From positions 496,001-560,000 of the forward strand of contig NZ_JAHTBK010000001.1 of assembly GCF_020177575.1 (NCBI RefSeq): 64,000 bases of DNA. Reading direction: 5' to 3'. This stretch comes from Hasllibacter sp. MH4015 (lineage in GTDB: Bacteria > Pseudomonadota > Alphaproteobacteria > Rhodobacterales > Rhodobacteraceae). How positions within the stretch are numbered: position 1 is the first letter of the stretch; each line of letters starts with the position of its first letter. The position numbers and the translations under genes are program-made. Below, one piece after another: positions 1-64,000 of this stretch. Below the pieces are notes generated by a model. It was not told where the DNA came from. It made no database searches and saw nothing but the letters and a program-made list of their open reading frames with translations.

Positions 1-1074
1 TTGCGAGCTGCGGCGCCGGTGGTGAGGGAGGATTTGCGTGACGCGGACGAGGCGACGCCCTTCATTCGTTACCGTATCCGCAATTCCAGCCAGGATAGCG
101 CTGTCACCAATGTTCGACTGAGCGATACGCTGCCGATCGGTGTGACGGTTACGCGACTGCCCGAAATCTGTGCGTTGGAAGCAGCGGCGCTGACCTGCAT
201 CATCGGCGATCTGGCCGGTGGCGACAGGCTGACGTTAGAGCTGCCGGTGACGCTAGCGGGCGAGCTGAGCACACTTGAGTATGCGATCGAGGACGACACC
301 CCGGTCTCGATCACCGGATCGAGTCAAAACGTGCTGACCAGCGGGGAGTTCACGCTGGAAAACTACGTTGCCGTTTTCGACGAGCGAGAATTCGGTGCGG
401 TGCTTTGGGCGACGATGTTTTACACGGTGGTGGGCACGATTGGCGCGCTCGTGATCGGACTGTTTGCGGCGCTGTTGCTCAACAAGAGCTTTCGCGGCAA
501 GGGCGTACTGCGCGGTCTCTACCTCTTTCCCTACGTGGCGCCGGTGATCGCGGTGGCATATTCGTGGGTGATCTTGTTCGATCCATTCTCAGGGTCGATC
601 AACGCGCTCTTGATCCAGATGGGCGTGACCGACACGGCGATCAATTTCTTCGGCGAACGCCCCTTGGCGCTCATCATGGTGACGGTGTTCGAAATCTGGC
701 GCTATTTCCCCCTGAGCTTCCTGTTCATCCTCGCGCGGATGCAGTCGATTGATACGGACATGTACGAGGCGGCGGATGTGGATGGGGCGACGCCGTTTCA
801 GAAGTTCCGCTATCTCAGCCTGCCGATGTTGATGGGGATCCTGTCGGTCCTGTTCCTGCTGCGCTTCATTTGGACCTTCAACAAGTTCGACGACATCTTC
901 TTGCTGACGGGCGGCAATGCGGGCACCCGGACCCTGACGGTCAATGTCTACGAGCAGGCCTTTGCGCTGTCCAATATCGGGGCCGGCGCGGCGGTGGCCG
1001 TGGTGATTCTGTGCTGCCTGCTGGCGTTTTCCTGGGCGTTCTTCCGGTTCATGAGCAAGGAGGAGGGGCTGTGA
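1..1074 (+). CDS. Sugar ABC transporter permease (MalF-type) with DUF11-like domain, 5' partial
   Basis: Inner-membrane permease of a carbohydrate (CUT1) importer. The reading frame is open at base 1, so the true start and probably a first membrane helix lie upstream. Residues about 20-95 read as a DUF11-type beta domain (YRIRNSS, TNVRLSDTLP, GDLAGGDRLTLE). Typical permease sequence begins with FTLENYVAVF near residue 115, followed by about six helices. The EAA loop (YEAADVDGATPFQKF) is near residues 254-270. Such a domain before the permease core is not usual in MalF or UgpA proteins and probably sits in the periplasm. The gene is followed by the partner permease, a hydrolase and an ATPase, consistent with one importer. 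Confidence 0.88.
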   Translation: MRAAAPVVREDLRDADEATPFIRYRIRNSSQDSAVTNVRLSDTLPIGVTVTRLPEICALEAAALTCIIGDLAGGDRLTLELPVTLAGELSTLEYAIEDDTPVSITGSSQNVLTSGEFTLENYVAVFDEREFGAVLWATMFYTVVGTIGALVIGLFAALLLNKSFRGKGVLRGLYLFPYVAPVIAVAYSWVILFDPFSGSINALLIQMGVTDTAINFFGERPLALIMVTVFEIWRYFPLSFLFILARMQSIDTDMYEAADVDGATPFQKFRYLSLPMLMGILSVLFLLRFIWTFNKFDDIFLLTGGNAGTRTLTVNVYEQAFALSNIGAGAAVAVVILCCLLAFSWAFFRFMSKEEGL

Positions 1075-1188
1075 GCGGTCCGGCGAAAGCGGCAATCGCT
1101 CCGGTAGAGCGGTCGAACGGAGAACGGGCGGAGTCCCGGATCACGTCGTTCCCCAGGTGCGGCCCGTTGGTGGACATCGCCGTCCGAA

Positions 1189-1235
1189 GCGGGGGCCAGC
1201 CCCCGCACCCCCGGGATATTTTCGGCAGATGGAAG
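1189..1235 (+). repeat. Hairpin plus GGATATTT/ATGGAAG element, copy 1
   Basis: A 7-bp stem (GCGGGGG, loop CCAG, CCCCCGC) is followed by CCCGGGATATTTTCGGCA and then GATGGAAGA. It lies between the two permease genes, just before the ribosome-binding site of the second. Three more copies occur at 36656, 45824 and 49631, all on the same strand. The ATG at 1229 is in frame with the permease start at 1253. Confidence 0.75.
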
Positions 1236-1252
1236 ACAGGGGAGGTGCGCGC

Positions 1253-2461
1253 ATGATCCGGCGGGGATATGTGACGGGCCCGATCTTGGGCGTGCTCTGG
1301 GCCTTCGTGGTGGCGACCACGGTCGCGGTGGTGTTGAGCTTTTCGACGGGGGAGGCGTTTCGCCCCGGCCTGATCGGCGGCGTCATCCTGGGGGCCGGCA
1401 TGGGCGCGGCGGCGTTCCACGTCCGCTCGGGCCTCCTCCTCTCGGGCGGGGGGGCGGTGCTGGCCCTTCTGCTCAGCTATACCGCGATCAGCCCGGTACA
1501 CGTCGGCCCGACGCTTGGGATCGGGGCGCATTTGGTGATGGCGGCTTTCTTCGGCCTTGCGATGGGCCTGTCGCTGTCGGTGATCCTGCGCGGCGCACCG
1601 GCAGGCGCCATGACGCGGCACGAATGGGAGGAGGCGGTGATCCGGTTCCTGACCGGCTTCGGCTTCGTCTTCTTCACGGCGGCGGTCTTCATCCCGTTCT
1701 ACGTCATGGTGATGACGTCGATGAAGACCCAGGGCGAACTGATCGCGAACCCGCTGGATTTTTCCATCGATTTGGGCCGGGGCTGGGACCTGTTCCGCAG
1801 CTACCGCGAATTGTTCAACGATTTCAACTTCGGCCGCTACATGTGGACGAGTTTCTACGTCTCGGTCATCACGGTCCTCGTGACGCTGTTGTTCAGCGTG
1901 CCCGGGGCCTACGCGGTGGCGCGGCTGCGCTTCAAGGGGGCGCGCGCGCTGAGCCGGTCGATCCTTCTGATCTACATGGTGCCGATGATCGTGCTGGCGC
2001 TGCCGATCTATATCGCCTTTTCCATGACGGGCCTGCGCAACACGATCATCGGCCTTGTGATGATCTACCCGGTCACGACGATCCCCGTGGCGCTTTACAT
2101 GTTGCAGGGCTATTTCCGGGGCTTGCCTGCAGAGGTCGAAGAAGCGGGCCTGATGGATGGGCTGAACCGCTTGCAGGTGATCTGGAAGATCACGCTGCCG
2201 CTGTCGCTGCCCGCGATGGTGTCGGTCAGCCTCTACGTCTTCATGATCGCGTGGAACGAGTTCCTGCTGGCCTTCATGCTGCTGGATGATCCGTCGATCT
2301 TCACGCTGACGCGGGGGATCGCCTCGCTCAACTCCTCGGAAATCCCGCGCCAGCACCTGATGGCGGGGGCGGTGATCGCGACGGTACCGGTGATGGTCCT
2401 GTTCCTGGGGCTGGAGAAGTTCATGACCAAGGGCCTGACGGCGGGAAGTGTGAAGGGATGA
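1253..2461 (+). CDS. Carbohydrate ABC transporter permease (MalG-type) with N-terminal membrane extension
   Basis: Second permease of the sugar importer, about 402 aa. The C-terminal 270 residues are a standard MalG/UgpE-like core with the EAA loop EEAGLMDGLNRLQVIWK near residues 293-310. The first 120 residues add about four hydrophobic segments not found in ordinary MalG proteins of about 280 aa. The start at 1253 was chosen because a GGGGAGG site precedes it; ATG 1229 is in frame and would add eight residues. The stop overlaps the start of the hydrolase gene by 4 bases (ATGA), so the two are translationally coupled. Confidence 0.9.
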   Translation: MIRRGYVTGPILGVLWAFVVATTVAVVLSFSTGEAFRPGLIGGVILGAGMGAAAFHVRSGLLLSGGGAVLALLLSYTAISPVHVGPTLGIGAHLVMAAFFGLAMGLSLSVILRGAPAGAMTRHEWEEAVIRFLTGFGFVFFTAAVFIPFYVMVMTSMKTQGELIANPLDFSIDLGRGWDLFRSYRELFNDFNFGRYMWTSFYVSVITVLVTLLFSVPGAYAVARLRFKGARALSRSILLIYMVPMIVLALPIYIAFSMTGLRNTIIGLVMIYPVTTIPVALYMLQGYFRGLPAEVEEAGLMDGLNRLQVIWKITLPLSLPAMVSVSLYVFMIAWNEFLLAFMLLDDPSIFTLTRGIASLNSSEIPRQHLMAGAVIATVPVMVLFLGLEKFMTKGLTAGSVKG

Positions 2462-3753
2462 AAGACATGGCCGACCTCGACACCGGACCGCTTGATGAAG
2501 AGGCCCGCCGTATCCTGCGCCTGAACGACAAGGGCGGGTACACGGTGCCGACCGCAGGGCTCTACCCCTACCAGTGGAATTGGGATAGCGCCTTTGCGGC
2601 CATCGGGTTCGCCACCTTCGACGTGGACCGCGCCTGGAGCGAGCTGGAGACGCTGTTTGCCGGGCAATGGGACAACGGGATGGTGCCCCATATCCTGTTT
2701 CATGTGGTTGACGAGGGGTATTTTCCGGGGCCGGAGGTGTGGGGCACGCAAGATGCGGTGGGGCGCGGGGAGCAGATCGTGCCGTCATCGGGGATCAGCC
2801 AGCCGCCCGTGGCCGCGTCACTGGCGTGGGAGGTGTACCGGACGGACCCGATCCAGGGCGAGGCACGGCTGCGCGCGCTGTTCCCTAGATTGCTGGCCTT
2901 TCACCGCTGGATCATGGGCGCGCGCGCGGAGAGCGGCGCGGTCTGCATCACCCATCCGTGGGAGGCGGGGCGGGACAATGCACCGGATTGGGACGAGGCG
3001 ATGGCGGGCATCGATCCGGTGGGCGTGGCACCCTACACAAGGCGCGACACCGGCCATGTGGACGCCAAGATGCGGCCCACCCAGGCCGATTACGACCGCT
3101 ATATCTGGCTGGTGCAGTTCGGGCGCGCGCGGGGGTGGGACGACGGACAGATCGCGGCGGAAAGCCCGTTTCGCGTGGCGGATCCGACGATGACCTTCAC
3201 CTGCCTGCGGGCCCTGCGCGATCTGGGCCGCGCGGCGGACGTGCTGGAGGAAGACCGTGCGGAGATCGACGGATGGATCGCAACGCTGGAGGACGGCGCG
3301 CGCATCCTGTGGAACCCCGACACGCAAAGCTTCGAGGGGCGAAATCTGCGCACCGGCAATTTCGCGGGGTCGGTCAGCAATGCGGGGTTCCTGTGCTGGT
3401 GGGCTGGCATCCGCTCCGATGAGGCGCGCGAGACGCTTGACGCTGTGCTGGACCGCGCGCGTTACGCGCTGCCGAGCTATGACCCGGCGGGGCCGCATTT
3501 CGACCATCTGCGCTATTGGCGGGGGCCGGTCTGGGCGATCATGAACTACATGGTGGCGCGTGGCATGGCGGAGGCCGGACTGGCGGCGCAGGCCGAACGT
3601 ATCCGGCGCGACACCGCGCGGCTGATCGCGGAGCGGGGCTTCGCGGAATACTTCTCCCCGCACGACGGCACGCCTGCGGGCGGGGGAACATTCACGTGGA
3701 CGGCGGCGGTCTGGCTGGCCTGGGCCAGCCCCTCGGCCGGGGAGGGACGCTGA
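2458..3753 (+). CDS. MGH1-like glycoside hydrolase (GH63-type, glucosyl/mannosylglycerate hydrolase-like)
   Basis: Probable cytoplasmic glycosidase of 431 aa with an (alpha/alpha)6 toroid fold; no signal peptide is seen. Family-typical motifs are [14 protein letters not shown] (about residues 40-53), [14 protein letters not shown] (about 70-83), [17 protein letters not shown] (likely acid/base Asp), [13 protein letters not shown] and [10 protein letters not shown] (likely base Glu). The closest characterised relatives I know are bacterial hydrolases of glucosylglycerate and mannosylglycerate, but trehalase-like substrates cannot be excluded. Its place between the permeases and the ATPase suggests it cleaves the imported glycoside. 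Exact substrate is unknown. Confidence 0.82.
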
Positions 3754-3754
3754 G

Positions 3755-4777
3755 ATGGGTGAGATCGAGCTGAGGGCGGTCGAGAAATGGTATGGCGATG
3801 TCCAGGTCATCAAGGGCATCGACTTGGTCGTGGAGGACGGCGAGTTCGTGATTTTCGTGGGGCCTTCGGGCTGCGGAAAATCCACGCTTCTGCGGATGAT
3901 CGCGGGGCTGGAGGAGACATCGCGGGGGCAGGTCATCATCGACGGACGCGACGCCACGGCTGAGCCGCCCTCCAAGCGCGGATTGGCGATGGTGTTCCAG
4001 AGCTACGCGCTCTACCCGCATATGTCGGTGGCGGAGAATATGGGATTTTCGCTCAAGACGGCCGGGGCATCGAAGGCGGAGCAGGACGAGAAGGTGGCGG
4101 AAGCGGCCCGCGCCCTGCGCCTCGAGGACTATCTTGGGCGTCGGCCAAAGGACCTGTCGGGCGGGCAGCGACAGCGGGTGGCCATCGGGCGATCCATCGT
4201 GCGCGACCCGACGGCGTTTTTGTTCGACGAGCCGCTCTCAAACCTCGACGCCGCGTTGCGGGTGGAAATGCGCTACGAGATCGCGAAACTGCACCAACAG
4301 CTGAAATCGTCGATGGTCTACGTGACCCATGACCAGGTGGAGGCGATGACGCTGGCCGACCGGATCGTGGTTCTGTCCGCGGGATTGATCGAGCAGGTCG
4401 GCACGCCGAAGGCGCTTTACGATACGCCCGACAACCTGTTCGTGGCGCAATTCATCGGCTCGCCGAAGATGAACGTGATCGACCTGCCCTGTGCGGATCT
4501 GCGTCTGTCGGGCGAGCCGGCGGGCGCGGCCCATCTGGGCATCCGGCCCGAGGCCATTTCAATCGGCGATGCGGGGGCAGGCGACGTGGATGGTGTGGTC
4601 GATGTGGCGGAATATCTGGGGGCGGATATCTTCCTGATCGTCGATTGCGGGGCGGCGGGCAAGCTGACCGTGCGGATCGACGGGGAAAGCACGCTGCGCC
4701 CGGGGGATAGGGTCGGGCTGCACTTCACCCCGGACAAACGCCACTTTTTCGACGCAAGCGGCCACGCCCTGCGTTAG
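3755..4777 (+). CDS. Sugar ABC transporter ATP-binding protein (MalK/UgpC family)
   Basis: ATPase of the CUT1 importer, 340 aa. Walker A is GPSGCGKST at residues 36-44. The signature [14 protein letters not shown] and Walker [12 protein letters not shown] follow, and the H-loop is in [15 protein letters not shown]. The C-terminal 110 residues form the TOBE/OB regulatory domain typical of MalK and UgpC. The start follows the hydrolase stop by one base. With the two permeases it makes a transporter lacking only a binding protein, which is presumably upstream of the window. Confidence 0.93.
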
Positions 4778-4799
4778 CGCGCGCCGCATCGCGGCATTT

Positions 4800-4813
4800 T
4801 GCAATCGTATGCA
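4800..4813 (+). promoter_or_regulatory. Candidate LacI-family operator
   Basis: TGCAATCGTATGCA is a near-palindrome with the central CG and outer TG/CA that mark operators of GalR/LacI-family regulators. It lies 66 bases before the HisD/HpsN-like start, in the only sizeable gap after the transporter genes. The likely ligand is the LacI-family protein encoded at 8078. Inference from pattern only. Confidence 0.5.
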
Positions 4814-4878
4814 GATTTTCCTTGAAGCCGGTTTCGTGCCGCGTATCCTTGCGCCGACGCAGGTGGAGGGATGATTAC

Positions 4879-6204
4879 ATGGCAGAGTATCTGAAACGCG
4901 GCAAACCCGCCGACGAACGCGCGGAAGACGACGCCAAGGTGCGCGGCATCGTCGAAGGTATCCTTGGCGATATCGAGGCGCGTGGCGATGCAGCGGTCAA
5001 GGAGTTGTCCGCGAAATTCGATGGCTACGAGCCGCAGGCCTTCCGCCTGAGCGCGTCCGAGATCGAGGCGGCGATGCAGAAGGTCACGACGCGCGAGATG
5101 GACGATATCCGCTTCGCCCAGACCCAGATCCGCCGATTTGCCGAAGCGCAGCGCGCCTCCATGACCGATATCGAGGTGGAAACGATGCCCGGCGTGATCC
5201 TGGGTCACAAGAATATCCCGGTGAATTCCGTGGGCTGCTATGTTCCGGGTGGCAAGTTCCCGATGGTCGCCTCCGCCCATATGTCGGTGCTGACGGCGAA
5301 GGTGGCGGGCGTGAAGCGCGTCGTCGCCTCCGCCCCGCCGGTGAAGGGCGCGCCGCATCCCGCGATCGTGGCGGCGATGCATGAGGGCGGCGCGGACGAG
5401 ATCCTCGTTCTTGGCGGGGTGCAGGCGGTGGGCGCGATGGCGATCGGCACCGAAAGCATCAAGCCGGTCGATATGCTGGTCGGTCCCGGCAATGCCTTTG
5501 TCGCGGAGGCCAAGCGGCAATTGTTCGGGCGCGTGGGGATCGACCTTTTCGCAGGGCCGACGGAGACCTGCGTAATCGCCGATGAAACGGTGGATGCGGA
5601 AATGTGTGCCACCGACCTGCTGGGGCAGGCGGAACACGGCTATAACTCGCCCGCCGTTCTCATCACCAATTCCCGCAAATTGGCCGAGGCGACGATGGCG
5701 GAGATTGACCGCATCCTCGAGATCCTGCCCACGGCAGAGACCGCGCGGGTGTCCTGGGAGGAATACGGCGAGATCATCCTTTGCGAGTCCTACGAGGAGA
5801 TGCTGGAGGTCAGCGAAGACATCGCGTCGGAGCATATCCAGGTGATGACGGACCGGGACGATTGGTTCCTTGAGAACATGACCAATTACGGCGCGCTGTT
5901 CCTGGGGCCGCGCACCAACGTGGCCAATGGCGACAAGGTGATCGGCACGAACCACACGCTGCCCACGAAAAAGGCCGGGCGCTATACCGGCGGGCTGTGG
6001 GTCGGCAAGTTCATCAAGACCCATTCCTATCAGCGGGTCGTGACCGATGAGGCGGCGACGCTGGTGGGCGAATACGGCTCTCGCCTGTGCATGTTGGAGG
6101 GGTTTGTGGGTCACGCGGAGCAGTGCAATGTCCGCGTCCGGCGGTATGGCGGGATCAATGTGCCCTACGGTGAGGGCGCGCCCTATAGGGACGCGGCGGA
6201 GTAG
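4879..6204 (+). CDS. HisD/HpsN-like NAD-dependent alcohol dehydrogenase
   Basis: Zinc- and NAD-dependent four-electron dehydrogenase of the histidinol dehydrogenase superfamily, 441 aa. Predicted zinc ligands by comparison with HisD are Q250, H253, D352 and H412; the catalytic pair is E318-H319. The sequence resembles the HpsN branch (sulfopropanediol 3-dehydrogenase; [40 protein letters not shown]) more than biosynthetic HisD, and no his genes are nearby. It probably oxidises a primary alcohol to an acid. ATG 4879 was chosen over 4822 for its GGAGGG site and because the 19 extra residues are arginine-rich and unlike the family. Sulfonate specificity is not proven. Confidence 0.82.
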
Positions 6205-6265
6205 GGTCGGAGGGGGCTTTGCCCCGCCTGTGCGGGACGCCCCGCGACGCAATTGGAAAGCAGCT

Positions 6266-7213
6266 ATGAGCGAAGAGCGTCAAGCCAAGGATCTGGTCGC
6301 GCCGTTCCGGGCCAACGGGCGCCTGGACGGGCTGGCGTCCGCCGCCTGCGCGGTGCATCTCGCCCATCCATTCGAGACCCTGGATGTCGCGGGCTATCAC
6401 GGTGTGTTGGACGATCTGGGAGAGGCGTTTCCGGATCTTGAGCGGCGCGTGACGATCGAGATGGCCGGGCGCGATGACCACGGGCAGCTTTGGGTCGGGC
6501 AATGCGGGTATTATTGCGGGCTGTTCGCCGCCCCGTTCCTGGATATTTCGCCGACGCGCCGGATGGCGGTGATGCGGTTCCACGATTTTCTTCGCATCGA
6601 AGAGGGCGCGGTGGTGGAGATGCAGGCTTTGTGGGACCTGCCGGAAGTGATGATGCAAGCCGGTGTCTGGCCATTGTCACCGTCCTTGGGGCGGGAGTTT
6701 CACGTGCCGGGGCCTGCCACCCAGGACGGGTTGCGGATCGAAGGGGATGGGTCGGCGGCGTTGCGGGTGGTTGGCGATATGCTGGGAGGCCTCGGCAACG
6801 ACCCGAACGGGACGCCGCGCGATGTGATGGCGCGCTTCTGGCACGAGGGCTGTTCTTGGTACGGCCCGTCGGGGATCGGGACGGCGCGCGGCATTGACGG
6901 GTTCCGGATGCATCACCAGGCGCCGTTCCTGGGCGCGATGCCGGACCGGCGCGCCCATGTGGCGGCGGGGCATTTCTTTGGCGAGGGCGATTACGTGGGC
7001 TTCACCGCATGGCCCGGCATGGCCTGTACGCTGAGCGGTGGCACCTGGCTGGGTCTGCCCGGCGCGGGCCAGAAGATTGAGATGCGGAGCCTTGATTTCT
7101 GGCGCGTGGCCGAAGGGCGCATCGCGGAGAATTGGGTGCTGGTGGACCTGCTGCACGTCTACGCGCAACTGGGTGTCGACGTGTTGGCGCGGATGCAGGA
7201 GGTCGCGCGTTGA
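6266..7213 (+). CDS. Double SnoaL/NTF2-like domain protein A
   Basis: 315-aa protein with two SnoaL/NTF2-like alpha+beta cone domains, roughly residues 20-135 and 165-305. Hallmark stretches are FHDFLRIEEGAVVEMQALWDL in the first and SLDFWRVAEGRIAENWVLVD in the second. The family includes ester cyclases, dehydratases and isomerases acting on small carbonyl compounds, and also non-enzymatic binding proteins. A second double-domain protein is encoded at 9097, so the pathway appears to need both. The start at 6266 begins the conserved region. The upstream GC-rich hairpin (6212-6227) may be a remnant of the short repeat seen elsewhere. The reaction is unknown. Confidence 0.7.
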   Translation: MSEERQAKDLVAPFRANGRLDGLASAACAVHLAHPFETLDVAGYHGVLDDLGEAFPDLERRVTIEMAGRDDHGQLWVGQCGYYCGLFAAPFLDISPTRRMAVMRFHDFLRIEEGAVVEMQALWDLPEVMMQAGVWPLSPSLGREFHVPGPATQDGLRIEGDGSAALRVVGDMLGGLGNDPNGTPRDVMARFWHEGCSWYGPSGIGTARGIDGFRMHHQAPFLGAMPDRRAHVAAGHFFGEGDYVGFTAWPGMACTLSGGTWLGLPGAGQKIEMRSLDFWRVAEGRIAENWVLVDLLHVYAQLGVDVLARMQEVAR

Positions 7214-7313
7214 TGACCGGGCGTTACACATTTTCGTTGTGCTCACAGGTCTATCCACAGATTTCGCGCGGATACTTTTCATATTCGCACATCCTCAATC
7301 GAGAGGCCCTGAC

Positions 7314-8069
7314 ATGACCTTGCCCCGAACGCCGACCTTCTCGCTTAACGGCAAGCGCGCTTTCGTGCCCGGGGGATCGCGCGGGATCGGGCTTGGGTGC
7401 GCCATGGCGCTGGCAGAAGCAGGCGCCCATGTCACGGTCGCGGCCCGCTCCGCCGATCAGGTCGAAGAGGCGGCGGAACAGATGCGCGGCACGGGATATG
7501 CCGCCGACGGCATCGCGCTCGACGTCACGGATTTGCCCGCAATGGAGGCGGCGATCGACGCGATCGGGCCGCTTGATATCCTGTGCAACTCTGCGGGTCT
7601 CGCGCGGCATTCCCCGGCGCTCGACACTACGCCCGAGGATTACGATGCGGTCTTCGCGATCAACGTGCGCGCGGCCTATTTCATGGCCCAATACTCGGCA
7701 CGGGGAATGGCGCGGGGCGGGTCCATCATCCAGATTTCCAGCCAGATGGGTCATGTGGGTGGCATCGACCGGGCCGTCTATTGCGCCACGAAACACGCGG
7801 TGGAGGGGATGACGAAATCCATGGCGATCGAATGGGGCCCGAAGAGGATCCGCGTCAACACGATCTGCCCGACCTTCGTACGCACACCCCTCACCGCGGC
7901 CACCTTTGCCAATCCCGACAAGCGGGCGTGGATCGAAAGCAAGATCAAGCTGCCCCGCGTGGCGGAGGTGGAGGATCTGATGGGCGCGGTCCTTTTCCTG
8001 GCCTCCGACGCCAGTGCGATGGTGACGGGCACGTCGATCCTGGTCGACGGCGGCTGGACAGCGGGGTAG
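7314..8069 (+). CDS. SDR-family NAD(P)-dependent oxidoreductase
   Basis: Classical short-chain dehydrogenase, 251 aa. The nucleotide-binding glycine motif is GGSRGIG near residues 18-24, with proline where TGG is usual (VPGGSRGIG). The catalytic Tyr156-Lys160 is in YCATK. The C-terminal IRVNTICPTFVRTPLT and TSILVDGGWTAG are typical. It probably oxidises a secondary alcohol of the pathway intermediate, complementing the HisD/HpsN-like enzyme. A 100-base gap precedes it and may hold an internal promoter. The LacI-family gene follows after 8 bases. Confidence 0.88.
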   Translation: MTLPRTPTFSLNGKRAFVPGGSRGIGLGCAMALAEAGAHVTVAARSADQVEEAAEQMRGTGYAADGIALDVTDLPAMEAAIDAIGPLDILCNSAGLARHSPALDTTPEDYDAVFAINVRAAYFMAQYSARGMARGGSIIQISSQMGHVGGIDRAVYCATKHAVEGMTKSMAIEWGPKRIRVNTICPTFVRTPLTAATFANPDKRAWIESKIKLPRVAEVEDLMGAVLFLASDASAMVTGTSILVDGGWTAG

Positions 8070-8077
8070 GGAACGAT

Positions 8078-9100
8078 ATGCCCGACCGCAAGATCACATC
8101 CATCGACGTGGCGCGCGCCGCCGGGGTCAGTCAATCGGCGGTCAGCCGGGTCTTCACGCCGGGTGCCAGTGTGTCCCAGAAGATGGCGGACCGGGTGCGG
8201 AAGGCAGCCGACGACCTTGGCTATCGCCCCAATGTTCTGGCGCGGTCGCTGATTACAGGACGCAGCCGGATCATCGGGCTGGTCGTGGCCTATCTCGACA
8301 ATCCGTTCTATCCCGACGCGCTCGAAAAGCTGAGCGCCGCCTTGCAGGCGCGGGGCTATCACATCCTCGTCTTTCTGGCGGGCAACAGTGACGAGGACGT
8401 TGAAAGCGTCATCGACGATCTGCTGGATTACCAGGTGGACGGGATCATCACCGCCTCGATCAACCTGTCGGGCGAGCTGACGGACAGGTGTCGAGCGGCG
8501 AACATTCCGGTGATGTTGTTCAACCGGGGGATCACGGGATCGGGGCTGTCTGCCGTGACCTCGGCCAACCGGGTGGGCGGCGCGAAAGTGGCGGAGTTCC
8601 TGATGGCGGGCGACCACGCGCGCATCGCCCATATTTCAGGCTGGATGGGCGCATCGACCGGGCGCGACCGGCGAAACGGCTTTGTCGATGCCCTGCACGT
8701 GGCCGGCCGCACGCTCCACGCCGAAGCCGATGCCCGCTTCCGCCGGGAAAAGGCCGCCGACGCCGCGCGGACGATGATGCTGTCCCCCGATCCGCCCGAT
8801 GCGATCTTTGTCGGCAACGACCATATGGCCTTGGGCGTGATCGACATGCTGCGTTACGAGATGGGCCTGGATGTGCCCGGAGATGTCAGCGTCGTGGGCT
8901 ACGATGATGTGCCGATGGCGGCATGGAAATCCTATTCCCTGACCACCCTGCGCCAGCCGGTCAATCGCATGGTCGAGGCGACCGTCGACACGCTTCTCAA
9001 CGAAATCGAGCAGGGCCGACCGCCCGGCACCATCACGGAGATCGAAGGCCACCTGGTCATCCGATCCTCCGCCAAGACACCCGAAGGACAGGTCCCATGA
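8078..9100 (+). CDS. LacI-family transcriptional regulator
   Basis: 340-aa regulator. Helix-turn-helix residues 6-26 (ITSIDVARAAGVSQSAVSRVF) are followed by the hinge helix and a periplasmic-binding-protein-like ligand domain (IIGLVVAYLDNPFYPDALE, IFVGNDHMALGVIDMLR, VVGYDDVPMA). It most likely represses the surrounding cluster and is released by a sugar or glycoside. The candidate operator is at 4800-4813. The stop overlaps the next start by 4 bases, so regulator and the second double-domain protein are co-translated. Confidence 0.92.
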   Translation: MPDRKITSIDVARAAGVSQSAVSRVFTPGASVSQKMADRVRKAADDLGYRPNVLARSLITGRSRIIGLVVAYLDNPFYPDALEKLSAALQARGYHILVFLAGNSDEDVESVIDDLLDYQVDGIITASINLSGELTDRCRAANIPVMLFNRGITGSGLSAVTSANRVGGAKVAEFLMAGDHARIAHISGWMGASTGRDRRNGFVDALHVAGRTLHAEADARFRREKAADAARTMMLSPDPPDAIFVGNDHMALGVIDMLRYEMGLDVPGDVSVVGYDDVPMAAWKSYSLTTLRQPVNRMVEATVDTLLNEIEQGRPPGTITEIEGHLVIRSSAKTPEGQVP

Positions 9101-10080
9101 GAGGGTTTTCCAACAAGTTCCGCGACTTCCCCGACTATATCATCGGCATCACGAAAGAAATCTGGGAAGACCGGCGCATCGCGACGCTGCACGAGTATTA
9201 CGCGCCCGATATCGTGGTGCGCTCTCCGGCGTCCGTTGTTGTCGGGAACGAGACAGTGATCGGTGCGACCATGGCGACGTTGGCGGAATTCCCCGACCGG
9301 GTGCTTTTGGGGGAGGACGTGATCTGGTCCGGCACGCCGGAGGAGGGGATGCTGTCGAGCCATCGCATCATCTCTCAGGCGACCCATGCGGGCGACGGGG
9401 TTTATGGCGCGGCGACGGGCAAGGCGCTGGAATACCGCATCCTCGCCGATTGCCACGCCAAGGATAACACGATCGACGATGAATGGCTGATCCGCGACCA
9501 GGGTGCGATCGTGCGGCAGATGGGCTGGAGCCCGCGTGACTACGCCGCCGACTTGATCGAGCGGGAGGGGGGGCCGAAAGCATGCGTGAAGCCGCTGACC
9601 CCCAAGACGGACAAGCCCGGACCCTACAAGGGACACGGCAATGACAACCAATGGGGCGTGATGCTTGCCGACACGCTCAACCGCATCATGGGCGCGGATA
9701 TGGCGGCGATCCCGGAGGTCTATGACCGCGCCTGCCACCTGGAATATCCGGGCCACGTCACCGCCCACGGGCCGGCAGCGGCGGACAAGTTCTGGATGGG
9801 CCTGCGCGCCGCGTTCCCCAATGCGACATTCGAGATCGCCCACCAGATCGGGCGGGACGACGCGAACATGGCGCCGCGTGCCGCCGTGAGGTGGAGCCTT
9901 TGGGGCAAGCACGAGGGCTGGGGCGCGTTCGGCAAACCGACCGGCGCGGAGGTCTATGTACTTGGGATCACACATGCCGAATTCGGCCAGCATGGCGGGG
10001 CGTCGCCGCAATTGCGCCGGGAATACACGCTGTTCGACGAGACGGCGGTATGGAAACAGATCCTTTTGTCGGGGGGCTGA
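9097..10080 (+). CDS. Double SnoaL/NTF2-like domain protein B
   Basis: 327-aa protein with two SnoaL/NTF2-like domains, about residues 12-150 and 190-320 (IWEDRRIATLHEYYAPDIVVRSPA; MGADMAAIPEVYDRACHLEYPG). It has the same architecture as the protein at 6266 but little obvious identity, so they are a distant pair rather than a recent duplication. Overlaps of 4 bases with the LacI gene and 1 base with the PPOX gene place it firmly in the operon. A role in isomerising or dehydrating the pathway intermediate is possible but unproven. Confidence 0.7.
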   Translation: MRGFSNKFRDFPDYIIGITKEIWEDRRIATLHEYYAPDIVVRSPASVVVGNETVIGATMATLAEFPDRVLLGEDVIWSGTPEEGMLSSHRIISQATHAGDGVYGAATGKALEYRILADCHAKDNTIDDEWLIRDQGAIVRQMGWSPRDYAADLIEREGGPKACVKPLTPKTDKPGPYKGHGNDNQWGVMLADTLNRIMGADMAAIPEVYDRACHLEYPGHVTAHGPAAADKFWMGLRAAFPNATFEIAHQIGRDDANMAPRAAVRWSLWGKHEGWGAFGKPTGAEVYVLGITHAEFGQHGGASPQLRREYTLFDETAVWKQILLSGG

Positions 10081-10706
10081 TGGACAGCTACGCCGACCAT
10101 ATGTTCACGCAAGACGTGCGGGCCGAGCAGGACAGGGTCGGCATGGGCGACCGCTACGCGAAGACCTACGCCAATCGCCTGCGCGGCCCGCTTGACGAAG
10201 ATGCAAGGGCATTCATCGAGACGCGGGACAGCTTCTACATGGCGTCGGTCGGGGCAACGGGCTGGCCCTACGTGCAGCATCGCGGCGGCCCGGCGGGGTT
10301 CCTGAAAGTGCTCGGGCCGGAACGGATCGGGTTCGGGGATTACCTCGGCAACAAGCAGTTCATTTCGCGCGGCAATACGCGCGGGGATGACCGCGTGTCG
10401 CTGATCTTGATGGATTACCCGCGCAAGGCCCGGCTGAAGCTGATCGGCCATGCGACGTTCACGGATGCCGATGACGACGGGGAACTGGCGGCGCGCCTTG
10501 CCACGGAGGGCGCAGTTCCGGCGGAGCGGCTGGTGACGATCGACGTGGTGGCGATGGATTGGAATTGTCCGAAATACATCACGCCCCGCCTGACGGAGGC
10601 GGAAATCAACACCGCGCTCGCACCGCGAATGCAGAAACTGACTGACCACATCACGGCCCTTGAGGCGCGGCTGACGGCGCTTGACCCGGATTGGCGTGAG
10701 GCATGA
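10080..10706 (+). CDS. Pyridoxamine 5'-phosphate oxidase (PPOX)-fold flavoprotein
   Basis: 208-aa protein of the FMN-binding split-barrel (PPOX) group. The core FIETRDSFYMASVGATGWPY, followed by QHRGGPAGFLKVLG and the GNTRGDDRVSLILMD stretch, matches the common PPOX-like proteins of proteobacteria. These bind FMN or F420 and reduce or oxidise small molecules; PdxH activity is not implied. The ATG overlaps the previous stop (TGATG); an in-frame ATG at 10050 would add ten residues inside the upstream gene. It is the last clearly enzymatic gene of this tightly overlapped group. Confidence 0.78.
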   Translation: MDSYADHMFTQDVRAEQDRVGMGDRYAKTYANRLRGPLDEDARAFIETRDSFYMASVGATGWPYVQHRGGPAGFLKVLGPERIGFGDYLGNKQFISRGNTRGDDRVSLILMDYPRKARLKLIGHATFTDADDDGELAARLATEGAVPAERLVTIDVVAMDWNCPKYITPRLTEAEINTALAPRMQKLTDHITALEARLTALDPDWREA

Positions 10707-11203
10707 GGGCGTCGGGCGCAATACTCGCGCTGGTCCTTGCGGCTGCACCGGCCCACGCGGATCCGATCGACGCGGTGATGGAGACGCTTTGGCAGACCCA
10801 TGGGGGTGAGCTTGCCGGGCGAAGCTACAGCCCAATGACGACGTCACGGCCCGGCCTATGGCATTGCGATGGATGCCCGAGCTCGGAGCGGGTGCATATC
10901 GACACCTACGATTACGCCTACAATTACGACACCACCGACCGGGCGCAGGTGTATCGAATGATTTCAGGGGCTTGCGGGATGACGGGTTGCGAGACGCATA
11001 TGATCACGCTGGCGGATTTGCCCGCCCTGCGCCAATCTGGCATGGCGCGGCGCGGGGGTGGGCATGACGCGCGGATCTCCCTGATCCTCGACGACCGCTT
11101 GATCATATGGGAGGTTGAGGGCCACGCCTCTGCGACAATGGTGGACACTGTGATGAACGAGTTGATTGCCGAGACCCTGCCCCTGTTCCTGGCGGCGCGA
11201 TGA
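10703..11203 (+). CDS. Secreted protein of unknown function with CDGC motif (paralog 1)
   Basis: 166-aa protein with a signal peptide of about 19 residues (cleavage near AHA-DP). The mature part has a CDGC pair, then CGMTGC followed by ETHMITLADLP, and a C-terminal LILDDRLIIWEVEG strand. The pattern recurs in the next gene, so the two are distant paralogs. The start overlaps the PPOX stop by 4 bases and the stop overlaps the next start by 4. Probably periplasmic, perhaps disulfide-bonded. I recognise no family. Confidence 0.65.
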   Translation: MRASGAILALVLAAAPAHADPIDAVMETLWQTHGGELAGRSYSPMTTSRPGLWHCDGCPSSERVHIDTYDYAYNYDTTDRAQVYRMISGACGMTGCETHMITLADLPALRQSGMARRGGGHDARISLILDDRLIIWEVEGHASATMVDTVMNELIAETLPLFLAAR

Positions 11204-11700
11204 GACTCCTTGCCGCGATCTTGGCCATTTTTGCCGCCGCCCCTGCGGCGGGGGAGGGGTTTGTCGTCACCGATCTGACAGCTTTGTCGGTTGCGCCCAT
11301 TGCCCTTGATGGCGGGACCTTCGAGGTTCAGCCGGTCGCCCGCAATCGGATGATCGTGGCGTGTACCGATTGCACCGAGTTGATGGTCATCGACGTGGTT
11401 CTGGGCCGACAGGATGACGGAACCGAAGACAGGTTGCGGTCGGGCGAGACCTCCATCGACGATATCCGCGCGCTGTGCCAAGCCAACACGCCGTCCTGCG
11501 CCCTAGAGGGGATCACGCTTGGCCGTGCCATCGGTTGGGTCACGGAATACGAAGCCGGGGTGACGGGCAGCACGACGGTGCTCTTTCTGGACGGCGATCT
11601 GCTTACGATCCGATCCATTGCCGGGGACATCCCGACCGCCCGCGAAAATGGCGATGCCGTGACTGCCGCCCTTGCCCCCATGATCATAGGCGCGGAGTGA
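11200..11700 (+). CDS. Secreted protein of unknown function with CTDC motif (paralog 2)
   Basis: 166-aa protein with a signal peptide ending near AAG-EG. It mirrors the preceding gene in length and layout: CTDC near residue 52, a second cysteine pair (CQANTPSC) followed by ALEGITLGR, then VLFLDGDLLTIRSIAGD near the C terminus. Four-base overlap with the preceding gene shows co-translation. Function unknown; likely periplasmic. Tandem duplication of a disulfide-bonded secreted protein is the simplest reading. Confidence 0.65.
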   Translation: MRLLAAILAIFAAAPAAGEGFVVTDLTALSVAPIALDGGTFEVQPVARNRMIVACTDCTELMVIDVVLGRQDDGTEDRLRSGETSIDDIRALCQANTPSCALEGITLGRAIGWVTEYEAGVTGSTTVLFLDGDLLTIRSIAGDIPTARENGDAVTAALAPMIIGAE

Positions 11701-11752
11701 CCCGCGCGCCTGCCCAACCTGCCATGCCCAAATACAATCCCGGAGAGAGACC

Positions 11753-12883
11753 TTGACCATTCGCACCACCCATGTCGGCAGCCTTCCCCGGACCCAGGAG
11801 GTCGTGGATTTCATCTTTGCCCGGGAAAAGGAGCAGCCCTTCGATCAGGCCGAATTCGACGCCGCCATGACAAGGGCGGTCGATGAGACCGTGGCCAAGC
11901 AGGTCGCGGCCGGCGTGGAGATCGTGAGCGACGGGGAGACCTCCAAAATCTCCTACGCGACCTATGTGAAGGACCGCTATACCGGCTTTTCCGGCGATAG
12001 CCCTCGAAATGCGCCCGCGGACCTGAAGCAGTTCCCGTCCTTTCTGAAGCGGCTGGCCGATGATGGCGGCACGCCCACCTATGCGCGCCCGATGTGCACG
12101 GGCGAGGTGCGGTCCAAAGGACAGGGCGAATTGCAGAAGGATATCGACAACCTCAAGGCGGCCATGGCCAAGCACGGCGCGGAAGAAGGGTTCATGAACG
12201 CGGCCTCGCCCGGCGTTATCTCCCTGTTTTTACAGAACGATTTCTACCCTTCGCGGGAGGCGTATTTGGCGGCCCTTGCCGACGCGATGGCGGAGGAATA
12301 CCGCACCATCGTCGATGCGGGCCTGCTGCTGCAACTGGATTGTCCCGACCTTGCCCTGTCACGCCACATGCTGTTTGCGGATCTGAGCGACGCTGAGTTC
12401 GTCAAGATTGCGGCGTCGCATGTGGAGGCGCTGAACCATGCGCTGTCGGGCATCGACCCGGCGCGGGTGCGGGTCCATATCTGCTGGGGCAATTACGAGG
12501 GGCCGCATATCTGCGACGTGCCGATGGATACGGTCTTTTCCACCTTCATGTCGGTGAATGCGAACCAGTTGCTGTTCGAGACGTCGAACCCCCGCCACGC
12601 CCATGAATGGACCACCTTCCGCGACCGCGCGGCGGAGATTCCGGACGACAAGATCCTTGTACCCGGCGTGGTCGATACAACGACGAATTTCGTGGAACAT
12701 CCGGAGCTGGTGGCCGAGCGGATCGCGAAATTCGCGGGCATCGTCGGGTCGGACCGGGTGATTGCAGGCTCCGATTGCGGGTTCGGCACCTTCGCGGGCT
12801 TCGGCGCGGTCGATCCGGAAATTGCCTATGCCAAGCTGGGTGCGTTGGTCGAAGGGGCGCGGCTGGCCAATGCACGGGGATGA
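11753..12883 (+). CDS. MetE C-terminal-like cobalamin-independent methyltransferase family protein
   Basis: 376-aa protein of the vitamin-B12-independent methionine synthase C-terminal superfamily, which also includes coenzyme M transferases. Full MetE is about 750 aa, so this is the single-barrel form. The start motif TTHVGSLPR is typical. Zinc ligands are likely His/Cys in HICWGN and Cys in GSDCGFGTF. Translation begins at TTG 11753 behind CGGAGAG. It probably transfers a methyl or alkyl group to or from a thiol. Its link to the upstream pathway is positional. The stop lies inside the next gene, with a 14-base overlap. Confidence 0.8.
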   Translation: MTIRTTHVGSLPRTQEVVDFIFAREKEQPFDQAEFDAAMTRAVDETVAKQVAAGVEIVSDGETSKISYATYVKDRYTGFSGDSPRNAPADLKQFPSFLKRLADDGGTPTYARPMCTGEVRSKGQGELQKDIDNLKAAMAKHGAEEGFMNAASPGVISLFLQNDFYPSREAYLAALADAMAEEYRTIVDAGLLLQLDCPDLALSRHMLFADLSDAEFVKIAASHVEALNHALSGIDPARVRVHICWGNYEGPHICDVPMDTVFSTFMSVNANQLLFETSNPRHAHEWTTFRDRAAEIPDDKILVPGVVDTTTNFVEHPELVAERIAKFAGIVGSDRVIAGSDCGFGTFAGFGAVDPEIAYAKLGALVEGARLANARG

Positions 12884-13571
12884 GCCGCTTGTCCTGATCC
12901 CCGGCCTGATGTGTGACGGGCGGCTCTTCGGGCCACAGATCACGGCATTCGGGCGGGGTAGGGCGGTGCATCTGGCCAATATCACGCGCGCCGACACGGT
13001 GCCCGATCTGGCCGCGCAGGTACTGGCCGAGGCGCCCGCGCGATTTGCCTTGGCGGGCCTGTCCATGGGCGGCATCGTGGCGATGGAGATCATGGCCCAA
13101 GCGCCCGACCGCGTGACACGGCTGGCGCTGTTCGACACAAATCCCAAGGCGGAGGCCCCCGAGATTGCCGCCGCGCGGGAGCCGCAGATCGCTGCCGTGC
13201 GGGCCGGGCGCTTGGTGGAGGTGATGCGCGACGAGATGAAGCCGAATTACCTTGCCCCCGGCCCGCGTCGGGCGGAGGTGCTGGACCTCGTCCTCGACAT
13301 GGCGAAGCGGCTGGGGCCGGAGGTTTTCATCCGCCAATCCCGTGCGCTACAGACACGGCCCGATCAGCAGGATGCCTTGCGCAAGGTCACGGTGCCGAGC
13401 CTGATCCTGACGGGAGAGGATGATGCACTCTGCCCGCTGCATCGACACGAATTGATGGCCGATCTGATCCCCGCATCACGCCTGATCGTCGTGCCGAAGG
13501 CGGGGCATCTGCCGACGTTGGAGCAGCCGGACGCGGTGATTGATGCGATGGCGGATTGGTTGGCCAGATAA
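12870..13571 (+). CDS. Alpha/beta hydrolase
   Basis: 233-aa single-domain alpha/beta-hydrolase. The nucleophile elbow is GLSMGG near residue 63-68, the acid is in LILTGEDDALCPL and the histidine in VPKAGHLPTLEQP. ATG 12870 is the in-frame start overlapping the MetE-like gene. The substrate could be an ester or lactone; no lid domain is evident. It is the last gene of the plus-strand run. An 88-base convergent gap with a small GTGCA/TGCAC inverted repeat (about 13599-13610) follows. Confidence 0.82.
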   Translation: MHGDEPLVLIPGLMCDGRLFGPQITAFGRGRAVHLANITRADTVPDLAAQVLAEAPARFALAGLSMGGIVAMEIMAQAPDRVTRLALFDTNPKAEAPEIAAAREPQIAAVRAGRLVEVMRDEMKPNYLAPGPRRAEVLDLVLDMAKRLGPEVFIRQSRALQTRPDQQDALRKVTVPSLILTGEDDALCPLHRHELMADLIPASRLIVVPKAGHLPTLEQPDAVIDAMADWLAR

Positions 13572-13659
13572 AGCCGGACGTATCGGCGGAGGGAAATTGT
13601 GCAAACGTGCACGTGATTTTACCCACAAGAGCCTGTGAGTAGATGGAGATTATGAAAAC

Positions 13660-14220
13660 CTATCCGCGCCCGGCGCCCTTTGGCAGGACCTCTGCCGTCG
13701 CGACGGCCTGCCCGCTTTTCACATCGAAGAACGGAGTCTGCTTCCAACGCCCGCTCATCAAGGCCCCGGCGGACCGGCCCAGAAGGGCGAGGACCGCGCG
13801 CGGGACGCCGGTGCTTTTCTCACCGCCGCCCGTTTGCGGCACGTTCACCCGCGCGCGGGTCGGGCCCAGACGCTCCGGCTCTGCCACGCGGGCGTCTACG
13901 ACGGCCACAAACGGAAACTTGGCGGTCTTGCCGGTGATGCCGATCTGACTGTCGCAGCAGCTTGCATACCAACGGTAGGATCCCCGCGGGCTGAGTTGCG
14001 CGAGCGCCAGATGCTCCGCGCCCGCGTCGATCGTGAACAGGTCCGGGACCGTCTGGAAGATACCGACGCCCGTCAATCGGGTCGTGTCAGATTGACCGAA
14101 ATGACGCTGCGCGCGAACACAACTGTCGCAATGGCAGATCACATGGGTGCCGCCTTTCGCGCCGACGGTCAGCCGCCCGTGCATCGCACCGCAGCGGCAG
14201 GACCAGGCGATCTCGGCCAT
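13660..14220 (-). CDS. GFA-like (DUF6151-type) zinc-binding protein
   Basis: 186-aa protein with the N-terminal CRCG (Cys8, Cys10) and CHCDSC (Cys29, Cys31, Cys34) zinc-ligand pattern of glutathione-dependent formaldehyde-activating (GFA) family proteins. A further pair, CC, is at WYASCCDSQIG. The extended C-terminal half (about residues 110-186) fits the DUF6151 subgroup. Catalytic function is not established for this subgroup. Its start directly abuts the phaZ stop, so it is probably transcribed with phaZ. Confidence 0.68.
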   Translation of the reverse strand: MAEIAWSCRCGAMHGRLTVGAKGGTHVICHCDSCVRAQRHFGQSDTTRLTGVGIFQTVPDLFTIDAGAEHLALAQLSPRGSYRWYASCCDSQIGITGKTAKFPFVAVVDARVAEPERLGPTRARVNVPQTGGGEKSTGVPRAVLALLGRSAGALMSGRWKQTPFFDVKSGQAVATAEVLPKGAGRG

Positions 14221-15501
14221 TTATTGGGCTGCGACGTCGGACGCCAGATCCACGACCGGCGCCTTGGGCGCATCGCAGTTGGCGTCGATGAAATCGAGGA
14301 CCAGAGGGCGGATATTGTTGCGCCAACTCTTGCCCGCGAAAATCCCGTAATGGCCGGCTTCCGGCTCCAGATAGGAAGCCTTCTTGTGATCCGGCAGCCC
14401 GGTGCACAAGTCGAGCGCGGCCACGCATTGGCCGGGGGCCGAGATGTCGTCCTTCCCGCCTTCGACCGTCTTCACCGCGACCGTGGTGATCTTGCCCAGG
14501 TCGACCTGCTTGCCGTCCACCACGAAGACATTGCGCGCGATTTCGCGGTTCTTGAAGATCCGTTCCACCGTCGAGAGGTAGAATTCGGCGGTCATGTCCA
14601 TCACGGCGAGGTATTCGTCGTAGAACACGTTGTGCTTGTCGTGATCCGCGCTTTCGCCCTTGGACGCGCGCACGATCTGGTCGGCGAAGGCCTTGGCGTG
14701 CTTTTCCGCGTTCATCGCCATGAAGGAGCTGAGCTGTTGCAGGCCCGGATAGACCATGCGGCCCGCCCCGGCATATTTGAAGCCGACCCGCTGGATCACG
14801 AACTTCTCCAACTGGCCCATCGTCACGCGGCGGCCGAAATCGGTCACGTCCGTGGCGGCGGCATCCGGGTCGATCGGCCCGCCGATCAGGGTCAGCGTGC
14901 GGGGCTGTGCCTTCGGGTCCTCCTCCGCCAGGTAGGCGGTGGCGGCGAGCGCGAGCGGCGCGGGCTGACAGACCGCGATCACATGGGTATCGGGCCCCAT
15001 CTCTCGCATGAAATCAACGAGGTAGTGGGTGTAATCTTCAATGTCGAACTTGCCCATACTGACCGGAATGTCGCGTGCATTGTGCCAATCGGTGATGTAG
15101 ACGTCGCAATCGGCCAGAAGCGACAGCACCGTCTTGCGCAGAAGCGTCGCGTAGTGGCCGGACATCGGCGCGACCAGCAGAACCTTGCGTCCCGTCGGGG
15201 CGCGGCCCTGCACGTTGAAGCGGATCAGGTCGCCGAAGGGGCGGGTCATGACCGGGTCGATGGTGATCAGGTGATCGCGTCCGTCCGCACCGGGGATCGA
15301 ATTGATGCCCCAGTCGGGCTTCGCGGCCATGCGCGCGAAGCTGCGCTCGGTCACTTCGCCCCATGCGGCGGTCATCTGGATGAGGGGATTCGCGACCAGT
15401 CCCAGCGCCGGATACGAGCACATGGCGCGCGCCGAGGCGCCCATCCATTGATTCGTCACACGCATGGATTCCATCAGGTCGTAGGTGAGCATATACCGCA
15501 T
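14221..15501 (-). CDS. phaZ: Intracellular polyhydroxyalkanoate depolymerase
   Basis: Intracellular PHA depolymerase, 426 aa, degrading PHB granules to hydroxybutyrate. The beginning MRYMLTYDLMESMRVTNQW is characteristic, with PHB_depo C-terminal sequence DISAPGQCVAALDLC and the histidine in EPEAGHYGIFAG. The nucleophile is likely the Cys in AVCQPAPLAL, replacing the usual lipase-box serine as in this enzyme group. ATG 15501 was chosen over an in-frame TTG four codons upstream. It is divergent from phaC, the usual rhodobacterial arrangement. Confidence 0.93.
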   Translation of the reverse strand: MRYMLTYDLMESMRVTNQWMGASARAMCSYPALGLVANPLIQMTAAWGEVTERSFARMAAKPDWGINSIPGADGRDHLITIDPVMTRPFGDLIRFNVQGRAPTGRKVLLVAPMSGHYATLLRKTVLSLLADCDVYITDWHNARDIPVSMGKFDIEDYTHYLVDFMREMGPDTHVIAVCQPAPLALAATAYLAEEDPKAQPRTLTLIGGPIDPDAAATDVTDFGRRVTMGQLEKFVIQRVGFKYAGAGRMVYPGLQQLSSFMAMNAEKHAKAFADQIVRASKGESADHDKHNVFYDEYLAVMDMTAEFYLSTVERIFKNREIARNVFVVDGKQVDLGKITTVAVKTVEGGKDDISAPGQCVAALDLCTGLPDHKKASYLEPEAGHYGIFAGKSWRNNIRPLVLDFIDANCDAPKAPVVDLASDVAAQ

Positions 15502-15611
15502 AAACGTCTCCAAGCGCCGAGACCGGGGTGACCCGGATCATTTCGTCGCGTGGACCCCCTCACCTTGGTCCCGCTACTATGCAGATGCAGCATCGCGAAC
15601 GGGAAATCAAG

Positions 15612-17438
15612 GTGGCACAGGATAAGTCGACGACAAGTGACGTGGAGGCCGCAGACGCCGCGACCCCGGAATCGCTGGAACGGTTGAACGCGAACCTCGC
15701 CAAGGTCGAGGAGCTGTCAAAGCGCCTCGTCGCCGCGATGGGGCAGCGGCATCCCGCGGATGCGGGCCTCGCCGGGCCTGGCCAGGATCTCTACATGAAG
15801 GCGAGCGCGGCCTATTGGGCCGATCTGGTCACAAATCCCGGCAAATTGCTGGAACAGCAGGCCCAGTATTGGGGCCAGGCCATGACCCATTTCATGGAGA
15901 TGCAGGATGCCGTCGCAAAGGGGCATCTGCCGGTGCTCAACGACGATGAATTGCCCGCCGACAAACGGTTTTCCAATCCGCTGTGGAAGACGCATCCCTA
16001 TTTCAACTTCGTCCGCCACCAATACGCCATGGGGTCGGAGGCGATCCGCAAGGCGGTCGCGGACCTCGAAGGCTTGGAGGAAAAAGATCGCCAGAGGGTC
16101 GATTTCTTCGCCAACCAAGTGATCGAGCTGTTTTCGCCCACGAATTACTTCGCCACCAATCCCGACGCGCTGGAACGCGCGGTGGAGACGGAGGGGGCAA
16201 GCCTGGTCCAGGGCCTCGAAAACCTTGTCCGCGACATGGAAACCCACGGTGGGGAGATCTTGCCCACCCTCGCCGATCCCGATGCGTTCGAGGTTGGCGG
16301 GAATATCGCGACCACGCCGGGAAAGGTCGTCTTCCGCACGCGGCTGATGGAGCTGATCCAATACGCCCCGACGACCGAGACGGTTCACAAGACCCCGCTG
16401 ATCATTTTTCCGCCGTGGATCAACAAGTTCTACATCCTCGACCTCAAACCGCAGAACAGCCTTATCAAGTGGATCGTCGATCAGGGCTACACGCTGTTCA
16501 TCGTGTCGTGGAAGAACCCCGACGAGAGCTATGCCGATGTCGGGATCGAGGATTACATCGAGGACGGCTACCTTGCCGCGATCGAAGAGGTGAAGGACAT
16601 CGCCGGCGAGAAGCAGGTGAACGCGGTCGGCTATTGCATCGCGGGCACGACGCTCAACATGACGCTGGCCTTGTTAAAAAAGCGCGGCGACAAATCGGTG
16701 AAATCCGCGACCTTCTTCACGACGCTCACCGATTTCTCCGAGCAAGGTGAATTCACGCCGTTCCTCCAAGATGATTTCGTGGACGCGATCGAACGGCAGG
16801 TGGATCAGGACGGCGTGCTGAACTCAAACTTCATGTCGCGCACCTTCTCCTTCCTGCGCTCGAAGGACTTGATTTATGGGCCGGCCGTGAAGTCCTACAT
16901 GATGGGAGAGGCGCCGCCGGCCTTCGATCTGCTCTACTGGAACGGGGACAGTACGAACCTGCCCGGCAAGATGGCCAAGCAGTATCTGCGCGGCCTGTGC
17001 CAGGGCAACGCGCTGGCCGAGTGCGGTTACGAGTTGATGGGGGAGACGCTGTCGCTCAAGGATGTGACCGTGCCGGTCTGCGCCGTGGCGTGCGAGACGG
17101 ACCATATCGCCGCCTGGAAGGACAGCTTTCGGGGCGTGACCAAGATGGGCGCGCGGTCCAAGACCTTCATCTTGTCGGAATCGGGCCACATCGCGGGGAT
17201 CGTGAACCCGCCGTCGAAGAAGAAATACGGCCACTACACCAATGATACGGTGAAGGGGGAAGCCGATGATTGGTTGAAGGCCGCCGATTACAACGAGGGA
17301 TCGTGGTGGCCCCTATGGGAGCGGTGGCTGAAAGCCCGCTCCGGCGCGAATGTTGCAGCGCGGCATCCGGGCGAAAATGGGCGCGGCATTCTGGCAGATG
17401 CGCCCGGAACTTACGTGAAGGAAGGCCAAAGCCGCTGA
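15612..17438 (+). CDS. phaC: Class I poly(R)-hydroxyalkanoate synthase
   Basis: PHA synthase, about 608 aa, polymerising 3-hydroxyacyl-CoA at the granule surface. The lipase-like box GYCIAG places nucleophile Cys342. The catalytic Asp is in ACETDHIAAWKDS and the His in ESGHIAGIVNPP. The long N-terminal domain marks class I, with no PhaE partner. The start is uncertain: GTG 15612 follows a weak GGGA and gives a natural MAQDKST start. ATG 15579 and 15585 have no ribosome-binding site and fall in a TGC-rich stretch that may be regulatory. phaP and phaR follow. Confidence 0.93.
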   Translation: MAQDKSTTSDVEAADAATPESLERLNANLAKVEELSKRLVAAMGQRHPADAGLAGPGQDLYMKASAAYWADLVTNPGKLLEQQAQYWGQAMTHFMEMQDAVAKGHLPVLNDDELPADKRFSNPLWKTHPYFNFVRHQYAMGSEAIRKAVADLEGLEEKDRQRVDFFANQVIELFSPTNYFATNPDALERAVETEGASLVQGLENLVRDMETHGGEILPTLADPDAFEVGGNIATTPGKVVFRTRLMELIQYAPTTETVHKTPLIIFPPWINKFYILDLKPQNSLIKWIVDQGYTLFIVSWKNPDESYADVGIEDYIEDGYLAAIEEVKDIAGEKQVNAVGYCIAGTTLNMTLALLKKRGDKSVKSATFFTTLTDFSEQGEFTPFLQDDFVDAIERQVDQDGVLNSNFMSRTFSFLRSKDLIYGPAVKSYMMGEAPPAFDLLYWNGDSTNLPGKMAKQYLRGLCQGNALAECGYELMGETLSLKDVTVPVCAVACETDHIAAWKDSFRGVTKMGARSKTFILSESGHIAGIVNPPSKKKYGHYTNDTVKGEADDWLKAADYNEGSWWPLWERWLKARSGANVAARHPGENGRGILADAPGTYVKEGQSR

Positions 17439-17472
17439 TTTTTAACGGTTCTGCAGTCTGGCAAAATTTATG

Positions 17473-17483
17473 CTGCAGTGCAG
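17473..17483. promoter_or_regulatory. PhaR operator, upstream site of phaP
   Basis: CTGCAGTGCAG fits the CTGC-N3/4-GCAG sequence bound by PhaR in Paracoccus and Rhodobacter. It lies just upstream of the -35 box of the phaP promoter, 27 bases from the second site. Confidence 0.8.
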
Positions 17484-17491
17484 AATAATTC

Positions 17492-17520
17492 TTGACATTC
17501 TGCACTGCAGCATGCATATA
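17492..17520 (+). promoter_or_regulatory. phaP promoter (sigma70-type)
   Basis: TTGACA (17492-17497) and CATATA (17515-17520) are separated by 17 bases, close to a sigma70 consensus. The spacer carries a PhaR operator, so bound PhaR would block RNA polymerase directly. The region is conspicuously AT-rich for this genome. Confidence 0.75.
17500..17510. promoter_or_regulatory. PhaR operator within the phaP promoter spacer
   Basis: CTGCACTGCAG is a clean CTGC-N3-GCAG site placed between the -35 and -10 boxes. In the known model PhaR leaves such sites when it binds nascent PHA, releasing phasin expression. Confidence 0.82.
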
Positions 17521-17570
17521 TCTTCCATCAACACACCGCCCCTGACACGGGTAACCTACTGGAGATTACC

Positions 17571-18026
17571 ATGGCCAAAGCCGCACAGACCCCCGACTTC
17601 ACCAAATACATGACCGAGATGATGGGTTCCTTCCCGATCGACATGTCCTCCTACTCCGACGCCTTCAAATCGCAGGCCGCCGTTGCCGAGAAGATGTCCA
17701 AAGTCGCTCTCGATGCCGCCGAGAAATCCACCGAGATCTCCTCGAAGTGGACGAAAGACACCATCGCGAAGATGGGTGATGTCGCAGCCGTCAAGGACGA
17801 GCCCGCCGACTACACCAAATCCATGACCGACTTCGCCTCCGCTCAGGCCGAAATGGTTGCCGAGAACATGGCCGCCTTCGCCGAAGTCGCGAAGAAGGTC
17901 CAGATGGAAACCGTCGAGCTGATGATGGCCGCGGGCAAGGAAGCTTCCGAAGAAGCAACCGCCGCTGTCAAGAAAGCAACGGCCGAAGTGACGACCGCCG
18001 CCAAGAAAGCGACCGCAGCCAAGTAA
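17571..18026 (+). CDS. phaP: Phasin (PHA granule-associated protein)
   Basis: 151-aa amphipathic, helix-rich protein coating PHA granules. The phasin core covers about residues 10-115 (KYMTEMMGSFPIDMSSYSDAF, VAEKMSKVALDAAEKSTEISSKW). The C terminus is a lysine/alanine tail (AAVKKATAEVTTAAKKATAAK region) like histone-like or PhaF-type tails, which could touch DNA. Codon use is highly biased (TCC, GCC, AAG/AAA), as in strongly expressed genes. Preceded by GGAGATTACC and a PhaR-controlled promoter; followed by an intrinsic terminator. Confidence 0.93.
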   Translation: MAKAAQTPDFTKYMTEMMGSFPIDMSSYSDAFKSQAAVAEKMSKVALDAAEKSTEISSKWTKDTIAKMGDVAAVKDEPADYTKSMTDFASAQAEMVAENMAAFAEVAKKVQMETVELMMAAGKEASEEATAAVKKATAEVTTAAKKATAAK

Positions 18027-18102
18027 GGCGCGGTCCCCGGTTTCGGGGATGAACGACCAATGACCGGGGCGGGGCCCTCCCCTCCGTACCCGGTCTGACA
18101 AG

Positions 18103-18137
18103 AAGGCGGACCTGACACGCTCGGGTTCGCCTTTTTT
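18103..18137 (+). terminator. Intrinsic terminator of phaP
   Basis: AAGGCGGA pairs with TTCGCCTT around a loop rich in C and G and is followed by a run of six T. It separates phaP from phaR, so phaR must use its own promoter. Confidence 0.8.
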
Positions 18138-18228
18138 CATTTGGGCGGGCGGGGCTTGTGGTGCGGCGTGTGCCAAGGCCGTGGGCCGATCCTTCTACAA
18201 GATCGCACGCAAAACGCCGGTTGCCTTT

Positions 18229-18240
18229 CTGCGCAAGCAG
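18229..18240. promoter_or_regulatory. Candidate PhaR operator, distal site of phaR
   Basis: CTGCGCAAGCAG matches CTGC-N4-GCAG. It is 30 bases from the proximal site upstream of phaR, a spacing close to that of the two phaP sites, which fits autoregulation. Confidence 0.6.
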
Positions 18241-18258
18241 CGTAGGCTCCGATAAATG

Positions 18259-18269
18259 CTGCACTGCAA
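18259..18269. promoter_or_regulatory. Candidate PhaR operator, proximal site of phaR
   Basis: CTGCACTGCAA differs from the phaP site CTGCACTGCAG at one base. It lies 26 bases before the phaR start codon and would give negative autoregulation. Confidence 0.65.
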
Positions 18270-18295
18270 CGTGTGACGGCCGGGAGGGCGCCGAG

Positions 18296-18865
18296 ATGAC
18301 CAAGAACACAGACCCGTCAGAGCCGCTTCTGATCAAACGCTATGCGTCGCGCAGGCTCTATAATACGGAGACCTCCGATTACGTGACGCTCGAGGACATC
18401 GCGGGCTTCATCCGGGCGGGGCGCGAGGTGAAGATCGTGGATCTGAAATCCGGCGACGACCTGACGCGGCAATACCTCCTGCAAATCGTGGCCGAACATG
18501 AAAGCCGCGGGGAATCGGTTCTGCCGATCGCAGTGCTGACTGATTTGGTGCGCAGCTATACCGGCGCCGCCCAGTCGGTCGTCCCCGATTTCCTCGCCGC
18601 CAGTTTCGAGATGTTGCAGGAAGGGCAGTCCAAGATCATGGACAACATGGCCGCGATCAGCCCGATGGCCTCCATGCCCGGCTTCGACGCCATGCGCGCG
18701 CAGCAAGAGGCGTTCTTCAAGGCGATGACCGGGGGTATGGGGACCTGGAAAGAGCCCGAGGGGGCCGACGACACCCCGACCGCGGCAGAGGATGCGCCGG
18801 AGCAGGATTTGGAGGCGATCAAGCGGCAACTTGCTGAATTGCAAACCAAACTATCCAAGATGTAG
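18296..18865 (+). CDS. phaR: PHA synthesis repressor
   Basis: 189-aa repressor that binds DNA and PHA. The N-terminal PHB/PHA accumulation regulator DNA-binding domain (LLIKRYASRRLYNTETSDYVTLEDI, about residues 11-72) is almost invariant in the family. The PHB-binding domain (VVPDFLAASFEMLQEGQSKI) follows, and the last 20 residues form a coiled coil. ATG 18296 begins the conserved sequence. It is expected to control phaP and itself through the CTGC-N-GCAG sites. Confidence 0.94.
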   Translation: MTKNTDPSEPLLIKRYASRRLYNTETSDYVTLEDIAGFIRAGREVKIVDLKSGDDLTRQYLLQIVAEHESRGESVLPIAVLTDLVRSYTGAAQSVVPDFLAASFEMLQEGQSKIMDNMAAISPMASMPGFDAMRAQQEAFFKAMTGGMGTWKEPEGADDTPTAAEDAPEQDLEAIKRQLAELQTKLSKM

Positions 18866-18874
18866 CCTGCTGCC

Positions 18875-19177
18875 ATGCGTTTGATCCTGCCTCTGGCTCT
18901 TGTCACCTTACTGCCATCGTGTGCCATTCTCGGCCCCCTTTTCGGGATCGGGGAGCGCGCGGAGGATGCCAGCCCATACCAAGCGGCGATGGCCGATTTC
19001 TCGCTATGTGAAACCGCGCCGGATCCCGCCGCTCGACAGGCCGCCGCCGCTCGGCTGGCCCAAGCAGCGGCGCTGATGCAGGCTGACACGCAGCCCACGA
19101 ACCCCGATCACTTCTATGAAATGGATCGCGTCACGGCCGCCGATGCGCGATGCCAGTCGGTTCTGCCCGGAAACTGA
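18875..19177 (+). CDS. Small putative lipoprotein
   Basis: 100-aa protein with a hydrophobic leader ending in LLPSC, a lipobox-like motif with Cys16, so probably an outer- or inner-membrane lipoprotein. The remainder is alanine-rich and helical with two more cysteines (CETAPD, CQSVLP). It starts 9 bases after phaR and may share its transcript. No family recognised; a role in PHA metabolism is not indicated. Confidence 0.6.
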   Translation: MRLILPLALVTLLPSCAILGPLFGIGERAEDASPYQAAMADFSLCETAPDPAARQAAAARLAQAAALMQADTQPTNPDHFYEMDRVTAADARCQSVLPGN

Positions 19178-19233
19178 CTCACATCAAGCGCCTCGGAAAC
19201 AGTTCGGACCGGACCCGCCGCGCAGAATATCCG

Positions 19234-20595
19234 TCAGGCGAGATCCGCGAACACCTGGCGCAGGGCCGCGTCCAGCTTCTCGAACATCTCGTCCATCTGG
19301 CCATCGGTCAGCGTGAAGGGCGGGCAAAGGACCACCGATTGCCCCAGAGGACGGCAGATCAATCCGTGGTCGGTGCAGGTATTGGCGATCCGCTCACTGA
19401 CGCTCAACTCCGCCTCGAACGGCACTTTCCCCTCGCGCACGGCTTCAAGCGCCCACATGTAGCCGATGCCGCGCAACTCTCCGATATTCGGGTGCGAGGC
19501 GATTTCCGTAAGGCCCGCTTCCATCCGCCCTGTTCCCGCGCGGACCCTGTCCAGAAGCCCCTCCTCTAGAACCACGTCGATGGCCTTGAGCGCCACGGCG
19601 CAGCCAACCGGGTGGCCGGACGCGGTAAAGCCGTGGGGGAATTCCTCGATCGGGTCGATGGCGGCCTGCAGGCGGTCCGTCATCTCCGGGCCGAGCATCA
19701 CCGCACCCATGGGGAAGTAACCCGCCGTCAGGGCCTTGGAGGAGATGATGGCGTCTGGAATGAAGTCATAGGTCTCGCAGCCCCAGACATTGCCGGTGCG
19801 TCCGAAGCCGCAAATCACTTCGTCCGAGATCAGGGGGATGTCGTGCCGCTTGAGCACGGCCTGCATGGCCTGGAAATAGCCCGAGGGCGGTGGGATCACC
19901 CCGCCCGCGCCAAGAACCGGTTCCGCGAAGAAGCCCGCGATGGTGTCCGCGCCTTCGCGGGCGATCACGTCCTCCAATTCCTGCGCCAGACGAGCGGTAA
20001 AGTCCGCGTCGCTCTCGCCATCACGCCCTTCGCGCCAGTAATGGGGGCAGGTGAGATGGATGAACCCGTCCAGCGGAAGGCCAAAGACCTCATTGTAGGG
20101 CTTGGCGGTCATCGACGCCGAGATCGCCGTGACCCCGTGATAGGCATTGCCCCGCGTCAGGATCTTGCGCTTTTGCGGCGTGCCCTCGGCCCGACCCATG
20201 AACCACAGCATCTTGACCATGGTGTCGTTCGCCTCGGACCCCGAATTGGTGTAAAACACCTTGCCGCGGTTCCAGGGCGAGACGTCGATCAGACGCTCCG
20301 ACAGGGCGACGGTCTGGTCCGACATACGCCCGAAAAAAGCGTGGTAGCCGGGGAAGCGGTCGTATTGCGCCTTCGCAGCCTCCGCGAGGCCCGGATGATC
20401 GAACCCTGCCACCATGTTCCAGAGCCCCGAATTGCTGTCTAGGTACTTCTTGCCGTTGGTGTCGAAGATGTAGGGGCCTTCGCCGTGGGTCACGACGACC
20501 GTGCCCCTTTCGCGGACGGACGGCAGGTCGGTGAAACCGTAAAGCGAATATTCCTCGGCCCGGGCTTCCCAGGAATTCGGTGCGTGGGTGTTCAT
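19234..20595 (-). CDS. Class III aminotransferase (omega-amino acid/polyamine:pyruvate type)
   Basis: 453-aa PLP-dependent class III aminotransferase. The PLP lysine is in SSKALTAGYFPMGAV; the cofactor aspartate is in ISDEVICGFGRTG; YTNSGSEANDTMVKM and HGFTASGHPVGCA are family hallmarks. It most resembles the group containing putrescine:pyruvate, beta-alanine:pyruvate and taurine:pyruvate aminotransferases. The nearby PuuA/PuuB-like genes favour an amine substrate. GGAGG lies before the start. Substrate specificity cannot be settled from sequence. Confidence 0.88.
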   Translation of the reverse strand: MNTHAPNSWEARAEEYSLYGFTDLPSVRERGTVVVTHGEGPYIFDTNGKKYLDSNSGLWNMVAGFDHPGLAEAAKAQYDRFPGYHAFFGRMSDQTVALSERLIDVSPWNRGKVFYTNSGSEANDTMVKMLWFMGRAEGTPQKRKILTRGNAYHGVTAISASMTAKPYNEVFGLPLDGFIHLTCPHYWREGRDGESDADFTARLAQELEDVIAREGADTIAGFFAEPVLGAGGVIPPPSGYFQAMQAVLKRHDIPLISDEVICGFGRTGNVWGCETYDFIPDAIISSKALTAGYFPMGAVMLGPEMTDRLQAAIDPIEEFPHGFTASGHPVGCAVALKAIDVVLEEGLLDRVRAGTGRMEAGLTEIASHPNIGELRGIGYMWALEAVREGKVPFEAELSVSERIANTCTDHGLICRPLGQSVVLCPPFTLTDGQMDEMFEKLDAALRQVFADLA

Positions 20596-20643
20596 TGGCG
20601 CGGCCTCCCTTTGCGGTCACGCTACGCCTGCCTCGCACGCCCC

Positions 20644-21543
20644 TCAATAGGCGATCGGTGTGCGGTGTTCCGGGCGTGCGATCCAGTCGAAATACCGCGC
20701 GCGCAGGTCGTTGGCGACGGGGCCCGCCGCGCCGTTGGAGAAGGTGCGATCATCCACGCGCGCGACCGGGATCACCCCGCCGCCGGAGGAGCTGAGGAAC
20801 ACTTCATCGGCCTCCAGAAATTCAGCGAGCGGCAGGGGCCGCGCCTCAACCTGCAACCCGGTCTCCGCCGCCATCTCCAGCACCGTGCGCCGCGTGATGC
20901 CGTGCAGGACGCCGTGATCGGGTGTCACGATCCGGTCGCCGAAGACCGCGAAGGCGTTAAATCCCGGTCCTTCGGTGACATGGCCTTCGTGGTCGAGCAG
21001 CAAAACGGTTTCGAAGCCATTATCCTTGGCCTCGAACAAGCCACCGGTGAAGTCACCCCAATGGTAATTCTTGACCGTCGGATCGATGCTGTCGGAGGGG
21101 ATGCGGCGGATATGCTTGGCGATCCAGACGGAGGTGCCCCGCGCCGCCGCATCGGGCTTCACGATATGCACGTAAGGCACGCACCAGGCGTAGAAATGGT
21201 TGGCACAGTCGCGCGGATCGCGGCTTCCGGGGACGGGGTTGCGGCCCCGCGCGGCGACCATGGCGACATAGGCGTCGCGCAATCCGCTGGCGGCGACCAT
21301 GTCGGCCAGGGCGGTCTTCACGTCCTCCGCGTCCCGGTCGATGTCCATCCGCAAGGCCCTGACGGAGGCCATGAACCGCGCCACGTAATCGTCCAGGCGG
21401 AAGAAAGCGCCCTGCCAGACGGGGACGACGTCATAGGCGATGTCGGAATGGGTCACGCCCCAATCGGTGACGGGTATCGCGGCGTCCGACACCGGACCGA
21501 TATGCCCCGCCATCCAGGCCGCGCCGTGGCTCAAATCTGTCAT
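20644..21543 (-). CDS. Class IV aminotransferase (D-amino acid / branched-chain aminotransferase-like)
   Basis: 299-aa fold-type IV PLP enzyme. The PLP lysine is in DPTVKNYHWGDFTGGLFEA and the acidic cofactor residue in HVTEGPGFNAFAV. The family includes D-alanine and branched-chain aminotransferases and 4-amino-4-deoxychorismate lyase. ATG 21543 was chosen; an upstream in-frame start would add 12 atypical residues. It sits between two other aminotransferase genes of different fold types, which is unusual. Confidence 0.82.
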   Translation of the reverse strand: MTDLSHGAAWMAGHIGPVSDAAIPVTDWGVTHSDIAYDVVPVWQGAFFRLDDYVARFMASVRALRMDIDRDAEDVKTALADMVAASGLRDAYVAMVAARGRNPVPGSRDPRDCANHFYAWCVPYVHIVKPDAAARGTSVWIAKHIRRIPSDSIDPTVKNYHWGDFTGGLFEAKDNGFETVLLLDHEGHVTEGPGFNAFAVFGDRIVTPDHGVLHGITRRTVLEMAAETGLQVEARPLPLAEFLEADEVFLSSSGGGVIPVARVDDRTFSNGAAGPVANDLRARYFDWIARPEHRTPIAY

Positions 21544-21595
21544 GGCGATCAGAGTGCCGGGGCCCGCACGCGGACGCAATCGGTGTTTCGCACCC

Positions 21596-22807
21596 TCACG
21601 CCGCCAGCGTACCGCCCTTCACATCTTCTGCCGCCGCCAGAAGCGCGTCGATGATATAGTCGAGGTCGGGTTGCGTCAGGCGCGCGGGCAGGCGCACGTC
21701 GCACGCGCGCATCAGCATTGCGCGCGTGCGGGGCAGGTCGGGCAGGTCGCCGGGAATGAATTGCCAGTTCCAAAACGCCCGCGCATTGTCCGTCGACAGC
21801 CCGAAGACCTGCACTTTCACGCCGCGCGCCGCGGCTGCGTCAGCAAACGCTCGCGCCTCAGCGTCACTCTCGAACCCTTCAAGGTTGAACTGGATCGAAT
21901 CCGGCGCCCGATCCTCCGGGCCCAACGGGTCCGGCACGTTTAGCCAAGCCGAGCCGTTCAGGGCGGCGGCGACGTAATCGTGGTTCGCTCGCCCGTCCCG
22001 CACCCGGCGGGCTACTTCGGGCAATTGCGGGCGGATCACGGCGGCGCTCAGGTTCTGCATCCGCAGATTGTAAAGCGGCAGCTTGTTCTGCCAGCGCGCC
22101 ACGGCGGCGTGCAAATCGCCATCGTCGGAATGCTTCTTCCACGTATGTTCATAAGCACCCGACATGATGATCGCGCGGGCTACCAGATCGGCATCGTCGG
22201 TCACGAGAATTCCGCCCTCGCCTGCGTTCACCAGCTTGTAGGACTGGAAACTGAAGCAGCCGACGCGCCCGATGGTTCCGATATTCCGCCCGTTCCACGT
22301 GGTTCCAAGCGAATGGGCCGCATCCTCGATCACCGGAACACCGGCGGCGTCGCACAGCTCCATGATGACATCCATGTCGGAGGTATGGCCGCGCATATGG
22401 CTGATGATGACGGCATCGACGCCTGGCAGCTTGGCGCGGAAATCATCGGTGTCGATGCGGTAATTCTCTCCCACTTCGCACAACACCGGCTGCATGCCCG
22501 CATGGACGATGGAGGAGGGGACGGCGGCGAAGGTGAAGGCGGGGATCATCACACGCGCGCCCTTGGGCAGGCCCAGAGCCTCCAGCGACAGGAACAGCGC
22601 GGCGGAGCAGCTGGAGACGGCCAGCGCGTATGTCGTGCCCAGAAGGTCCGCGAACTCACGCTCCAGCAAGGCCACCGGCGCATTTTCCGGTGCCGTGTAG
22701 CGGAACAGGTCGCCTGACATCAGCAGGCGGTCGATCTCGGCGCGGGCGGCCTCAGGGATCGGTTCGGCGTCATAGACGTTCGGGGCGAGAACTTGATCCA
22801 GTGACAT
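21596..22807 (-). CDS. DegT/DnrJ/EryC1/StrS-family aminotransferase
   Basis: 403-aa fold-type I PLP enzyme. The PLP lysine is in SFQSYKLVNAGEGG and the preceding VIEDAAHSLGTTWNG is typical. Family members usually aminate keto-sugars, but no nucleotide-sugar genes are nearby, so a non-sugar keto substrate is possible. A 105-base AT-rich gap lies upstream, with AAAGGTG before the start and CATATAAG as a possible -10, suggesting its own promoter. Confidence 0.83.
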   Translation of the reverse strand: MSLDQVLAPNVYDAEPIPEAARAEIDRLLMSGDLFRYTAPENAPVALLEREFADLLGTTYALAVSSCSAALFLSLEALGLPKGARVMIPAFTFAAVPSSIVHAGMQPVLCEVGENYRIDTDDFRAKLPGVDAVIISHMRGHTSDMDVIMELCDAAGVPVIEDAAHSLGTTWNGRNIGTIGRVGCFSFQSYKLVNAGEGGILVTDDADLVARAIIMSGAYEHTWKKHSDDGDLHAAVARWQNKLPLYNLRMQNLSAAVIRPQLPEVARRVRDGRANHDYVAAALNGSAWLNVPDPLGPEDRAPDSIQFNLEGFESDAEARAFADAAAARGVKVQVFGLSTDNARAFWNWQFIPGDLPDLPRTRAMLMRACDVRLPARLTQPDLDYIIDALLAAAEDVKGGTLAA

Positions 22808-22912
22808 ACATTCACCTTTTTGAAATATCAGTTTTCGAGATGCTTATATGTGCGTTGTCGCGTGCAAGGGAAGCCGCAAGACCGCGATCCGTCGTTTTGA
22901 ACGGATTTTTGC

Positions 22913-24208
22913 TCAGAAACCGATGCGATCGCGCAACGCGAACCACATCATCGCCAACGCCAATATGGGTGCGCGAAGGGCCGTTCCCCCGGGGAAAGCC
23001 GGGACATCCAAGGCCTCGAACGTGGCCAAACCCTCGTCCTGTCCCAACACGGCTTCGGCCATGACACGACCCGCTATGCCCGACAGCGCCACGCCCTGCC
23101 CGGAAAAACCCGCGCCTGACAGGATATTCGGGCCCACGCGGGCGATATGGGGCAGGCGCGTGGGCGTGATACCAAGCGATCCGCCCCAGACATAGTCGAT
23201 GCCCACGCCCTTGAGCTGGGGAAACAGACCCTCCATCCGGGCGACAAGTGCGGTCTGGATGTCGGACGGAAAACCGAGCGAATAACTCTCCCGCCCGCCG
23301 AAAAGGAACCGTTTTTCAGGGTCGAACCGGTAGTAATTCACCACGAACTTGCTGTCGGCCACCGCAATATCGTCGGCCAGTACCTCGTGCCAGCGATCGG
23401 GCAGTGGTTCGGTGGCCGCGATGAAGGAATTGATCGGCATCACCCGGCGGTTCACCTCCGGCACGATATTGGGAAGGTATCCGTTGCCCGCAACGATCAC
23501 GTGGCCCGCATCGACCTTGCCGCGCGGCGTGCGCAGGGTCACGCGCGGACCTTCGGTAATGTCGGTGACTTCCGTCGTCTCATGGATCACGGCACCCGCG
23601 CGTTCCGCCGCGCGGGCAAGGGCCATCGCGTAGGCCAAGGGCTGTACATGCCCGCCACTGGGATCGACGGAGCCGCCGATATAGGAGGGCGATTTCACCA
23701 ATTCGCCGAACCGGGCTTGGTCCAGCACGTCGATCTCCAAACCGTAATGCCGGTGCATGTGGTCGGCCTCCAGCCGCGCTTCGGCCAGATCGAGCTTGTC
23801 GTATTCGCCGTGGGCGATGCCCGGCTTGTAGTGGGTCTCGGGGATTGTCGCGCAAAATGCGCGCAGCTGTGCCTTCGCCGCCTCCGACAGGTCCCAAAGG
23901 GCGCGGGCGCGACCCTCTCCCAGATGCTCCTCCAGCCAGCGCTGGCCCTTGTTGAAGCCCGAATGAACCTGCCCGCCATTGCGACCCGACGCGCCGAAGC
24001 CCGCGCGATGGGCGTCGAGCACGACCACGTCACGCCCCGTCTCCGCCAGGGTTTTCGCGGCCCAAAGCCCCGTGAAGCCCGCGCCGATCACGGCCACGTC
24101 CACCTTCAGGGATCCGGTCAGGCTCGGCCGGTCCGAGGCAGCCACCCCAGCCGCGTAAACGGACGGTGCGTGCTGGCCAGGCCGGTCGTTTCGATAGAGC
24201 GCACTCAT
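22913..24208 (-). CDS. FAD-dependent amine oxidoreductase (PuuB-like, DAO family)
   Basis: 431-aa flavoprotein. The dinucleotide-binding motif DVAVIGAGFTGLWAAKTLAE is near residues 37-56, followed by GFGASGRNGGQVHSGF. The C-terminal FAD contact is GAGFSGQGVALSGIAGRVMAE. The sequence resembles gamma-glutamylputrescine oxidase (PuuB/OrdL). It would oxidise a gamma-glutamylated amine made by the ligase at 24458. The C-terminal 20 residues are hydrophobic. The gene overlaps the small upstream gene by 4 bases. Confidence 0.87.
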   Translation of the reverse strand: MSALYRNDRPGQHAPSVYAAGVAASDRPSLTGSLKVDVAVIGAGFTGLWAAKTLAETGRDVVVLDAHRAGFGASGRNGGQVHSGFNKGQRWLEEHLGEGRARALWDLSEAAKAQLRAFCATIPETHYKPGIAHGEYDKLDLAEARLEADHMHRHYGLEIDVLDQARFGELVKSPSYIGGSVDPSGGHVQPLAYAMALARAAERAGAVIHETTEVTDITEGPRVTLRTPRGKVDAGHVIVAGNGYLPNIVPEVNRRVMPINSFIAATEPLPDRWHEVLADDIAVADSKFVVNYYRFDPEKRFLFGGRESYSLGFPSDIQTALVARMEGLFPQLKGVGIDYVWGGSLGITPTRLPHIARVGPNILSGAGFSGQGVALSGIAGRVMAEAVLGQDEGLATFEALDVPAFPGGTALRAPILALAMMWFALRDRIGF

Positions 24209-24465
24209 GGGAAGGGCCGTTGTTCAGGGGGCAGGTCGCGCAGCAGGACAGGACCGACGCAGAGCACACGCGCCGCCCCGTCGCTGCCGTCGGGCAATGT
24301 GCGCCCGGACGCGCAGCCGATGGCGGGATTGGCGGATGCGAGGGCGCGCATACCTCGTGTATTGGCATCGGTGTCCCATAGCCAGACGGCCAGCGCCACG
24401 CCACCGGCGGCGATCAGGGTGGTTTCGACCCAACAGGTGCGTGTTCCGGGATCGTGCCTAGACAT
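24205..24465 (-). CDS. Small hypothetical membrane-associated protein
   Basis: 86-aa frame that exactly fills the gap between the ligase and oxidase genes, overlapping one by 8 bases and the other by 4 (ATGA). It has one hydrophobic segment, TTLIAAGGVALAVWLW, near residues 15-30 and three cysteines. The tight overlaps argue for coding. No homology is recognised, so it could still be a spacer. Confidence 0.45.
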   Translation of the reverse strand: MSRHDPGTRTCWVETTLIAAGGVALAVWLWDTDANTRGMRALASANPAIGCASGRTLPDGSDGAARVLCVGPVLLRDLPPEQRPFP

Positions 24466-25804
24466 TCAGCAGCAGATGCTCCCGTTCCCAAGGGCTGATG
24501 ACATGGAGGAAGGCGCTGTATTCCAGTTGTTTGACCGCCGTATAGACGCGGCAAAAGTCCTCTCCCAATACCTGTTGGACGCCGAGATTGGATTCCAGCA
24601 ATCCCAGCGCATCGCCAAGGCCGCGCGGCACCCCGGATTCGGCGGCATAGGCATCGCCAGTGAATTCGTCGGACGGGTCCTTGCCCTCGATCAAGCCCAG
24701 ATAACCGCAGGCAAGGCTCGCCGCGATGCCGAGATACGGGTTGCAATCCATACCCGGCAGGCGGTTTTCGACCCGCCGCGCATCGGCCCCCGAGACCGGC
24801 ACACGCAGCCCCGTGGTGCGGTTGTCACGCCCCCATTCCAGGTTGATGGGTGCGGCGAAATCCGGGACATAGCGGCGATAGGAGTTCACGTAAGGCGCAA
24901 GCAGCGCGATGACGGCCGGCAGATTGCGCTGCATCCCGCCGATGAAATGCAGGAATTCGGGCGACTCCGCGCCGTCGGGGGCGGAGAAGATGTTCTGGCC
25001 CGTCTGCGTCTCCGTCACGGAATGGTGGATATGCATGGCCGATCCGGGCTCTCCTGCGATGGGCTTGGCCATGAAGGTCGCGTACATGCCGTGTTTCAGC
25101 GCCGCCTCGCGGATCATACGTTTGAAAAAGAACATCTCGTCGGCGAGCCGTACAGGATCGCCGTGGCGAAGGTTCAGCTCGATCTGGCCCGCGCCGCCTT
25201 CTTGCAGGATGCCGTCGATCTCCAACCCCATGGTTTCCGCGAAATCGTAGATGTCGTCGATGACTTGTCCGTATTCATCCACGGCGGACATGGAATAGGC
25301 CTGCCGCGCGGCGGCGCGTCGGCCGGAGCGGCCCATCGGCGGCTCGATCTCGCGGGCCGGGTCGGTATTGGGCGCGACGAGGTAGAACTCCATCTCGGGT
25401 GCCACGATGGGCGACCATCCCCGTGCGGCATAAAGGTCGACCACGCGCTTAAGCACGTTGCGCGGTGCAAAGGGCACCGGATCGCCTTGCTGATCGTCGA
25501 TATTATGGATCACCTGAAGCGTCCAATCGGCGGTCCAGGGCGCGGGAATGGCCGTGTCCCAATCCGGCGTCAGGATCATGTCGGGCTCGGTGAAGCCGTC
25601 GCCCACATCATCCGCCCAATCGCCGGTGATGGTCTGGAAGAAGATCGAGTTGGGCAGGTAGAAGTGGCTTTGGCGGGCAAATTTCGTCCCCGGCATCGCC
25701 TTGCCGCGCGCCACCCCGGCAAGGTCGGACACGATGCATTCGACCTCGTCCAGCACCCGGCCCTCAAGGTATGTCTGCGCGATCTCGGGCAGCTTTTCCA
25801 TCAT
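24458..25804 (-). CDS. Gamma-glutamylpolyamine synthetase-like ligase (GlnA/PuuA family)
   Basis: 449-aa glutamine synthetase-fold enzyme. Active-site signatures are EMEFYLV (metal-binding Glu), QIELNLRHGDP, HIHHSVTE, NRTTGLRVPV and RRVENRLPGMDCNPYL. The adenylylation loop of housekeeping GlnA is absent. This branch joins glutamate to amines such as putrescine. The start pair ATGATG overlaps the stop of the amidotransferase gene. With the oxidase and amidotransferase it resembles the Puu putrescine pathway, although no PuuC-type aldehyde dehydrogenase is in the window. Confidence 0.88.
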   Translation of the reverse strand: MMEKLPEIAQTYLEGRVLDEVECIVSDLAGVARGKAMPGTKFARQSHFYLPNSIFFQTITGDWADDVGDGFTEPDMILTPDWDTAIPAPWTADWTLQVIHNIDDQQGDPVPFAPRNVLKRVVDLYAARGWSPIVAPEMEFYLVAPNTDPAREIEPPMGRSGRRAAARQAYSMSAVDEYGQVIDDIYDFAETMGLEIDGILQEGGAGQIELNLRHGDPVRLADEMFFFKRMIREAALKHGMYATFMAKPIAGEPGSAMHIHHSVTETQTGQNIFSAPDGAESPEFLHFIGGMQRNLPAVIALLAPYVNSYRRYVPDFAAPINLEWGRDNRTTGLRVPVSGADARRVENRLPGMDCNPYLGIAASLACGYLGLIEGKDPSDEFTGDAYAAESGVPRGLGDALGLLESNLGVQQVLGEDFCRVYTAVKQLEYSAFLHVISPWEREHLLLNV

Positions 25805-26499
25805 GGTTTCACACGCGGTGCCGTGGCATCCGCCCCTTCCAGCACATCGGCCAGCCAATCGGCGATGAAGCGGTTGTCATTGGGTTGGCCGAGCCCCGTT
25901 TTGGCCCGCTCGGTTATCTCGGGCGGCAGCGCCTTGCCGCGCGTCTCGATCAGCGTCTCAACCACGGAATCGCTGAATTCGGGGTGCGGCTGCACCGTCA
26001 GGATATGCGGGCCGATGGCCATGATCGCGTTGGCGCAAAAGTCCGAGGAGGCGTGGATCGTGGCCCCGTCGGGCAGCTCCGTCACCTGGTCCTGGTGCCA
26101 GGCATTCAGCGCAAGCTCCGTGTCGCCCAATCGGTAGGCCGTATGGCCCGCCGACCAACCGCCGTCGAACTTGACAACCTTGCCGCCAAGCGCTTGGGCG
26201 ATGATCTGGTGGCCGAAGCACGACCCCACCATGGGTTTGCCACTGTCCCGGATCGCGCGGATCAGGTCCTCCAGCGGCGGGATGAAGGGGTGATCCTCAT
26301 AGGCGCCGTGCCTGGATCCGGTCACGAGCCACGCATCGGCGGCGTCCGGGCCATCGGGAAACTCCATATCGACCACCGACCACAGCGTCTGGGTAAAACC
26401 GCGATGGGCAAAGAGATCATGGAACAGGCGCGCGTAGGGGCCGTCTTTGGCCGCGACCTCGTCGGGAACGTGGCCGCATTGCAGGATGCCGAGATGCAT
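25801..26499 (-). CDS. Class I glutamine amidotransferase-like hydrolase
   Basis: 232-aa triad amidotransferase. The nucleophile is Cys94 in VGSCFGHQIIAQALGG, with the histidine in VQPHPEFSD. It lacks a synthetase partner domain, as in stand-alone hydrolases. By position it could remove gamma-glutamyl groups, like PuuD, but the sequence is of the general GATase type rather than clearly the PuuD (peptidase C26) type. ATG 26499 begins the conserved MHLGILQCG; the 81 upstream codons in frame look non-coding. Confidence 0.82.
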   Translation of the reverse strand: MHLGILQCGHVPDEVAAKDGPYARLFHDLFAHRGFTQTLWSVVDMEFPDGPDAADAWLVTGSRHGAYEDHPFIPPLEDLIRAIRDSGKPMVGSCFGHQIIAQALGGKVVKFDGGWSAGHTAYRLGDTELALNAWHQDQVTELPDGATIHASSDFCANAIMAIGPHILTVQPHPEFSDSVVETLIETRGKALPPEITERAKTGLGQPNDNRFIADWLADVLEGADATAPRVKP

Positions 26500-26580
26500 G
26501 GGTGGCTCGTGATGATTAGGGCTGCCGGGAAGGTATGGGGTGTGATGGGGGGCGGCAAGAGACGTTCGCCAACTGAAGGG

Positions 26581-26711
26581 TGATCGCTGGCCCGCGGGTG
26601 AGCGATCCGACGTGCATGTGGGGCACTTTATGGTTGCCAGATCAGCGCACAGAACGGGCGAAGCACCTGGATCAGCCAGATCGCTGACCCGGGGGGCGGG
26701 CCAGCGATTGC
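26581..26711. repeat. Pair of mutually inverted hairpins
   Basis: GATCGCT (26582) pairs with AGCGATC (26601). About 97 bases away GATCGCTG (26679) pairs with CAGCGAT (26702). The second unit is close to the reverse complement of the first, with a five-base insertion in its loop. They fill much of the 270-base gap between the amidotransferase and the second ligase gene. Confidence 0.55.
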
Positions 26712-26769
26712 CCGGCGGCCTGCGGCCTTGATTCCGGGCCATCCCGCCGGGTCGGCGATGGACTGGCTT

Positions 26770-28104
26770 TCACACAGTATCCAGGTAAAGTTCCTGCTGC
26801 TCCTCGGCGCTCAATTCGGCCATGTAGCGCATTTCCTGCCGCTTCGTGGCGAGGAAGTTGGCGCGCAATTCTTCGGGGAAGATCCGCGCGATCGCCTCGC
26901 TCTTGTCGAAGGCCTCAATCGCATCGGCCCAGGTGATCGGCAGTTGCGGCAGATCCGCCCCGTAGGCGCTGCCCTTAACCGGGGCGGGTGGGGCCTCCGC
27001 CCGTTCTATGCCATCAAGCGCGGCCCCCAGAACGGCGGCCAGGAAGAGGTAAGGATTGATGTCGCCGCCTGCCACGCGATGCTCGATCCGCCGCGCCGCG
27101 GGGGCGCCTGCGGGCACGCGCAGGGCGGTTGTCCGGTTCTCGTACGCCCAGGCGGCGGCGGTCGGCGCATGGGCGCCGGGGACATAGCGGTCATAGCTGC
27201 TGGCATGGGGCGCGAAGACGAGCATGGAGCCGGGCATCGCCGCCAGGCATCCGGCAATCGCATGGTGCAGCGCGTCGGACCCCTCCGCCCCGCCATTGTC
27301 GAAGATGTTGCGCCCCTCCGCATCCAGCACGGAGAAATGGGTGTGCAACCCGTTGCCCGCGTAATCAGGGTAGGGCTTGGCCATGAAACTCGCCGCGAAG
27401 CCGTACGATCGCGCCAGCCCGCGCGTCAGCAACTTGAAGAGCCACGCATCGTCCGCCGCCTTCATCGCGTCGGGCTGGTGATCCATGTTGATCTCGAACT
27501 GGCCGGGGCCCGCCTCGGAAATCATTGTGTCGGCGGGAATGTCCATCGCCTCGCATGCATCGTAAAGCGCGGTCAGGAACCCGTCGAACGCATCAAGCTG
27601 CCGCAGCGCGAGGATTTCCGCCTGCTGCCTGCGAATACCGGATCGGGGCGAGGGCGGCACGCGCAACTCCTTTCCCCTATCGTCGATAATGTAGAATTCC
27701 AGCTCCGTCGCGACCACGGGCGTCAGCCCGCGCGCCCGGTAGCGGTCGACCACACGGGCCAGCGCGTGACGCGGATCGCCGTCGAACGGGGTGCCGTCTT
27801 CGTGGAACATCCAGATCGGCAGGAGCGCCGTCGGTGTTTCCAGCCACGGGACGGGCACGAAGCCCCGCTCGGTCGGTTTCAGGATGCCGTCCGGATCGCC
27901 CGCCTCGAACACCAGGGGGCTGTCGTCGATATCCTCCCCCCAGATGTCGAGGTTCAGGACGGAATAGGGAAACCGTGTACCGTCGGTGATCGCTTTGCCT
28001 GCGGAGCGGCGGGCAATCCGCTTGCCGCGCGCCTGTCCGTTGAGGTCGGCGGCCACCATGCGGATGGACTTGATCTGCGGGTTTTCGAGAAGAAAGTCAC
28101 TCAT
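26770..28104 (-). CDS. Second glutamine synthetase-family ligase
   Basis: 444-aa GlnA/PuuA-family ligase, distinct from the one at 24458. Signatures are ATELEFYIID, QFEINMDHQPDAMKAADD, GLHTHFSVLDAEG, NRTTALRVPAG and RRIEHRVAGGDINPYLF. It too lacks the adenylylation site. The start overlaps the permease stop by 4 bases (ATGA), so transport and ligation are co-expressed. This suggests the imported compound is gamma-glutamylated. Its amine partner is unknown. Confidence 0.88.
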   Translation of the reverse strand: MSDFLLENPQIKSIRMVAADLNGQARGKRIARRSAGKAITDGTRFPYSVLNLDIWGEDIDDSPLVFEAGDPDGILKPTERGFVPVPWLETPTALLPIWMFHEDGTPFDGDPRHALARVVDRYRARGLTPVVATELEFYIIDDRGKELRVPPSPRSGIRRQQAEILALRQLDAFDGFLTALYDACEAMDIPADTMISEAGPGQFEINMDHQPDAMKAADDAWLFKLLTRGLARSYGFAASFMAKPYPDYAGNGLHTHFSVLDAEGRNIFDNGGAEGSDALHHAIAGCLAAMPGSMLVFAPHASSYDRYVPGAHAPTAAAWAYENRTTALRVPAGAPAARRIEHRVAGGDINPYLFLAAVLGAALDGIERAEAPPAPVKGSAYGADLPQLPITWADAIEAFDKSEAIARIFPEELRANFLATKRQEMRYMAELSAEEQQELYLDTV

Positions 28105-28940
28105 CGGATCAGGTTCGGCCGCAAGCGCAATTTCCGCCGCCGGTCCTTGGGCAAGTGACGGTTCAGGCGGCGGTTGATCGCACCGAACAGCGTGATGATC
28201 AGAAGGGTCAGGACCACGAAATAGGCACCCACAATGGGATAAGGGATGAAGGGGTTGAACGTCCGCTCTGCGAAATAGGATGCGTAATAAAGGGCATCCC
28301 CGCGTTGCTGGAAGGCCGGGAAGGAGCTGAAGAAAACCAGCGCCGTCGCGTGGAACAGGAAGATCGCCTCGTTCGTATAGGCGGGCCAGGCCAGGCGCAT
28401 CGTAGTGGGGAAGGTGATCCGCCGGAACTTCTTCCAACCGCTGAGGCCAAAGGCATCCGCCGCCTCCAGATCGCCGCGCGGCACGGCGCGCAATGCGCCA
28501 TAGAAGATCTCGGCAGCGTAGGCGGACGTGTTGAGGAAGAGCACGATGAGCGCGCCGAGCCAGGCGCGGGCAAACCAGCGCGTCTCCGCCTCGATCGCGA
28601 TACCGAACAGCTCGAACTCGAAGCCGAGACGCGGGATCATCACGAAGGCCTCGTAAGCCATGAAGAACTGGATGAAGAGCGGTGAGCCCCGGAACAGGAA
28701 GATGAACCATTCCGCGGGCTTGCGCGCCCAGGGTGAGGCGGCGGCCTTGGCGCAGGCGAGTGCCACCGCGAAGACAAACCCGAGGGACAGGGCCACCAGC
28801 CCGAAATAGACGTTCCAGATCATGCCGGAGCCGATCAGGACCACCTGTTCACAAATCCCGATCTCGCCGCGCGGCAGGAGCCGTTCGCCGATCCCGATGG
28901 AGCGCAGGGCATAGGCGTTGATCGCCTCCAGACAGGTCAT
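28101..28940 (-). CDS. Polar amino acid ABC transporter permease (HisM/HisQ type)
   Basis: 279-aa inner-membrane permease of the PAAT family with about five helices. Motifs are FIFLFRGSPLFIQFFMAYEAF and the EAA loop VPRGDLEAADAFGLSGWKKF. The ATG start overlaps the upstream permease stop by 4 bases. It pairs with the permease at 28937; the binding protein (32281) and ATPase (33988) are encoded further upstream on the same strand. Confidence 0.9.
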   Translation of the reverse strand: MTCLEAINAYALRSIGIGERLLPRGEIGICEQVVLIGSGMIWNVYFGLVALSLGFVFAVALACAKAAASPWARKPAEWFIFLFRGSPLFIQFFMAYEAFVMIPRLGFEFELFGIAIEAETRWFARAWLGALIVLFLNTSAYAAEIFYGALRAVPRGDLEAADAFGLSGWKKFRRITFPTTMRLAWPAYTNEAIFLFHATALVFFSSFPAFQQRGDALYYASYFAERTFNPFIPYPIVGAYFVVLTLLIITLFGAINRRLNRHLPKDRRRKLRLRPNLIR

Positions 28941-29803
28941 GGTGCGGCCCCCACGGCGCTGGCCTGTCCGCGCGACAGGCGGCGGGTCAGGCGGCCAAGA
29001 ACAATCTCCGAGACGCGGGTGAAGCCGAGGTAGAAGATCAGCAGGGCAAGGAAATACCAAAAGCGCCAATCGGGATGCGGGTAAGCGAAGCGCGAATTTC
29101 GCGACCCGCCAATTTCGCGGGCCCAATAGACGATGTCCTCGATGCCCAATAGGAACAGAAGCGGCGTGGCCTTGATCAGGATCATCCAGATATTCGAAAG
29201 CCCGGGCAGGGCGTAGATCCACATCTGCGGCACCAGCACGCGCCAGAAGGTCTGCCGGCGGGTCATGCCATAGGCCTCGGCCGTTTCCAATTGCCCGCGC
29301 GGGACAGCGTTCATCGCGCCGTAAAGGACGTTGCCGCAAAACGCGCCGAATACGATGGCGTAGGTGAAGATCGCGAGCGCGAAATTATAGGTCTCGTGTA
29401 TCCATTGGGGCGCATTGCCCTGGGGCGTGCGGGCGGCATCGCAGACGAGGAAATTCGCGCCCTGCCGGATCGGCTCATCCCAGTCGGGGCAGGTGATGAG
29501 ATGGCGGATATATTCGATGCCCTGGTCCAGCACGAGCACGAAGAACAGAAAGAACACGATGTCCGGGATGCCACGCACCATGGATGTGTACCCTTTGCCC
29601 AGAAGGCGCAGGGGAAAGAGGCGCGAGCGGGATGCGGTGGCGGCCCCGAAGCCCATCGCCAGCGACAAGGGTGCGGTGATTGCCAGAAGGGCGAAGACCA
29701 CAAGGAAGCTCTGATAGAACAGCATATGGACGCCGTTCGTCAGGTAGCAGGAGAACCATTGGAAGGTCTCTAGCGTCGAAGGGTCTTCGCAGAAGCTGAA
29801 CAT
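28937..29803 (-). CDS. Polar amino acid ABC transporter permease (HisQ/HisM type)
   Basis: 288-aa permease. Signatures are KGYTSMVRGIPDIVFFLFF and the EAA loop VPRGQLETAEAYGMTRRQTF. A longer periplasmic loop (about residues 85-130, with CPDWDEP and CDAARTPQGN cysteines) is inserted before the EAA region. ATG 29803 starts the conserved MFSFCEDP; upstream in-frame codons look non-coding. A 188-base AT-richer gap upstream probably carries the promoter for this operon. Confidence 0.9.
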   Translation of the reverse strand: MFSFCEDPSTLETFQWFSCYLTNGVHMLFYQSFLVVFALLAITAPLSLAMGFGAATASRSRLFPLRLLGKGYTSMVRGIPDIVFFLFFVLVLDQGIEYIRHLITCPDWDEPIRQGANFLVCDAARTPQGNAPQWIHETYNFALAIFTYAIVFGAFCGNVLYGAMNAVPRGQLETAEAYGMTRRQTFWRVLVPQMWIYALPGLSNIWMILIKATPLLFLLGIEDIVYWAREIGGSRNSRFAYPHPDWRFWYFLALLIFYLGFTRVSEIVLGRLTRRLSRGQASAVGAAP

Positions 29804-29991
29804 GCGGGTCCGGGGCAGCGGAGGGTTTGGGTATTTATGGAGGAAAGGGGCGCGGGCGATAGCCCTAAAATGCGGGTGGCGGGTTCTGTCCGTGGTGGAA
29901 GACCGCGTGCTGCGTGGGGTCGGTTGCACGCTTGCAACCGGGGGTTAAGCATCGGAAGCTAAACGGAAAAAGAATTCTTGTTAGGGATTTC

Positions 29992-30912
29992 TTAAGACAT
30001 TGAACCTGTTGGGGCCTGCGCTTTGCGCCGTAAAGGAGACCAAAGGAGAAGCAGCCCAAGGGCGAGCGCTGCAAGGGGCGGAAGCAGGGCGATCCAGACG
30101 ACAAGATGAACGCGCGCCGTGGCGGCACGCCAGGGTCGGGTGGCGGTGTGATGTGCCGCAACGGCCTCCGTGTAAGGGCCGGGCTGGCAGAGGAGCGTCT
30201 CGGGATGGGGAAAATCGAGGCCGGTATTGAACGCGTGCAGGTGCATCTCCCGCTGCCATGCGGACAAGGCGCGCGCGTAGTCCTCCGCCGTTGCGAATGC
30301 CGGGCGCCGGGGGGCTTCGGGGATGACAGGACGCTCCGGCCTATCGCCCAGAACGTTTTGGCGGAAGGTGTCGATGGTTGCGATTTCACAGGTCGCTGTA
30401 GGGTTGGCCAGGAAGCCCGAAAGCTGCGGGCGCGGGTCAGAGGCCAGCAGTCTGACATCTTCCAACGTGGGCCGGATCGGGGACGTAGCCCAGACAAGTC
30501 CGATCCAGACCAGGCTGGCGAGGCCCCAAACGCTCCAGAGCGTTCCCCGAAACCGACCAACTGACCGGAATAGCCTGGTCCGGCCGAGCCGCCTGAGACC
30601 GGGCAGAAGAAGGGGGATCGAAAGGAGTAGCGGCGGGACAAGCGCGATTGAAAGGGTCGTCAGCAGGTCAAAGCGCGCGCGTTCGATCAGGGATCGTTCT
30701 TCGACATAGGCGGAGATCACGGCCTGGCGGGTTTCCGGTGCGGCCAACACGATGTCGTTGCCATCTGGCAAAGGCAAAAGCGCAACAGCCAGATTGGGCA
30801 GGATCGGCGCCACCGTGCTGGACGCGAGCAGGATGAGCGTCACCCAGATCGCGGCCATAATCGCCCAAATCCAGAAGAAAATCTGAAATGTCATTTGTGC
30901 CAACGTCGCCAT
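29992..30912 (-). CDS. Multi-helix membrane protein of unknown function
   Basis: About 306 aa with four predicted transmembrane segments: near residues 7-32, 90-112, 130-150 and 270-293. A periplasmic or cytoplasmic domain of about 115 residues lies between helices three and four. No recognised family. The start is uncertain (ATG 30912 or 30894; neither has a clear ribosome-binding site). It lies between the permease operon and the divergent nitronate monooxygenase gene and may be unrelated to transport. Confidence 0.62.
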   Translation of the reverse strand: MATLAQMTFQIFFWIWAIMAAIWVTLILLASSTVAPILPNLAVALLPLPDGNDIVLAAPETRQAVISAYVEERSLIERARFDLLTTLSIALVPPLLLSIPLLLPGLRRLGRTRLFRSVGRFRGTLWSVWGLASLVWIGLVWATSPIRPTLEDVRLLASDPRPQLSGFLANPTATCEIATIDTFRQNVLGDRPERPVIPEAPRRPAFATAEDYARALSAWQREMHLHAFNTGLDFPHPETLLCQPGPYTEAVAAHHTATRPWRAATARVHLVVWIALLPPLAALALGLLLLWSPLRRKAQAPTGSMS

Positions 30913-31156
30913 TGGCGCGGGATACATCGGCCATGCGGTAAAAACTTGGCGCTGCGAGGTGCGGATCGAGACGCGCGGATGCGTCCGAGAGGGGTTGCGC
31001 CCTGACGGAGTGACTTCCGGCGCGGCATGCCCGATCCGACATGTGCCGATGCGACCAGATCTCCCATATCGCCGTGGCGCGCGCGCAACCGCAGGCACGC
31101 TGTTTGACACATGCACCGATCGGGCATCCAATGGGCGCAAATCGGGGAGGGAAGCT

Positions 31157-32149
31157 TTGAAAACGGGTCTTTCTGACGTCTTGGGCGTGGAGAAGCCGAT
31201 CCTGTCCGCCCCCATGGCGGGCGCGGCGGGTCCTGATCTTGTCGCGGCCGTTTGCAATGCCGGCGGCTATGGTGTGATCCCGCTTTGGGGCAGATCGAAA
31301 GATTACGTAAGCGACGGTATTGATGAGCTTCGCGCGCGGACGGACCGGAACTTTGCCGTCAATCTGAACCTGTCCTTTCCGTATGAAGACCAGTTGGACA
31401 TGTGCATCGCCAAAAGCGTGCATGGGGTGTCGCTGTTCTGGGGAATGGAGCCGTCGACCATCGCGCGGGCCAAGGCAGCGGGCCTGATCGTTCTGGTCAG
31501 TGTCGGGACAGCGAGTGAGGCTGAAATCGCCGCAGATGCCGGTGCCGACGCGATCGTCGCCCAGGGATGGGAGGCCGGGGGTCATGTCTGGGGCCAAGTA
31601 TCGACCATGGCGCTTGTCCCGGCGGTCGTGGATGCGGTCGACGTTCCCGTCGTTGCCGCGGGGGGCATTGCCGACGGTCGCGGGATGGCCGCGGCCATGA
31701 TGCTGGGTGCCTCGGGTGTCTGGATCGGCACGCGCCTGTTGGCCAGTTCGGAGGCGACGATCCACGACACGTATCGCCAAAGCATCCTCAACGCGACCGA
31801 GGCCGATACGCAATGGGCCCACGATCTCTATGATGTCGGATGGCCGGACGCACCCCACCGCGCGTTGTCCAATTCGACATCGCGGGCTTGGCTTGACGCA
31901 GGGTGTTCCGGGCCTGGCAACAGGCCGGGGGAAGGGGAGCGGATCGGGCAGCGGCCCAACGGCGATCCCGTCCTTCGCTACCAGAGCTACACGCCGATGC
32001 CCGGCACAAGTGGCGACGTGGCAGCGATGTCGCTTTGGTCAGGCCAAGGCGTGTCGCTGGTGCGCGAGGTCATGCCGGCGGCGGATATCGTCGATGAGAT
32101 CTATGAAGGTGCGAAGACCTGCCTGCGGAACGGGGCCACGGCCCTCTGA
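31157..32149 (+). CDS. Nitronate monooxygenase / enoyl reductase-like FMN protein
   Basis: 330-aa TIM-barrel FMN enzyme of the 2-nitropropane dioxygenase family, oxidising nitronates such as propionate 3-nitronate. Key stretches are PILSAPMAGAAGPDLVAAVCNAGG, VAQGWEAGGHVWG (catalytic His) and PVVAAGGIADGRGMAAAMMLGASGVWIGTRLL (phosphate binding). Translation starts at TTG 31157 behind GGGGAGGG; no in-frame ATG is near. It is the only plus-strand gene between 19178 and 40088, and is transcribed divergently from the membrane protein gene. Confidence 0.87.
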   Translation: MKTGLSDVLGVEKPILSAPMAGAAGPDLVAAVCNAGGYGVIPLWGRSKDYVSDGIDELRARTDRNFAVNLNLSFPYEDQLDMCIAKSVHGVSLFWGMEPSTIARAKAAGLIVLVSVGTASEAEIAADAGADAIVAQGWEAGGHVWGQVSTMALVPAVVDAVDVPVVAAGGIADGRGMAAAMMLGASGVWIGTRLLASSEATIHDTYRQSILNATEADTQWAHDLYDVGWPDAPHRALSNSTSRAWLDAGCSGPGNRPGEGERIGQRPNGDPVLRYQSYTPMPGTSGDVAAMSLWSGQGVSLVREVMPAADIVDEIYEGAKTCLRNGATAL

Positions 32150-32225
32150 AATGCTCCGTGCGCCGTGGCGCGCGATCCGGGAGGTGGAACCTTTGCGCGA
32201 TTGCCCATTCCCGGGCCTAAACGAA

Positions 32226-32256
32226 AAGCGCGGGCCAGCTGGTGCCGCCCGCGCTT
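32226..32256. terminator. Bidirectional intrinsic terminator
   Basis: AAGCGCGGGC pairs perfectly with GCCCGCGCTT over 10 bp, with A residues on the left and a T-rich right flank (CTGTTT). It lies between the convergent nitronate monooxygenase and binding-protein genes and can serve both. Confidence 0.75.
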
Positions 32257-32280
32257 CTGTTTCCGTGACGGATCAGACCC

Positions 32281-33009
32281 TTACCAGGTCTGGGTGTCCT
32301 CGCCGAACCACTCGATCAGGAGCGCATTGAGCGAGCCGTCTTCCTTCATGGAGGTGATCGCCGCGTCGAAGGCTTCGATCAGCTCATCGCCCTCGCGCAG
32401 GCCCATGCCGACACCGCCGCCCAAGGGGACCGGGTCGAGGATGATCGACATGTCGGCATCCTCATCGGCGATCTGGGTCAGGAAGTCGTTGTCGGCGAAG
32501 ACGGCATCGGCCTCACCGTTGCGCACGGCGGCGACGGTCTCATCCGGCGTTGCGAATTCGATCAGCGTCACGCCTTCCTGCTCCGCCAGGTAGCCGGCCT
32601 GGATCGTGCCGGTCTGGGCCGCGACGACCGCGCCGTCGAGCGACAGGTCGGGGTCCATGCCCATGAAGAGCGAGGGGGTGGGCGGGATATAGGCTTGGGT
32701 GAAGTCGATCACCTCGTCGCGTTCATCGGTGATGCTCATGCCCGCGATGATGGTGTCGTAATTGCCGGAGGTCAGGTTGGGGATGATCGAATCCCACTCG
32801 TTCGTGACCCATTCGCAGGTCAGCTCGGCTCGGGCGCACAGCTCATCGCCCAGCGCGCGTTCCAGCCCGTCGACTTCGCCGTCATCGTTGATGAAGTTGT
32901 AGGGAGGGTAGGCGCCCTCGGTGCCCATGCGCACCACGGAATGGGCGTCGGCGAAGGCCATGCCGGCCGTGAGGGCCAGCGCGGTTGTGGTCAGGATGAT
33001 CTTTTTCAT
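32281..33009 (-). CDS. Polar amino acid ABC transporter substrate-binding protein (HisJ type)
   Basis: 242-aa periplasmic binding protein with a clean signal peptide (MKKIILTTTALALTAGMAFA). Family motifs are YPPYNFINDDGEVDGLERALGDEL, GNYDTIIAGMSITDERDEVIDFT and GVGMGLREGDELIEAFDAAI. It would deliver a basic or polar amino acid or amine to the permeases encoded at 28101-29803. ATG 33009 was chosen for the GGAG six bases upstream; an ATG at 33021 is in frame. A hairpin sits just upstream of the ribosome-binding site. Confidence 0.92.
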   Translation of the reverse strand: MKKIILTTTALALTAGMAFADAHSVVRMGTEGAYPPYNFINDDGEVDGLERALGDELCARAELTCEWVTNEWDSIIPNLTSGNYDTIIAGMSITDERDEVIDFTQAYIPPTPSLFMGMDPDLSLDGAVVAAQTGTIQAGYLAEQEGVTLIEFATPDETVAAVRNGEADAVFADNDFLTQIADEDADMSIILDPVPLGGGVGMGLREGDELIEAFDAAITSMKEDGSLNALLIEWFGEDTQTW

Positions 33010-33025
33010 CGGGTTCTCCATGTTG

Positions 33026-33059
33026 ACACCCCCCGCTGTTTTGTCGGTGGCGGGGGTGT
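33026..33059 (-). other. GC-rich hairpin in the leader of the binding-protein gene
   Basis: ACACCCCCGC pairs with GCGGGGGGTGT (one bulged base) around a loop containing CACCGACAAAACA, ending about ten bases before the ribosome-binding site. Without a T run it is not a terminator. It may stabilise the mRNA or hold back upstream readthrough, a common feature of abundant binding-protein transcripts. Confidence 0.55.
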
Positions 33060-33110
33060 GGTGATGGCATTGATTGATAGTGGAAATGGAGGGGAGGGCA
33101 AGATGCCGTG

Positions 33111-33986
33111 TCACCGGACGGTGGCGGTGGCGGGGCGGCGCAGCAGGACGAGGCCCGCGCCCACGATCAGCGCGCCACCGATCACGATGGCGGGGCCGGG
33201 CAAATCACCGAACCACAGGAAGCCGACGAGGACGCTGCCCAGAAGCTCCACATAGACCAGCGGGGCGAGGGTGGAGGCCTCCGTCAGGCGCGCGGCGAGG
33301 ATCGTCAGCATGTGGACGATGACAGACAGCGCGCCGATGGCCGCGATCATGGGCCAGAGGGTCGCAGGGACGGGGGTGGCGGTGAACACGGCTTGGGGCG
33401 TCAGAAGAAGCGCGCCGAGGGTGCATTGGAAGGCCAACGTCTGGAACGGGTCGGTTCGCGCGGCGGCACGGCGGGTGGCGATCAGGTAGCACGCGAAGAG
33501 CGCGCCGGAACCCAGCGCCAGCAGCATGTCGAGCGAAATGTCGCTGCCCGGGCGCAGGATGACCAGGGTGCCTGCCAATCCCAGCACCAGGCTGAGGCCC
33601 TTGGCGCGGGTCATCGGCTCCCCGAAAAACGCGACGGACAGGAACACGGCGATGACGGGGCCCACGAGATAGCCGGTGATCGCGGTGGCCAGCGGCAGGC
33701 GCGCGATGGCCACGAAGTAGAGCGTCATGGCCGCGACAAGAAACATTGTACGCAGGGTGTGCGCCGCCAGGTCCTCGCGCGGGAAAACGTGGCGCGGCCC
33801 GAGGCGCAAAGCGGCAAGCGGCACGACGATGCAGGCCGCGACGGCGTAACGCGCCCAGGAGATGAAGAGCGGTGACAGGCTGTCGGACAGCGCCTTGGCG
33901 ATGCCATCGGCCAGCGGCACGGTCAGCATGGCCACGACCATCAGGACGATGCCGCGCAGGTGCTGGCCGTCCTGGGCGTCGGTCAT
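33111..33986 (-). CDS. EamA/DMT-family transporter
   Basis: 291-aa ten-helix drug/metabolite exporter-type protein with two EamA repeats (about residues 10-140 and 155-285). Typical stretches are LYFVAIARLPLATAITGYLVGPVIAV and ASTLAPLVYVELLGSVLVGFLWFGDLP. ATG 33986 lies one base from the ATPase stop. Its position between the ATPase and the binding protein suggests co-expression with the importer. The substrate is unknown. Confidence 0.85.
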   Translation of the reverse strand: MTDAQDGQHLRGIVLMVVAMLTVPLADGIAKALSDSLSPLFISWARYAVAACIVVPLAALRLGPRHVFPREDLAAHTLRTMFLVAAMTLYFVAIARLPLATAITGYLVGPVIAVFLSVAFFGEPMTRAKGLSLVLGLAGTLVILRPGSDISLDMLLALGSGALFACYLIATRRAAARTDPFQTLAFQCTLGALLLTPQAVFTATPVPATLWPMIAAIGALSVIVHMLTILAARLTEASTLAPLVYVELLGSVLVGFLWFGDLPGPAIVIGGALIVGAGLVLLRRPATATVR

Positions 33987-33987
33987 G

Positions 33988-34770
33988 TCAGGCGGTTTCG
34001 GAATGGCTGAGGAATTGGCGCAGGCGTTCGGAGGTCGCGTTGTTGCCAAACAGAGCGGCAGGCGGGCCCTGCTCCTCCACCAGACCCTGATGCAGAAACA
34101 CGACATGGGAGGACAGGTCGCGGGCCATACGCATGTCGTGGGTGACGAGGATCATGGTGCGCCCCTCTTCGGCGAGGGACCGGATCACGCGGATGACCTC
34201 CTGCTCCAGCTCAGGGTCGAGGGCAGAGGTCGGCTCATCGAAGAGAAGCGCGCGGGGCTCCATGCAGAGCGCGCGTGCGATCGCGGCGCGTTGCTGTTGC
34301 CCGCCGCTGAGCTCTGACGGCCAGGCGTCGCATTTCGCCCCGATCCCCACCTTGTCCAGAAGGGTGCGGGCGCGGTCCTCGACCTCGGCCCGGTCCTTAC
34401 CCAGAACGGTGACGGGCGCTTCCATGACGTTTTGCAGGATCGTCAGGTGGGACCAGAGGTTGAAGCTCTGAAACACCGTGGAGAGGTTGGTGCGGATGCG
34501 GCGAACCTGCGCGGCGTCGGCGGGGCGGCGGGCGTGGCCGGTGCCTTTCCACTTGACCGGCTCCCCTTCGAACAGGATCTCGCCCTGCTGGCTGTCCTCC
34601 AGAAGGTTGGCGCAACGCAGAAGCGTGGATTTGCCGGAGCCCGAGGACCCGATGAGGGAGACGACATCACCTGCCCGGGCCGCCAAATCAACCCCCTTGA
34701 GCACGTCCAGTGCGCCAAAGCTCTTGTGCAGGCCCCTTATGTCGATGACGGGGGGTTGGTTGCTGTCCAC
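33988..34770 (-). CDS. Polar amino acid ABC transporter ATP-binding protein (HisP/GlnQ type)
   Basis: 260-aa ATPase. Walker A is GSSGSGKST at residues 41-49; the signature is LSGGQQQRAAIARAL; Walker B is LLFDEPTSALDPE; the H-loop is in LVTHDMRMARDL. The start is GTG 34770, behind AGGGAAA. It energises the permease pair at 28101-29803, although separated from them by several genes. Upstream sits the PhnD-like gene, spaced by 43 bases. Confidence 0.92.
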   Translation of the reverse strand: MDSNQPPVIDIRGLHKSFGALDVLKGVDLAARAGDVVSLIGSSGSGKSTLLRCANLLEDSQQGEILFEGEPVKWKGTGHARRPADAAQVRRIRTNLSTVFQSFNLWSHLTILQNVMEAPVTVLGKDRAEVEDRARTLLDKVGIGAKCDAWPSELSGGQQQRAAIARALCMEPRALLFDEPTSALDPELEQEVIRVIRSLAEEGRTMILVTHDMRMARDLSSHVVFLHQGLVEEQGPPAALFGNNATSERLRQFLSHSETA

Positions 34771-34813
34771 CGCGCGTTTCCCTGATCGTTTCAGACCTTG
34801 TGCCCGGAATGGC

Positions 34814-35581
34814 CTAGGCAGGCAATGGGCAAGCGGGCTGGGGCGGGATCGGCAAGTCGGTATACGCGGCCTCGGGCAGGGGCACGATGGCGCGCAGCAT
34901 GAGCGTGTCGCGCGCGTCCTCGGGCAGGGCGGAGAGCGCGTCTTGCAGGGCGGCCCGATAGGGGGCGGGGTCCACTTTCCCGGCGGTAATGAAGCTGATG
35001 CCCGGGCTGGGATCGGTATCCGCAACGATCCGCAGGCCTGCGGTAAGGGCGGGGTCCCAGCGGTCCATCAGGGCATAGCTTTGCGCGTCGATAGATGCGA
35101 AATCCGCCCGATCCTCCGCCACGGCCCGCGCGCTGGCGCGGTGTGCGCCGGTGACGTGGAAGGAAGATGGCGAGAGGTTGAGGCGCTCGAATGACATCCA
35201 CGGGGAGGCCCATCCCGAATGGCTGTCGAAACCGTTGAGCGCGAAGCGGGCACCGTCGAAATCATCGAGGGTCGGGCGGGGATCGCCCGCACGCGCGACG
35301 ATGTGGGAGAGATATTGCCCCGGCCCCGCACCGGGCAGCCCGAAATCCGCCGCCCCGATGAGTGTGACCGTGTCGCGGAACCGAGCGCGGTAGGGCAGGT
35401 TGCAGATCTGGCCCAGGACAAGGTCGTCCCGGCCCCAGCATTCGACGACGGGTGCGTCGTGGGAAAGCCTGTCCGGGGCCGAAATGCCACGCGCGCGCAG
35501 GCCTTGCGCGGTGAGGTTCCAGAAGATGTCCAGCGCGCCCCGCGTCTCCGGGCGCAGGTACATCGGAAGGCTTGCGATCAT
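34814..35581 (-). CDS. PhnD-like phosphate/phosphonate-type substrate-binding protein
   Basis: 255-aa protein of the periplasmic-binding type 2 (PhnD) superfamily. It has the conserved ARFALNGFDSHSGWASPW and ADFASIDAQSYALMD stretches. No clear signal peptide is visible (it begins MIASLPMYLRPETRGALD), so it may be cytoplasmic, as are several stand-alone members. No phosphonate genes are nearby. The stop of the TerB-like gene start region overlaps by 4 bases. Confidence 0.72.
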   Translation of the reverse strand: MIASLPMYLRPETRGALDIFWNLTAQGLRARGISAPDRLSHDAPVVECWGRDDLVLGQICNLPYRARFRDTVTLIGAADFGLPGAGPGQYLSHIVARAGDPRPTLDDFDGARFALNGFDSHSGWASPWMSFERLNLSPSSFHVTGAHRASARAVAEDRADFASIDAQSYALMDRWDPALTAGLRIVADTDPSPGISFITAGKVDPAPYRAALQDALSALPEDARDTLMLRAIVPLPEAAYTDLPIPPQPACPLPA

Positions 35582-36015
35582 GCCCGCTCGACCCGCTGCC
35601 GGGCGAGGTTGCTGTCGCGGTCATTCACGCCGAGCATCGGGGCCACGAGGCGGAGAAGGGCGTCTTCCTCCTCGTCCCGCGTGCCGTCGGCCAGCACGAT
35701 GGCCCACATCGCCTCGATCACGCCAACGCGGTCGTCATAGGGGACGGCATCCTTGATGGCGCGCGTGAAGCGGACGGTATCGGGCGCCTCGGCCTCCAAC
35801 GCCTCGGCTTCCTGGCGCAGGGCGGCCGTTTCGAGATCGGACATCGCGTAGCGGTGCTTGAGGATGTGTTCGATGTTTTCGGCCTCGACCCGGGCATAAT
35901 CCCCGTCGGAGCGGGCGATGCGCACGAGCAGGGCCGCCAGCGCAAGGCGGGCATCGTCGAAGGGGAGGGCTTCGGGTTCGGGGGCCGTGAGGCGCTTGAG
36001 AAGGTCGACAAACAT
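35578..36015 (-). CDS. TerB-family (tellurite resistance-like) protein
   Basis: 145-aa helical protein with the TerB signature: ALAALLVRIARSDGDYARVE near residues 27-46 and IEAMWAIVLADGTRDEEEDALLRLVAPMLGV near the C terminus. Acidic pairs DGD and DGT typically bind metal ions. Many proteobacteria carry such a stand-alone protein without a ter operon, so tellurite resistance is not implied. The start overlaps nothing upstream; it is followed by the PhnD-like gene with a 4-base overlap. Confidence 0.82.
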   Translation of the reverse strand: MFVDLLKRLTAPEPEALPFDDARLALAALLVRIARSDGDYARVEAENIEHILKHRYAMSDLETAALRQEAEALEAEAPDTVRFTRAIKDAVPYDDRVGVIEAMWAIVLADGTRDEEEDALLRLVAPMLGVNDRDSNLARQRVERA

Positions 36016-36129
36016 GGGATGGATATATGGCGCGCTTGCCGGGATGGAAAGGCCGGTGGGAGACGCTCGTTCGCGTCTTTTGCCTTGCAAAAGATCGCGG
36101 ACATCGCCCCTCCCGCCGTCCCGTATGTT

Positions 36130-36579
36130 TCAGGCCCTAGACAGCACGACCCCGCCCGCGACCATCGCGATGGCCATGATGCGGCTGAGGTCGATGGGCC
36201 GCGCCTCCATTCCGAAGGCACCACGGGCGTCGAGGATGATGGCGGCCAGGAGCTGGCCCAGGATCATCGCGCCGAACATCGTCACGACGCCCAGGCGCGG
36301 GACCGACCAGATCGCGGCCCAGACCCAGATCGCGCCCAGCACACCGCCCATCAGCGCCCACCACGGCACGTTCGAGAGTGCGGCGATGGAGGAGGCGGCG
36401 GTACCCTTGTACCAGGCCAAGGCGGCGAGGACGAGGAAGCCCACGGCGAAGGAAATGGCGGCGGCGGCGGTCGGATCGCCCATTTCGCGGGCAAGGACCG
36501 CGTTGATCGGGGCTTGCATGGCGAGTGCGGCACCGACCGCCACGACGAGCGCCACGGCGAAACCGAGCGAAAGGCCCAT
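36130..36579 (-). CDS. DMT-family (DUF606/YdcZ-type) membrane transporter
   Basis: 149-aa protein with five transmembrane helices and the DUF606 pattern AMQAPINAVLAREMGDPTAAAAISFAVGFL at the start and GQLLAAIILDARGAFG in the middle. Members are half-size drug/metabolite transporters, often paired but here single. GGAGATTT precedes the start. Substrate unknown. Confidence 0.82.
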   Translation of the reverse strand: MGLSLGFAVALVVAVGAALAMQAPINAVLAREMGDPTAAAAISFAVGFLVLAALAWYKGTAASSIAALSNVPWWALMGGVLGAIWVWAAIWSVPRLGVVTMFGAMILGQLLAAIILDARGAFGMEARPIDLSRIMAIAMVAGGVVLSRA

Positions 36580-36655
36580 GGGAAATCTCCTTAATCAATG
36601 GGGAGAGTATGGGCCTCGGCCGGTGGCGGCGCGAGTGGGGGAAGCCTTACTTCCT

Positions 36656-36715
36656 GGGGGCGCTGCCCCCGTCGCCCGAGGGCGACTCCCCCGGGATATT
36701 TTCGGCACATGGAAG
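36656..36715 (+). repeat. Hairpin plus GGATATTT/ATGGAAG element, copy 2
   Basis: Two hairpins (GGGGG-CGCTG-CCCCC and GTCGCC-CGAG-GGCGAC) precede CCCGGGATATTTTCGGCACATGGAAGA. It lies upstream of the DUF606 gene and just after the PhzF stop; both genes run on the opposite strand. Unlike the other copies it does not precede a plus-strand gene. Confidence 0.75.
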
Positions 36716-36722
36716 ATCAGGG

Positions 36723-37580
36723 TCAGGGAATGCGGATCTGGCCTTGGGCGATTTTGACCGCCCGACCCGCGACACGGATCGCGGTCAGCGCGCCATCGCG
36801 TGTGTCGATGGTCAGGCGCAGGGCGGAGGGGCGGCCCATTTCGACGCCCTGGTTGAGGTGGATCGTGGTGGTGCCCGCATCCGGTAAGTGACCGGTGGCA
36901 TTGAGCTGTCCGGCGAAAAGGGCGGTTGCGGAGCCGGTGGCGGGATCTTCCATGATGCCCGCGGGCGGGTCGAACATGCGGGCCTGAATGCTGTCGGAGC
37001 CGGTGCGGACATACGCGTAGAGCCCGCCGGTGCCGCCGGCGGCTTCGGACATCCGGGTGAAGGCGGGCTCCCGGGGCCAGGCGCGGGCGAGACGGTCGAG
37101 GTCGGCCAGCTCGGCATAGACGAAGGAGGGGCCGCCCTCGAAATGGCCGACGGGCGTGGCGGCGAGGTCGGACGCGGTCAGGCCCATGGCGGCGGCGACC
37201 GTGGCGCGGTCAGGGGCCGGGCGCGGTGTCGGCAGCTTGGGGGCGGTGAATTCGGCAAGGCCGTCCGAGATGGTCACGGGGACAAGGCCCGCGACTTCCT
37301 CAAGGGTCACATCGGGCGCGCCGTTCGCCAAGTGCAGCGCGCAGCCGATGGTGGGATGGCCCGCGAAGGGGATCTCGGCGGTGGGGAAGAAGATACGGAC
37401 CTTGGCGGTGTGGGCGGGGTCGCCGGGGGTCTGGACGAATATGGTCTCGGACAGATTGAACTGCCGCGCGATGGTCTGCATCTGCGCGGTCGTGAGGCCG
37501 TCCGCGCGTTCGACGATGGCGAGCGGATTGCCAGTGAACGGCGTGTCGGTGAAGACGTCGTAGATGTGGAAATCGAGCAT
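36723..37580 (-). CDS. PhzF-family isomerase/epimerase
   Basis: 285-aa PhzF-fold protein related to diaminopimelate epimerase. Hallmarks are the start FHIYDVFTDTPFTGNPLAIV, the catalytic glutamate in FNLSETIFVQ, the FFPTAEIPFAGHPTIGCA motif and DPATGSATALFAGQL. The two lobes are residues about 1-125 and 126-285. No phenazine genes occur, so it is one of the widespread members of unknown substrate. The repeat element borders its 3' end. Confidence 0.87.
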   Translation of the reverse strand: MLDFHIYDVFTDTPFTGNPLAIVERADGLTTAQMQTIARQFNLSETIFVQTPGDPAHTAKVRIFFPTAEIPFAGHPTIGCALHLANGAPDVTLEEVAGLVPVTISDGLAEFTAPKLPTPRPAPDRATVAAAMGLTASDLAATPVGHFEGGPSFVYAELADLDRLARAWPREPAFTRMSEAAGGTGGLYAYVRTGSDSIQARMFDPPAGIMEDPATGSATALFAGQLNATGHLPDAGTTTIHLNQGVEMGRPSALRLTIDTRDGALTAIRVAGRAVKIAQGQIRIP

Positions 37581-37759
37581 GGGACCCTCCGGTTTGCGTA
37601 TGAGGGTGCGGCCCTTGGCGCGGGAGCGCAAGGGGGCGGGGCATGACGATGCGTGATAGGTGGCGTCAAGGGGGCTGATGCGCACAGTCGGAAGTATGGG
37701 GCGCTTGCAGTTCCGGGGTCGCACGTTCGGGTTGCGACGGAAGTTGGGTTGCAGCCGGT

Positions 37760-38872
37760 CTACGCGTTTCGCGTCACCGTAAACGCCTCATCATTGAACC
37801 ACAGGCCGCCGTATTTGTGCAGGATGTCGGCGGTGATGTCGAAATGGCGGGTGGAGCCTTGGACCTCTTCCAGAAGCTGGTCGTCGATTTGGGCCACGTA
37901 GGTTGCGGCGTTCCATGCGGCGGAGAGGGTGGAGGTGCCGATGGAGGGTCCGACCTCCTCGGGCAGGGTGTGCATGCGGTAGGAAAGAAGCGCGTCGCCG
38001 CCGGAGGGGATGGTGAGGTCGTAGTGTGCGGTTTCGGGGCCGAGTTCGTCCTTCAGCGCGGCGATCAGGTCGTAGCGGTTGACCGGGAAGAGGTCGATGT
38101 CGGGCCAGATGGCGTTGACGATCTCCTCCGCCGGGTCGCCGCCCGCGCTCTGTACGGTGAGCATCCGGCCACCGGGGGCCAGCGCGCGGGCGAGGGGGGC
38201 GAGGATGGACCTGGCCTTGAGCGGGGCAGGCGTGCGGGCACGCCAGGGTTGGGAGGCGAGGATCAGGTCGTAGTTCGCCGCGGTCGCGCCTTCGCGGGGG
38301 ATGACATTGTCCAACAGAAACGCATGATCGGCGCGGTAGACGACCAGAACGGTGGGCGTGACGTAAAGTGGGTTGCCGGTTTTTGGGGAGGATTTGACCT
38401 GCCAGTTCTTGACAAGGAACGGGTCGAGATCGCGGAGTTGTTCCTGGAACCCGATGGAGGACTGACCGTCGAGGGCCACGAATTTCCACGTCACATCCGC
38501 GGGCGTGTTGGGTGTGAGCCAGGGAGCCTCGGCATAGAAAAGGTTTGTCATGGCAACGATCGCGGCGGGGTGTTCGACCAGACGGTCGGGCAGTTTTTCG
38601 AGGCTCAGCCGGATATCCTCTAGGCTGATTTCCTTGCCGACCATGTATTGCGGGATCGTGGGAAAGCGCTGATGCAGCGCCCGCATCGTGTTGGCCAGAA
38701 CGGTGCCGTCGCCCATCCCCGCATCGAACACGCGCAGGGCGGGAGGACGCGGCGTGATCTGCGCGATCTCTTCCATGACACGCTCGGAAATGCGCCATTT
38801 TTCGTTCGTGGTGTTCACGAAGGTGAGGTATTTCAGGCGGTTGTCGAAGAAGCGGAACGGTTTGTCAGCCAT
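37760..38872 (-). CDS. SAM-dependent methyltransferase-like protein
   Basis: 370-aa protein. VFDAGMGDGTVLANTMRAL (near residues 48-66) fits motif I of a Rossmann-fold methyltransferase, and ALAPGGRMLTVQS a later strand. The C-terminal 120 residues are not typical. No confident subfamily; substrate unknown. ATG 38872 was chosen over an in-frame ATG three codons upstream. It stands between the PhzF and 2OG-oxygenase genes on the same strand with gaps of 179 and 32 bases. Confidence 0.65.
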   Translation of the reverse strand: MADKPFRFFDNRLKYLTFVNTTNEKWRISERVMEEIAQITPRPPALRVFDAGMGDGTVLANTMRALHQRFPTIPQYMVGKEISLEDIRLSLEKLPDRLVEHPAAIVAMTNLFYAEAPWLTPNTPADVTWKFVALDGQSSIGFQEQLRDLDPFLVKNWQVKSSPKTGNPLYVTPTVLVVYRADHAFLLDNVIPREGATAANYDLILASQPWRARTPAPLKARSILAPLARALAPGGRMLTVQSAGGDPAEEIVNAIWPDIDLFPVNRYDLIAALKDELGPETAHYDLTIPSGGDALLSYRMHTLPEEVGPSIGTSTLSAAWNAATYVAQIDDQLLEEVQGSTRHFDITADILHKYGGLWFNDEAFTVTRNA

Positions 38873-38904
38873 GCGGGCCATTGAGCCCGCATGGGATGGG
38901 CGCG

Positions 38905-39849
38905 TCAATCGGGGCTGTCGGGATTGTGAACGTCGTAAGAGGCTTCGAGTTCATGGCGCAGGAAGTCGCCGAACTTGAGCGGCTCAAATTTTGGCCGACC
39001 GACGAGGGGTGCGATGGTGGTTGAAACATGCGGGTCGAAGAAGAAGGGTACGGAGTAGCGCTCCCGCCCGGACGTGTTGATGACGCGGTGCGGCGTGGAG
39101 ATCAGGCGCCCGTTTGACAGGCGGTGCAACATGTCGCCGACATTGACGATGAAGGCGTCTTCGCGGGGCGGGGCATCGACCCAATCGCCCGATGGCGTCT
39201 GCACTTGAAGCCCGCCCACGTCATCCTGCGCCAAAAGGGTGAGGCAACCGAAATCCTTGTGGGGGGCGGAGCCGAAGAGATCCTCGGGCGCCTGAGGCGA
39301 TTGCGGCGGGTAGTGCAGCAGGCGAAGCCAAATGGTGGGCGTGTCGAAGGCGGAAAGGAAGGTCTGATCCGCGTCGATGCTTTGAAGGGCAAGCGACATG
39401 AGCCGACGGCCTAGACCGGTCATGGCCTGCGCATAGGTCTCGCAGGTTGCACGGAAGCCGTGAAGGTCGGGCCATTTGTTTGGACCGGAGAGGTAGATCG
39501 CCGGATCGTGGACGGCGTCTTCGCGCATCATCATGAAGGATGCGGATTGATTGGGCTTGGTGACTTCGGCCAGGTCTGACGTCACATCGGTCGACGTGTT
39601 GATCGCGATGTAGCCGCGATGGGTATGGTCGATGGTGAGGGCTTGCTTGGCGGCATCGGGCAGGGCGTGAAATCGCTTTGACGCCTCGAAGATGGCAGCG
39701 CGCAAATCGGGGTCGATGCCGTGGCCGATGATGTAGGCGAAGCCGGTCTCGCCATAGGCCTTGGCGAAGGCAGTGGCGAGGGCGGTCGTGTCGTCGCCGT
39801 TGATGAGCGGCGCGATGTCGAGAACGGGGATCTCGTTGAAATCCGTCAT
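38905..39849 (-). CDS. 2-oxoglutarate/Fe(II) oxygenase, isopenicillin N synthase-like
   Basis: 314-aa non-heme iron oxygenase. An N-terminal DIOX_N domain (IPVLDIAPLINGDD, GFAYIIGHGID) precedes the double-stranded beta-helix core. The iron ligands are His and Asp in APHKDFGCLTLL and His in STPHRVINTS; the 2-oxoglutarate arginine is in RERYSVPFFFDP. The substrate is unknown. GGAGG lies just before the ATG. Confidence 0.87.
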   Translation of the reverse strand: MTDFNEIPVLDIAPLINGDDTTALATAFAKAYGETGFAYIIGHGIDPDLRAAIFEASKRFHALPDAAKQALTIDHTHRGYIAINTSTDVTSDLAEVTKPNQSASFMMMREDAVHDPAIYLSGPNKWPDLHGFRATCETYAQAMTGLGRRLMSLALQSIDADQTFLSAFDTPTIWLRLLHYPPQSPQAPEDLFGSAPHKDFGCLTLLAQDDVGGLQVQTPSGDWVDAPPREDAFIVNVGDMLHRLSNGRLISTPHRVINTSGRERYSVPFFFDPHVSTTIAPLVGRPKFEPLKFGDFLRHELEASYDVHNPDSPD

Positions 39850-40052
39850 GGGAGGTCTCCGGGTTTGAATTCTGGGAAGGGCTGGAGCAAAGGCTCCGGC
39901 TATCCCGCAAACCGTTTGCGGCGGTGGGCGCTGTGACGCTCCAACACGACGAGGTGGAGAAATTCCTGCGACAAGGCCATGGTGGGAATAGGGATGATCG
40001 GATGGCGGCAAGTCAAGCGGGGGCTTTGACTCAGACGCCTTCCGGCGTTAAA

Positions 40053-40066
40053 TGAACAAGTGTTCA
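40053..40066. promoter_or_regulatory. Palindromic operator upstream of the liu operon
   Basis: TGAACA-AG-TGTTCA is an inverted repeat 22 bases before the isovaleryl-CoA dehydrogenase start, embedded in AT-rich sequence and directly followed by TTGACG. Its size and symmetry fit a TetR-family repressor of acyl-CoA metabolism. The regulator is not encoded nearby. Confidence 0.6.
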
Positions 40067-40088
40067 ATTCTTGACGTGAGGCGTGGCG

Positions 40089-41249
40089 ATGTTTCTGGGT
40101 TCGATGAATTTTGATCTGGGCGAGGATGTCGCCGCACTTCGCGACATGGTGCATTCCTGGGCGCAGGAGCGGGTCAAGCCGCTGGCCGCGAAGACGGACC
40201 GCGACAATGCATTCCCCAACGAGCTGTGGTCCGAGATGGGGGAGCTGGGGCTTCTGGGCATCACGGTGGACGAGGATTATGGCGGGGCGGGCATGGGGTA
40301 TCTTGCCCACACGGTCGCGGTCGAGGAAATCTCCCGAGTATCAGCGTCGATCGGCCTTAGCTACGGGGCGCATTCCAACCTCTGCGTGAACCAGATCAAG
40401 CTGAACGGGACGCCGGAACAGAAGGCGAAATACCTGCCGAGCCTGGTCTCCGGCAACCATGTGGGCGCGCTTGCAATGAGCGAGGCCGGGGCGGGATCGG
40501 ACGTGGTGTCCATGTCGCTCCGCGCCGAAAAACGCAACGATCGCTATGTGCTGAACGGGACGAAGTACTGGATCACCAACGGTCCGGATGCGGACACGCT
40601 GGTGGTTTATGCAAAGACCGACCCTGCGGCGGGCAGCAAGGGGATCACCGCCTTTCTTATAGAAAAAGAGATGGTGGGTTTTTCGACCTCCCCCCATTTC
40701 GACAAGATGGGGATGCGCGGCTCGAACACCGCCGAGCTGATCTTTGAAGATGTGGAAGTGCCGTTCGAGAACGTGTTGGGCGAAGAGGGGCGCGGGGTGG
40801 CCGTTTTGATGTCGGGCCTCGATTACGAGCGTGTGGTGCTGAGCGGTGTGAATATCGGGATCATGGCCGGGTGCCTGGACGAGGTGATGCCGTACCTTAA
40901 GGAGCGGAAGCAGTTCGGGCGGCCCATCGGAGACTTCCAGCTGATGCAGGGCAAGATCGCGGACATGTATGCCTCGATGAACTCGGCGCGGGCCTATGCC
41001 TACGAGGTCGCCAAGGCGTGTGATCGAGGGCAGGTGACGCGGCAGGATGCGGCGGCCTGTGTGCTCTATGCCTCCGAGGAGGGGATGAAGGTGGCGCACC
41101 AGGCCGTGCAGGCGATGGGGGGCGCTGGGTTCATGAACGATTCCGCGGTCAGCCGTATGTTCCGGGATGCGAAACTGATGGAGATCGGCGCAGGGACGTC
41201 CGAGATCCGGCGCATGCTGGTGGGCCGCGAATTGATGGGGATGATGTGA
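40089..41249 (+). CDS. ivd: Isovaleryl-CoA dehydrogenase
   Basis: 386-aa FAD acyl-CoA dehydrogenase for the third step of leucine breakdown. Signatures are LAMSEAGAGSDVVSMSLRAE, YVLNGTKYWITNG and the C-terminal MGGAGFMNDSAVSRMFRDAKLMEIGAGTSEI. The glutamate in DYERVVLSGVNIGIM is at the position used as catalytic base by isovaleryl-CoA dehydrogenases. The assignment rests on this and on the MCC, HMG-CoA lyase and hydratase genes that follow. Start 40089 has GTGAGG upstream; GTG 40083 and ATG 40104 are alternatives. Confidence 0.93.
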   Translation: MFLGSMNFDLGEDVAALRDMVHSWAQERVKPLAAKTDRDNAFPNELWSEMGELGLLGITVDEDYGGAGMGYLAHTVAVEEISRVSASIGLSYGAHSNLCVNQIKLNGTPEQKAKYLPSLVSGNHVGALAMSEAGAGSDVVSMSLRAEKRNDRYVLNGTKYWITNGPDADTLVVYAKTDPAAGSKGITAFLIEKEMVGFSTSPHFDKMGMRGSNTAELIFEDVEVPFENVLGEEGRGVAVLMSGLDYERVVLSGVNIGIMAGCLDEVMPYLKERKQFGRPIGDFQLMQGKIADMYASMNSARAYAYEVAKACDRGQVTRQDAAACVLYASEEGMKVAHQAVQAMGGAGFMNDSAVSRMFRDAKLMEIGAGTSEIRRMLVGRELMGMM

Positions 41250-41569
41250 AGACCGAGATGGCTGGACGCGACGCGGCACTTGCCGCGCGATGCCGACGTC
41301 CCGGGCGTTCTTCGGCCAGGGTGAAGAGAGCGGCGGCTGATGTGGCCCACCATCCGCGTGCGGCGTTGCAGCGGTGCTTGATGACGGCCATGCGCGAATG
41401 GTCCGGGATTGCAAACGGGTGCAGGGCCTTGGGATGGGAGGCGACCACATGGCTCCACGATACTGCTGCGCCGTGGTGGGTGAGCGCGCGGGGCAGCGCA
41501 CGACACGCGCAGGCACCTTTGGACGTGGCGGATCGGGAGGGCGCGCGATCCATCGGCACGGGGAAATAG
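41246..41569 (+). CDS. Possible small protein filling the ivd-41574 gap
   Basis: This 324-base stretch has one plus-strand frame of 107 codons. It begins at a GTG overlapping the ivd stop (GTGA) and ends 4 bases before the next start, just as a translationally coupled gene would. The predicted product is basic and tryptophan-containing with no recognised domain, and its codon use is less biased than that of its neighbours (AGG, AGA and CGA occur). It could be a weakly conserved gene or decayed sequence. Confidence 0.35.
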   Translation: MKTEMAGRDAALAARCRRPGRSSARVKRAAADVAHHPRAALQRCLMTAMREWSGIANGCRALGWEATTWLHDTAAPWWVSARGSARHAQAPLDVADREGARSIGTGK

Positions 41570-41573
41570 CGAG

Positions 41574-41876
41574 ATGATGCGCCAGATCGCCCTGCCGCTT
41601 GCCGGGTTGCTTGCCGTTGCGGGTGCCTTGGGCCTGTTCCTTGGCCTGCGGTCGGCACCACCGAGCGAGACGGAAGTCATCGACGCCCAGGCGGCGGCTT
41701 ATGTCGCGGAGACCGGCGGCGACCTGACCGATTGCTATGGGGTGCCTGCCGGTGTCGAGAATGTGTGGCTGATCGTGATTTGCGAGCGCGAAGGGTCGGA
41801 GGCGTGGTATCAGGCGGTGGACCGGGCAGGTGTTCCGGTCGACGATGAGGTGATCTTCGGGGAGGACGAGACATGA
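41574..41876 (+). CDS. Small membrane-anchored or secreted protein
   Basis: 100-aa protein with an N-terminal hydrophobic segment (IALPLAGLLAVAGALGLFLGL) acting as signal anchor or signal peptide. The short acidic domain that follows has two cysteines (DLTDCYGVP, VICEREG). The stop overlaps the flavodoxin-like gene start by 4 bases. No family recognised. Confidence 0.62.
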   Translation: MMRQIALPLAGLLAVAGALGLFLGLRSAPPSETEVIDAQAAAYVAETGGDLTDCYGVPAGVENVWLIVICEREGSEAWYQAVDRAGVPVDDEVIFGEDET

Positions 41877-42592
41877 GTGATTTCAGCGATCTGAAAGCGG
41901 TCTATTTCAACACATCGCTCAAGCGGCAATCGGCGGAGAGCCACACCCAGTTGCTGCTGAATGCCAGCGCGGGCATCCTTGAAAAGAATGGCGTCACCGT
42001 CACCCATATCCACATGCTCGACCACCAGATCCCGCCGGGCGTCTACCCGGACATGAAGGAGCATGGCTGGGCCGCCGATGACTGGCCGCAGATCTGGGAG
42101 ATCGTGCTGGAGGCCGACATCATCGTCGTGGGCACGCCCCTGTGGCTGGGCGAGGAATCGAGCCTCTGCCGCGTGCTGATCGAGCGGCTTTATGGCATGT
42201 CCGGAGAGCTGAACGACAAGGGGCAGAGCATTTACTACGGCAAGGTCGGCGGCTGCGTGGTCACGGGCAATGAAGACGGGGTGAAGCACGCGGCAATGAC
42301 CATCGGCTACGCGCTGAGCCATCTGGGCGTGACGATCCCGCCCCAGGCCGATTGCGGCTGGATCGGGGAGGCCGGGCCGGGACCGTCCTATGGCGACGAT
42401 GACGGGGAGGGCGGCAAGATCGGGTTCGGCAACGATTTCACCCAGCGCAACACGACCATCATGTCGTGGAACCTCATGCACATGGCGCGGCTGCTGAAAG
42501 AGGCGGGCGGATTGCCGAACGAGGGTAATGACCGGCGCGCCTGGAAGGCGGGGTGCCGGTTCGATTACGAAAATCCGGAGTACCGGGCGTGA
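41873..42592 (+). CDS. Flavodoxin-fold NAD(P)H-dependent oxidoreductase
   Basis: 239-aa protein with the FMN-reductase/flavodoxin-like fold. The N-terminal phosphate-binding loop is NTSLKRQSAESHTQ (near residues 13-26), with EADIIVVGTPLWLGEESSLCRVLIERL and YYGKVGGCVVTGNEDGVKHA following. It likely binds FMN and reduces a quinone or other electron acceptor with NAD(P)H. It overlaps both neighbours by 4 bases and so belongs to the liu transcript, but it is not a known leucine-pathway enzyme. Confidence 0.8.
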   Translation: MSDFSDLKAVYFNTSLKRQSAESHTQLLLNASAGILEKNGVTVTHIHMLDHQIPPGVYPDMKEHGWAADDWPQIWEIVLEADIIVVGTPLWLGEESSLCRVLIERLYGMSGELNDKGQSIYYGKVGGCVVTGNEDGVKHAAMTIGYALSHLGVTIPPQADCGWIGEAGPGPSYGDDDGEGGKIGFGNDFTQRNTTIMSWNLMHMARLLKEAGGLPNEGNDRRAWKAGCRFDYENPEYRA

Positions 42593-43062
42593 GATTGGTC
42601 ACGTCCCTTGTCATCGGCGTTGCGGCGGCCCCGAGTGGTCACGCGGGCGCGCAAGGGATGGAGACGTGTGTGAACGGAGCGATGGAAGCCTTTGAAGTGC
42701 GGCTGAGCGCGGCATTGAACGCCCAGGCGGCGCCGAATTTCGACCTGGTGCGCGGCCGCGAGGTCGGCGATTGCGGCGGCATCGCGCTGCTGCAATGCGG
42801 GGCGGAGGAGGCCTGTCGGTCCGAGGCCGCGGACGAGATGCGGGCGCAGGCGGCACGGTTCGCGGCGGTTCCCGTTCCGGCGGATGTGAGCGGGCGCTTC
42901 CCGCCATGGTCCGACGGGCTTTATCCCCAGCTCTGGACGCGGGTAACGGAGGGCTGCGATGGGTGCGCGCCCGATGCCATGCTGGAACATCTGGGTGATG
43001 CGGCAAGCCTGTGGCAGGTCGCCCGCGTCGTCGGCGTCGTGGAGGCGGGCGCATGGCGGTGA
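42589..43062 (+). CDS. Secreted cysteine-rich protein, paralog 1 of 3
   Basis: 157-aa protein beginning at a GTG that overlaps the previous stop (GTGA). A signal peptide (LVTSLVIGVAAAPSGHAGA) is followed by CVNGAMEAFEVRL, CGGIALLQCGAEEAC, CDGC and the C-terminal LWQVARVVGV. The same order of cysteines and the WQVAR ending recur in the next two genes, so these are tandem paralogs. Probably a disulfide-bonded periplasmic protein. Function unknown. Confidence 0.65.
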   Translation: MRLVTSLVIGVAAAPSGHAGAQGMETCVNGAMEAFEVRLSAALNAQAAPNFDLVRGREVGDCGGIALLQCGAEEACRSEAADEMRAQAARFAAVPVPADVSGRFPPWSDGLYPQLWTRVTEGCDGCAPDAMLEHLGDAASLWQVARVVGVVEAGAWR

Positions 43063-43625
43063 GGCTTCTTGCGCTCGTGCTGACGCTGCTGGCGGGTCCA
43101 CTCGCGGCGCAGGATTGGGCCGACGGCGCGCCTTCGACGCCACGGTTTGGGCAATGTCTGCCGGAGCAGATGGAGGCTTTCGAGACGCGATTGATGGGCC
43201 TGCCGGGCTATGGCGTGACGGTTCCGCTGGATGCGCTCAATGTGCATTGGGTGCAGCATTGCGGATATCTGGCGATGGGGATCTGCCAGGATTCGAACAA
43301 TTCCCTGATCTGTCAACGCCGGTTGCGCGATGCGTTCGCGGCGCGGGCCGCGGATATGCGCGGCCATCTACCGGACCCGGAAGAGGTCGCTGGGCTGGCG
43401 CTGTCGCCGCTTTATGGCCGGGTCTGGGCGTTGGCCCACGGGACGAATGCGGGCGACGATTGCGCGGGCTGGGATTACCGCCGGATGCTGTGGTGCCGGT
43501 CGTTCCAGGAGGCGCTGGCGTTCGAGAATGCGGTGTGGGCCTGGCAGGTTGCGCGGCTGATGGGAGTAGCTGGCCCGTTGGATTGGGAGGCGCTGAGTGA
43601 TCTCGACATCCGTGATGAGGGGTAA
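43053..43625 (+). CDS. Secreted cysteine-rich protein, paralog 2 of 3
   Basis: 190-aa protein with signal peptide MAVRLLALVLTLLAGPLAA. The mature domain has CLPEQMEAFETRL, HCGYLAMGICQDSNNSLIC, GDDCAGWDYRRMLWC and AVWAWQVARLMGVAG. CxxxMEAFExRL and WQVAR match the preceding protein closely. The start overlaps the previous gene by 10 bases. No characterised family is recognised. Confidence 0.68.
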   Translation: MAVRLLALVLTLLAGPLAAQDWADGAPSTPRFGQCLPEQMEAFETRLMGLPGYGVTVPLDALNVHWVQHCGYLAMGICQDSNNSLICQRRLRDAFAARAADMRGHLPDPEEVAGLALSPLYGRVWALAHGTNAGDDCAGWDYRRMLWCRSFQEALAFENAVWAWQVARLMGVAGPLDWEALSDLDIRDEG

Positions 43626-44193
43626 GGTGGTGGCCACAAGTTGCGCCGTCGCCCTGGCATTGATGCCGTGGGCCGCATTTGCGCAGGCGCAGGGCGAGGC
43701 GTCCGGCGCGGTCGCAGCGGCGGAGGCGTGCCTTGAGCTTGGCGATGCCGCCTTCGAGCAGAGCCTCACCGACACGCTCGACCCGAGCGACGTTGAGGCG
43801 CTGGAGCAGGTCTATTCCACCGCAACGTTCGAGTGCTTGGGTCTTGCGATGGCGATCTGCGAGCGCGAGGTCGACGGCGCGGCGTGCCTTGTCGACCTGG
43901 CGGATTGGATGCGCGGGGCGCGCGCTGACATCGTGGCACAGGTGCCGGACGCTCTGGAAAACGAAGACGCCGCGCAGGTGGCGGCCTATGGGGAGGCGCA
44001 GGCGCGGGCCGCATCCCCCGCCGATGAGGCCGACTGCGCGCATATGGGCGAAGAGGACCGGGCGCGGTATTGCGCCGTCGTGTCTGAAGGTATGGCGCTG
44101 GAAGATGCCTATGCAGTGTGGCGCATGGCGCGCCGCGACGGGGCTGTGCCGTTGGAAGGCCACGGGCCGATTGATCTGGAGTTGATCCGATGA
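43597..44193 (+). CDS. Secreted cysteine-rich protein, paralog 3 of 3
   Basis: 198-aa protein starting at GTG 43597, preceded by GGGAGG. Signal peptide residues are [16 protein letters not shown]. The mature part keeps the layout [47 protein letters not shown] and [14 protein letters not shown]. It is the most diverged of the three. It overlaps its predecessor by 29 bases and mccB by 4, so all three are co-translated within the liu operon. Confidence 0.66.
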
Positions 44194-45794
44194 GATTGAA
44201 ATCATCCTTCCTTGCAGGCTCAGACGAGGCCCGCGCCAATCGAGAGGCGCATCTGGAAGCGCTGCGCGTCGTGCGCGAGGCGGCGGAGATGGCGGCGGCG
44301 GGGGGCGGCGCGCGCTCCCGGGAGCGCCACGTCAGCCGGGGCAAGATGCTGCCGCGGGAGCGGGTGGCCAATTTGCTCGATCCGGGCTCTCCGTTTCTGG
44401 AGGTCGGCGCAACGGCCGGGCACGGGATGTACGAGGGCGCGGCGCCGTGCGGCGGTGTCGTGGCCGGAGTGGGCCGTGTGCATGGGCGCGAGGTGATGGT
44501 CGTGTGCAACGACGCGACGGTGAAAGGCGGCACGTACTACCCAATCACCGTGAAGAAGCATTTGCGGGCGCAGGAGATCGCCGAGGAATGTGGACTACCC
44601 TGTGTATACCTTGTGGATAGCGGCGGGGCGAACCTGCCCAACCAGGATGAGGTGTTCCCGGATCGCGATCATTTCGGGCGGATCTTCTACAATCAGGCGC
44701 GGATGAGCGCGAAGGGAATTGCGCAGATTGCCGTCGTGATGGGCTCGTGCACGGCGGGGGGTGCCTATGTGCCCGCGATGAGCGACGTGACGATCATCGT
44801 CAAGGAGCAGGGCACGATTTTCCTGGCCGGCCCGCCGCTGGTGAAGGCGGCGACGGGGGAGGTCGTGACCTCCGAGGATCTGGGCGGCGGGGATGTGCAT
44901 ACGCGGCTCAGCGGCGTGGCGGATTACCTGGCGGAGGACGATGCCCATGCGTTGGCCCTGGCGCGGCGGGCCGTGGGGTCCTTGGACGGGTTCGGGGAAG
45001 ACTACGGCGTGACGCTTGGCGGGCGGCCCCCGGCCTATGATCCCGAGGAGTTGCTTGGCGTGGTGCCAGCGGCCCTGACCACCCCCTACGACATCCGCGA
45101 GGTGATCGCGCGCGTGGTCGATGATAGCTATTTCGACGAGTTCAAGGCGCGGTTTGGCGAGACGATCGTTTGCGGCTTCGCCGAGGTGTTGGGATTGCCC
45201 GTGGGGATCGTCGCCAACAACGGCGTGCTGTTTTCCGAGGCCGCACAGAAGGCGGCGCATTTCGTGGAATTATGCTCTCAGCGGAAGATCCCGCTGGTCT
45301 TCCTGCAAAACATCACGGGCTTCATGGTCGGGCGGAAATACGAGAATGAGGGCATCGCAAGGCATGGGGCCAAGATGGTCACGGCTGTGGCGACGACCGC
45401 CGTTCCCAAGGTGACGATGCTGGTGGGCGGCTCCTTCGGGGCGGGCAATTACGGGATGGCGGGGCGGGCGTATTCCCCGCGCTTCCTGTGGTCCTGGCCG
45501 AACAGCCGGATATCGGTGATGGGCGGCGCGCAGGCGGCGGGCGTCCTGGCGACGGTGAAGCGGGCCGCGATGGAGAAGGCGGGGGAGGATTGGTCGGCGG
45601 AAGCCGAGGCGGCGTTCAAGCAGCCGACGATTGATATGTTCGAGGAACAATCGCACCCGCTCTACGCGTCCGCGCGGCTTTGGGATGACGGGGTGGTGGA
45701 CCCGCGAAAATCCCGCGAGGTTCTGGGATTGAGTTTGGCGGCGGCGTTGAACGCACCGATCGAGGAGACGCGCTTTGGCCTGTTCAGGATGTAG
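44190..45794 (+). CDS. mccB: Methylcrotonyl-CoA carboxylase beta subunit (carboxyltransferase)
   Basis: 534-aa carboxyltransferase carboxylating 3-methylcrotonyl-CoA in leucine breakdown. Family stretches are [59 protein letters not shown] and [16 protein letters not shown]. It is the crotonase-like tandem-domain form and pairs with mccA. The ATG overlaps the preceding gene by 4 bases. Propionyl-CoA carboxylase is the main alternative, but the GxYYPxTVKKH region and gene order favour MCC. Confidence 0.93.
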
Positions 45795-45823
45795 CCTCAA
45801 GCCCGGGTCCCGGGTGGAGACAG

Positions 45824-45873
45824 GCGAGGGGCCAGCCCCTCGCGCTCCCCGGGATATTTCCGGCACATGGAAG
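45824..45873 (+). repeat. Hairpin plus GGATATTT/ATGGAAG element, copy 3
   Basis: An 8-bp stem (GCGAGGGG, loop CCAG, CCCCTCGC) is followed by CCCCGGGATATTTCCGGCACATGGAAGA. Stem length and loop are nearly those of copy 1. It separates mccB from the ASCH gene; ATG 45867 is in frame with that gene. Confidence 0.75.
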
Positions 45874-45884
45874 AGGGGCGTGCG

Positions 45885-46310
45885 ATGATGGAGGATTTGC
45901 AGAGCCGGTATCCGGGTGCCGCGACCTATGTGTTCGGGGACAGCGCGCGGTTGTCGGCGGAGTTGCTGGCACTGGTGCGCTCAGGTGCCAAGCGCGCGAC
46001 CTGCTGCGCGGTGGCGGACGTGACGGCGGGGCGCGAGGCCCTGCCCGGGATCGGGCGTCATGACATCGCCACGACATTCGACGGACGGCCGGCGCTGGTG
46101 ACGCGGACGGTGGAGCTGCGGTTGGTGCGGTTTTGCGACATGCGCGAGGAGATGGCGTTGGCCGAAGGCGAGGACGAGACATTGGCCGGGTGGCGAGAGG
46201 GGCACGAGCGGTACTACCGGCGCGCGGGGATTTTCGACCCGGAAATGGAGCTGATCTGGGAGCGGTTCGACGTGGTCGAGGATCTGGGGGCGGTGGATGA
46301 TGCCGGGTAG
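45885..46310 (+). CDS. ASCH-domain protein
   Basis: 141-aa protein of the ASCH (PUA-like) superfamily. The pattern LVRSGAKRATCCAVADV near residues 29-45 and the C-terminal GHERYYRRAGIFDPEMELIWERFDVVEDL are typical of stand-alone ASCH proteins, which are thought to bind RNA or modified nucleosides; some are amidohydrolases. Starts at 45885 or 45888 follow a GAGGGG site; ATG 45867 inside the repeat is also in frame. No obvious link to leucine degradation. Confidence 0.78.
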   Translation: MMEDLQSRYPGAATYVFGDSARLSAELLALVRSGAKRATCCAVADVTAGREALPGIGRHDIATTFDGRPALVTRTVELRLVRFCDMREEMALAEGEDETLAGWREGHERYYRRAGIFDPEMELIWERFDVVEDLGAVDDAG

Positions 46311-47034
46311 GGTTTCGCTGGCGCTGCGCCTGTATTTCTGTCTTCCGGGTGCGCTCGGCGCCCTGGCGTTGTGGATGGAGCCGGTTGGCGCGCAGGTCGC
46401 CGGGGCCACGTCGATCGCGGCAGCCTTGCTGGTTCTGATCGGGCGCGTGGGGAAGTGGGCGGGGTTCTTGGTGATCTGGTTTTTTTGGATTGCCGGCGGC
46501 CTCCTCGTCGCGGTGACCTTCCCATTATGGCCGGTCATGATCGGCTGCACGCTTCTGGTCTGGACCGCGTGTTTCGCGGCCACGCGCATCGGGCGGACGT
46601 GGGGGGCGGGCCGCGCCGCGCGGCTGGCCGCTAGGGGCCGAGGCATTCGGGAATGCGAATGGGTGTTCACCGGGGCGGATTACGTGGCGGGGCATCCGTT
46701 GAACCGCCTGTCCTTCGGGCTTTGGGCCAGCGCTGCGGCTTTTGCACTTGCAACGGCCCTTGTGATCTTCGACCTGGCACTGGGTCTGGCCGCGCCGTGG
46801 GAATGGGCGCTTGCTGCCGTCTTTGCGCTGCCGATCTGGCCGATCCTGGCTCGGCAACCCGTGGCCTATCCGATGGTCTTCGGCGCCGGCCTTGCGGCTG
46901 TCGTGACCTTGAGCCCGGTCCTGATGGCGCTGATGCTGCCGGTTTGCTTCTATTGGGCGGACGGCGTGCGCCCCAACCTGATCTACCGCCACCGTTTCGA
47001 GCGGCTTTTGCCGGGGGGAGCCCGCGATGTTTAA
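46297..47034 (+). CDS. Multi-helix membrane protein of unknown function
   Basis: 245-aa integral membrane protein with about six helices (for example LVIWFFWIAGGLLVAVTFPLW, FALATALVIFDLALGL and VTLSPVLMALMLPVCFYWADG). A cytoplasmic stretch is rich in arginine near residues 98-116. It overlaps the ASCH stop by 14 bases and mccA by 8, so it is translated with them. No family recognised. Confidence 0.65.
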   Translation: MMPGRVSLALRLYFCLPGALGALALWMEPVGAQVAGATSIAAALLVLIGRVGKWAGFLVIWFFWIAGGLLVAVTFPLWPVMIGCTLLVWTACFAATRIGRTWGAGRAARLAARGRGIRECEWVFTGADYVAGHPLNRLSFGLWASAAAFALATALVIFDLALGLAAPWEWALAAVFALPIWPILARQPVAYPMVFGAGLAAVVTLSPVLMALMLPVCFYWADGVRPNLIYRHRFERLLPGGARDV

Positions 47035-48958
47035 GAAAATCCTGATTGCGAACCGGGGTGAGATCGCGTGTCGCGTCATCGACACGGCCCGCACGATGGG
47101 CGTGCGCACGCTGGCCGTCTATTCCGACGCCGACGCGCATGCGCGGCATGTGGCACTGGCAGATGACGCGGTACGGATCGGGGGGCCGAAGCCCGCCGAC
47201 AGCTACCTGCGCGGCGATGCGATCATCGCGCTGGCGCGCGAGAAGGGCGCGGAGGCGATCCACCCGGGCTATGGCTTCCTGAGCGAGAACCCGGATTTCG
47301 TCGAAGCCGTGGAGGCGGCGGGATTGGTCTTCATCGGGCCGGGGGCCGATGCGATCCGCGCCATGGGGCTGAAGGATGCGGCAAAGGCGTTGATGGAGGA
47401 GGCGGGCGTACCCGTCGTGCCGGGCTATCACGGTGCGTCCCAGGAGCGGCTGGCCGAACGCGCCGCGGAGATCGGCTATCCGGTGCTGATCAAGGCGGTC
47501 GCGGGCGGCGGCGGCAAGGGAATGCGCCGCGTGGACCGGGCGGAGGATTTCGCCGACGCGCTTGACAGCGCGCGGGGGGAGGCGGCGACCGCGTTCGGTA
47601 ACGACGCGGTTCTGATCGAGAAATTCGTGGCCACACCGCGCCATATCGAGGTGCAGGTGTTCGGTGACGGGGAAAAGGCGGTGCATCTGTTCGAGCGCGA
47701 TTGCTCGCTTCAGCGGCGTCACCAGAAGGTGATCGAGGAGGCGCCCGCACCCGGCATGACCGAGGAGATGCGGGAGGCGATGGGCAGCGCCGCCGTGCGC
47801 GCGGCGGAGGCCATCGGCTACAAGGGCGCGGGCACGGTGGAGTTCATCGTCGACGCCTCCGACGGGCTGCGCGCGGACCGGTTCTATTTCATGGAGATGA
47901 ACACCCGGTTGCAGGTGGAGCATCCGGTGACGGAGGCCATTACCGGCGTCGATCTGGTGGAATGGCAGTTGCGGGTGGCGGCGGGTGAGCCGTTGCCGAT
48001 GCGACAGGGCGATCTTGCTATCAACGGCCATGCCTTCGAGGCGCGGCTTTACGCCGAGGATGTGCCGAAAGGGTTTCTGCCCGCGACCGGCAGGCTGGCG
48101 CATCTGCAATTTCCCGGCGGCGCACGGGCCGATACCGGTGTGCGGCCCGGAGACGAGATCAGCCCGTGGTACGACCCCATGATCGCCAAGTTGATCGTCC
48201 ATGGGGCCACGCGGGAGATCGCGTTGGGACGCCTTGAACAGGCTTTGTCGGAGACGCAGGTCGCCGGGACTGTCACGAACCTCGCCTTTCTGCGGGCGCT
48301 GGCGCGCCACGATGGGTTCGGGCGAGGTGAGGTCGATACAGGCCTGATCGACCGCGATATCGAGGCGCTGTCAGCGCAGCCCGAGCCGTGTTCCCGGTGC
48401 CGGTCCATCGCGGCGATCGGCGCGATGGGTCTGGACGGTGGACCGGTGCAGGGCTTCACGTTGTGGGACCCGATGGTGCAGCAGGTCGCGCTGGCCCGCG
48501 GGGAGGATGTGGAGCTTTTGAAGGTTGCCGTGACCGGGCCGGGACGCGCCCTGGTGACACGGAACGACGGCGGCGAACACGAAGTGTCGTTCGGGCCGGA
48601 TGGCTGGGCCGTGGACGGCGCGCCGGTCCCGGCGGACGTGGTGCGCCACGAAGCGGGTCTCTCGGTCTTCTGGGGCAACAATTACCACTTCACGCTGCCC
48701 GACCCGCTGGACGTGGCGGGCAGCGCGGGCGCCGCAGCGGGCCGGATCGAGGCGCCCATGCCGGGGCTGGTGAAGGCGGTCTTCGTGGCGGCGGGCGCGC
48801 AGGTGCAAACCGGCGACCGGCTGGCGATCCTGGAGGCGATGAAGATGGAACACGTGCTCAAGGCGGGACGGGACGGCGTGGTCGCGGAGGTGCTGACGCA
48901 GGCGGGTGCCCAGGTCGACGCGGGCGCGCCGCTGATCGTGCTGGAGGAGGAGGGATGA
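47027..48958 (+). CDS. mccA: Methylcrotonyl-CoA carboxylase alpha subunit (biotin carboxylase/BCCP)
   Basis: 643-aa biotin-dependent subunit. The biotin carboxylase domain covers about residues 1-450 (FKKILIANRGEIACRVI, ATP-grasp KAVAGGGGKGMRRVD, FMEMNTRLQVEHPVTE). A linker follows, then the C-terminal biotinyl domain with the biotinylated Lys606 in AMKMEHVLKA. It carboxylates biotin and partners with mccB. Start and preceding gene overlap by 8 bases; the GST start overlaps its stop by 4. Confidence 0.94.
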   Translation: MFKKILIANRGEIACRVIDTARTMGVRTLAVYSDADAHARHVALADDAVRIGGPKPADSYLRGDAIIALAREKGAEAIHPGYGFLSENPDFVEAVEAAGLVFIGPGADAIRAMGLKDAAKALMEEAGVPVVPGYHGASQERLAERAAEIGYPVLIKAVAGGGGKGMRRVDRAEDFADALDSARGEAATAFGNDAVLIEKFVATPRHIEVQVFGDGEKAVHLFERDCSLQRRHQKVIEEAPAPGMTEEMREAMGSAAVRAAEAIGYKGAGTVEFIVDASDGLRADRFYFMEMNTRLQVEHPVTEAITGVDLVEWQLRVAAGEPLPMRQGDLAINGHAFEARLYAEDVPKGFLPATGRLAHLQFPGGARADTGVRPGDEISPWYDPMIAKLIVHGATREIALGRLEQALSETQVAGTVTNLAFLRALARHDGFGRGEVDTGLIDRDIEALSAQPEPCSRCRSIAAIGAMGLDGGPVQGFTLWDPMVQQVALARGEDVELLKVAVTGPGRALVTRNDGGEHEVSFGPDGWAVDGAPVPADVVRHEAGLSVFWGNNYHFTLPDPLDVAGSAGAAAGRIEAPMPGLVKAVFVAAGAQVQTGDRLAILEAMKMEHVLKAGRDGVVAEVLTQAGAQVDAGAPLIVLEEEG

Positions 48959-49623
48959 GTGACGTCGTTCGGTTGCACCATGTCCCCTGGGGCCGATCGT
49001 TCCGGGTGCTGTGGCTGTTGCAGGAGATGGGGATCACCCCGGAATTGGAACTCTACGAGATCGGCACGCGGAAGATGCAGGAGCCCGGGCTCAAAGACCG
49101 CTCACCCGCCGGCCGCATTCCGGCGCTGGAGATCGACGGGCGCACGATCTTCGAGAGTTCGGCCATCTTGCAATATCTATGCGAGACGCGACGGGAGTTC
49201 GGGTTCGGGCGGGAGCCTGGGCAAACGGACCGCGTGGCTTACCTGGAGGCGCTGGGATTTGCGGAGACCATGGCCTCCCTGATCGAGCAGCTGAACCTCA
49301 ACCACCTGTTCCTGCGGCCTCCGGCCAAGCCCTCGCCCGCCGTTGTGAAGCTGAACACCCTGCGCCTGAAAGGGACGTTGGCGGGGCTGGAGGGGATGAT
49401 CGCGGGGGAGTACCTGCTTCCATCAGGTTTCTCGGCGGCAGATACGATGCTGGGCTTCAACCTTTTCGCCGCGCCGTTCTACATGGATATGGAGCCGTTT
49501 GCCGAATTGCGGGCCTATTGGGCGCGGTTGCAGGCGCGGCCGGCCTTCCAAGCGGCGGCTGAGATCGAAGGGCCGCAGACCTTCTACGCGAAAGACTTCT
49601 ACCCTGTGCCAGAGGCAGAGTGA
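48955..49623 (+). CDS. Glutathione S-transferase family protein
   Basis: 222-aa cytosolic GST. The N-terminal thioredoxin-like domain (VVRLHHVPWGRSFRVLWLLQEM, cis-Pro/Ser region AGRIPALEIDGRTIFESSAIL) is followed by a helical C-terminal domain. A glutathione-binding Ser/Glu pair is in ESSAI. It overlaps the mccA stop by 4 bases. No known role in leucine breakdown; it could detoxify reactive enoyl-CoA by-products, which is inference. Confidence 0.85.
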   Translation: MSDVVRLHHVPWGRSFRVLWLLQEMGITPELELYEIGTRKMQEPGLKDRSPAGRIPALEIDGRTIFESSAILQYLCETRREFGFGREPGQTDRVAYLEALGFAETMASLIEQLNLNHLFLRPPAKPSPAVVKLNTLRLKGTLAGLEGMIAGEYLLPSGFSAADTMLGFNLFAAPFYMDMEPFAELRAYWARLQARPAFQAAAEIEGPQTFYAKDFYPVPEAE

Positions 49624-49630
49624 GGATGCC

Positions 49631-49660
49631 TTCGGCGAGGATATTTGGGGCACATGGAAG
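49631..49660 (+). repeat. GGATATTT/ATGGAAG element, copy 4 (no long hairpin)
   Basis: GAGGATATTTGGGGCACATGGAAG keeps the conserved core but is preceded only by CTTCGGC, not a full stem. It lies between the GST and HMG-CoA lyase genes; ATG 49654 is in frame with the lyase start at 49675. Confidence 0.65.
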
Positions 49661-49674
49661 GGGGGCCGCGCGCC

Positions 49675-50529
49675 ATGGGTGATCGGGTCGAGATTTTCGA
49701 GGTGGGCCCGCGCGACGGCTTGCAGAACGAGGCGCGTCGGATCCCCACGGCGGAGAAGATCGCGCTGGTGGATCTGTTGTCCCAGGCCGGGTTCCGACGG
49801 ATCGAAGTTGCGTCCTTCGTCAGCCCCAAATGGGTGCCGCAGATGGCCGATGGGGCCGAGGTGTTGGCCGGGATCACGCGGGCGGAGGGCGTGTCCTATG
49901 CCGCGCTGACGCCGAATATGCGCGGATACCAGCGGGCTGTGGCCGCGCGCGCCGACGAGATCGCGATCTTCGCAAGCGCCTCGGAAGGGTTTTCCAAGGC
50001 CAATCTCAACGCGACGATTGCAGAGAGCCTGGCGCGGTTCGCGGATGTGGCAGCCGCCGCGCAGGCCGACGGGATGCGGATGCGGGGCTATGTTTCCTGC
50101 GTGACGAATTGTCCGTTCGATGGACCCACGGCACCGGAGGATGTGGCGCGCGTGGTGGGGGCGTTGCGGGAGATGGGGGCCTATGAGGTCTCGTTGGGCG
50201 ATACGATTGGGCAGGGGCGGCCCGAGCGGGTCGATGCGATGCTGGAGCGTGTATTGGAGGAGTTGCCGGCGGAGCGGTTGGCCGGACATTTCCACGATAC
50301 GGCCGGGCGGGCGCTTGCCAATGTCGACGCGGCGCTGGCACGCGGATTGCGGGTGTTCGATGCAGCGGTGGGTGGTCTTGGCGGCTGCCCCTATGCGCCA
50401 GGGGCGGCAGGGAATGTTGCGACCGAGGCGCTGGACGCGCATCTGGCCGCACGCGGGTATGTGACCGGGTTGAACCGGGCGGTGGTCGCGAAGGCGGGCC
50501 GGATGGCGCAGGACATGCGGGGAGGATGA
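49675..50529 (+). CDS. hmgL: Hydroxymethylglutaryl-CoA lyase
   Basis: 284-aa TIM-barrel lyase cleaving HMG-CoA to acetoacetate and acetyl-CoA, the last step of leucine breakdown. Signatures are VEIFEVGPRDGLQNEARRIP, RIEVASFVSPKWVPQMAD, SLGDTIGQG, GHFHDTAGRALANVD and the catalytic cysteine loop AVGGLGGCPYAPGAAGNVATE. The start is ATG 49675; ATG 49654 in the upstream repeat is in frame. The stop overlaps the next start by 4 bases. Confidence 0.94.
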   Translation: MGDRVEIFEVGPRDGLQNEARRIPTAEKIALVDLLSQAGFRRIEVASFVSPKWVPQMADGAEVLAGITRAEGVSYAALTPNMRGYQRAVAARADEIAIFASASEGFSKANLNATIAESLARFADVAAAAQADGMRMRGYVSCVTNCPFDGPTAPEDVARVVGALREMGAYEVSLGDTIGQGRPERVDAMLERVLEELPAERLAGHFHDTAGRALANVDAALARGLRVFDAAVGGLGGCPYAPGAAGNVATEALDAHLAARGYVTGLNRAVVAKAGRMAQDMRGG

Positions 50530-51317
50530 GCATGGGTGAGACGATCAGGATTACGGTCGACGAACGGGGCGTCGCGACGCTGTGCCTTGATCGGGTCGAG
50601 CGGCACAATGCGATGAATGCCCAAATGATCGCGGAACTGACGCAGGCCGCCGAGCGCCTGGGCCGCGACCCGGCGGTGCGGATTGTCGTGCTGACGGGAG
50701 AGGGTGCGAGTTTCTGTGCCGGCGGCGACCTTGGCTGGATGAAGGCGCAGATGGAGGCCGACGGCCCGACCCGCGCTAGAGAGGCCCGAGCGCTGGCGGA
50801 GATGCTGGGGGCGCTGGACCGTCTGCCCAAGCCGTTGATCGGACGGGTACAAGGGCAAGCCTTTGGCGGTGGCGTCGGCCTGATGAGCGTGTGTGACGTG
50901 GCCGTGGGTGTGGACAGCGCGAAATTCGGCCTGACGGAGGTGCGGTTGGGCCTGATCCCGGCGACGATCGGGCCCTATGTGGTGGCGCGGATGGGAGCCG
51001 CGCGGGCACGCCGGGTGTTCTTCTCGGGCCGCCGGTTCGATGCGGCGGAGGCGGTTTCGCTTGGCCTTCTGGCGCGCGCGGTTCCCGAGGCCGAGTTGGA
51101 TGCGGCGATGGAGGCGGAGGTTGCGCCCTACCTGTCTGCCGCGCCCGGTGCGGTGGCCGAGGGCAAGGCGCTTGTCGCGTCGTTAGGCGGCGCGGTGGGC
51201 GAGCAGGACGTGGCCATGACCATCGACGCGCTGGTGCGCCGATGGGAAACGCCCGAGGCCGAGGAGGGGATCGCGGCCTTCTTCGACAAGCGCAAGCCGG
51301 GGTGGGTGGACGCCTGA
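50526..51317 (+). CDS. liuC: Methylglutaconyl-CoA hydratase (enoyl-CoA hydratase family)
   Basis: 263-aa crotonase. The CoA and oxyanion regions are EGASFCAGGDLGWMKAQME and IGRVQGQAFGGGVGLMSVCDVAVG; AKFGLTEVRLGLIPATIGPYV and FFSGRRFDAAEAVSLGLL follow. The tryptophan-containing GDLGWMKAQ is usual in methylglutaconyl-CoA hydratases. It closes the liu operon, overlapping hmgL by 4 bases. General enoyl-CoA hydratase is the alternative, but operon context fits. Confidence 0.88.
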   Translation: MSMGETIRITVDERGVATLCLDRVERHNAMNAQMIAELTQAAERLGRDPAVRIVVLTGEGASFCAGGDLGWMKAQMEADGPTRAREARALAEMLGALDRLPKPLIGRVQGQAFGGGVGLMSVCDVAVGVDSAKFGLTEVRLGLIPATIGPYVVARMGAARARRVFFSGRRFDAAEAVSLGLLARAVPEAELDAAMEAEVAPYLSAAPGAVAEGKALVASLGGAVGEQDVAMTIDALVRRWETPEAEEGIAAFFDKRKPGWVDA

Positions 51318-51422
51318 CCCGGTAATTGTCTGACATTTATCGCTAGACAGACGCCACCTCCTTCCGCAATCCTGCGCCCCGATATCGGCCCAATCCCAGA
51401 GGCCGGACTCGGGAGGATCATC

Positions 51423-52970
51423 ATGGCCATATTCCAGAGCCGCCACGGCACCGTGGAAGTGCCCGCGATTTCAGTGACCCAGAAGCTGTTCGAGGGCTTC
51501 GAGGGCCGGCTGGATGACGTGGCCATGATCGACGGGCCCACCGGGCGGGAGGTCACGGCGGGCGCGATGATCGAACAGATCAAGCGTCTGGCCGGCGGGC
51601 TGACGGAACGCGGCGTCCTGCCGGGCGGAACCGTGGCGCTTCTGGCGCCGAACCTGCCGGAATATCCCGTTGTCTTCCATGGGGTCGCCTTGGGCGGCGG
51701 CACCGTGACGACCATCAATCCCACCTACACCGCGCCCGAGATCCAGCATCAATTGAACGATGCGGGGGCCACGATGCTGGTCACCATTTCGATGTTCGAG
51801 GAGGTGGCGCGCAAAGCCATGGCTGGCACCGGATGCACGGAACTGGTCGTGCTGGATGGCGGCGGGGACGGGGCCCTATCGCTGTCGGACGTGATGGGGG
51901 CGGAGTTGCCTGCGCAAGCCCCGGTCGACGTGGAAAACGACGTTGTTGTCCTGCCCTATTCCAGCGGCACGACGGGGCGTCCCAAGGGGGTGATGCTGAC
52001 CCATCGCAACCTTGTGGCCAACGTGACGCAATCCGCGGCGGTTGCCGGGATCACGCCGGGCGACAAGGCGATCGCCTTCCTTCCGTTCTTCCACATCTAC
52101 GGCATGACCGTGCTGATGAACCTGTTTCTGAACCAGCGTGCGCAGATCATCACGATGCCGCGCTTCGATCTGGAAATGTACCTCAAACTGATCCAGGAGC
52201 ATCGCGCGACGCGGCTTTACATCGTGCCGCCCGTGGCCCTGGCGCTGGCCAAGCATCCGCTGGTGGAGGAGTATGACGTATCCTCCGTGAAGCAGATTTT
52301 CTCGGGCGCTGCGCCACTTGGCGCGGAGATCGAGGCGGCTGTGGGCGCACGGTTCGGTGCCTCCTCGGTCCAGGGATACGGGATGACGGAACTCAGCCCG
52401 ATCAGCCACATGACGGCGGGCGACAATATCCGCCACGGCTCGAGCGGGCAGGCGGTCCCGTCGACCGAATGCCGGATCGTGGATCCCGAGACGCTGGAAG
52501 ATCTTCCGGCGGGCATGGAAGGGGAATTGTGGATCCGCGGCCCGCAAGTGATGAAGGGTTACCTCGGCAACCCCGATGCCACGGCGGAGACGATGGCCGA
52601 TGGCGGATGGCTGCGCACCGGCGATCTGGCGGAGATCGACGAGGACGGCTTCATGTTCATCCGGGACCGTCTAAAGGAATTGATAAAATACAAAGGGTTC
52701 CAAGTCGCACCGGCGGAGGTGGAAGCCGCACTTTGCGCGCTCGACGGGGTCAGCGACGCCGCCGTGATCGGGCGTAGCAACGCGGAGGCGGGCGAAGTTC
52801 CCGTGGCCTTCGTCGTGACCGCCCCGGGCGTGGACGAGGCCGCGCTGCGCGCCCATTGCGAAGGGTGCCTTGCGAGCTACAAACGGCCCGAGGAATACCG
52901 GTTCGTGGACAGCGTGCCGAAGAGCGCGAGTGGCAAGATCCTGCGTCGGGAATTGCGGGACGCGCTTTAG
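51423..52970 (+). CDS. Acyl-CoA ligase (4-coumarate-CoA ligase-like, AMP-binding)
   Basis: 515-aa adenylate-forming enzyme activating a carboxylic acid to its CoA thioester. The AMP-binding loop is YSSGTTGRPKGVMLTHRN near residues 180-197; GYGMTELSPISHMT, GWLRTGDLAEIDEDGFMFIRDR and PKSASGKILRREL are further core motifs. A 105-base gap upstream contains an imperfect inverted repeat (TGTCTG ... CTAGACAG), so it likely has its own promoter. It ends at a strong bidirectional terminator. Substrate unknown; aromatic or branched acids are plausible. Confidence 0.87.
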   Translation: MAIFQSRHGTVEVPAISVTQKLFEGFEGRLDDVAMIDGPTGREVTAGAMIEQIKRLAGGLTERGVLPGGTVALLAPNLPEYPVVFHGVALGGGTVTTINPTYTAPEIQHQLNDAGATMLVTISMFEEVARKAMAGTGCTELVVLDGGGDGALSLSDVMGAELPAQAPVDVENDVVVLPYSSGTTGRPKGVMLTHRNLVANVTQSAAVAGITPGDKAIAFLPFFHIYGMTVLMNLFLNQRAQIITMPRFDLEMYLKLIQEHRATRLYIVPPVALALAKHPLVEEYDVSSVKQIFSGAAPLGAEIEAAVGARFGASSVQGYGMTELSPISHMTAGDNIRHGSSGQAVPSTECRIVDPETLEDLPAGMEGELWIRGPQVMKGYLGNPDATAETMADGGWLRTGDLAEIDEDGFMFIRDRLKELIKYKGFQVAPAEVEAALCALDGVSDAAVIGRSNAEAGEVPVAFVVTAPGVDEAALRAHCEGCLASYKRPEEYRFVDSVPKSASGKILRRELRDAL

Positions 52971-52987
52971 CCGTGTGACAGGAAAAC

Positions 52988-53015
52988 TCGGCGCTTTCGT
53001 CCACGAAAGCGCCGA
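52988..53015. terminator. Bidirectional intrinsic terminator
   Basis: TCGGCGCTTTCG pairs perfectly with CGAAAGCGCCGA (12 bp, loop TCCA), flanked by AAAAC on the left and TTTGG on the right. It serves the acyl-CoA ligase and the convergent secreted-protein gene. Confidence 0.82.
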
Positions 53016-53042
53016 TTTGGCTAGCGTTGCAGGCTGATGACA

Positions 53043-53516
53043 TCAGAATTCGAGCTTCCCGGACACGGAGAAGCTCATCTGATCGGACTGCGAGTCGTAG
53101 CTAATTGACGCCGAGAATTCGCGCCCGTCCGTAGTGCCGTCTTCGACCGCGGTTGCAAGCTCGGCAGAGAACTTGCCCGAAGATGCGAGGTCGAAGCCAA
53201 GATCGAACCCACCGAACGTCGCATTACCGCTGAGCGCGATGCCGAATTGATCAGTAAGGACATCGTAGTCGGATTGGACATTAAGATCGCCGAAATCCCC
53301 CCAATCGACCGCATAGCTGGCGGAGATCGTGGCATGCGCCTCATCGCCGTCCGAGTAGCTCAGCGTCGTGCGAAATGTTTCAATCTCGAAATCGACCAGG
53401 GCCGCGGCGGCCTCTTCGGTTGTGGAGAATTCGTAGGTCAGGCTATCCGCCAAAACCAGTTGAGGGACCACGGCAAGGATGGCTGCGAGTGCTGAAGTGT
53501 AAAGTGCTTTTTTCAT
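53043..53516 (-). CDS. Small secreted beta-rich protein
   Basis: 157-aa protein with a signal peptide (MKKALYTSALAAILAVVPQLVLA). The mature part alternates polar and hydrophobic residues and is rich in Ser, Asp and Gly (TLSYSDGDEAHATISASYA, ASISYDSQSDQMSFSVSG), ending in LEF, a C-terminal aromatic pattern seen in outer-membrane beta proteins. GC is lower than in neighbouring operons. No named family recognised. It has a clear GGAG before the start. Confidence 0.65.
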   Translation of the reverse strand: MKKALYTSALAAILAVVPQLVLADSLTYEFSTTEEAAAALVDFEIETFRTTLSYSDGDEAHATISASYAVDWGDFGDLNVQSDYDVLTDQFGIALSGNATFGGFDLGFDLASSGKFSAELATAVEDGTTDGREFSASISYDSQSDQMSFSVSGKLEF

Positions 53517-53716
53517 GACGAGCTCCTATTTTCTAATCATCTTCGCACCGGTTCCGATGCGTCGATGAGGAGTGACCTAGGGGCATCCGATCTGGCATTT
53601 CAGTTCCGAAAATTTGCAAAAAAACCAAAAGAAAGTTGGAAATTTCCGATTCCTTCCCGATACTTCCGAAATCTTCTGGAGTGCATGAAGGGGGTGCGGA
53701 AGACGTGGGGGAAAAC

Positions 53717-54529
53717 GTGTCACCGGAGGAGCGCAAACGAATAGGCCAGCGCTGCCGAGAACGCCTTTATGACAACGCCGTGCGCAACGCTGAGGCGGCC
53801 CGGAACGGAGAGACAGCACGCCAGATCGCCACGGTCGATGAGCTGTGCCATCAATCCGGTCTGTCCAAGAATACGATCTACAAACTGCATTCCGGCGAGT
53901 TTTCCGTGCGCACGCTACGCTTGGTCGAAGGGTTGATCGGACCGGTGTCGGGCGAAGCGTCTTCGCAAAACGGCAGTGGAGCTGACGTGGCCAAGGGCGT
54001 GACGGCATCCACGCAGGTCCTCTCCGGTGGATACTCGCTATCCGATATTTCAAGGTATTTGGGGGTGTTCCTCACGGTTCGGCAAGGCACGACCGTGCGG
54101 GAAAACCTACTAACGACGATCATGCGCGTGCGCTGGGATGCGGATCGAAGCATCGCGCGATTCTATGAAGACATCCGCTACACCTCATCAAACGGGAAAG
54201 CGCAGGATTACAGCCAGTCCGGAACGCTGCATATGAGCCAGGGGATCGGAACGATACACTTTTTGACGTCGTTCCAAGGGGCCATAAGGCTGATGACGAC
54301 CACACCGATGCAACCTATGGCACCTGTGATGTACGGCGCGATCCTAACCCAAGTGCCCATGGCCGGACATCACGTCCCCACGTCGTCCGTCGTCCACCTG
54401 CGCCGAATCTTCGAAGACCCGAATTCAACACCCAAGTCCATGACCGGGGTGGTTCGGCCCGGTTCCCCGCGCTTCAAGGAGCTGAGCAGCGATCTTGGGG
54501 ATGCGCGGGAGGCGATCCTTGCCCGATGA
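53717..54529 (+). CDS. Helix-turn-helix domain protein of unknown function
   Basis: About 270 aa. TVDELCHQSGLSKNTIYKLHSGEFSVRTLRLVEGL (near residues 37-71) reads as a helix-turn-helix domain; the remaining 190 residues are of unknown fold (RYLGVFLTVRQGT, FYEDIRYTSSNGK, GTIHFLTSFQGAI). GTG 53717 follows GGGGGAA and gives a natural MSPEERKRIG start; in-frame GTG 53705 and 53681 and TTG 53636 are alternatives. The gene and its upstream 200 bases are AT-richer than the window average, suggesting later acquisition. Confidence 0.65.
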   Translation: MSPEERKRIGQRCRERLYDNAVRNAEAARNGETARQIATVDELCHQSGLSKNTIYKLHSGEFSVRTLRLVEGLIGPVSGEASSQNGSGADVAKGVTASTQVLSGGYSLSDISRYLGVFLTVRQGTTVRENLLTTIMRVRWDADRSIARFYEDIRYTSSNGKAQDYSQSGTLHMSQGIGTIHFLTSFQGAIRLMTTTPMQPMAPVMYGAILTQVPMAGHHVPTSSVVHLRRIFEDPNSTPKSMTGVVRPGSPRFKELSSDLGDAREAILAR

Positions 54530-54629
54530 CGGGTGGCCCCGTGCCGCGCGCTTCGCCGCACCACCTGCCGTTGACCCCTTCGCGAGTGCGGCGTAAACCG
54601 CAGGGCGATACACTCCGCTTGAGGCGACC

Positions 54630-54995
54630 ATGACCGAGCTTCTGACCGAATATGCGCCGATCCTGATCTTTCTGGGCCTTGCCATCGGCCTGGGCCTCGC
54701 CCTGATGCTCGCGGCGGTGGTTCTGGCGGTGTCAAACCCGGACCCCGAGAAGGTCAGCGCCTATGAATGCGGGTTCAATGCCTTCGACGACGCGCGGATG
54801 AAGTTCGACGTGCGTTTCTACCTCGTGGCGATCCTGTTCATCATTTTCGATCTGGAAATTGCCTTCCTTTTCCCCTGGGCCGTGGCCTTTCCGGGGCTGA
54901 GCGATCTGGCGTTCTGGTCGATGATGGTCTTCCTTGGCGTGCTGACCATCGGCTTCGCCTATGAGTGGAAGAAGGGCGCGCTGGAATGGGAGTGA
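54630..54995 (+). CDS. nuoA: NADH-quinone oxidoreductase subunit A
   Basis: 121-aa membrane subunit of complex I with three helices. The invariant loop between helices one and two reads [43 protein letters not shown], including the quinone-site cysteine in YECGF. It starts the nuo locus; the 100 bases upstream probably contain the promoter. A serine protease gene follows after 3 bases, an unusual interruption before nuoB. Confidence 0.96.
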
Positions 54996-54998
54996 GCC

Positions 54999-55907
54999 GT
55001 GGCGGCAATCGCACGACGTAGGGATCTTGGCCTGGCGAGCGTCTTCGCCCTTGGTCTGATGTCCACGCTGGCGGTCGCCCAGAACGCGAGCCCCCCCGTT
55101 GACGACGGCACCCGAACACCCGGCCAGATCGGCCCGGAAAATCGCGTCCAGCTCAGTATGTTCGAACCCGAGGGTGCAGAGAGGTTTCCGGGATGGGAGG
55201 ATGTGGCCGATGCGGTCGTGCGCGTGTCGTGCAATGGCGGCAGTACCGGCGGCGGTGTCCTGATCGGCGCGGGCGACTTGATGATCACGGCGGGCCATGT
55301 CTTCTTCAACGAGGACGGGAGCCAGAGCACCGACCGGACGAATTGCGTGGCGATCCATCCCCGTGGCGACGTGGTGACGATCCGGGACGACACGATCAAG
55401 TCCGGCGGTTTTGCTGTGCCCGCGGCCCTCGGCACCCATTTCTCCGTCGGCGTGACGGCGGTGGATTGGGCGATCGTGGAACTCAGCCGCGCGCCCCATC
55501 GCGCGGCCCCTTTGCCGCTTGCGGGTCGCGATGAGTTGATCCTTTACCAGGGGCAGCCGGTGCTCAACATCTCCGGCCCCCATGACAATTTCGAGGTTTC
55601 GGGCTTCCTGGCGCAGGTTTGTACCTATTTCGGCACGCCGCCCACGGCGTCGGCGCTGGATGAGAACAACCGGATCTACGGGCGCCCCGCCGCACCGGGC
55701 GACGAGTTGCGTGTGGCGCGGTACGATTGCGACCTTGGGCTTGGCGGCTCCGGCTCTCCGATCATCGGGTGGTACCAGGGCGAACCCTATGTCTGGGGCA
55801 TCCTGACCGACAGCCTGCGCGGTCAGGACAGGTGCGAGCGGGTCCAGCGGACCTCGTGCTATTCCGCGGGGCCGTTGGTGACGGCGATGGACATGGTGCC
55901 GCGATAG
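54999..55907 (+). CDS. Secreted trypsin-like serine protease in the nuo operon
   Basis: 302-aa chymotrypsin-fold (S1) peptidase-like protein with a signal peptide (ASVFALGLMSTLAVAQ). The triad is visible: His in MITAGHVFF, Asp in VDWAIVELS, Ser in LGLGGSGSPII. Several cysteines (VSCNGG, TNCVAI, QVCTYF, YDCDL, DRCERV, TSCYS) suggest disulfides. Start GTG 54999 lies 3 bases after nuoA with GGGAG upstream. Its function in or near complex I is unknown. A 126-base gap separates it from nuoB. Confidence 0.8.
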   Translation: MAAIARRRDLGLASVFALGLMSTLAVAQNASPPVDDGTRTPGQIGPENRVQLSMFEPEGAERFPGWEDVADAVVRVSCNGGSTGGGVLIGAGDLMITAGHVFFNEDGSQSTDRTNCVAIHPRGDVVTIRDDTIKSGGFAVPAALGTHFSVGVTAVDWAIVELSRAPHRAAPLPLAGRDELILYQGQPVLNISGPHDNFEVSGFLAQVCTYFGTPPTASALDENNRIYGRPAAPGDELRVARYDCDLGLGGSGSPIIGWYQGEPYVWGILTDSLRGQDRCERVQRTSCYSAGPLVTAMDMVPR

Positions 55908-56027
55908 GCCGTGCAACATCGGGGCGACGGGTCGGGGTGCGACAGAACACCCGTCCTCAAAACACGGCCTCACGTTGACCCCGGGCGCTGCCACCCGTAT
56001 CTCCGATACCGAACGACACAAGGGTGA

Positions 56028-56567
<540 letters not shown>

Positions 56568-56576
56568 GGGATGACC

Positions 56577-57194
56577 ATGACCGCAGCCTTGCAAGAACTG
56601 GCCGATTACCTGTCCGAAAAGCGGGCCGATGACGTGCTGTCGACCGATATCAACTCGGTCGGGGAGCTGAGCGTCGACGTGGCCCCCGGTGGCATTGGCA
56701 GCTTCGTGGAGTTTCTCAAGACCGACAGGACCTGCCGGTTCTCCACACTTATCGACATCACGGCGGTCGATTACCCCACGCGGGACCGGCGCTTTGATGT
56801 CGTCTATCATTTCCTGAGCATGTACCAGAACCACCGTGTCCGCGTGAAAGCGGCGATCCGGGAGGATGACACGGTTCCGTCGATCACCGGCGTCCATGCC
56901 GCCGCCGGTTGGTACGAGCGCGAAATCTACGACATGTTCGGCATCCTTTTCACCGGCCACAATGATTTGCGCCGCATCCTCACGGATTACGGTTTTCGCG
57001 GGCATCCCCTGCGCAAGGATTTCCCGACCACGGGTTATACCGAGGTCCGCTATGACGAGGAACTCAAGCGCGTGGTCTATGAGCCGGTGAAGCTGGTTCA
57101 GGAATACCGCCAGTTCGATTTCATGTCGCCGTGGGAGGGCGCGGAATACATCCTGCCGGGTGACGAGAAGGCCGATGGGGACGCCGCAAAATGA
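56577..57194 (+). CDS. nuoC: NADH-quinone oxidoreductase subunit C
   Basis: 205-aa 30-kDa-type subunit. The family signature is [41 protein letters not shown] 56577 follows GGGG at good spacing; ATG 56571 adds two residues. It is separate from nuoD, unlike the fused NuoCD of E. coli. Its stop overlaps the NTF2-like gene by 4 bases. Confidence 0.95.
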
Positions 57195-57568
57195 GCGACG
57201 CCTACGCGCAAGTGATGCAGGTCGTGCACGCCTACGGTGAGGCGGTCTACTATGCGCGGGCGGATGTGTTCGAAGATATGTGCCATGACCGCTTCCAGAT
57301 GACGCTGGTGGAGCCCGAGGGTAGCACGTTTTGGGATAAGGCCGCGTATTTGGACCGCGTGCGCGGACGTAGCGCGTTTGACGGCGCTGCGTCGTATGGA
57401 ATTACGAGCGTTGATGTGGCGGGCGACGAGATAGCGCGCGCGCATCTGTGGGTGGATGTGCCGCCCCTGCGCTATGAGGATCACTTGGGGTTCGTGAAAG
57501 AAGGTGGGTCGTGGAAACTGCTCACCAAAGTTTTCCGTACCGCGGCCCATTTGGACGTGCAGGAGTAA
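57191..57568 (+). CDS. NTF2/lumazine-binding-like protein in the nuo operon
   Basis: 125-aa single-domain NTF2-like protein ([45 protein letters not shown] near the C terminus). It fills the slot between nuoC and nuoD with a 4-base overlap upstream and 6-base gap downstream. Unidentified reading frames are known at several points of the Paracoccus nqo operon; whether this corresponds to one cannot be judged here. Function unknown. Confidence 0.72.
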
Positions 57569-57574
57569 GAGATC

Positions 57575-58813
57575 ATGATGGACGGTGACATCCGCACGAA
57601 CACCTATGACGACGGATCGACCGATTTCGAGACGGGCGAACAGCAAATCCGCAACTTCAACCTGAACTTCGGACCCCAGCATCCGGCGGCCCACGGTGTG
57701 TTGCGTCTGGTGCTGGAGTTGGACGGCGAGATTTGCGAGCGCTGCGATCCGCATATCGGCCTGCTCCATCGCGGCACCGAAAAGCTGATGGAGAGCCGCA
57801 CCTATCTCCAGAACCTGCCCTATTTCGACCGCCTGGATTACGTGGGCACGATGAACCAGGAACATGCCTGGTGCCTGGCGATCGAACGGTTGACGAAGAC
57901 AGAAGTGCCGCGCCGCGCGCAGCTGATCCGCGTGCTTTATTGTGAGATCGGGCGCATCCTGAACCACCTGCTGAACGTGACGACGCAGGCGCTGGACGTG
58001 GGTGCGCTGACCCCGCCGCTTTGGGGGTTCGAGGAGCGTGAGAAGCTGATGATCTTCTACGAGCGGGCCTCGGGCGCGCGGCTCCACGCCGCCTATTTCC
58101 GGCCCGGCGGTGTGCATCAGGACCTGCCGCCGGAGCTGATCGAGGATATCGACGCCTGGGCCGACAATTTCCCCAAGGCGCTTGATGACATCGACACGCT
58201 CTTGACGGAAAACCGCATCTTCAAGCAGCGGAATGCTGACATTGGGATCGTGACCGAAGAAGACATCCAGAATTGGGCGTTCTCGGGCGTGATGGTGCGT
58301 GGCTCGGGTTTCGCCTGGGACTTGCGGCGCGCGCAGCCCTATGAATGCTACGACGAATTCGACTTCCAGATCCCTGTGGGCAAGAACGGTGATTGCTACG
58401 ACCGCTACCTCTGCCGAATGGCGGAGATGCGCGAGAGCCAGAAGATCATCAAGCAGGCCTGCGAGAAGCTGCGCAATGAACCCGGAGAGGTCATGGCGCG
58501 GGGCAAGATGACGCCACCCACGCGCGGCGACATGAAGACCTCGATGGAAGCGTTGATCCACCACTTCAAGCTCTACACCGAAGGCTTCCACGTGCCGGAG
58601 GGCGAGATTTACGCTGCCGTCGAAGCGCCCAAGGGTGAATTCGGGGTCTACCTGGTGGCGGACGGCACCAACAAACCCTACCGCGCCAAACTGCGCGCGC
58701 CGGGTTTCCCGCATCTGCAGGCGATGGATTACCTTTGCAAGGGCCACCAACTGGCGGATGTTTCGGCGATCCTGGGGTCGCTCGATATCGTGTTTGGGGA
58801 AGTGGATCGCTGA
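57575..58813 (+). CDS. nuoD: NADH-quinone oxidoreductase subunit D
   Basis: 412-aa 49-kDa-type subunit forming the quinone site. Signatures are [71 protein letters not shown] and [39 protein letters not shown]. Start is ATG 57575. A strong terminator lies 25 bases after the stop. Confidence 0.96.
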
Positions 58814-58837
58814 CAGGCGCAAAAGCGTCCGGTCGGG

Positions 58838-58865
58838 AAAGCCTGCCGTTTGGCAGGCTTTTTCA
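58838..58865 (+). terminator. Intrinsic terminator after nuoD
   Basis: AAAGCCTGCC pairs with GGCAGGCTTT (10 bp, loop GTTT) and continues into TTTT. It should end transcription of the nuoA-D part before nuoE, unless read through. Confidence 0.82.
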
Positions 58866-58905
58866 GTGTGCTAGGGCTGAGGGAACCAAGTTGAAGGAAC
58901 CGTTC

Positions 58906-59271
58906 ATGCGCCTCACCTCGCTTCTTCCCGCCATCGCGCCGCTTGTCGTCGCGTCCATGGCCCATGCCCAGGCCCCCACACCCGAGGACCATCCCGGCTA
59001 TCCGCTGGCCCAGGCCATCGCGGCGGAAGGGTGTGTGTTGCACCAGGATGACGTGAACGCGGTGATGGAGGGGATCGGCGTGGACAGCGCGATGTTTCCT
59101 CAGATGGCGGTGCCGTTGATGCAGACCGGGTTCTTGCGACCCTCTGGCAACGGCACGCTGACGCTGGTAAATTGGGGTGTCTGCGCCGATTTGCCTGCCG
59201 GGAATTCGGGTGCGGAAGACGCGCCCGAGGGTGACGCAGACGACAACGGCACGTCCGATACGGACGGGTAA
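58906..59271 (+). CDS. Small secreted protein between nuoD and nuoE (1)
   Basis: 121-aa protein with signal peptide MRLTSLLPAIAPLVVASMAHA. The mature part has two cysteines (AEGCVLHQDDVN, WGVCADLPAG) and an acidic low-complexity C-terminal tail (EDAPEGDADDNGTSDTDG). It directly follows the terminator, so needs its own promoter or readthrough. No family recognised. Confidence 0.65.
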   Translation: MRLTSLLPAIAPLVVASMAHAQAPTPEDHPGYPLAQAIAAEGCVLHQDDVNAVMEGIGVDSAMFPQMAVPLMQTGFLRPSGNGTLTLVNWGVCADLPAGNSGAEDAPEGDADDNGTSDTDG

Positions 59272-59662
59272 CCTACGGAATCCCTCCGTTGTGAACGGGC
59301 GGTGCAGACGTCACGTTGGTCTCACGAACCTGTGAGAAGACTGACACGATTGGACGCCCCGCCTAGCCCCCATGTTCCCCTGACCGACAAGGGCGTAACG
59401 CGGCCCGGCTTACCCGATCTCCCCCTGTCACGTCTTTGATCGGGCCGGTATCCAGCCGGCCCGGCGGCCAAGCCCGCCTGCCATTGCGACCCGCGTGCCT
59501 CCCCTCGGCGCGGATCGCTCCGCATCAGCCCGGCGGAAGAAGGGGTCCGGCCCGGGCGGGGGCGTCTTTCCTGAGCGATCAGGAAAGGCGCCCTACTTGT
59601 TTGCCATGCGTGTGGACTTGCCCCTTCCGGGATGCCACCGTTCCGAGGGTGGAGGTCTGCCC
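59272..59662 (+). other. 391-base gap with strong hairpins (leader of the nuoE unit)
   Basis: I see no convincing gene. The stretch has at least two strong hairpins: GGGCCGG (59442) with CCGGCCC (59456), and GGGCGTCTTTCCT (59560) with AGGAAAGGCGCCC (59581, one G-T pair), the latter followed by TACTTGTTT like a terminator or attenuator. It probably contains the promoter and leader for the nuoE part, or a small RNA. Confidence 0.5.
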
Positions 59663-60142
59663 ATGCCGAACCCGCCCCGATCTGCACCCGTCCGGATTGC
59701 CGCATTGCTGTGCGCACTTGCCCTTTGGCCGGGCGCGGGGCTTTCCCAATCCACCACCCCGCTTCTGGACCGCGTACAGGATCTTTCGGAGGAGGAGATC
59801 GCCACCATTACCCAGCGCGCGTTCGAGCGGGTCGGCTGCGCCATTCCGGCAGAGCTCGTCTCCGTCTTCGACATCTTCTTGGTGGATCAGGTCCTGACCG
59901 CCCTGGGGGAACCTGTCGGGCCGGACGTGGCGCGACAGGGCTACTTCGCCTTGCGCCTGCGCAGTTCCACGATCCACCATGCGGACGCGCGCGCGGTTCT
60001 GGCCGCGGCGCGGGCTGTCGATGGGGACGTGGCCGCCGCAATGCGGGCGGGACGCCTGACGTTGCGCCAGGGCCTGTTCCGGGTGGCGGACTGCGAACCG
60101 GCCGGCTCCGTCTTCGTGCTTGCGCCTTACGCGGCGCAATAA
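59663..60142 (+). CDS. Secreted protein between nuoD and nuoE (2)
   Basis: 159-aa protein with an N-terminal signal peptide (VRIAALLCALALWPGAGLS). The mature part has two cysteines (ERVGCAIPAEL, VADCEPAGS) and helical segments. Rhodobacteraceae nuo loci often carry a secreted DUF5333-type protein here; I cannot confirm membership. ATG 59663 was chosen for GGAGG seven bases upstream; an in-frame ATG at 59606 would add 19 residues before the signal. Confidence 0.65.
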   Translation: MPNPPRSAPVRIAALLCALALWPGAGLSQSTTPLLDRVQDLSEEEIATITQRAFERVGCAIPAELVSVFDIFLVDQVLTALGEPVGPDVARQGYFALRLRSSTIHHADARAVLAAARAVDGDVAAAMRAGRLTLRQGLFRVADCEPAGSVFVLAPYAAQ

Positions 60143-60238
60143 TCGCGGCCCCGCCCCCTGCGCCATAGCGCGCATGGACATCCCCGCCGGATTGCGCGAA
60201 ACGAAAGCAACGAAAGATCGACCGCCAGGGACAATTCC

Positions 60239-61387
60239 ATGCTGCGACGCCTGCACCCCGAGCAACCAGACAGCTTTGCCTTCACACCCGCCAACCAGGC
60301 ATGGGCCGAAGCGCAGATCACCAAGTACCCAGAGGGTCGGCAGGCCAGCGCGATCATCCCGCTGCTGTGGCGCGCGCAGGAGCAGGAGGGTTGGCTGACC
60401 CGGCCCGCCATCGAAGGTGTGGCCGACATGCTTGGCTTGGCGCATATTCGCGCGCTGGAAGTGGCGACGTTCTATTTCATGTTCCAGCTTCAGCCCGTGG
60501 GCTCGGTCGCCCATATCCAGATCTGCGGCACCACATCGTGCATGATCTGCGGGGCCGAGGACCTTGTGGCCGTGTGCAAGGAGAAGATCGCGGCCAAGCC
60601 GCATCAGCTTTCCGAAGACGGCAAATTCAGCTGGGAAGAGGTCGAGTGCCTGGGCGCATGCGCCAACGCCCCGATGGCGCAGATCGGCAAGGATTACTAC
60701 GAGGACCTGACGACCGAGCGGTTGGGGGAACTGATCGACGCGATGGCGCGCGGCGACGTTCCGGTGCCCGGTCCGCAAAACGGGCGCTACGCGTCCGAGC
60801 CTGCATCGGGGCTGACCTCGCTGAAAGACCACGAAGCGGGGCGGGATGACCTGAATATCTCCGCCCGGCTGGCCGTTGATATCGGCGACACGATCAAGCG
60901 GATCGACGGAACGGAAGTGCCGTTGCTCGCGCCCTGGGGTCGGCAATCGGGCGATGGCGTCCCGCAAGAGCCCGCGCGCCCGGCGCCCGCCAACCGCGCC
61001 AAGGGAAGGCCCGCCGACAAGACCGGAACCACCAAGGAAGAGGCCCCGGCCATGTCGAAGGCCAAGCCGGTCTCCAAACGCGATCCGGAAGTCAGCTCAG
61101 CGGTCGAAGCGCCCGAGGCTGCACCAGCGACCGCAGTTGACGAATCCGAGCCCGAGCTTCTGTCCGGGCCCCGCGAAGGCCGGGAAGCCGATGATCTGAA
61201 ACGCATTTCCGGCGTCGGCCCGAAACTCGAAGGCGTTCTGAACGATCTGGGTTTCTACCATTTCGACCAGATTGCGGAATGGGGCCCGGGGGAGGTCGCG
61301 TGGGTCGATGCGCGCCTGAAATTCAAGGGCCGGATCGAACGGGACAATTGGATCGAGCAGGCCAAAACCTTCGCTGCCGAGGGCTGA
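60239..61387 (+). CDS. nuoE: NADH-quinone oxidoreductase subunit E with C-terminal extension
   Basis: 382-aa 24-kDa-type subunit with cluster N1a. Thioredoxin-like core is residues about 1-185; the [2Fe-2S] ligands are two cysteines in [10 protein letters not shown] and two in [10 protein letters not shown]. Ordinary NuoE is about 170-240 aa. The rest is a proline/alanine/lysine linker and a terminal HhH-like domain ([30 protein letters not shown]) of about 65 residues. The same domain ends the next protein. Such extensions are known in this family of bacteria. Confidence 0.94.
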
Positions 61388-61529
61388 TCCAGCCCATTGA
61401 TCGGCTAATCTCGCGTCCTCCGGTCGCAACGGCCTGCGTCATTTTGTCAACTCCGTACAAGACACCGGCGTTTTCCTGCGCTAAGACTCTTTGCGAACGG
61501 ACAGTTACAAGAGACTTGGGGGTCAAATC

Positions 61530-62264
61530 ATGAAAAAATCCGGTGGGCTGGAATGCCTTGCATGGACGTGGGGCATCGCCGCGTTGGCGGGCGTGTTCGT
61601 CGCGGCGGCGTTGTGGGTGCTTGGCGGATGGAGCTTCATGCAAGGGGCGTTCATGGGCATCCTTGCGCTGCTGGTCCTTGGCGCGGTGCTGACGATTTCC
61701 ATGTGCCGGGAACCGGCGCGGCCCGCAAATGCAAGGGACGCATACGGGACCGGCAACGCGGCATCGGCCAGCGGGACATCCGCGCGTGCGACCGCCGCAC
61801 CGGTGGCGGCAGCGGCCCCAGCGGCGGCGGCGGCACCCGTGCCAGCACCGCCTGCGGACCCGGCGCCTGAGCCCATCGCCGCCGCACCCGATCCTGCCCT
61901 GACGGCGGACCCGGCCCCCGAGCCGACGCCCGCACCGGAACCGACGCCAGAACCCGCGGCAGAAGACACTGGTCCCGGCACACGGCCCGAGGCGCTGGAT
62001 GGCCCCCGCGGTGGACAGGCCGATGACCTGAAGCGGATCAAGGGTGTCGGCCCCAAGATGGAAGTGCTTTGCAACGAATTGGGCTTCTACCATTTCGACC
62101 AGATCGCCTCGTGGACCGACGAGGAAGTTGCGTGGGTCGACCAGAACCTCAAGGGGTTCAAGGGCCGCGTGTCCCGCGACAATTGGGTTGAGCAGGCGCG
62201 CCTACTGGCCGCAGGCGGCGAGACCGAGTTTTCCAAGAAAGTCGACGACGGGGATGTATATTGA
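61530..62264 (+). CDS. Membrane protein with HhH-like domain shared with NuoE
   Basis: 244-aa protein. Two helices lie at the N terminus (about residues 12-35 and 38-60: WGIAALAGVFVAAALWVLGGW, AFMGILALLVLGAVLTIS). A 90-residue alanine/proline linker with PEPTPAPEPT repeats follows, then a C-terminal domain ([39 protein letters not shown]). This domain is about 65% identical to the NuoE tail by eye. ATG 61530 was chosen for the MKK start with GGGGGT upstream. Possibly an assembly or anchoring factor for complex I; inference. Confidence 0.75.
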   Translation: MKKSGGLECLAWTWGIAALAGVFVAAALWVLGGWSFMQGAFMGILALLVLGAVLTISMCREPARPANARDAYGTGNAASASGTSARATAAPVAAAAPAAAAAPVPAPPADPAPEPIAAAPDPALTADPAPEPTPAPEPTPEPAAEDTGPGTRPEALDGPRGGQADDLKRIKGVGPKMEVLCNELGFYHFDQIASWTDEEVAWVDQNLKGFKGRVSRDNWVEQARLLAAGGETEFSKKVDDGDVY

Positions 62265-62294
62265 TCCCCGGATAGGAATTTCGGAGGTCGAAAG

Positions 62295-62489
62295 ATGCAT
62301 CTTCTCAACGACATCTGGCTGCGCGGGCAGGCCGCGCAGCAATCCACGCTGCAACTGACAGCCTACGGCACCGCATTTGCCGGAACGACAGCGTTGCAGG
62401 CGATGAGCCTTGGATTGCGAGCGCCGCAGGCCTTCTGGTCCGCCATGGGCCGCGCCAGCGGGGCGAAAGCACCCGACGCGGATGCCTGA
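62295..62489 (+). CDS. Very small protein in the nuo operon
   Basis: 64-aa protein (MHLLNDIWLRGQAAQQSTLQ), mostly helical with a hydrophobic middle (AFAGTTALQAMSLGL). CGAAAG and GGAGG upstream suggest translation. No family recognised. Gaps of 30 and 21 bases to neighbours fit operon membership. Confidence 0.55.
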   Translation: MHLLNDIWLRGQAAQQSTLQLTAYGTAFAGTTALQAMSLGLRAPQAFWSAMGRASGAKAPDADA

Positions 62490-62510
62490 GGCCGCGTGTC
62501 GCGACGTCCG

Positions 62511-62744
62511 ATGAGCGAACGCAAACCCATATCCGACCGAGACCGCCGCCTTGTGCGCCAGATCCGTATCGCCGCGTTGGTGATGGCGGTCACGATGATC
62601 GTGTGGATGGGGCTGCAATACCTAGGCGGCGTCTATGAATGGCCGGTGCGGTTCGCGTTCCTCTTCGACCTTGCGGCGTTTGTGGCACTGGTCTGGGCGC
62701 TCGTGGTGACGTATTGGGTGTGGAAAGAGCGAAAGCGAAGCTAG
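62511..62744 (+). CDS. DUF5337-type small membrane protein
   Basis: 77-aa protein with two transmembrane helices ([46 protein letters not shown]) and a basic tail. The pattern and its place directly before nuoF fit the DUF5337 proteins found in rhodobacterial nuo operons. ATG 62511 is used here; in-frame GTG 62496 with GAGG upstream is an alternative. Confidence 0.68.
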
Positions 62745-62788
62745 GTGCGCCACGGACCGCGCGCCCGAGTGACCAAGGATCAAGAGCC

Positions 62789-64000
62789 ATGTTGCAGGAC
62801 AAAGACCGGATCTTCACCAATATCTACGGGATGCATGACCGGACGCTGGCCGGTGCAAAAGCGCGGGGCCATTGGGACGGCACCAAGGACCTGATCGGTC
62901 TGGGCCGCGACAAGATCATCGAGATCATGAAGGCAAGCGGCTTGCGCGGGCGCGGTGGTGCCGGGTTCCCGACGGGTCTGAAGTGGTCGTTCATGCCCAA
63001 GGAAAGCGACGGTCGCCCGGCCTATCTGGTGGTGAATGCCGACGAATCCGAGCCCGGGACCTGCAAGGATCGGGAGATCATGCGCAATGATCCCCACACG
63101 CTGATCGAAGGCTGCCTGATCGCGAGCTTCGCGATGAATGCGAACGCCTGTTACATCTATATCCGCGGCGAATACATCCGCGAGCGGGAGGCGTTGCAGG
63201 CCGCGATTGACGAGGCCTATGAAGACGGCCTTCTGGGCAAGAACGCCGCGAAATCGGGCTGGGATTTCGACCTCTATCTGGCCCATGGCGCTGGCGCCTA
63301 CATCTGCGGCGAGGAAACCGCCCTTCTGGAAAGCCTCGAAGGCAAAAAAGGCATGCCGCGCATGAAGCCGCCGTTCCCGGCGGGCGCGGGCCTCTATGGC
63401 TGCCCCACCACGGTCAATAACGTCGAATCGATTGCCGTCGTGCCCACGATCTTGCGCCGGGGCGCGGAATGGTTCGCGGGCTTCGGCCGCCAGAACAATG
63501 CGGGCACGAAGCTGTTCGCGATCTCGGGCCACGTGAACAATCCGTGCGTCGTGGAAGAAGCGATGAGCATCTCGTTCGAAGAGCTGATCGAGACCCATTG
63601 CGGCGGCATCCGGGGCGGGTGGGATAACCTCAAGGCCGTGATCCCGGGCGGCTCCTCCGTGCCGTGTGTGCGAGGCGAGCACATGAAGGACGCGATCATG
63701 GATTTCGATTATCTCCGCGGGGAGCTGGGCTCTGGCCTTGGCACCGCGGCAGTGATCGTGATGGATCAGTCGACCGACATCATCAAGGCGATCTGGCGGC
63801 TGGCATATTTCTACAAGCACGAAAGCTGCGGCCAGTGCACGCCGTGTCGCGAAGGTACTGGCTGGATGATGCGAGTGATGGAGCGACTGGTGCGTGGAGA
63901 GGCACAGGTCGAAGAGATCGACATGCTTTTCGACGTGACCAAGCAGGTGGAGGGTCATACGATCTGCGCTCTCGGCGACGCAGCGGCGTGGCCGATTCAG
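62789..64000 (+). CDS. nuoF: NADH-quinone oxidoreductase subunit F, 3' partial
   Basis: First 404 residues of the 51-kDa-type subunit that binds FMN, NADH and cluster N3; the usual length is about 430, so roughly 30 residues lie beyond the window. Seen are [20 protein letters not shown] (FMN/NADH site), [38 protein letters not shown] and the N3 ligands in [11 protein letters not shown] plus the final cysteine in [13 protein letters not shown]. Start ATG 62789. The frame is open to the last base. Confidence 0.96.

Follow-up and report, generated by a model that had tools for sequence, protein, structure and literature searches.

Hasllibacter sp. MH4015 probably carries two abutting systems, a predicted glycosylglycerate importer-hydrolase operon and the core of a separate LacI-type catabolic regulon

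Introduction

Glucosyl- and mannosylglycerate hydrolases, represented by MhGgH and by TTHA0978 of Thermus, belong to the MGH1-like enzymes, which are related to GH63. HpsN is the DHPS-3-dehydrogenase, and together with HpsO it is the closest described counterpart of a HisD-like dehydrogenase encoded next to a short-chain dehydrogenase (SDR). SnoaL-like polyketide cyclases, PhzA/B and limonene epoxide hydrolase (LEH) have the NTF2 fold in common, and the substrates of PhzA/B are amino-cyclohexenones. Mycosporine-like amino acids serve algae, corals, and cyanobacteria as UV sunscreens. The Mes-like or core-MetE proteins of marine bacteria consist of the MetE catalytic domain alone with four conserved residues, as described in the available parts of PMC12366255 and PMC12478193.

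Relatives of these proteins are encoded side by side in the window, the whole 64,000-nucleotide stretch of Hasllibacter sp. MH4015 DNA that was analyzed. The initial annotation had read them as one route, from uptake and cleavage of a glycoside to oxidation of the freed C3 alcohol to an acid. The present comparison separates two neighboring operons that had been falsely joined and brings to light a sizeable catabolic cluster that has no named substrate.

Gene organization

All the genes named in the initial annotation were found near their expected positions on the plus strand, and the family assignments of their products were borne out. They are listed below as two units, A and B.

1–1074, +, ABC permease 1 of unit A (Pfam BPD_transp_1; gene start upstream of the window, L005:11836)
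1253–2461, +, ABC permease 2 of unit A
2458–3753, +, MGH1-like glycoside hydrolase of unit A, predicted glucosyl-/mannosylglycerate hydrolase
3755–4777, +, ABC ATPase of UgpC/MalK type, final gene of unit A
4799–4814, no strand, predicted LacI2-type operator of unit B, TTGCAATCGTATGCAG
4823–4836, no strand, degenerate unit-A-like operator with two mismatches
4879–6204, +, HisD/HpsN-like dehydrogenase of unit B, separate subfamily, Met129 at the sulfonate-His position
6266–7213, +, Sno1 of unit B, a tandem pair of SnoaL/NTF2 domains
7314–8069, +, SDR of unit B
8078–9100, +, LacI2, LacI-family regulator of unit B
9097–10080, +, Sno2 of unit B, two SnoaL/NTF2 domains
10080–10706, +, PPOX-type flavoprotein, occasional unit B member (alternative start 10050)
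11753–12883, +, MetE-like protein, cobalamin-independent methionine synthase II family, unit B extended
12870–13571, +, alpha/beta hydrolase, unit B extended

The genes were less tightly packed than the earlier "mostly overlapping" implied: overlaps occurred at three of nine junctions (4, 4, and 1 bp), two junctions had gaps of 1 and 8 bp, and four had gaps of 61–178 bp. The sugar importer was confirmed but is incomplete in the window, which has its two permeases and ATPase; immediately upstream of the window (L005) come its LacI regulator, its solute-binding protein (SBP), and the first part of permease 1. Unit A thus reads LacI1-SBP-permease-permease-hydrolase-ATPase. The gene set does not stop at 10,706, since the MetE-like and alpha/beta hydrolase genes recur with unit B in relatives; the MetE-like gene was present in 36 of the 56 Sno1 loci with full flanks.

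Separate operators and separate conservation

A perfect copy of the operator core CGAAACCGGTTTCG was present at LacI1 of this genome, and 11 of 14 hydrolase regions had one too; the unit B operator was found in none of the 13 hydrolase regions that are without unit B. At one mismatch or fewer, the unit B operator was present in 12/20 Sno1 regions (L068–L087) and at five sites of the Hasllibacter sp. MH4015 genome, four of which adjoin unit-B-type genes; importers of the unit B type elsewhere in this genome lie beside it. The two halves are two regulons, each with its own predicted LacI operator. The LacI2 regulon is predicted to cover at least four loci of this genome and to comprise five SnoaL/NTF2 proteins, the HisD-like dehydrogenase, the SDR, a bicupin, RraA, and importers.

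The degenerate unit-A-like operator precedes the HisD-like gene, so that read-through or co-control might occur at this place. Genome-wide, such degenerate sites gave 39 matches against 37 for the reversed control, which is the background frequency, and this site is therefore probably due to chance. Its right half was missing in the sequence of a same-genus genome. As proof of coupling between the units it was rejected.

The same-genus genome was colinear on both sides of the locus. Unit A was missing at this place, and the DNA match restarted exactly at 4799, where the unit B operator begins. The PPOX flavoprotein gene had no match in that genome and was present in 3/80 Sno1 loci. The two halves were rarely found at one locus across Rhodobacteraceae, an outcome that the initial annotation had itself named as a ground for refuting its single route. 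The hydrolase and the HisD-like gene were both present in 67 of 295 family genomes and lay within 20 kb of each other in three of these 67, whereas the HisD-like gene was linked to Sno1 in 80/93 cases. None of the 80 other Sno1 loci scanned contained the hydrolase. Conversely, no HisD-like or SnoaL gene was found near unit A in 13 of the 14 hydrolase regions (L089–L101; L088 was the exception, L092 ends at a contig end, and L097 carries a distant SDR only).

Gene content, the two predicted operators, the separate conservation, the gap in the same-genus genome, and the retained catalytic residues described below suggest that two independent systems abut here, with a probability of about 0.82: a glycosylglycerate importer-hydrolase operon (unit A) and the core of the LacI2 regulon for another compound (unit B). 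The substrates and reactions proposed for both in the following sections are predictions.

Importer-hydrolase operon

The unit A hydrolase matched the Pfam MGH1-like family over its full length (2e-111), and its best PDB matches were 2z07/4wva. The catalytic Asp/Glu pair of the MGH1-like domain was present as D173 and E397, and 18 of 19 active-site residues were kept, which bears out the earlier assignment to the glucosyl-/mannosylglycerate kind. All five glycerate contacts of MhGgH (Tyr36, Trp40, Tyr88, Arg216, and Tyr375, taken from the available part of PMC6608630) were kept when the residues were mapped through the 6g3n alignment with an inferred numbering offset of 2. The sugar contact Gln434 is replaced by Phe, as in 6g3n. 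Unlike the MhGgH/TTHA0978 comparison set, the hydrolase scored below the cut-off of the NCBIfam glucosylglycerate-hydrolase equivalog NF047898 (334.8 bits against 550) and is encoded in an ABC importer operon. It is therefore named "predicted", as a protein that may work like these enzymes rather than a filed member of the family.

Unit A is thus predicted to be a self-contained operon, under an operator of its own, that combines an importer and a hydrolase for glucosyl- or mannosylglycerate. It would import this sugar-glycerate osmolyte (glucosylglycerate, or mannosylglycerate, which is digeneaside), and the hydrolase would split it into a hexose and D-glycerate. Since the glycerate contacts are kept, the product released would already be an acid.

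Proposed route and distribution of unit B

The compound degraded by unit B would enter via a carbohydrate-type ABC importer; searches with the SBPs matched general sugar binders. It may be methylated and amino-acid-bearing, with a primary alcohol next to a carbinol. The SnoaL/NTF2 proteins would hydrolyze or isomerize it, the MetE-like enzyme would accept its methyl group, and the HisD-like enzyme would convert CH2OH to COOH with two NAD+. Opening of the skeleton may then fall to the bicupin, for which the PDB search gave no match, and the alpha/beta hydrolase. Central metabolites would be formed by a pyruvate aldolase, either RraA or, in other taxa, HpcH.

The structure model of Sno1 matched IdmH, AclR, SnoaL2, PhzA/B, and LEH. 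Unit B differs from these described proteins in that two domains are fused, each cluster has several paralogues (four being the commonest count), and the setting is catabolic. The MetE-like protein kept H242, C244, E276, and C342, which we take to be Zn ligands. It has the catalytic domain alone, as in the Mes-like and core-MetE proteins; its gene differs from theirs, as far as the available parts of PMC12366255 and PMC12478193 describe them, in accompanying a SnoaL cluster.

The HisD-like gene was found in 142/295 family genomes and Sno1-type genes, paralogues included, in 117/295. The full cluster is present in, for example, Ruegeria conchae, Octadecabacter arcticus, and Marinovum algicola. 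Outside the family the occurrence was sporadic (4 of the 18 matches when 398 genomes of the phylum were sampled), with whole or partial sets in other Proteobacteria, Acidimicrobiia, Chloroflexi, and a haloarchaeon. For a mannosylglycerate ABC system of roseobacters, the literature matches listed comprised one review. Our searches gave no description of unit B, in agreement with the earlier statement that no published pathway was known, and the available main text of the LacI regulon paper PMC4052901 mentions no histidinol, SnoaL, mannosylglycerate, or glucosylglycerate.

Mycosporine-like amino acids as a candidate substrate

A specific form of this proposal for unit B, which we advance tentatively and consider less probable than its alternative, is that the regulon degrades mycosporine-like amino acids. 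It is put forward because of the gene content and because genes for Ser, Thr, and Gly catabolism adjoin the cluster in a few lineages. The SnoaL proteins would remove Ser/Thr and Gly, the MetE-like enzyme would demethylate the C2-OMe group, and the HisD-like enzyme would convert the C7 hydroxymethyl group to a carboxylate. The bicupin and the hydrolase would open the ring to a 4-carboxy-4-hydroxy-2-oxoadipate-like acid, which RraA would cleave to pyruvate and oxaloacetate.

An L-serine ammonia-lyase gene adjoins Sno1 in L073, L143, and L144; in L150 and L176 its neighbor is a different SnoaL gene from the same locus, and a small SnoaL cluster of Vibrio europaeus (L310) also includes one. Tdh-Kbl genes adjoin the cluster in L150 and L087, and glycine cleavage genes are present in L176. 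The residues kept in the MetE-like protein, the RraA/HpcH and amidohydrolase partners in other taxa, and the fold match of Sno1 to PhzA/B are also consistent with this substrate. According to the available part of PMC3083659, bacteria release Ser/Thr from shinorine and porphyra-334.

However, the idea arose from looking at the neighbors, and within the family Gly/Ser/Thr genes were no more frequent near Sno1 (2/69) than in control loci (1/54, p 0.59). One control region, L094, itself carries GcvT and GcvH. Serine ammonia-lyase was present in only 3/15 isolated Sno1 loci scanned and in none of the four loci of the phylum sample (L222–L225). In Vibrio sp. THAF191d (L311) the stretch encodes SnoaL, an MFS protein, and a sodium symporter and contains no serine ammonia-lyase. 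In addition, HisD-like orthologues were found in rhizobia and alongside TRAP importers at places where no SnoaL gene is annotated. No catabolic genes for mycosporines were among the literature matches listed, in searches that covered few subscription journals. Unit B might be the core of the first catabolic cluster proposed for these compounds, a proposal that we regard as possible but doubtful; its carriers, with whole or partial sets, would include Roseobacteraceae, bacteria of sea ice and corals, symbionts of sponges, and a haloarchaeon. If true, genes countable in metagenomes would become available for following what happens to a major marine UV screen; if false, the operator, the importer and the subfamily residue (Met/Leu for His126) keep the substrate question tractable.

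A single glycoside-to-acid pathway

Several observations would fit one pathway, in which the C3 alcohol freed from an imported glycoside is oxidized by the HisD-like enzyme and the SDR. All the genes are co-directional. In two genomes, this one and G235, unit A immediately precedes the HisD-like gene; in G235 the HisD-like and SDR genes are with unit A while Sno1, Sno2, ABC, and cupin genes lie elsewhere. In G116 unit A begins ~4 kb after the HisD-like gene and the hydrolase is 10 kb away. The hydrolase and the HisD-like gene also co-occurred above expectation (67 genomes observed, 44 expected; odds ratio 4.6, kinship ignored). However, the odds ratio of the HisD-like gene with HpsN was equally high (4.35; hydrolase with HpsN was lower, 1.7, p 0.04), so part of this excess, though perhaps not all, can be due to lifestyle or kinship. 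The separate operators, the rare linkage within 20 kb, and the same-genus gap mean that the route is not supported. The absence of the hydrolase from the other Sno1 loci, the unit-B-type importers elsewhere beside the unit B operator, and an aglycone that would already be an acid also speak against it. We therefore rejected the single pathway as very unlikely.

Comparison with HpsN

The dehydrogenase was nearest to HpsN among solved structures, in line with the earlier HpsN/HisD-like assignment, and in many loci its gene adjoins an SDR gene. The Zn ligands of HpsN (Gln248, His251, Asp352, and His411) and its catalytic Glu318 and His319 were kept in all 93 HisD-like proteins, and Lys353 was also kept. 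In contrast, His126 of HpsN, which contacts the sulfonate and, in the apo form, Zn, was found in 0/93 and was replaced by Met in 80 and Leu in 13. It was kept in 40 of 41 labeled HpsN, and the 41st grouped with the HisD-like clade. HpsN formed its own clade with a support of 1.0, and the HisD-like proteins have other partners and another importer. No MDR-type gene for an hpsO-hpsP arrangement was found in unit B. The SDR matched HpsO (8wwf, 4.2e-40) with a lower score than L-xylulose reductase. This genome has a separate HpsN (L007) followed by hpsO- and hpsP-like genes (O and P assigned by eye). Thus, despite the two structure matches, a DHPS (sulfopropanediol)-type pathway with the HisD-like enzyme as HpsN and the SDR as HpsO was rejected as extremely improbable, given the separate HpsN set, the missing His126, and the distinct clade. 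Another protein (L006:3066–4379), assigned from its sequence as the biosynthetic HisD of this genome, is 38.8% identical to the HisD-like protein.

Organization of the two gene units

The window corresponds to G000:C1:496001–560000. All genes named in the initial annotation were present on the + strand, based on ORFs and family scans. Their description as mostly overlapping was too strong: overlaps occurred at three of nine junctions, with gaps of 1 and 8 bp at two and of 61–178 bp at four. Locus L005, upstream of the window, contained a LacI regulator, a solute-binding protein (SBP) and the start of permease 1. Thus, the first half comprises a complete unit, LacI1-SBP-permease-permease-hydrolase-ATPase (unit A), which abuts a second one (unit B).

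2458–3753, + strand, MGH1-like hydrolase (unit A)
ending at 4777, + strand, ABC ATPase (unit A)
4879–6204, + strand, HisD-like dehydrogenase (unit B)
6266–7213, + strand, double-SnoaL/NTF2 protein Sno1 (unit B), followed by SDR and LacI2
9097–10080, + strand, double-SnoaL/NTF2 protein Sno2 (unit B)
10080–10706, + strand, PPOX flavoprotein

Permease 1 carried a DUF11-like stretch at 1–400 (sub-threshold, 20 bits against 24.6). Two small proteins without Pfam match, probably secreted as judged by eye, were encoded at 10703–11203 and 11200–11700, between PPOX and the MetE-like gene.

A single glycoside-to-acid pathway had been proposed over 1–10706. Among 295 Rhodobacteraceae genomes, the hydrolase was present in 92 (E ≤ 1e-60) and the HisD-like gene in 142 (E ≤ 1e-160). 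Both were present in 67, and the two genes lay within 20 kb in only three of these 67 (the own genome, G235, and G116), which argues against one system. The HisD-like gene and Sno1 (list cut at ~46% identity, 98 genomes) were within 20 kb in 80 of the 93 genomes containing both. Assuming a 1% per-genome chance of linkage (40 kb of 4 Mb), p was 0.14 for the hydrolase and the HisD-like gene without the own genome (2/66) and 0.03 with it (3/67). Their co-occurrence exceeded the chance expectation (67 genomes vs. 44), with an odds ratio of 4.6 without correction for kinship; with HpsN, the odds ratio was similar for the HisD-like gene (4.35) and lower for the hydrolase (1.7). No HisD-like or SnoaL gene was found beside unit A in 13 of the 14 fetched hydrolase regions, and tblastn detected the hydrolase in none of the 56 Sno1 loci of ≥20 kb among the best 80 of at least 579. 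In G235, unit A was followed by HisD-like-SDR-LacI2 as in the window (L088), and unit B was split, with Sno1, Sno2, a LacI2, a cupin and an importer located elsewhere (L102). In G116 (L125), the HisD-like gene and a cupin were located 5′ of unit A, with intervening modABC-like genes (named by eye).

The same-genus genome G471 carried a hydrolase relative (53% identity) on a different contig. The own DNA matched the corresponding locus of G471 (L140) until L005:9180, close to the end (9193) of the gene preceding unit A; the match restarted at 4799 of the window, where the unit B operator begins, and ran to 10082. At the place of unit A, L140 had 506 bp without match to the own DNA. The stretch 10083–11782 (PPOX and the two small genes) likewise had no match in L140, and thus PPOX is also not fixed in the genus.

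Predicted operators

The operator predicted for LacI1 was the perfect palindrome CCGAAACCGGTTTCGG, whose 14-bp core was perfect in 11 of 14 hydrolase regions. Of the other three, L092 was truncated where its contig ends, whereas no LacI1 match was present in L098 or L101. For unit B, TTGCAATCGTATGCAG was located 5′ of the HisD-like gene. The motif TTGCAWWCGWWTGCAA was found in 12 of the 20 Sno1 regions L068–L087 at ≤1 mismatch and in 16 at ≤2, and the 13 hydrolase regions lacking unit B contained no copy at ≤2 mismatches. The own genome (3.71 Mb) had 10 unit B operator sites at ≤2 mismatches vs. one for the reversed control, and five at ≤1 mismatch, four of which adjoined unit-B-type genes.

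Table. Predicted unit B operator sites in the own genome (≤1 mismatch)
Site 1: the window, 5′ of the HisD-like gene
Site 2: G000:C1:2715470 (L107), flanked by an ABC SBP/permease set and, on the other side, a third SnoaL gene
Site 3: 1785233 (L121), ABC ATPase and a fourth (single-domain) SnoaL gene on one side, a fifth SnoaL gene on the other
Site 4: 2074137 (L122), 5′ of an ABC operon whose last genes encode bicupin and RraA
Site 5: 257248, without unit-B-type genes

These four sites suggest that unit B has importers and a regulon of its own, predicted to comprise two importers together with five SnoaL proteins, the HisD-like enzyme, SDR, bicupin and RraA. The degenerate site at 4823–4836, which differs from the unit A operator by two mismatches, was rejected as evidence of a link between the units, such sites being at background frequency (39 vs. 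37 for the reversed control). At L122:6931–9192, FAH-like and gentisate 1,2-dioxygenase-like genes (both by eye) and one more gene were divergent from ABC-bicupin-RraA across the LacI2-type operator.

Unit A hydrolase

The hydrolase matched the Pfam MGH1-like glycoside hydrolase family end to end (2e-111), and its PDB matches were TTHA0978 (2z07/4wva) and mycobacterial hydrolases. Its NCBIfam glucosylglycerate hydrolase score was 334.8 bits, below the cut-off of 550, so the sugar of its substrate may be either glucose or mannose. Of the 19 active-site residues of MhGgH listed in the excerpted text of PMC6608630 (6g3n chain numbering offset inferred), 18 were kept, including the catalytic Asp/Glu pair as well as Tyr36, Trp40, Tyr88, Arg216, and Tyr375, which contact glycerate; the sole change was Gln434 to Phe, the same in 6g3n. 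The product is likely D-glycerate, an acid from the start, because the glycerate contacts are kept and MhGgH, according to the same excerpts, did not hydrolyze glucosylglycerol (PMC6608630).

Composition and spread of unit B

Nearly the whole of unit B was found, in varying order, on annotated plasmids of Ruegeria conchae (L138), Octadecabacter arcticus (L139), Marinovum algicola (L136), and Paracoccus alcaliphilus (L137). The gene set comprised ABC importer, SnoaL genes, HisD-like, Sno1, SDR, LacI, Sno2, cupin, MetE-like, alpha/beta hydrolase, and RraA, except that L136 had no annotated SDR and L137 no MetE-like gene. On a plasmid of the archaeon Halobellus limi (L130), five SnoaL genes were accompanied by an ABC importer, a MetE-like gene and an aldehyde dehydrogenase.

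A contig scan with the Sno1 alignment confirmed at least 579 relatives. The best 80 of these, which were retained, belonged to Rhodobacterales, Marinomonas, Colwellia, Glaciecola, Vibrio, Rhodoferax and other Comamonadaceae, Acidimicrobiia, Chloroflexi, SAR324, and others.

Table. Partners in the 56 Sno1 loci of ≥20 kb among the best 80 of at least 579 (tblastn, E ≤ 1e-12, 40% coverage)
Sno2 48; LacI2 44; SDR 41; HisD-like 40
Cupin 39; importer 36; MetE-like 36; alpha/beta hydrolase 30
RraA 18; PPOX 3

An Amidohydro_2 protein was encoded in 20 of these best 80 loci vs. 0 of 54 control regions, and some clusters, mainly gammaproteobacterial, encoded a TonB-receptor-like protein along with HpcH aldolase and a sodium symporter. 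Non-proteobacterial sets were partial, and SnoaL genes alone existed in some loci of Chloroflexi (L170, L173, L179). A phylum sample of 398 genomes gave 18 matches at E ≤ 1e-80, 14 of them from the own genome, genus or family; thus, the spread is wide yet sporadic. No description of the cluster was found in open-access full texts (for the MetE-like and mycosporine topics, among the matches listed, by title and start of abstract), and "undescribed" therefore means not found there.

Enzymes of unit B

The HisD-like protein shared 46.7% identity with the HpsN of the own genome, 46.2% with CpHpsN and 38.8% with the HisD of the own genome. The HpsN clade had support of 1.0 and the HisD-like clade 0.65, with one member outside. 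The Zn ligands, catalytic residues and sulfonate-contacting His126 are defined for CpHpsN in the excerpted text of PMC11382572. By these definitions, Zn ligands and catalytic residues were kept in all 93 HisD-like relatives, and the His126 position was Met in 80 and Leu in 13, so that sulfopropanediol (DHPS) is hardly the substrate. His126 was kept in 40 of 41 HpsN proteins, and the remaining one fell in the HisD-like clade. Judging from these residues, the HisD-like enzyme should convert an alcohol beside a Zn-binding hydroxyl to an acid. The true DHPS pathway of the genome is likely encoded at a site distant from the window (L007:3976–7002, G000:C1 ~2032975–2036002), where genes resembling hpsO and hpsP (both by eye) follow an HpsN gene.

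The Sno1 model (pLDDT 83.7) has two tandem NTF2 domains; its closest known folds were IdmH, AclR, and SnoaL2, and lower-ranked matches included PhzA/B and limonene epoxide hydrolase. In the MetE-like protein, His, Cys, Glu, and Cys were kept in 46/46. His79, His81, and Glu85 of the bicupin were kept in 90/90, and Arg123 stands where the usual cupin motif has a further His.

Mycosporine-like amino acids as a candidate substrate

Degradation of mycosporine-like amino acids by unit B is a tentative and rather doubtful proposal, which arose from inspection of neighboring genes. Shinorine and porphyra-334 contain glycine plus serine or threonine as their amino acid constituents. The mycosporine core has a C2 methoxy group, a tertiary C5 carbinol with CH2OH and a 1,3-dicarbonyl-like ring. 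Such a structure would match the action of a methyltransferase, an oxidase of the HisD type, a cupin resembling dioxygenases and an RraA/LigK-type aldolase. Bacteria are reported to liberate Ser/Thr from shinorine and porphyra-334 (PMC3083659). L-serine ammonia-lyase directly adjoined Sno1 in L073 (family genome G171) and in L143 and L144 (both Litoreibacter), and another SnoaL gene in L150 (Cellvibrionales) and L176 (Pseudomonadales). Besides the rest of the cluster, L176 contained GcvT, GcvH, and the start of GcvP (the last two by eye) and a TonB-receptor-like gene. A small cluster of Vibrio europaeus (L310) comprised L-serine ammonia-lyase, sodium symporter, MFS, SnoaL, porin and LacI. Threonine dehydrogenase and glycine C-acetyltransferase were found in L150 and adjoining the cupin in L087. 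A sarcosine-oxidase-type protein (NCBIfam: N-methyltryptophan oxidase) existed in the Chloroflexi loci L170, L173, and L179, and a sarcosine oxidase set in Vibrio pelagius.

L-serine ammonia-lyase was present in 4/80 scan loci (3/15 isolated Sno1 loci; both among the best 80 of at least 579) and 1/69 family loci vs. 0/54 controls. However, genes for glycine, serine and threonine were not more common at the family level (2/69 Sno1 loci vs. 1/54 controls, p = 0.59), and HisD-like orthologues were also found next to transhydrogenase genes in rhizobia and together with TRAP importers in roseobacters.

On Rhizobium plasmids (L108, L132, L134), the HisD-like gene was located beside pntAB transhydrogenase, with acs in two and no annotated SnoaL gene. 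Roseobacter plasmids (L110, L133, L135) combined HisD-like and SDR genes with those for a TRAP importer of the TAXI type and an aldolase of the HpcH type; L133 additionally had RraA.
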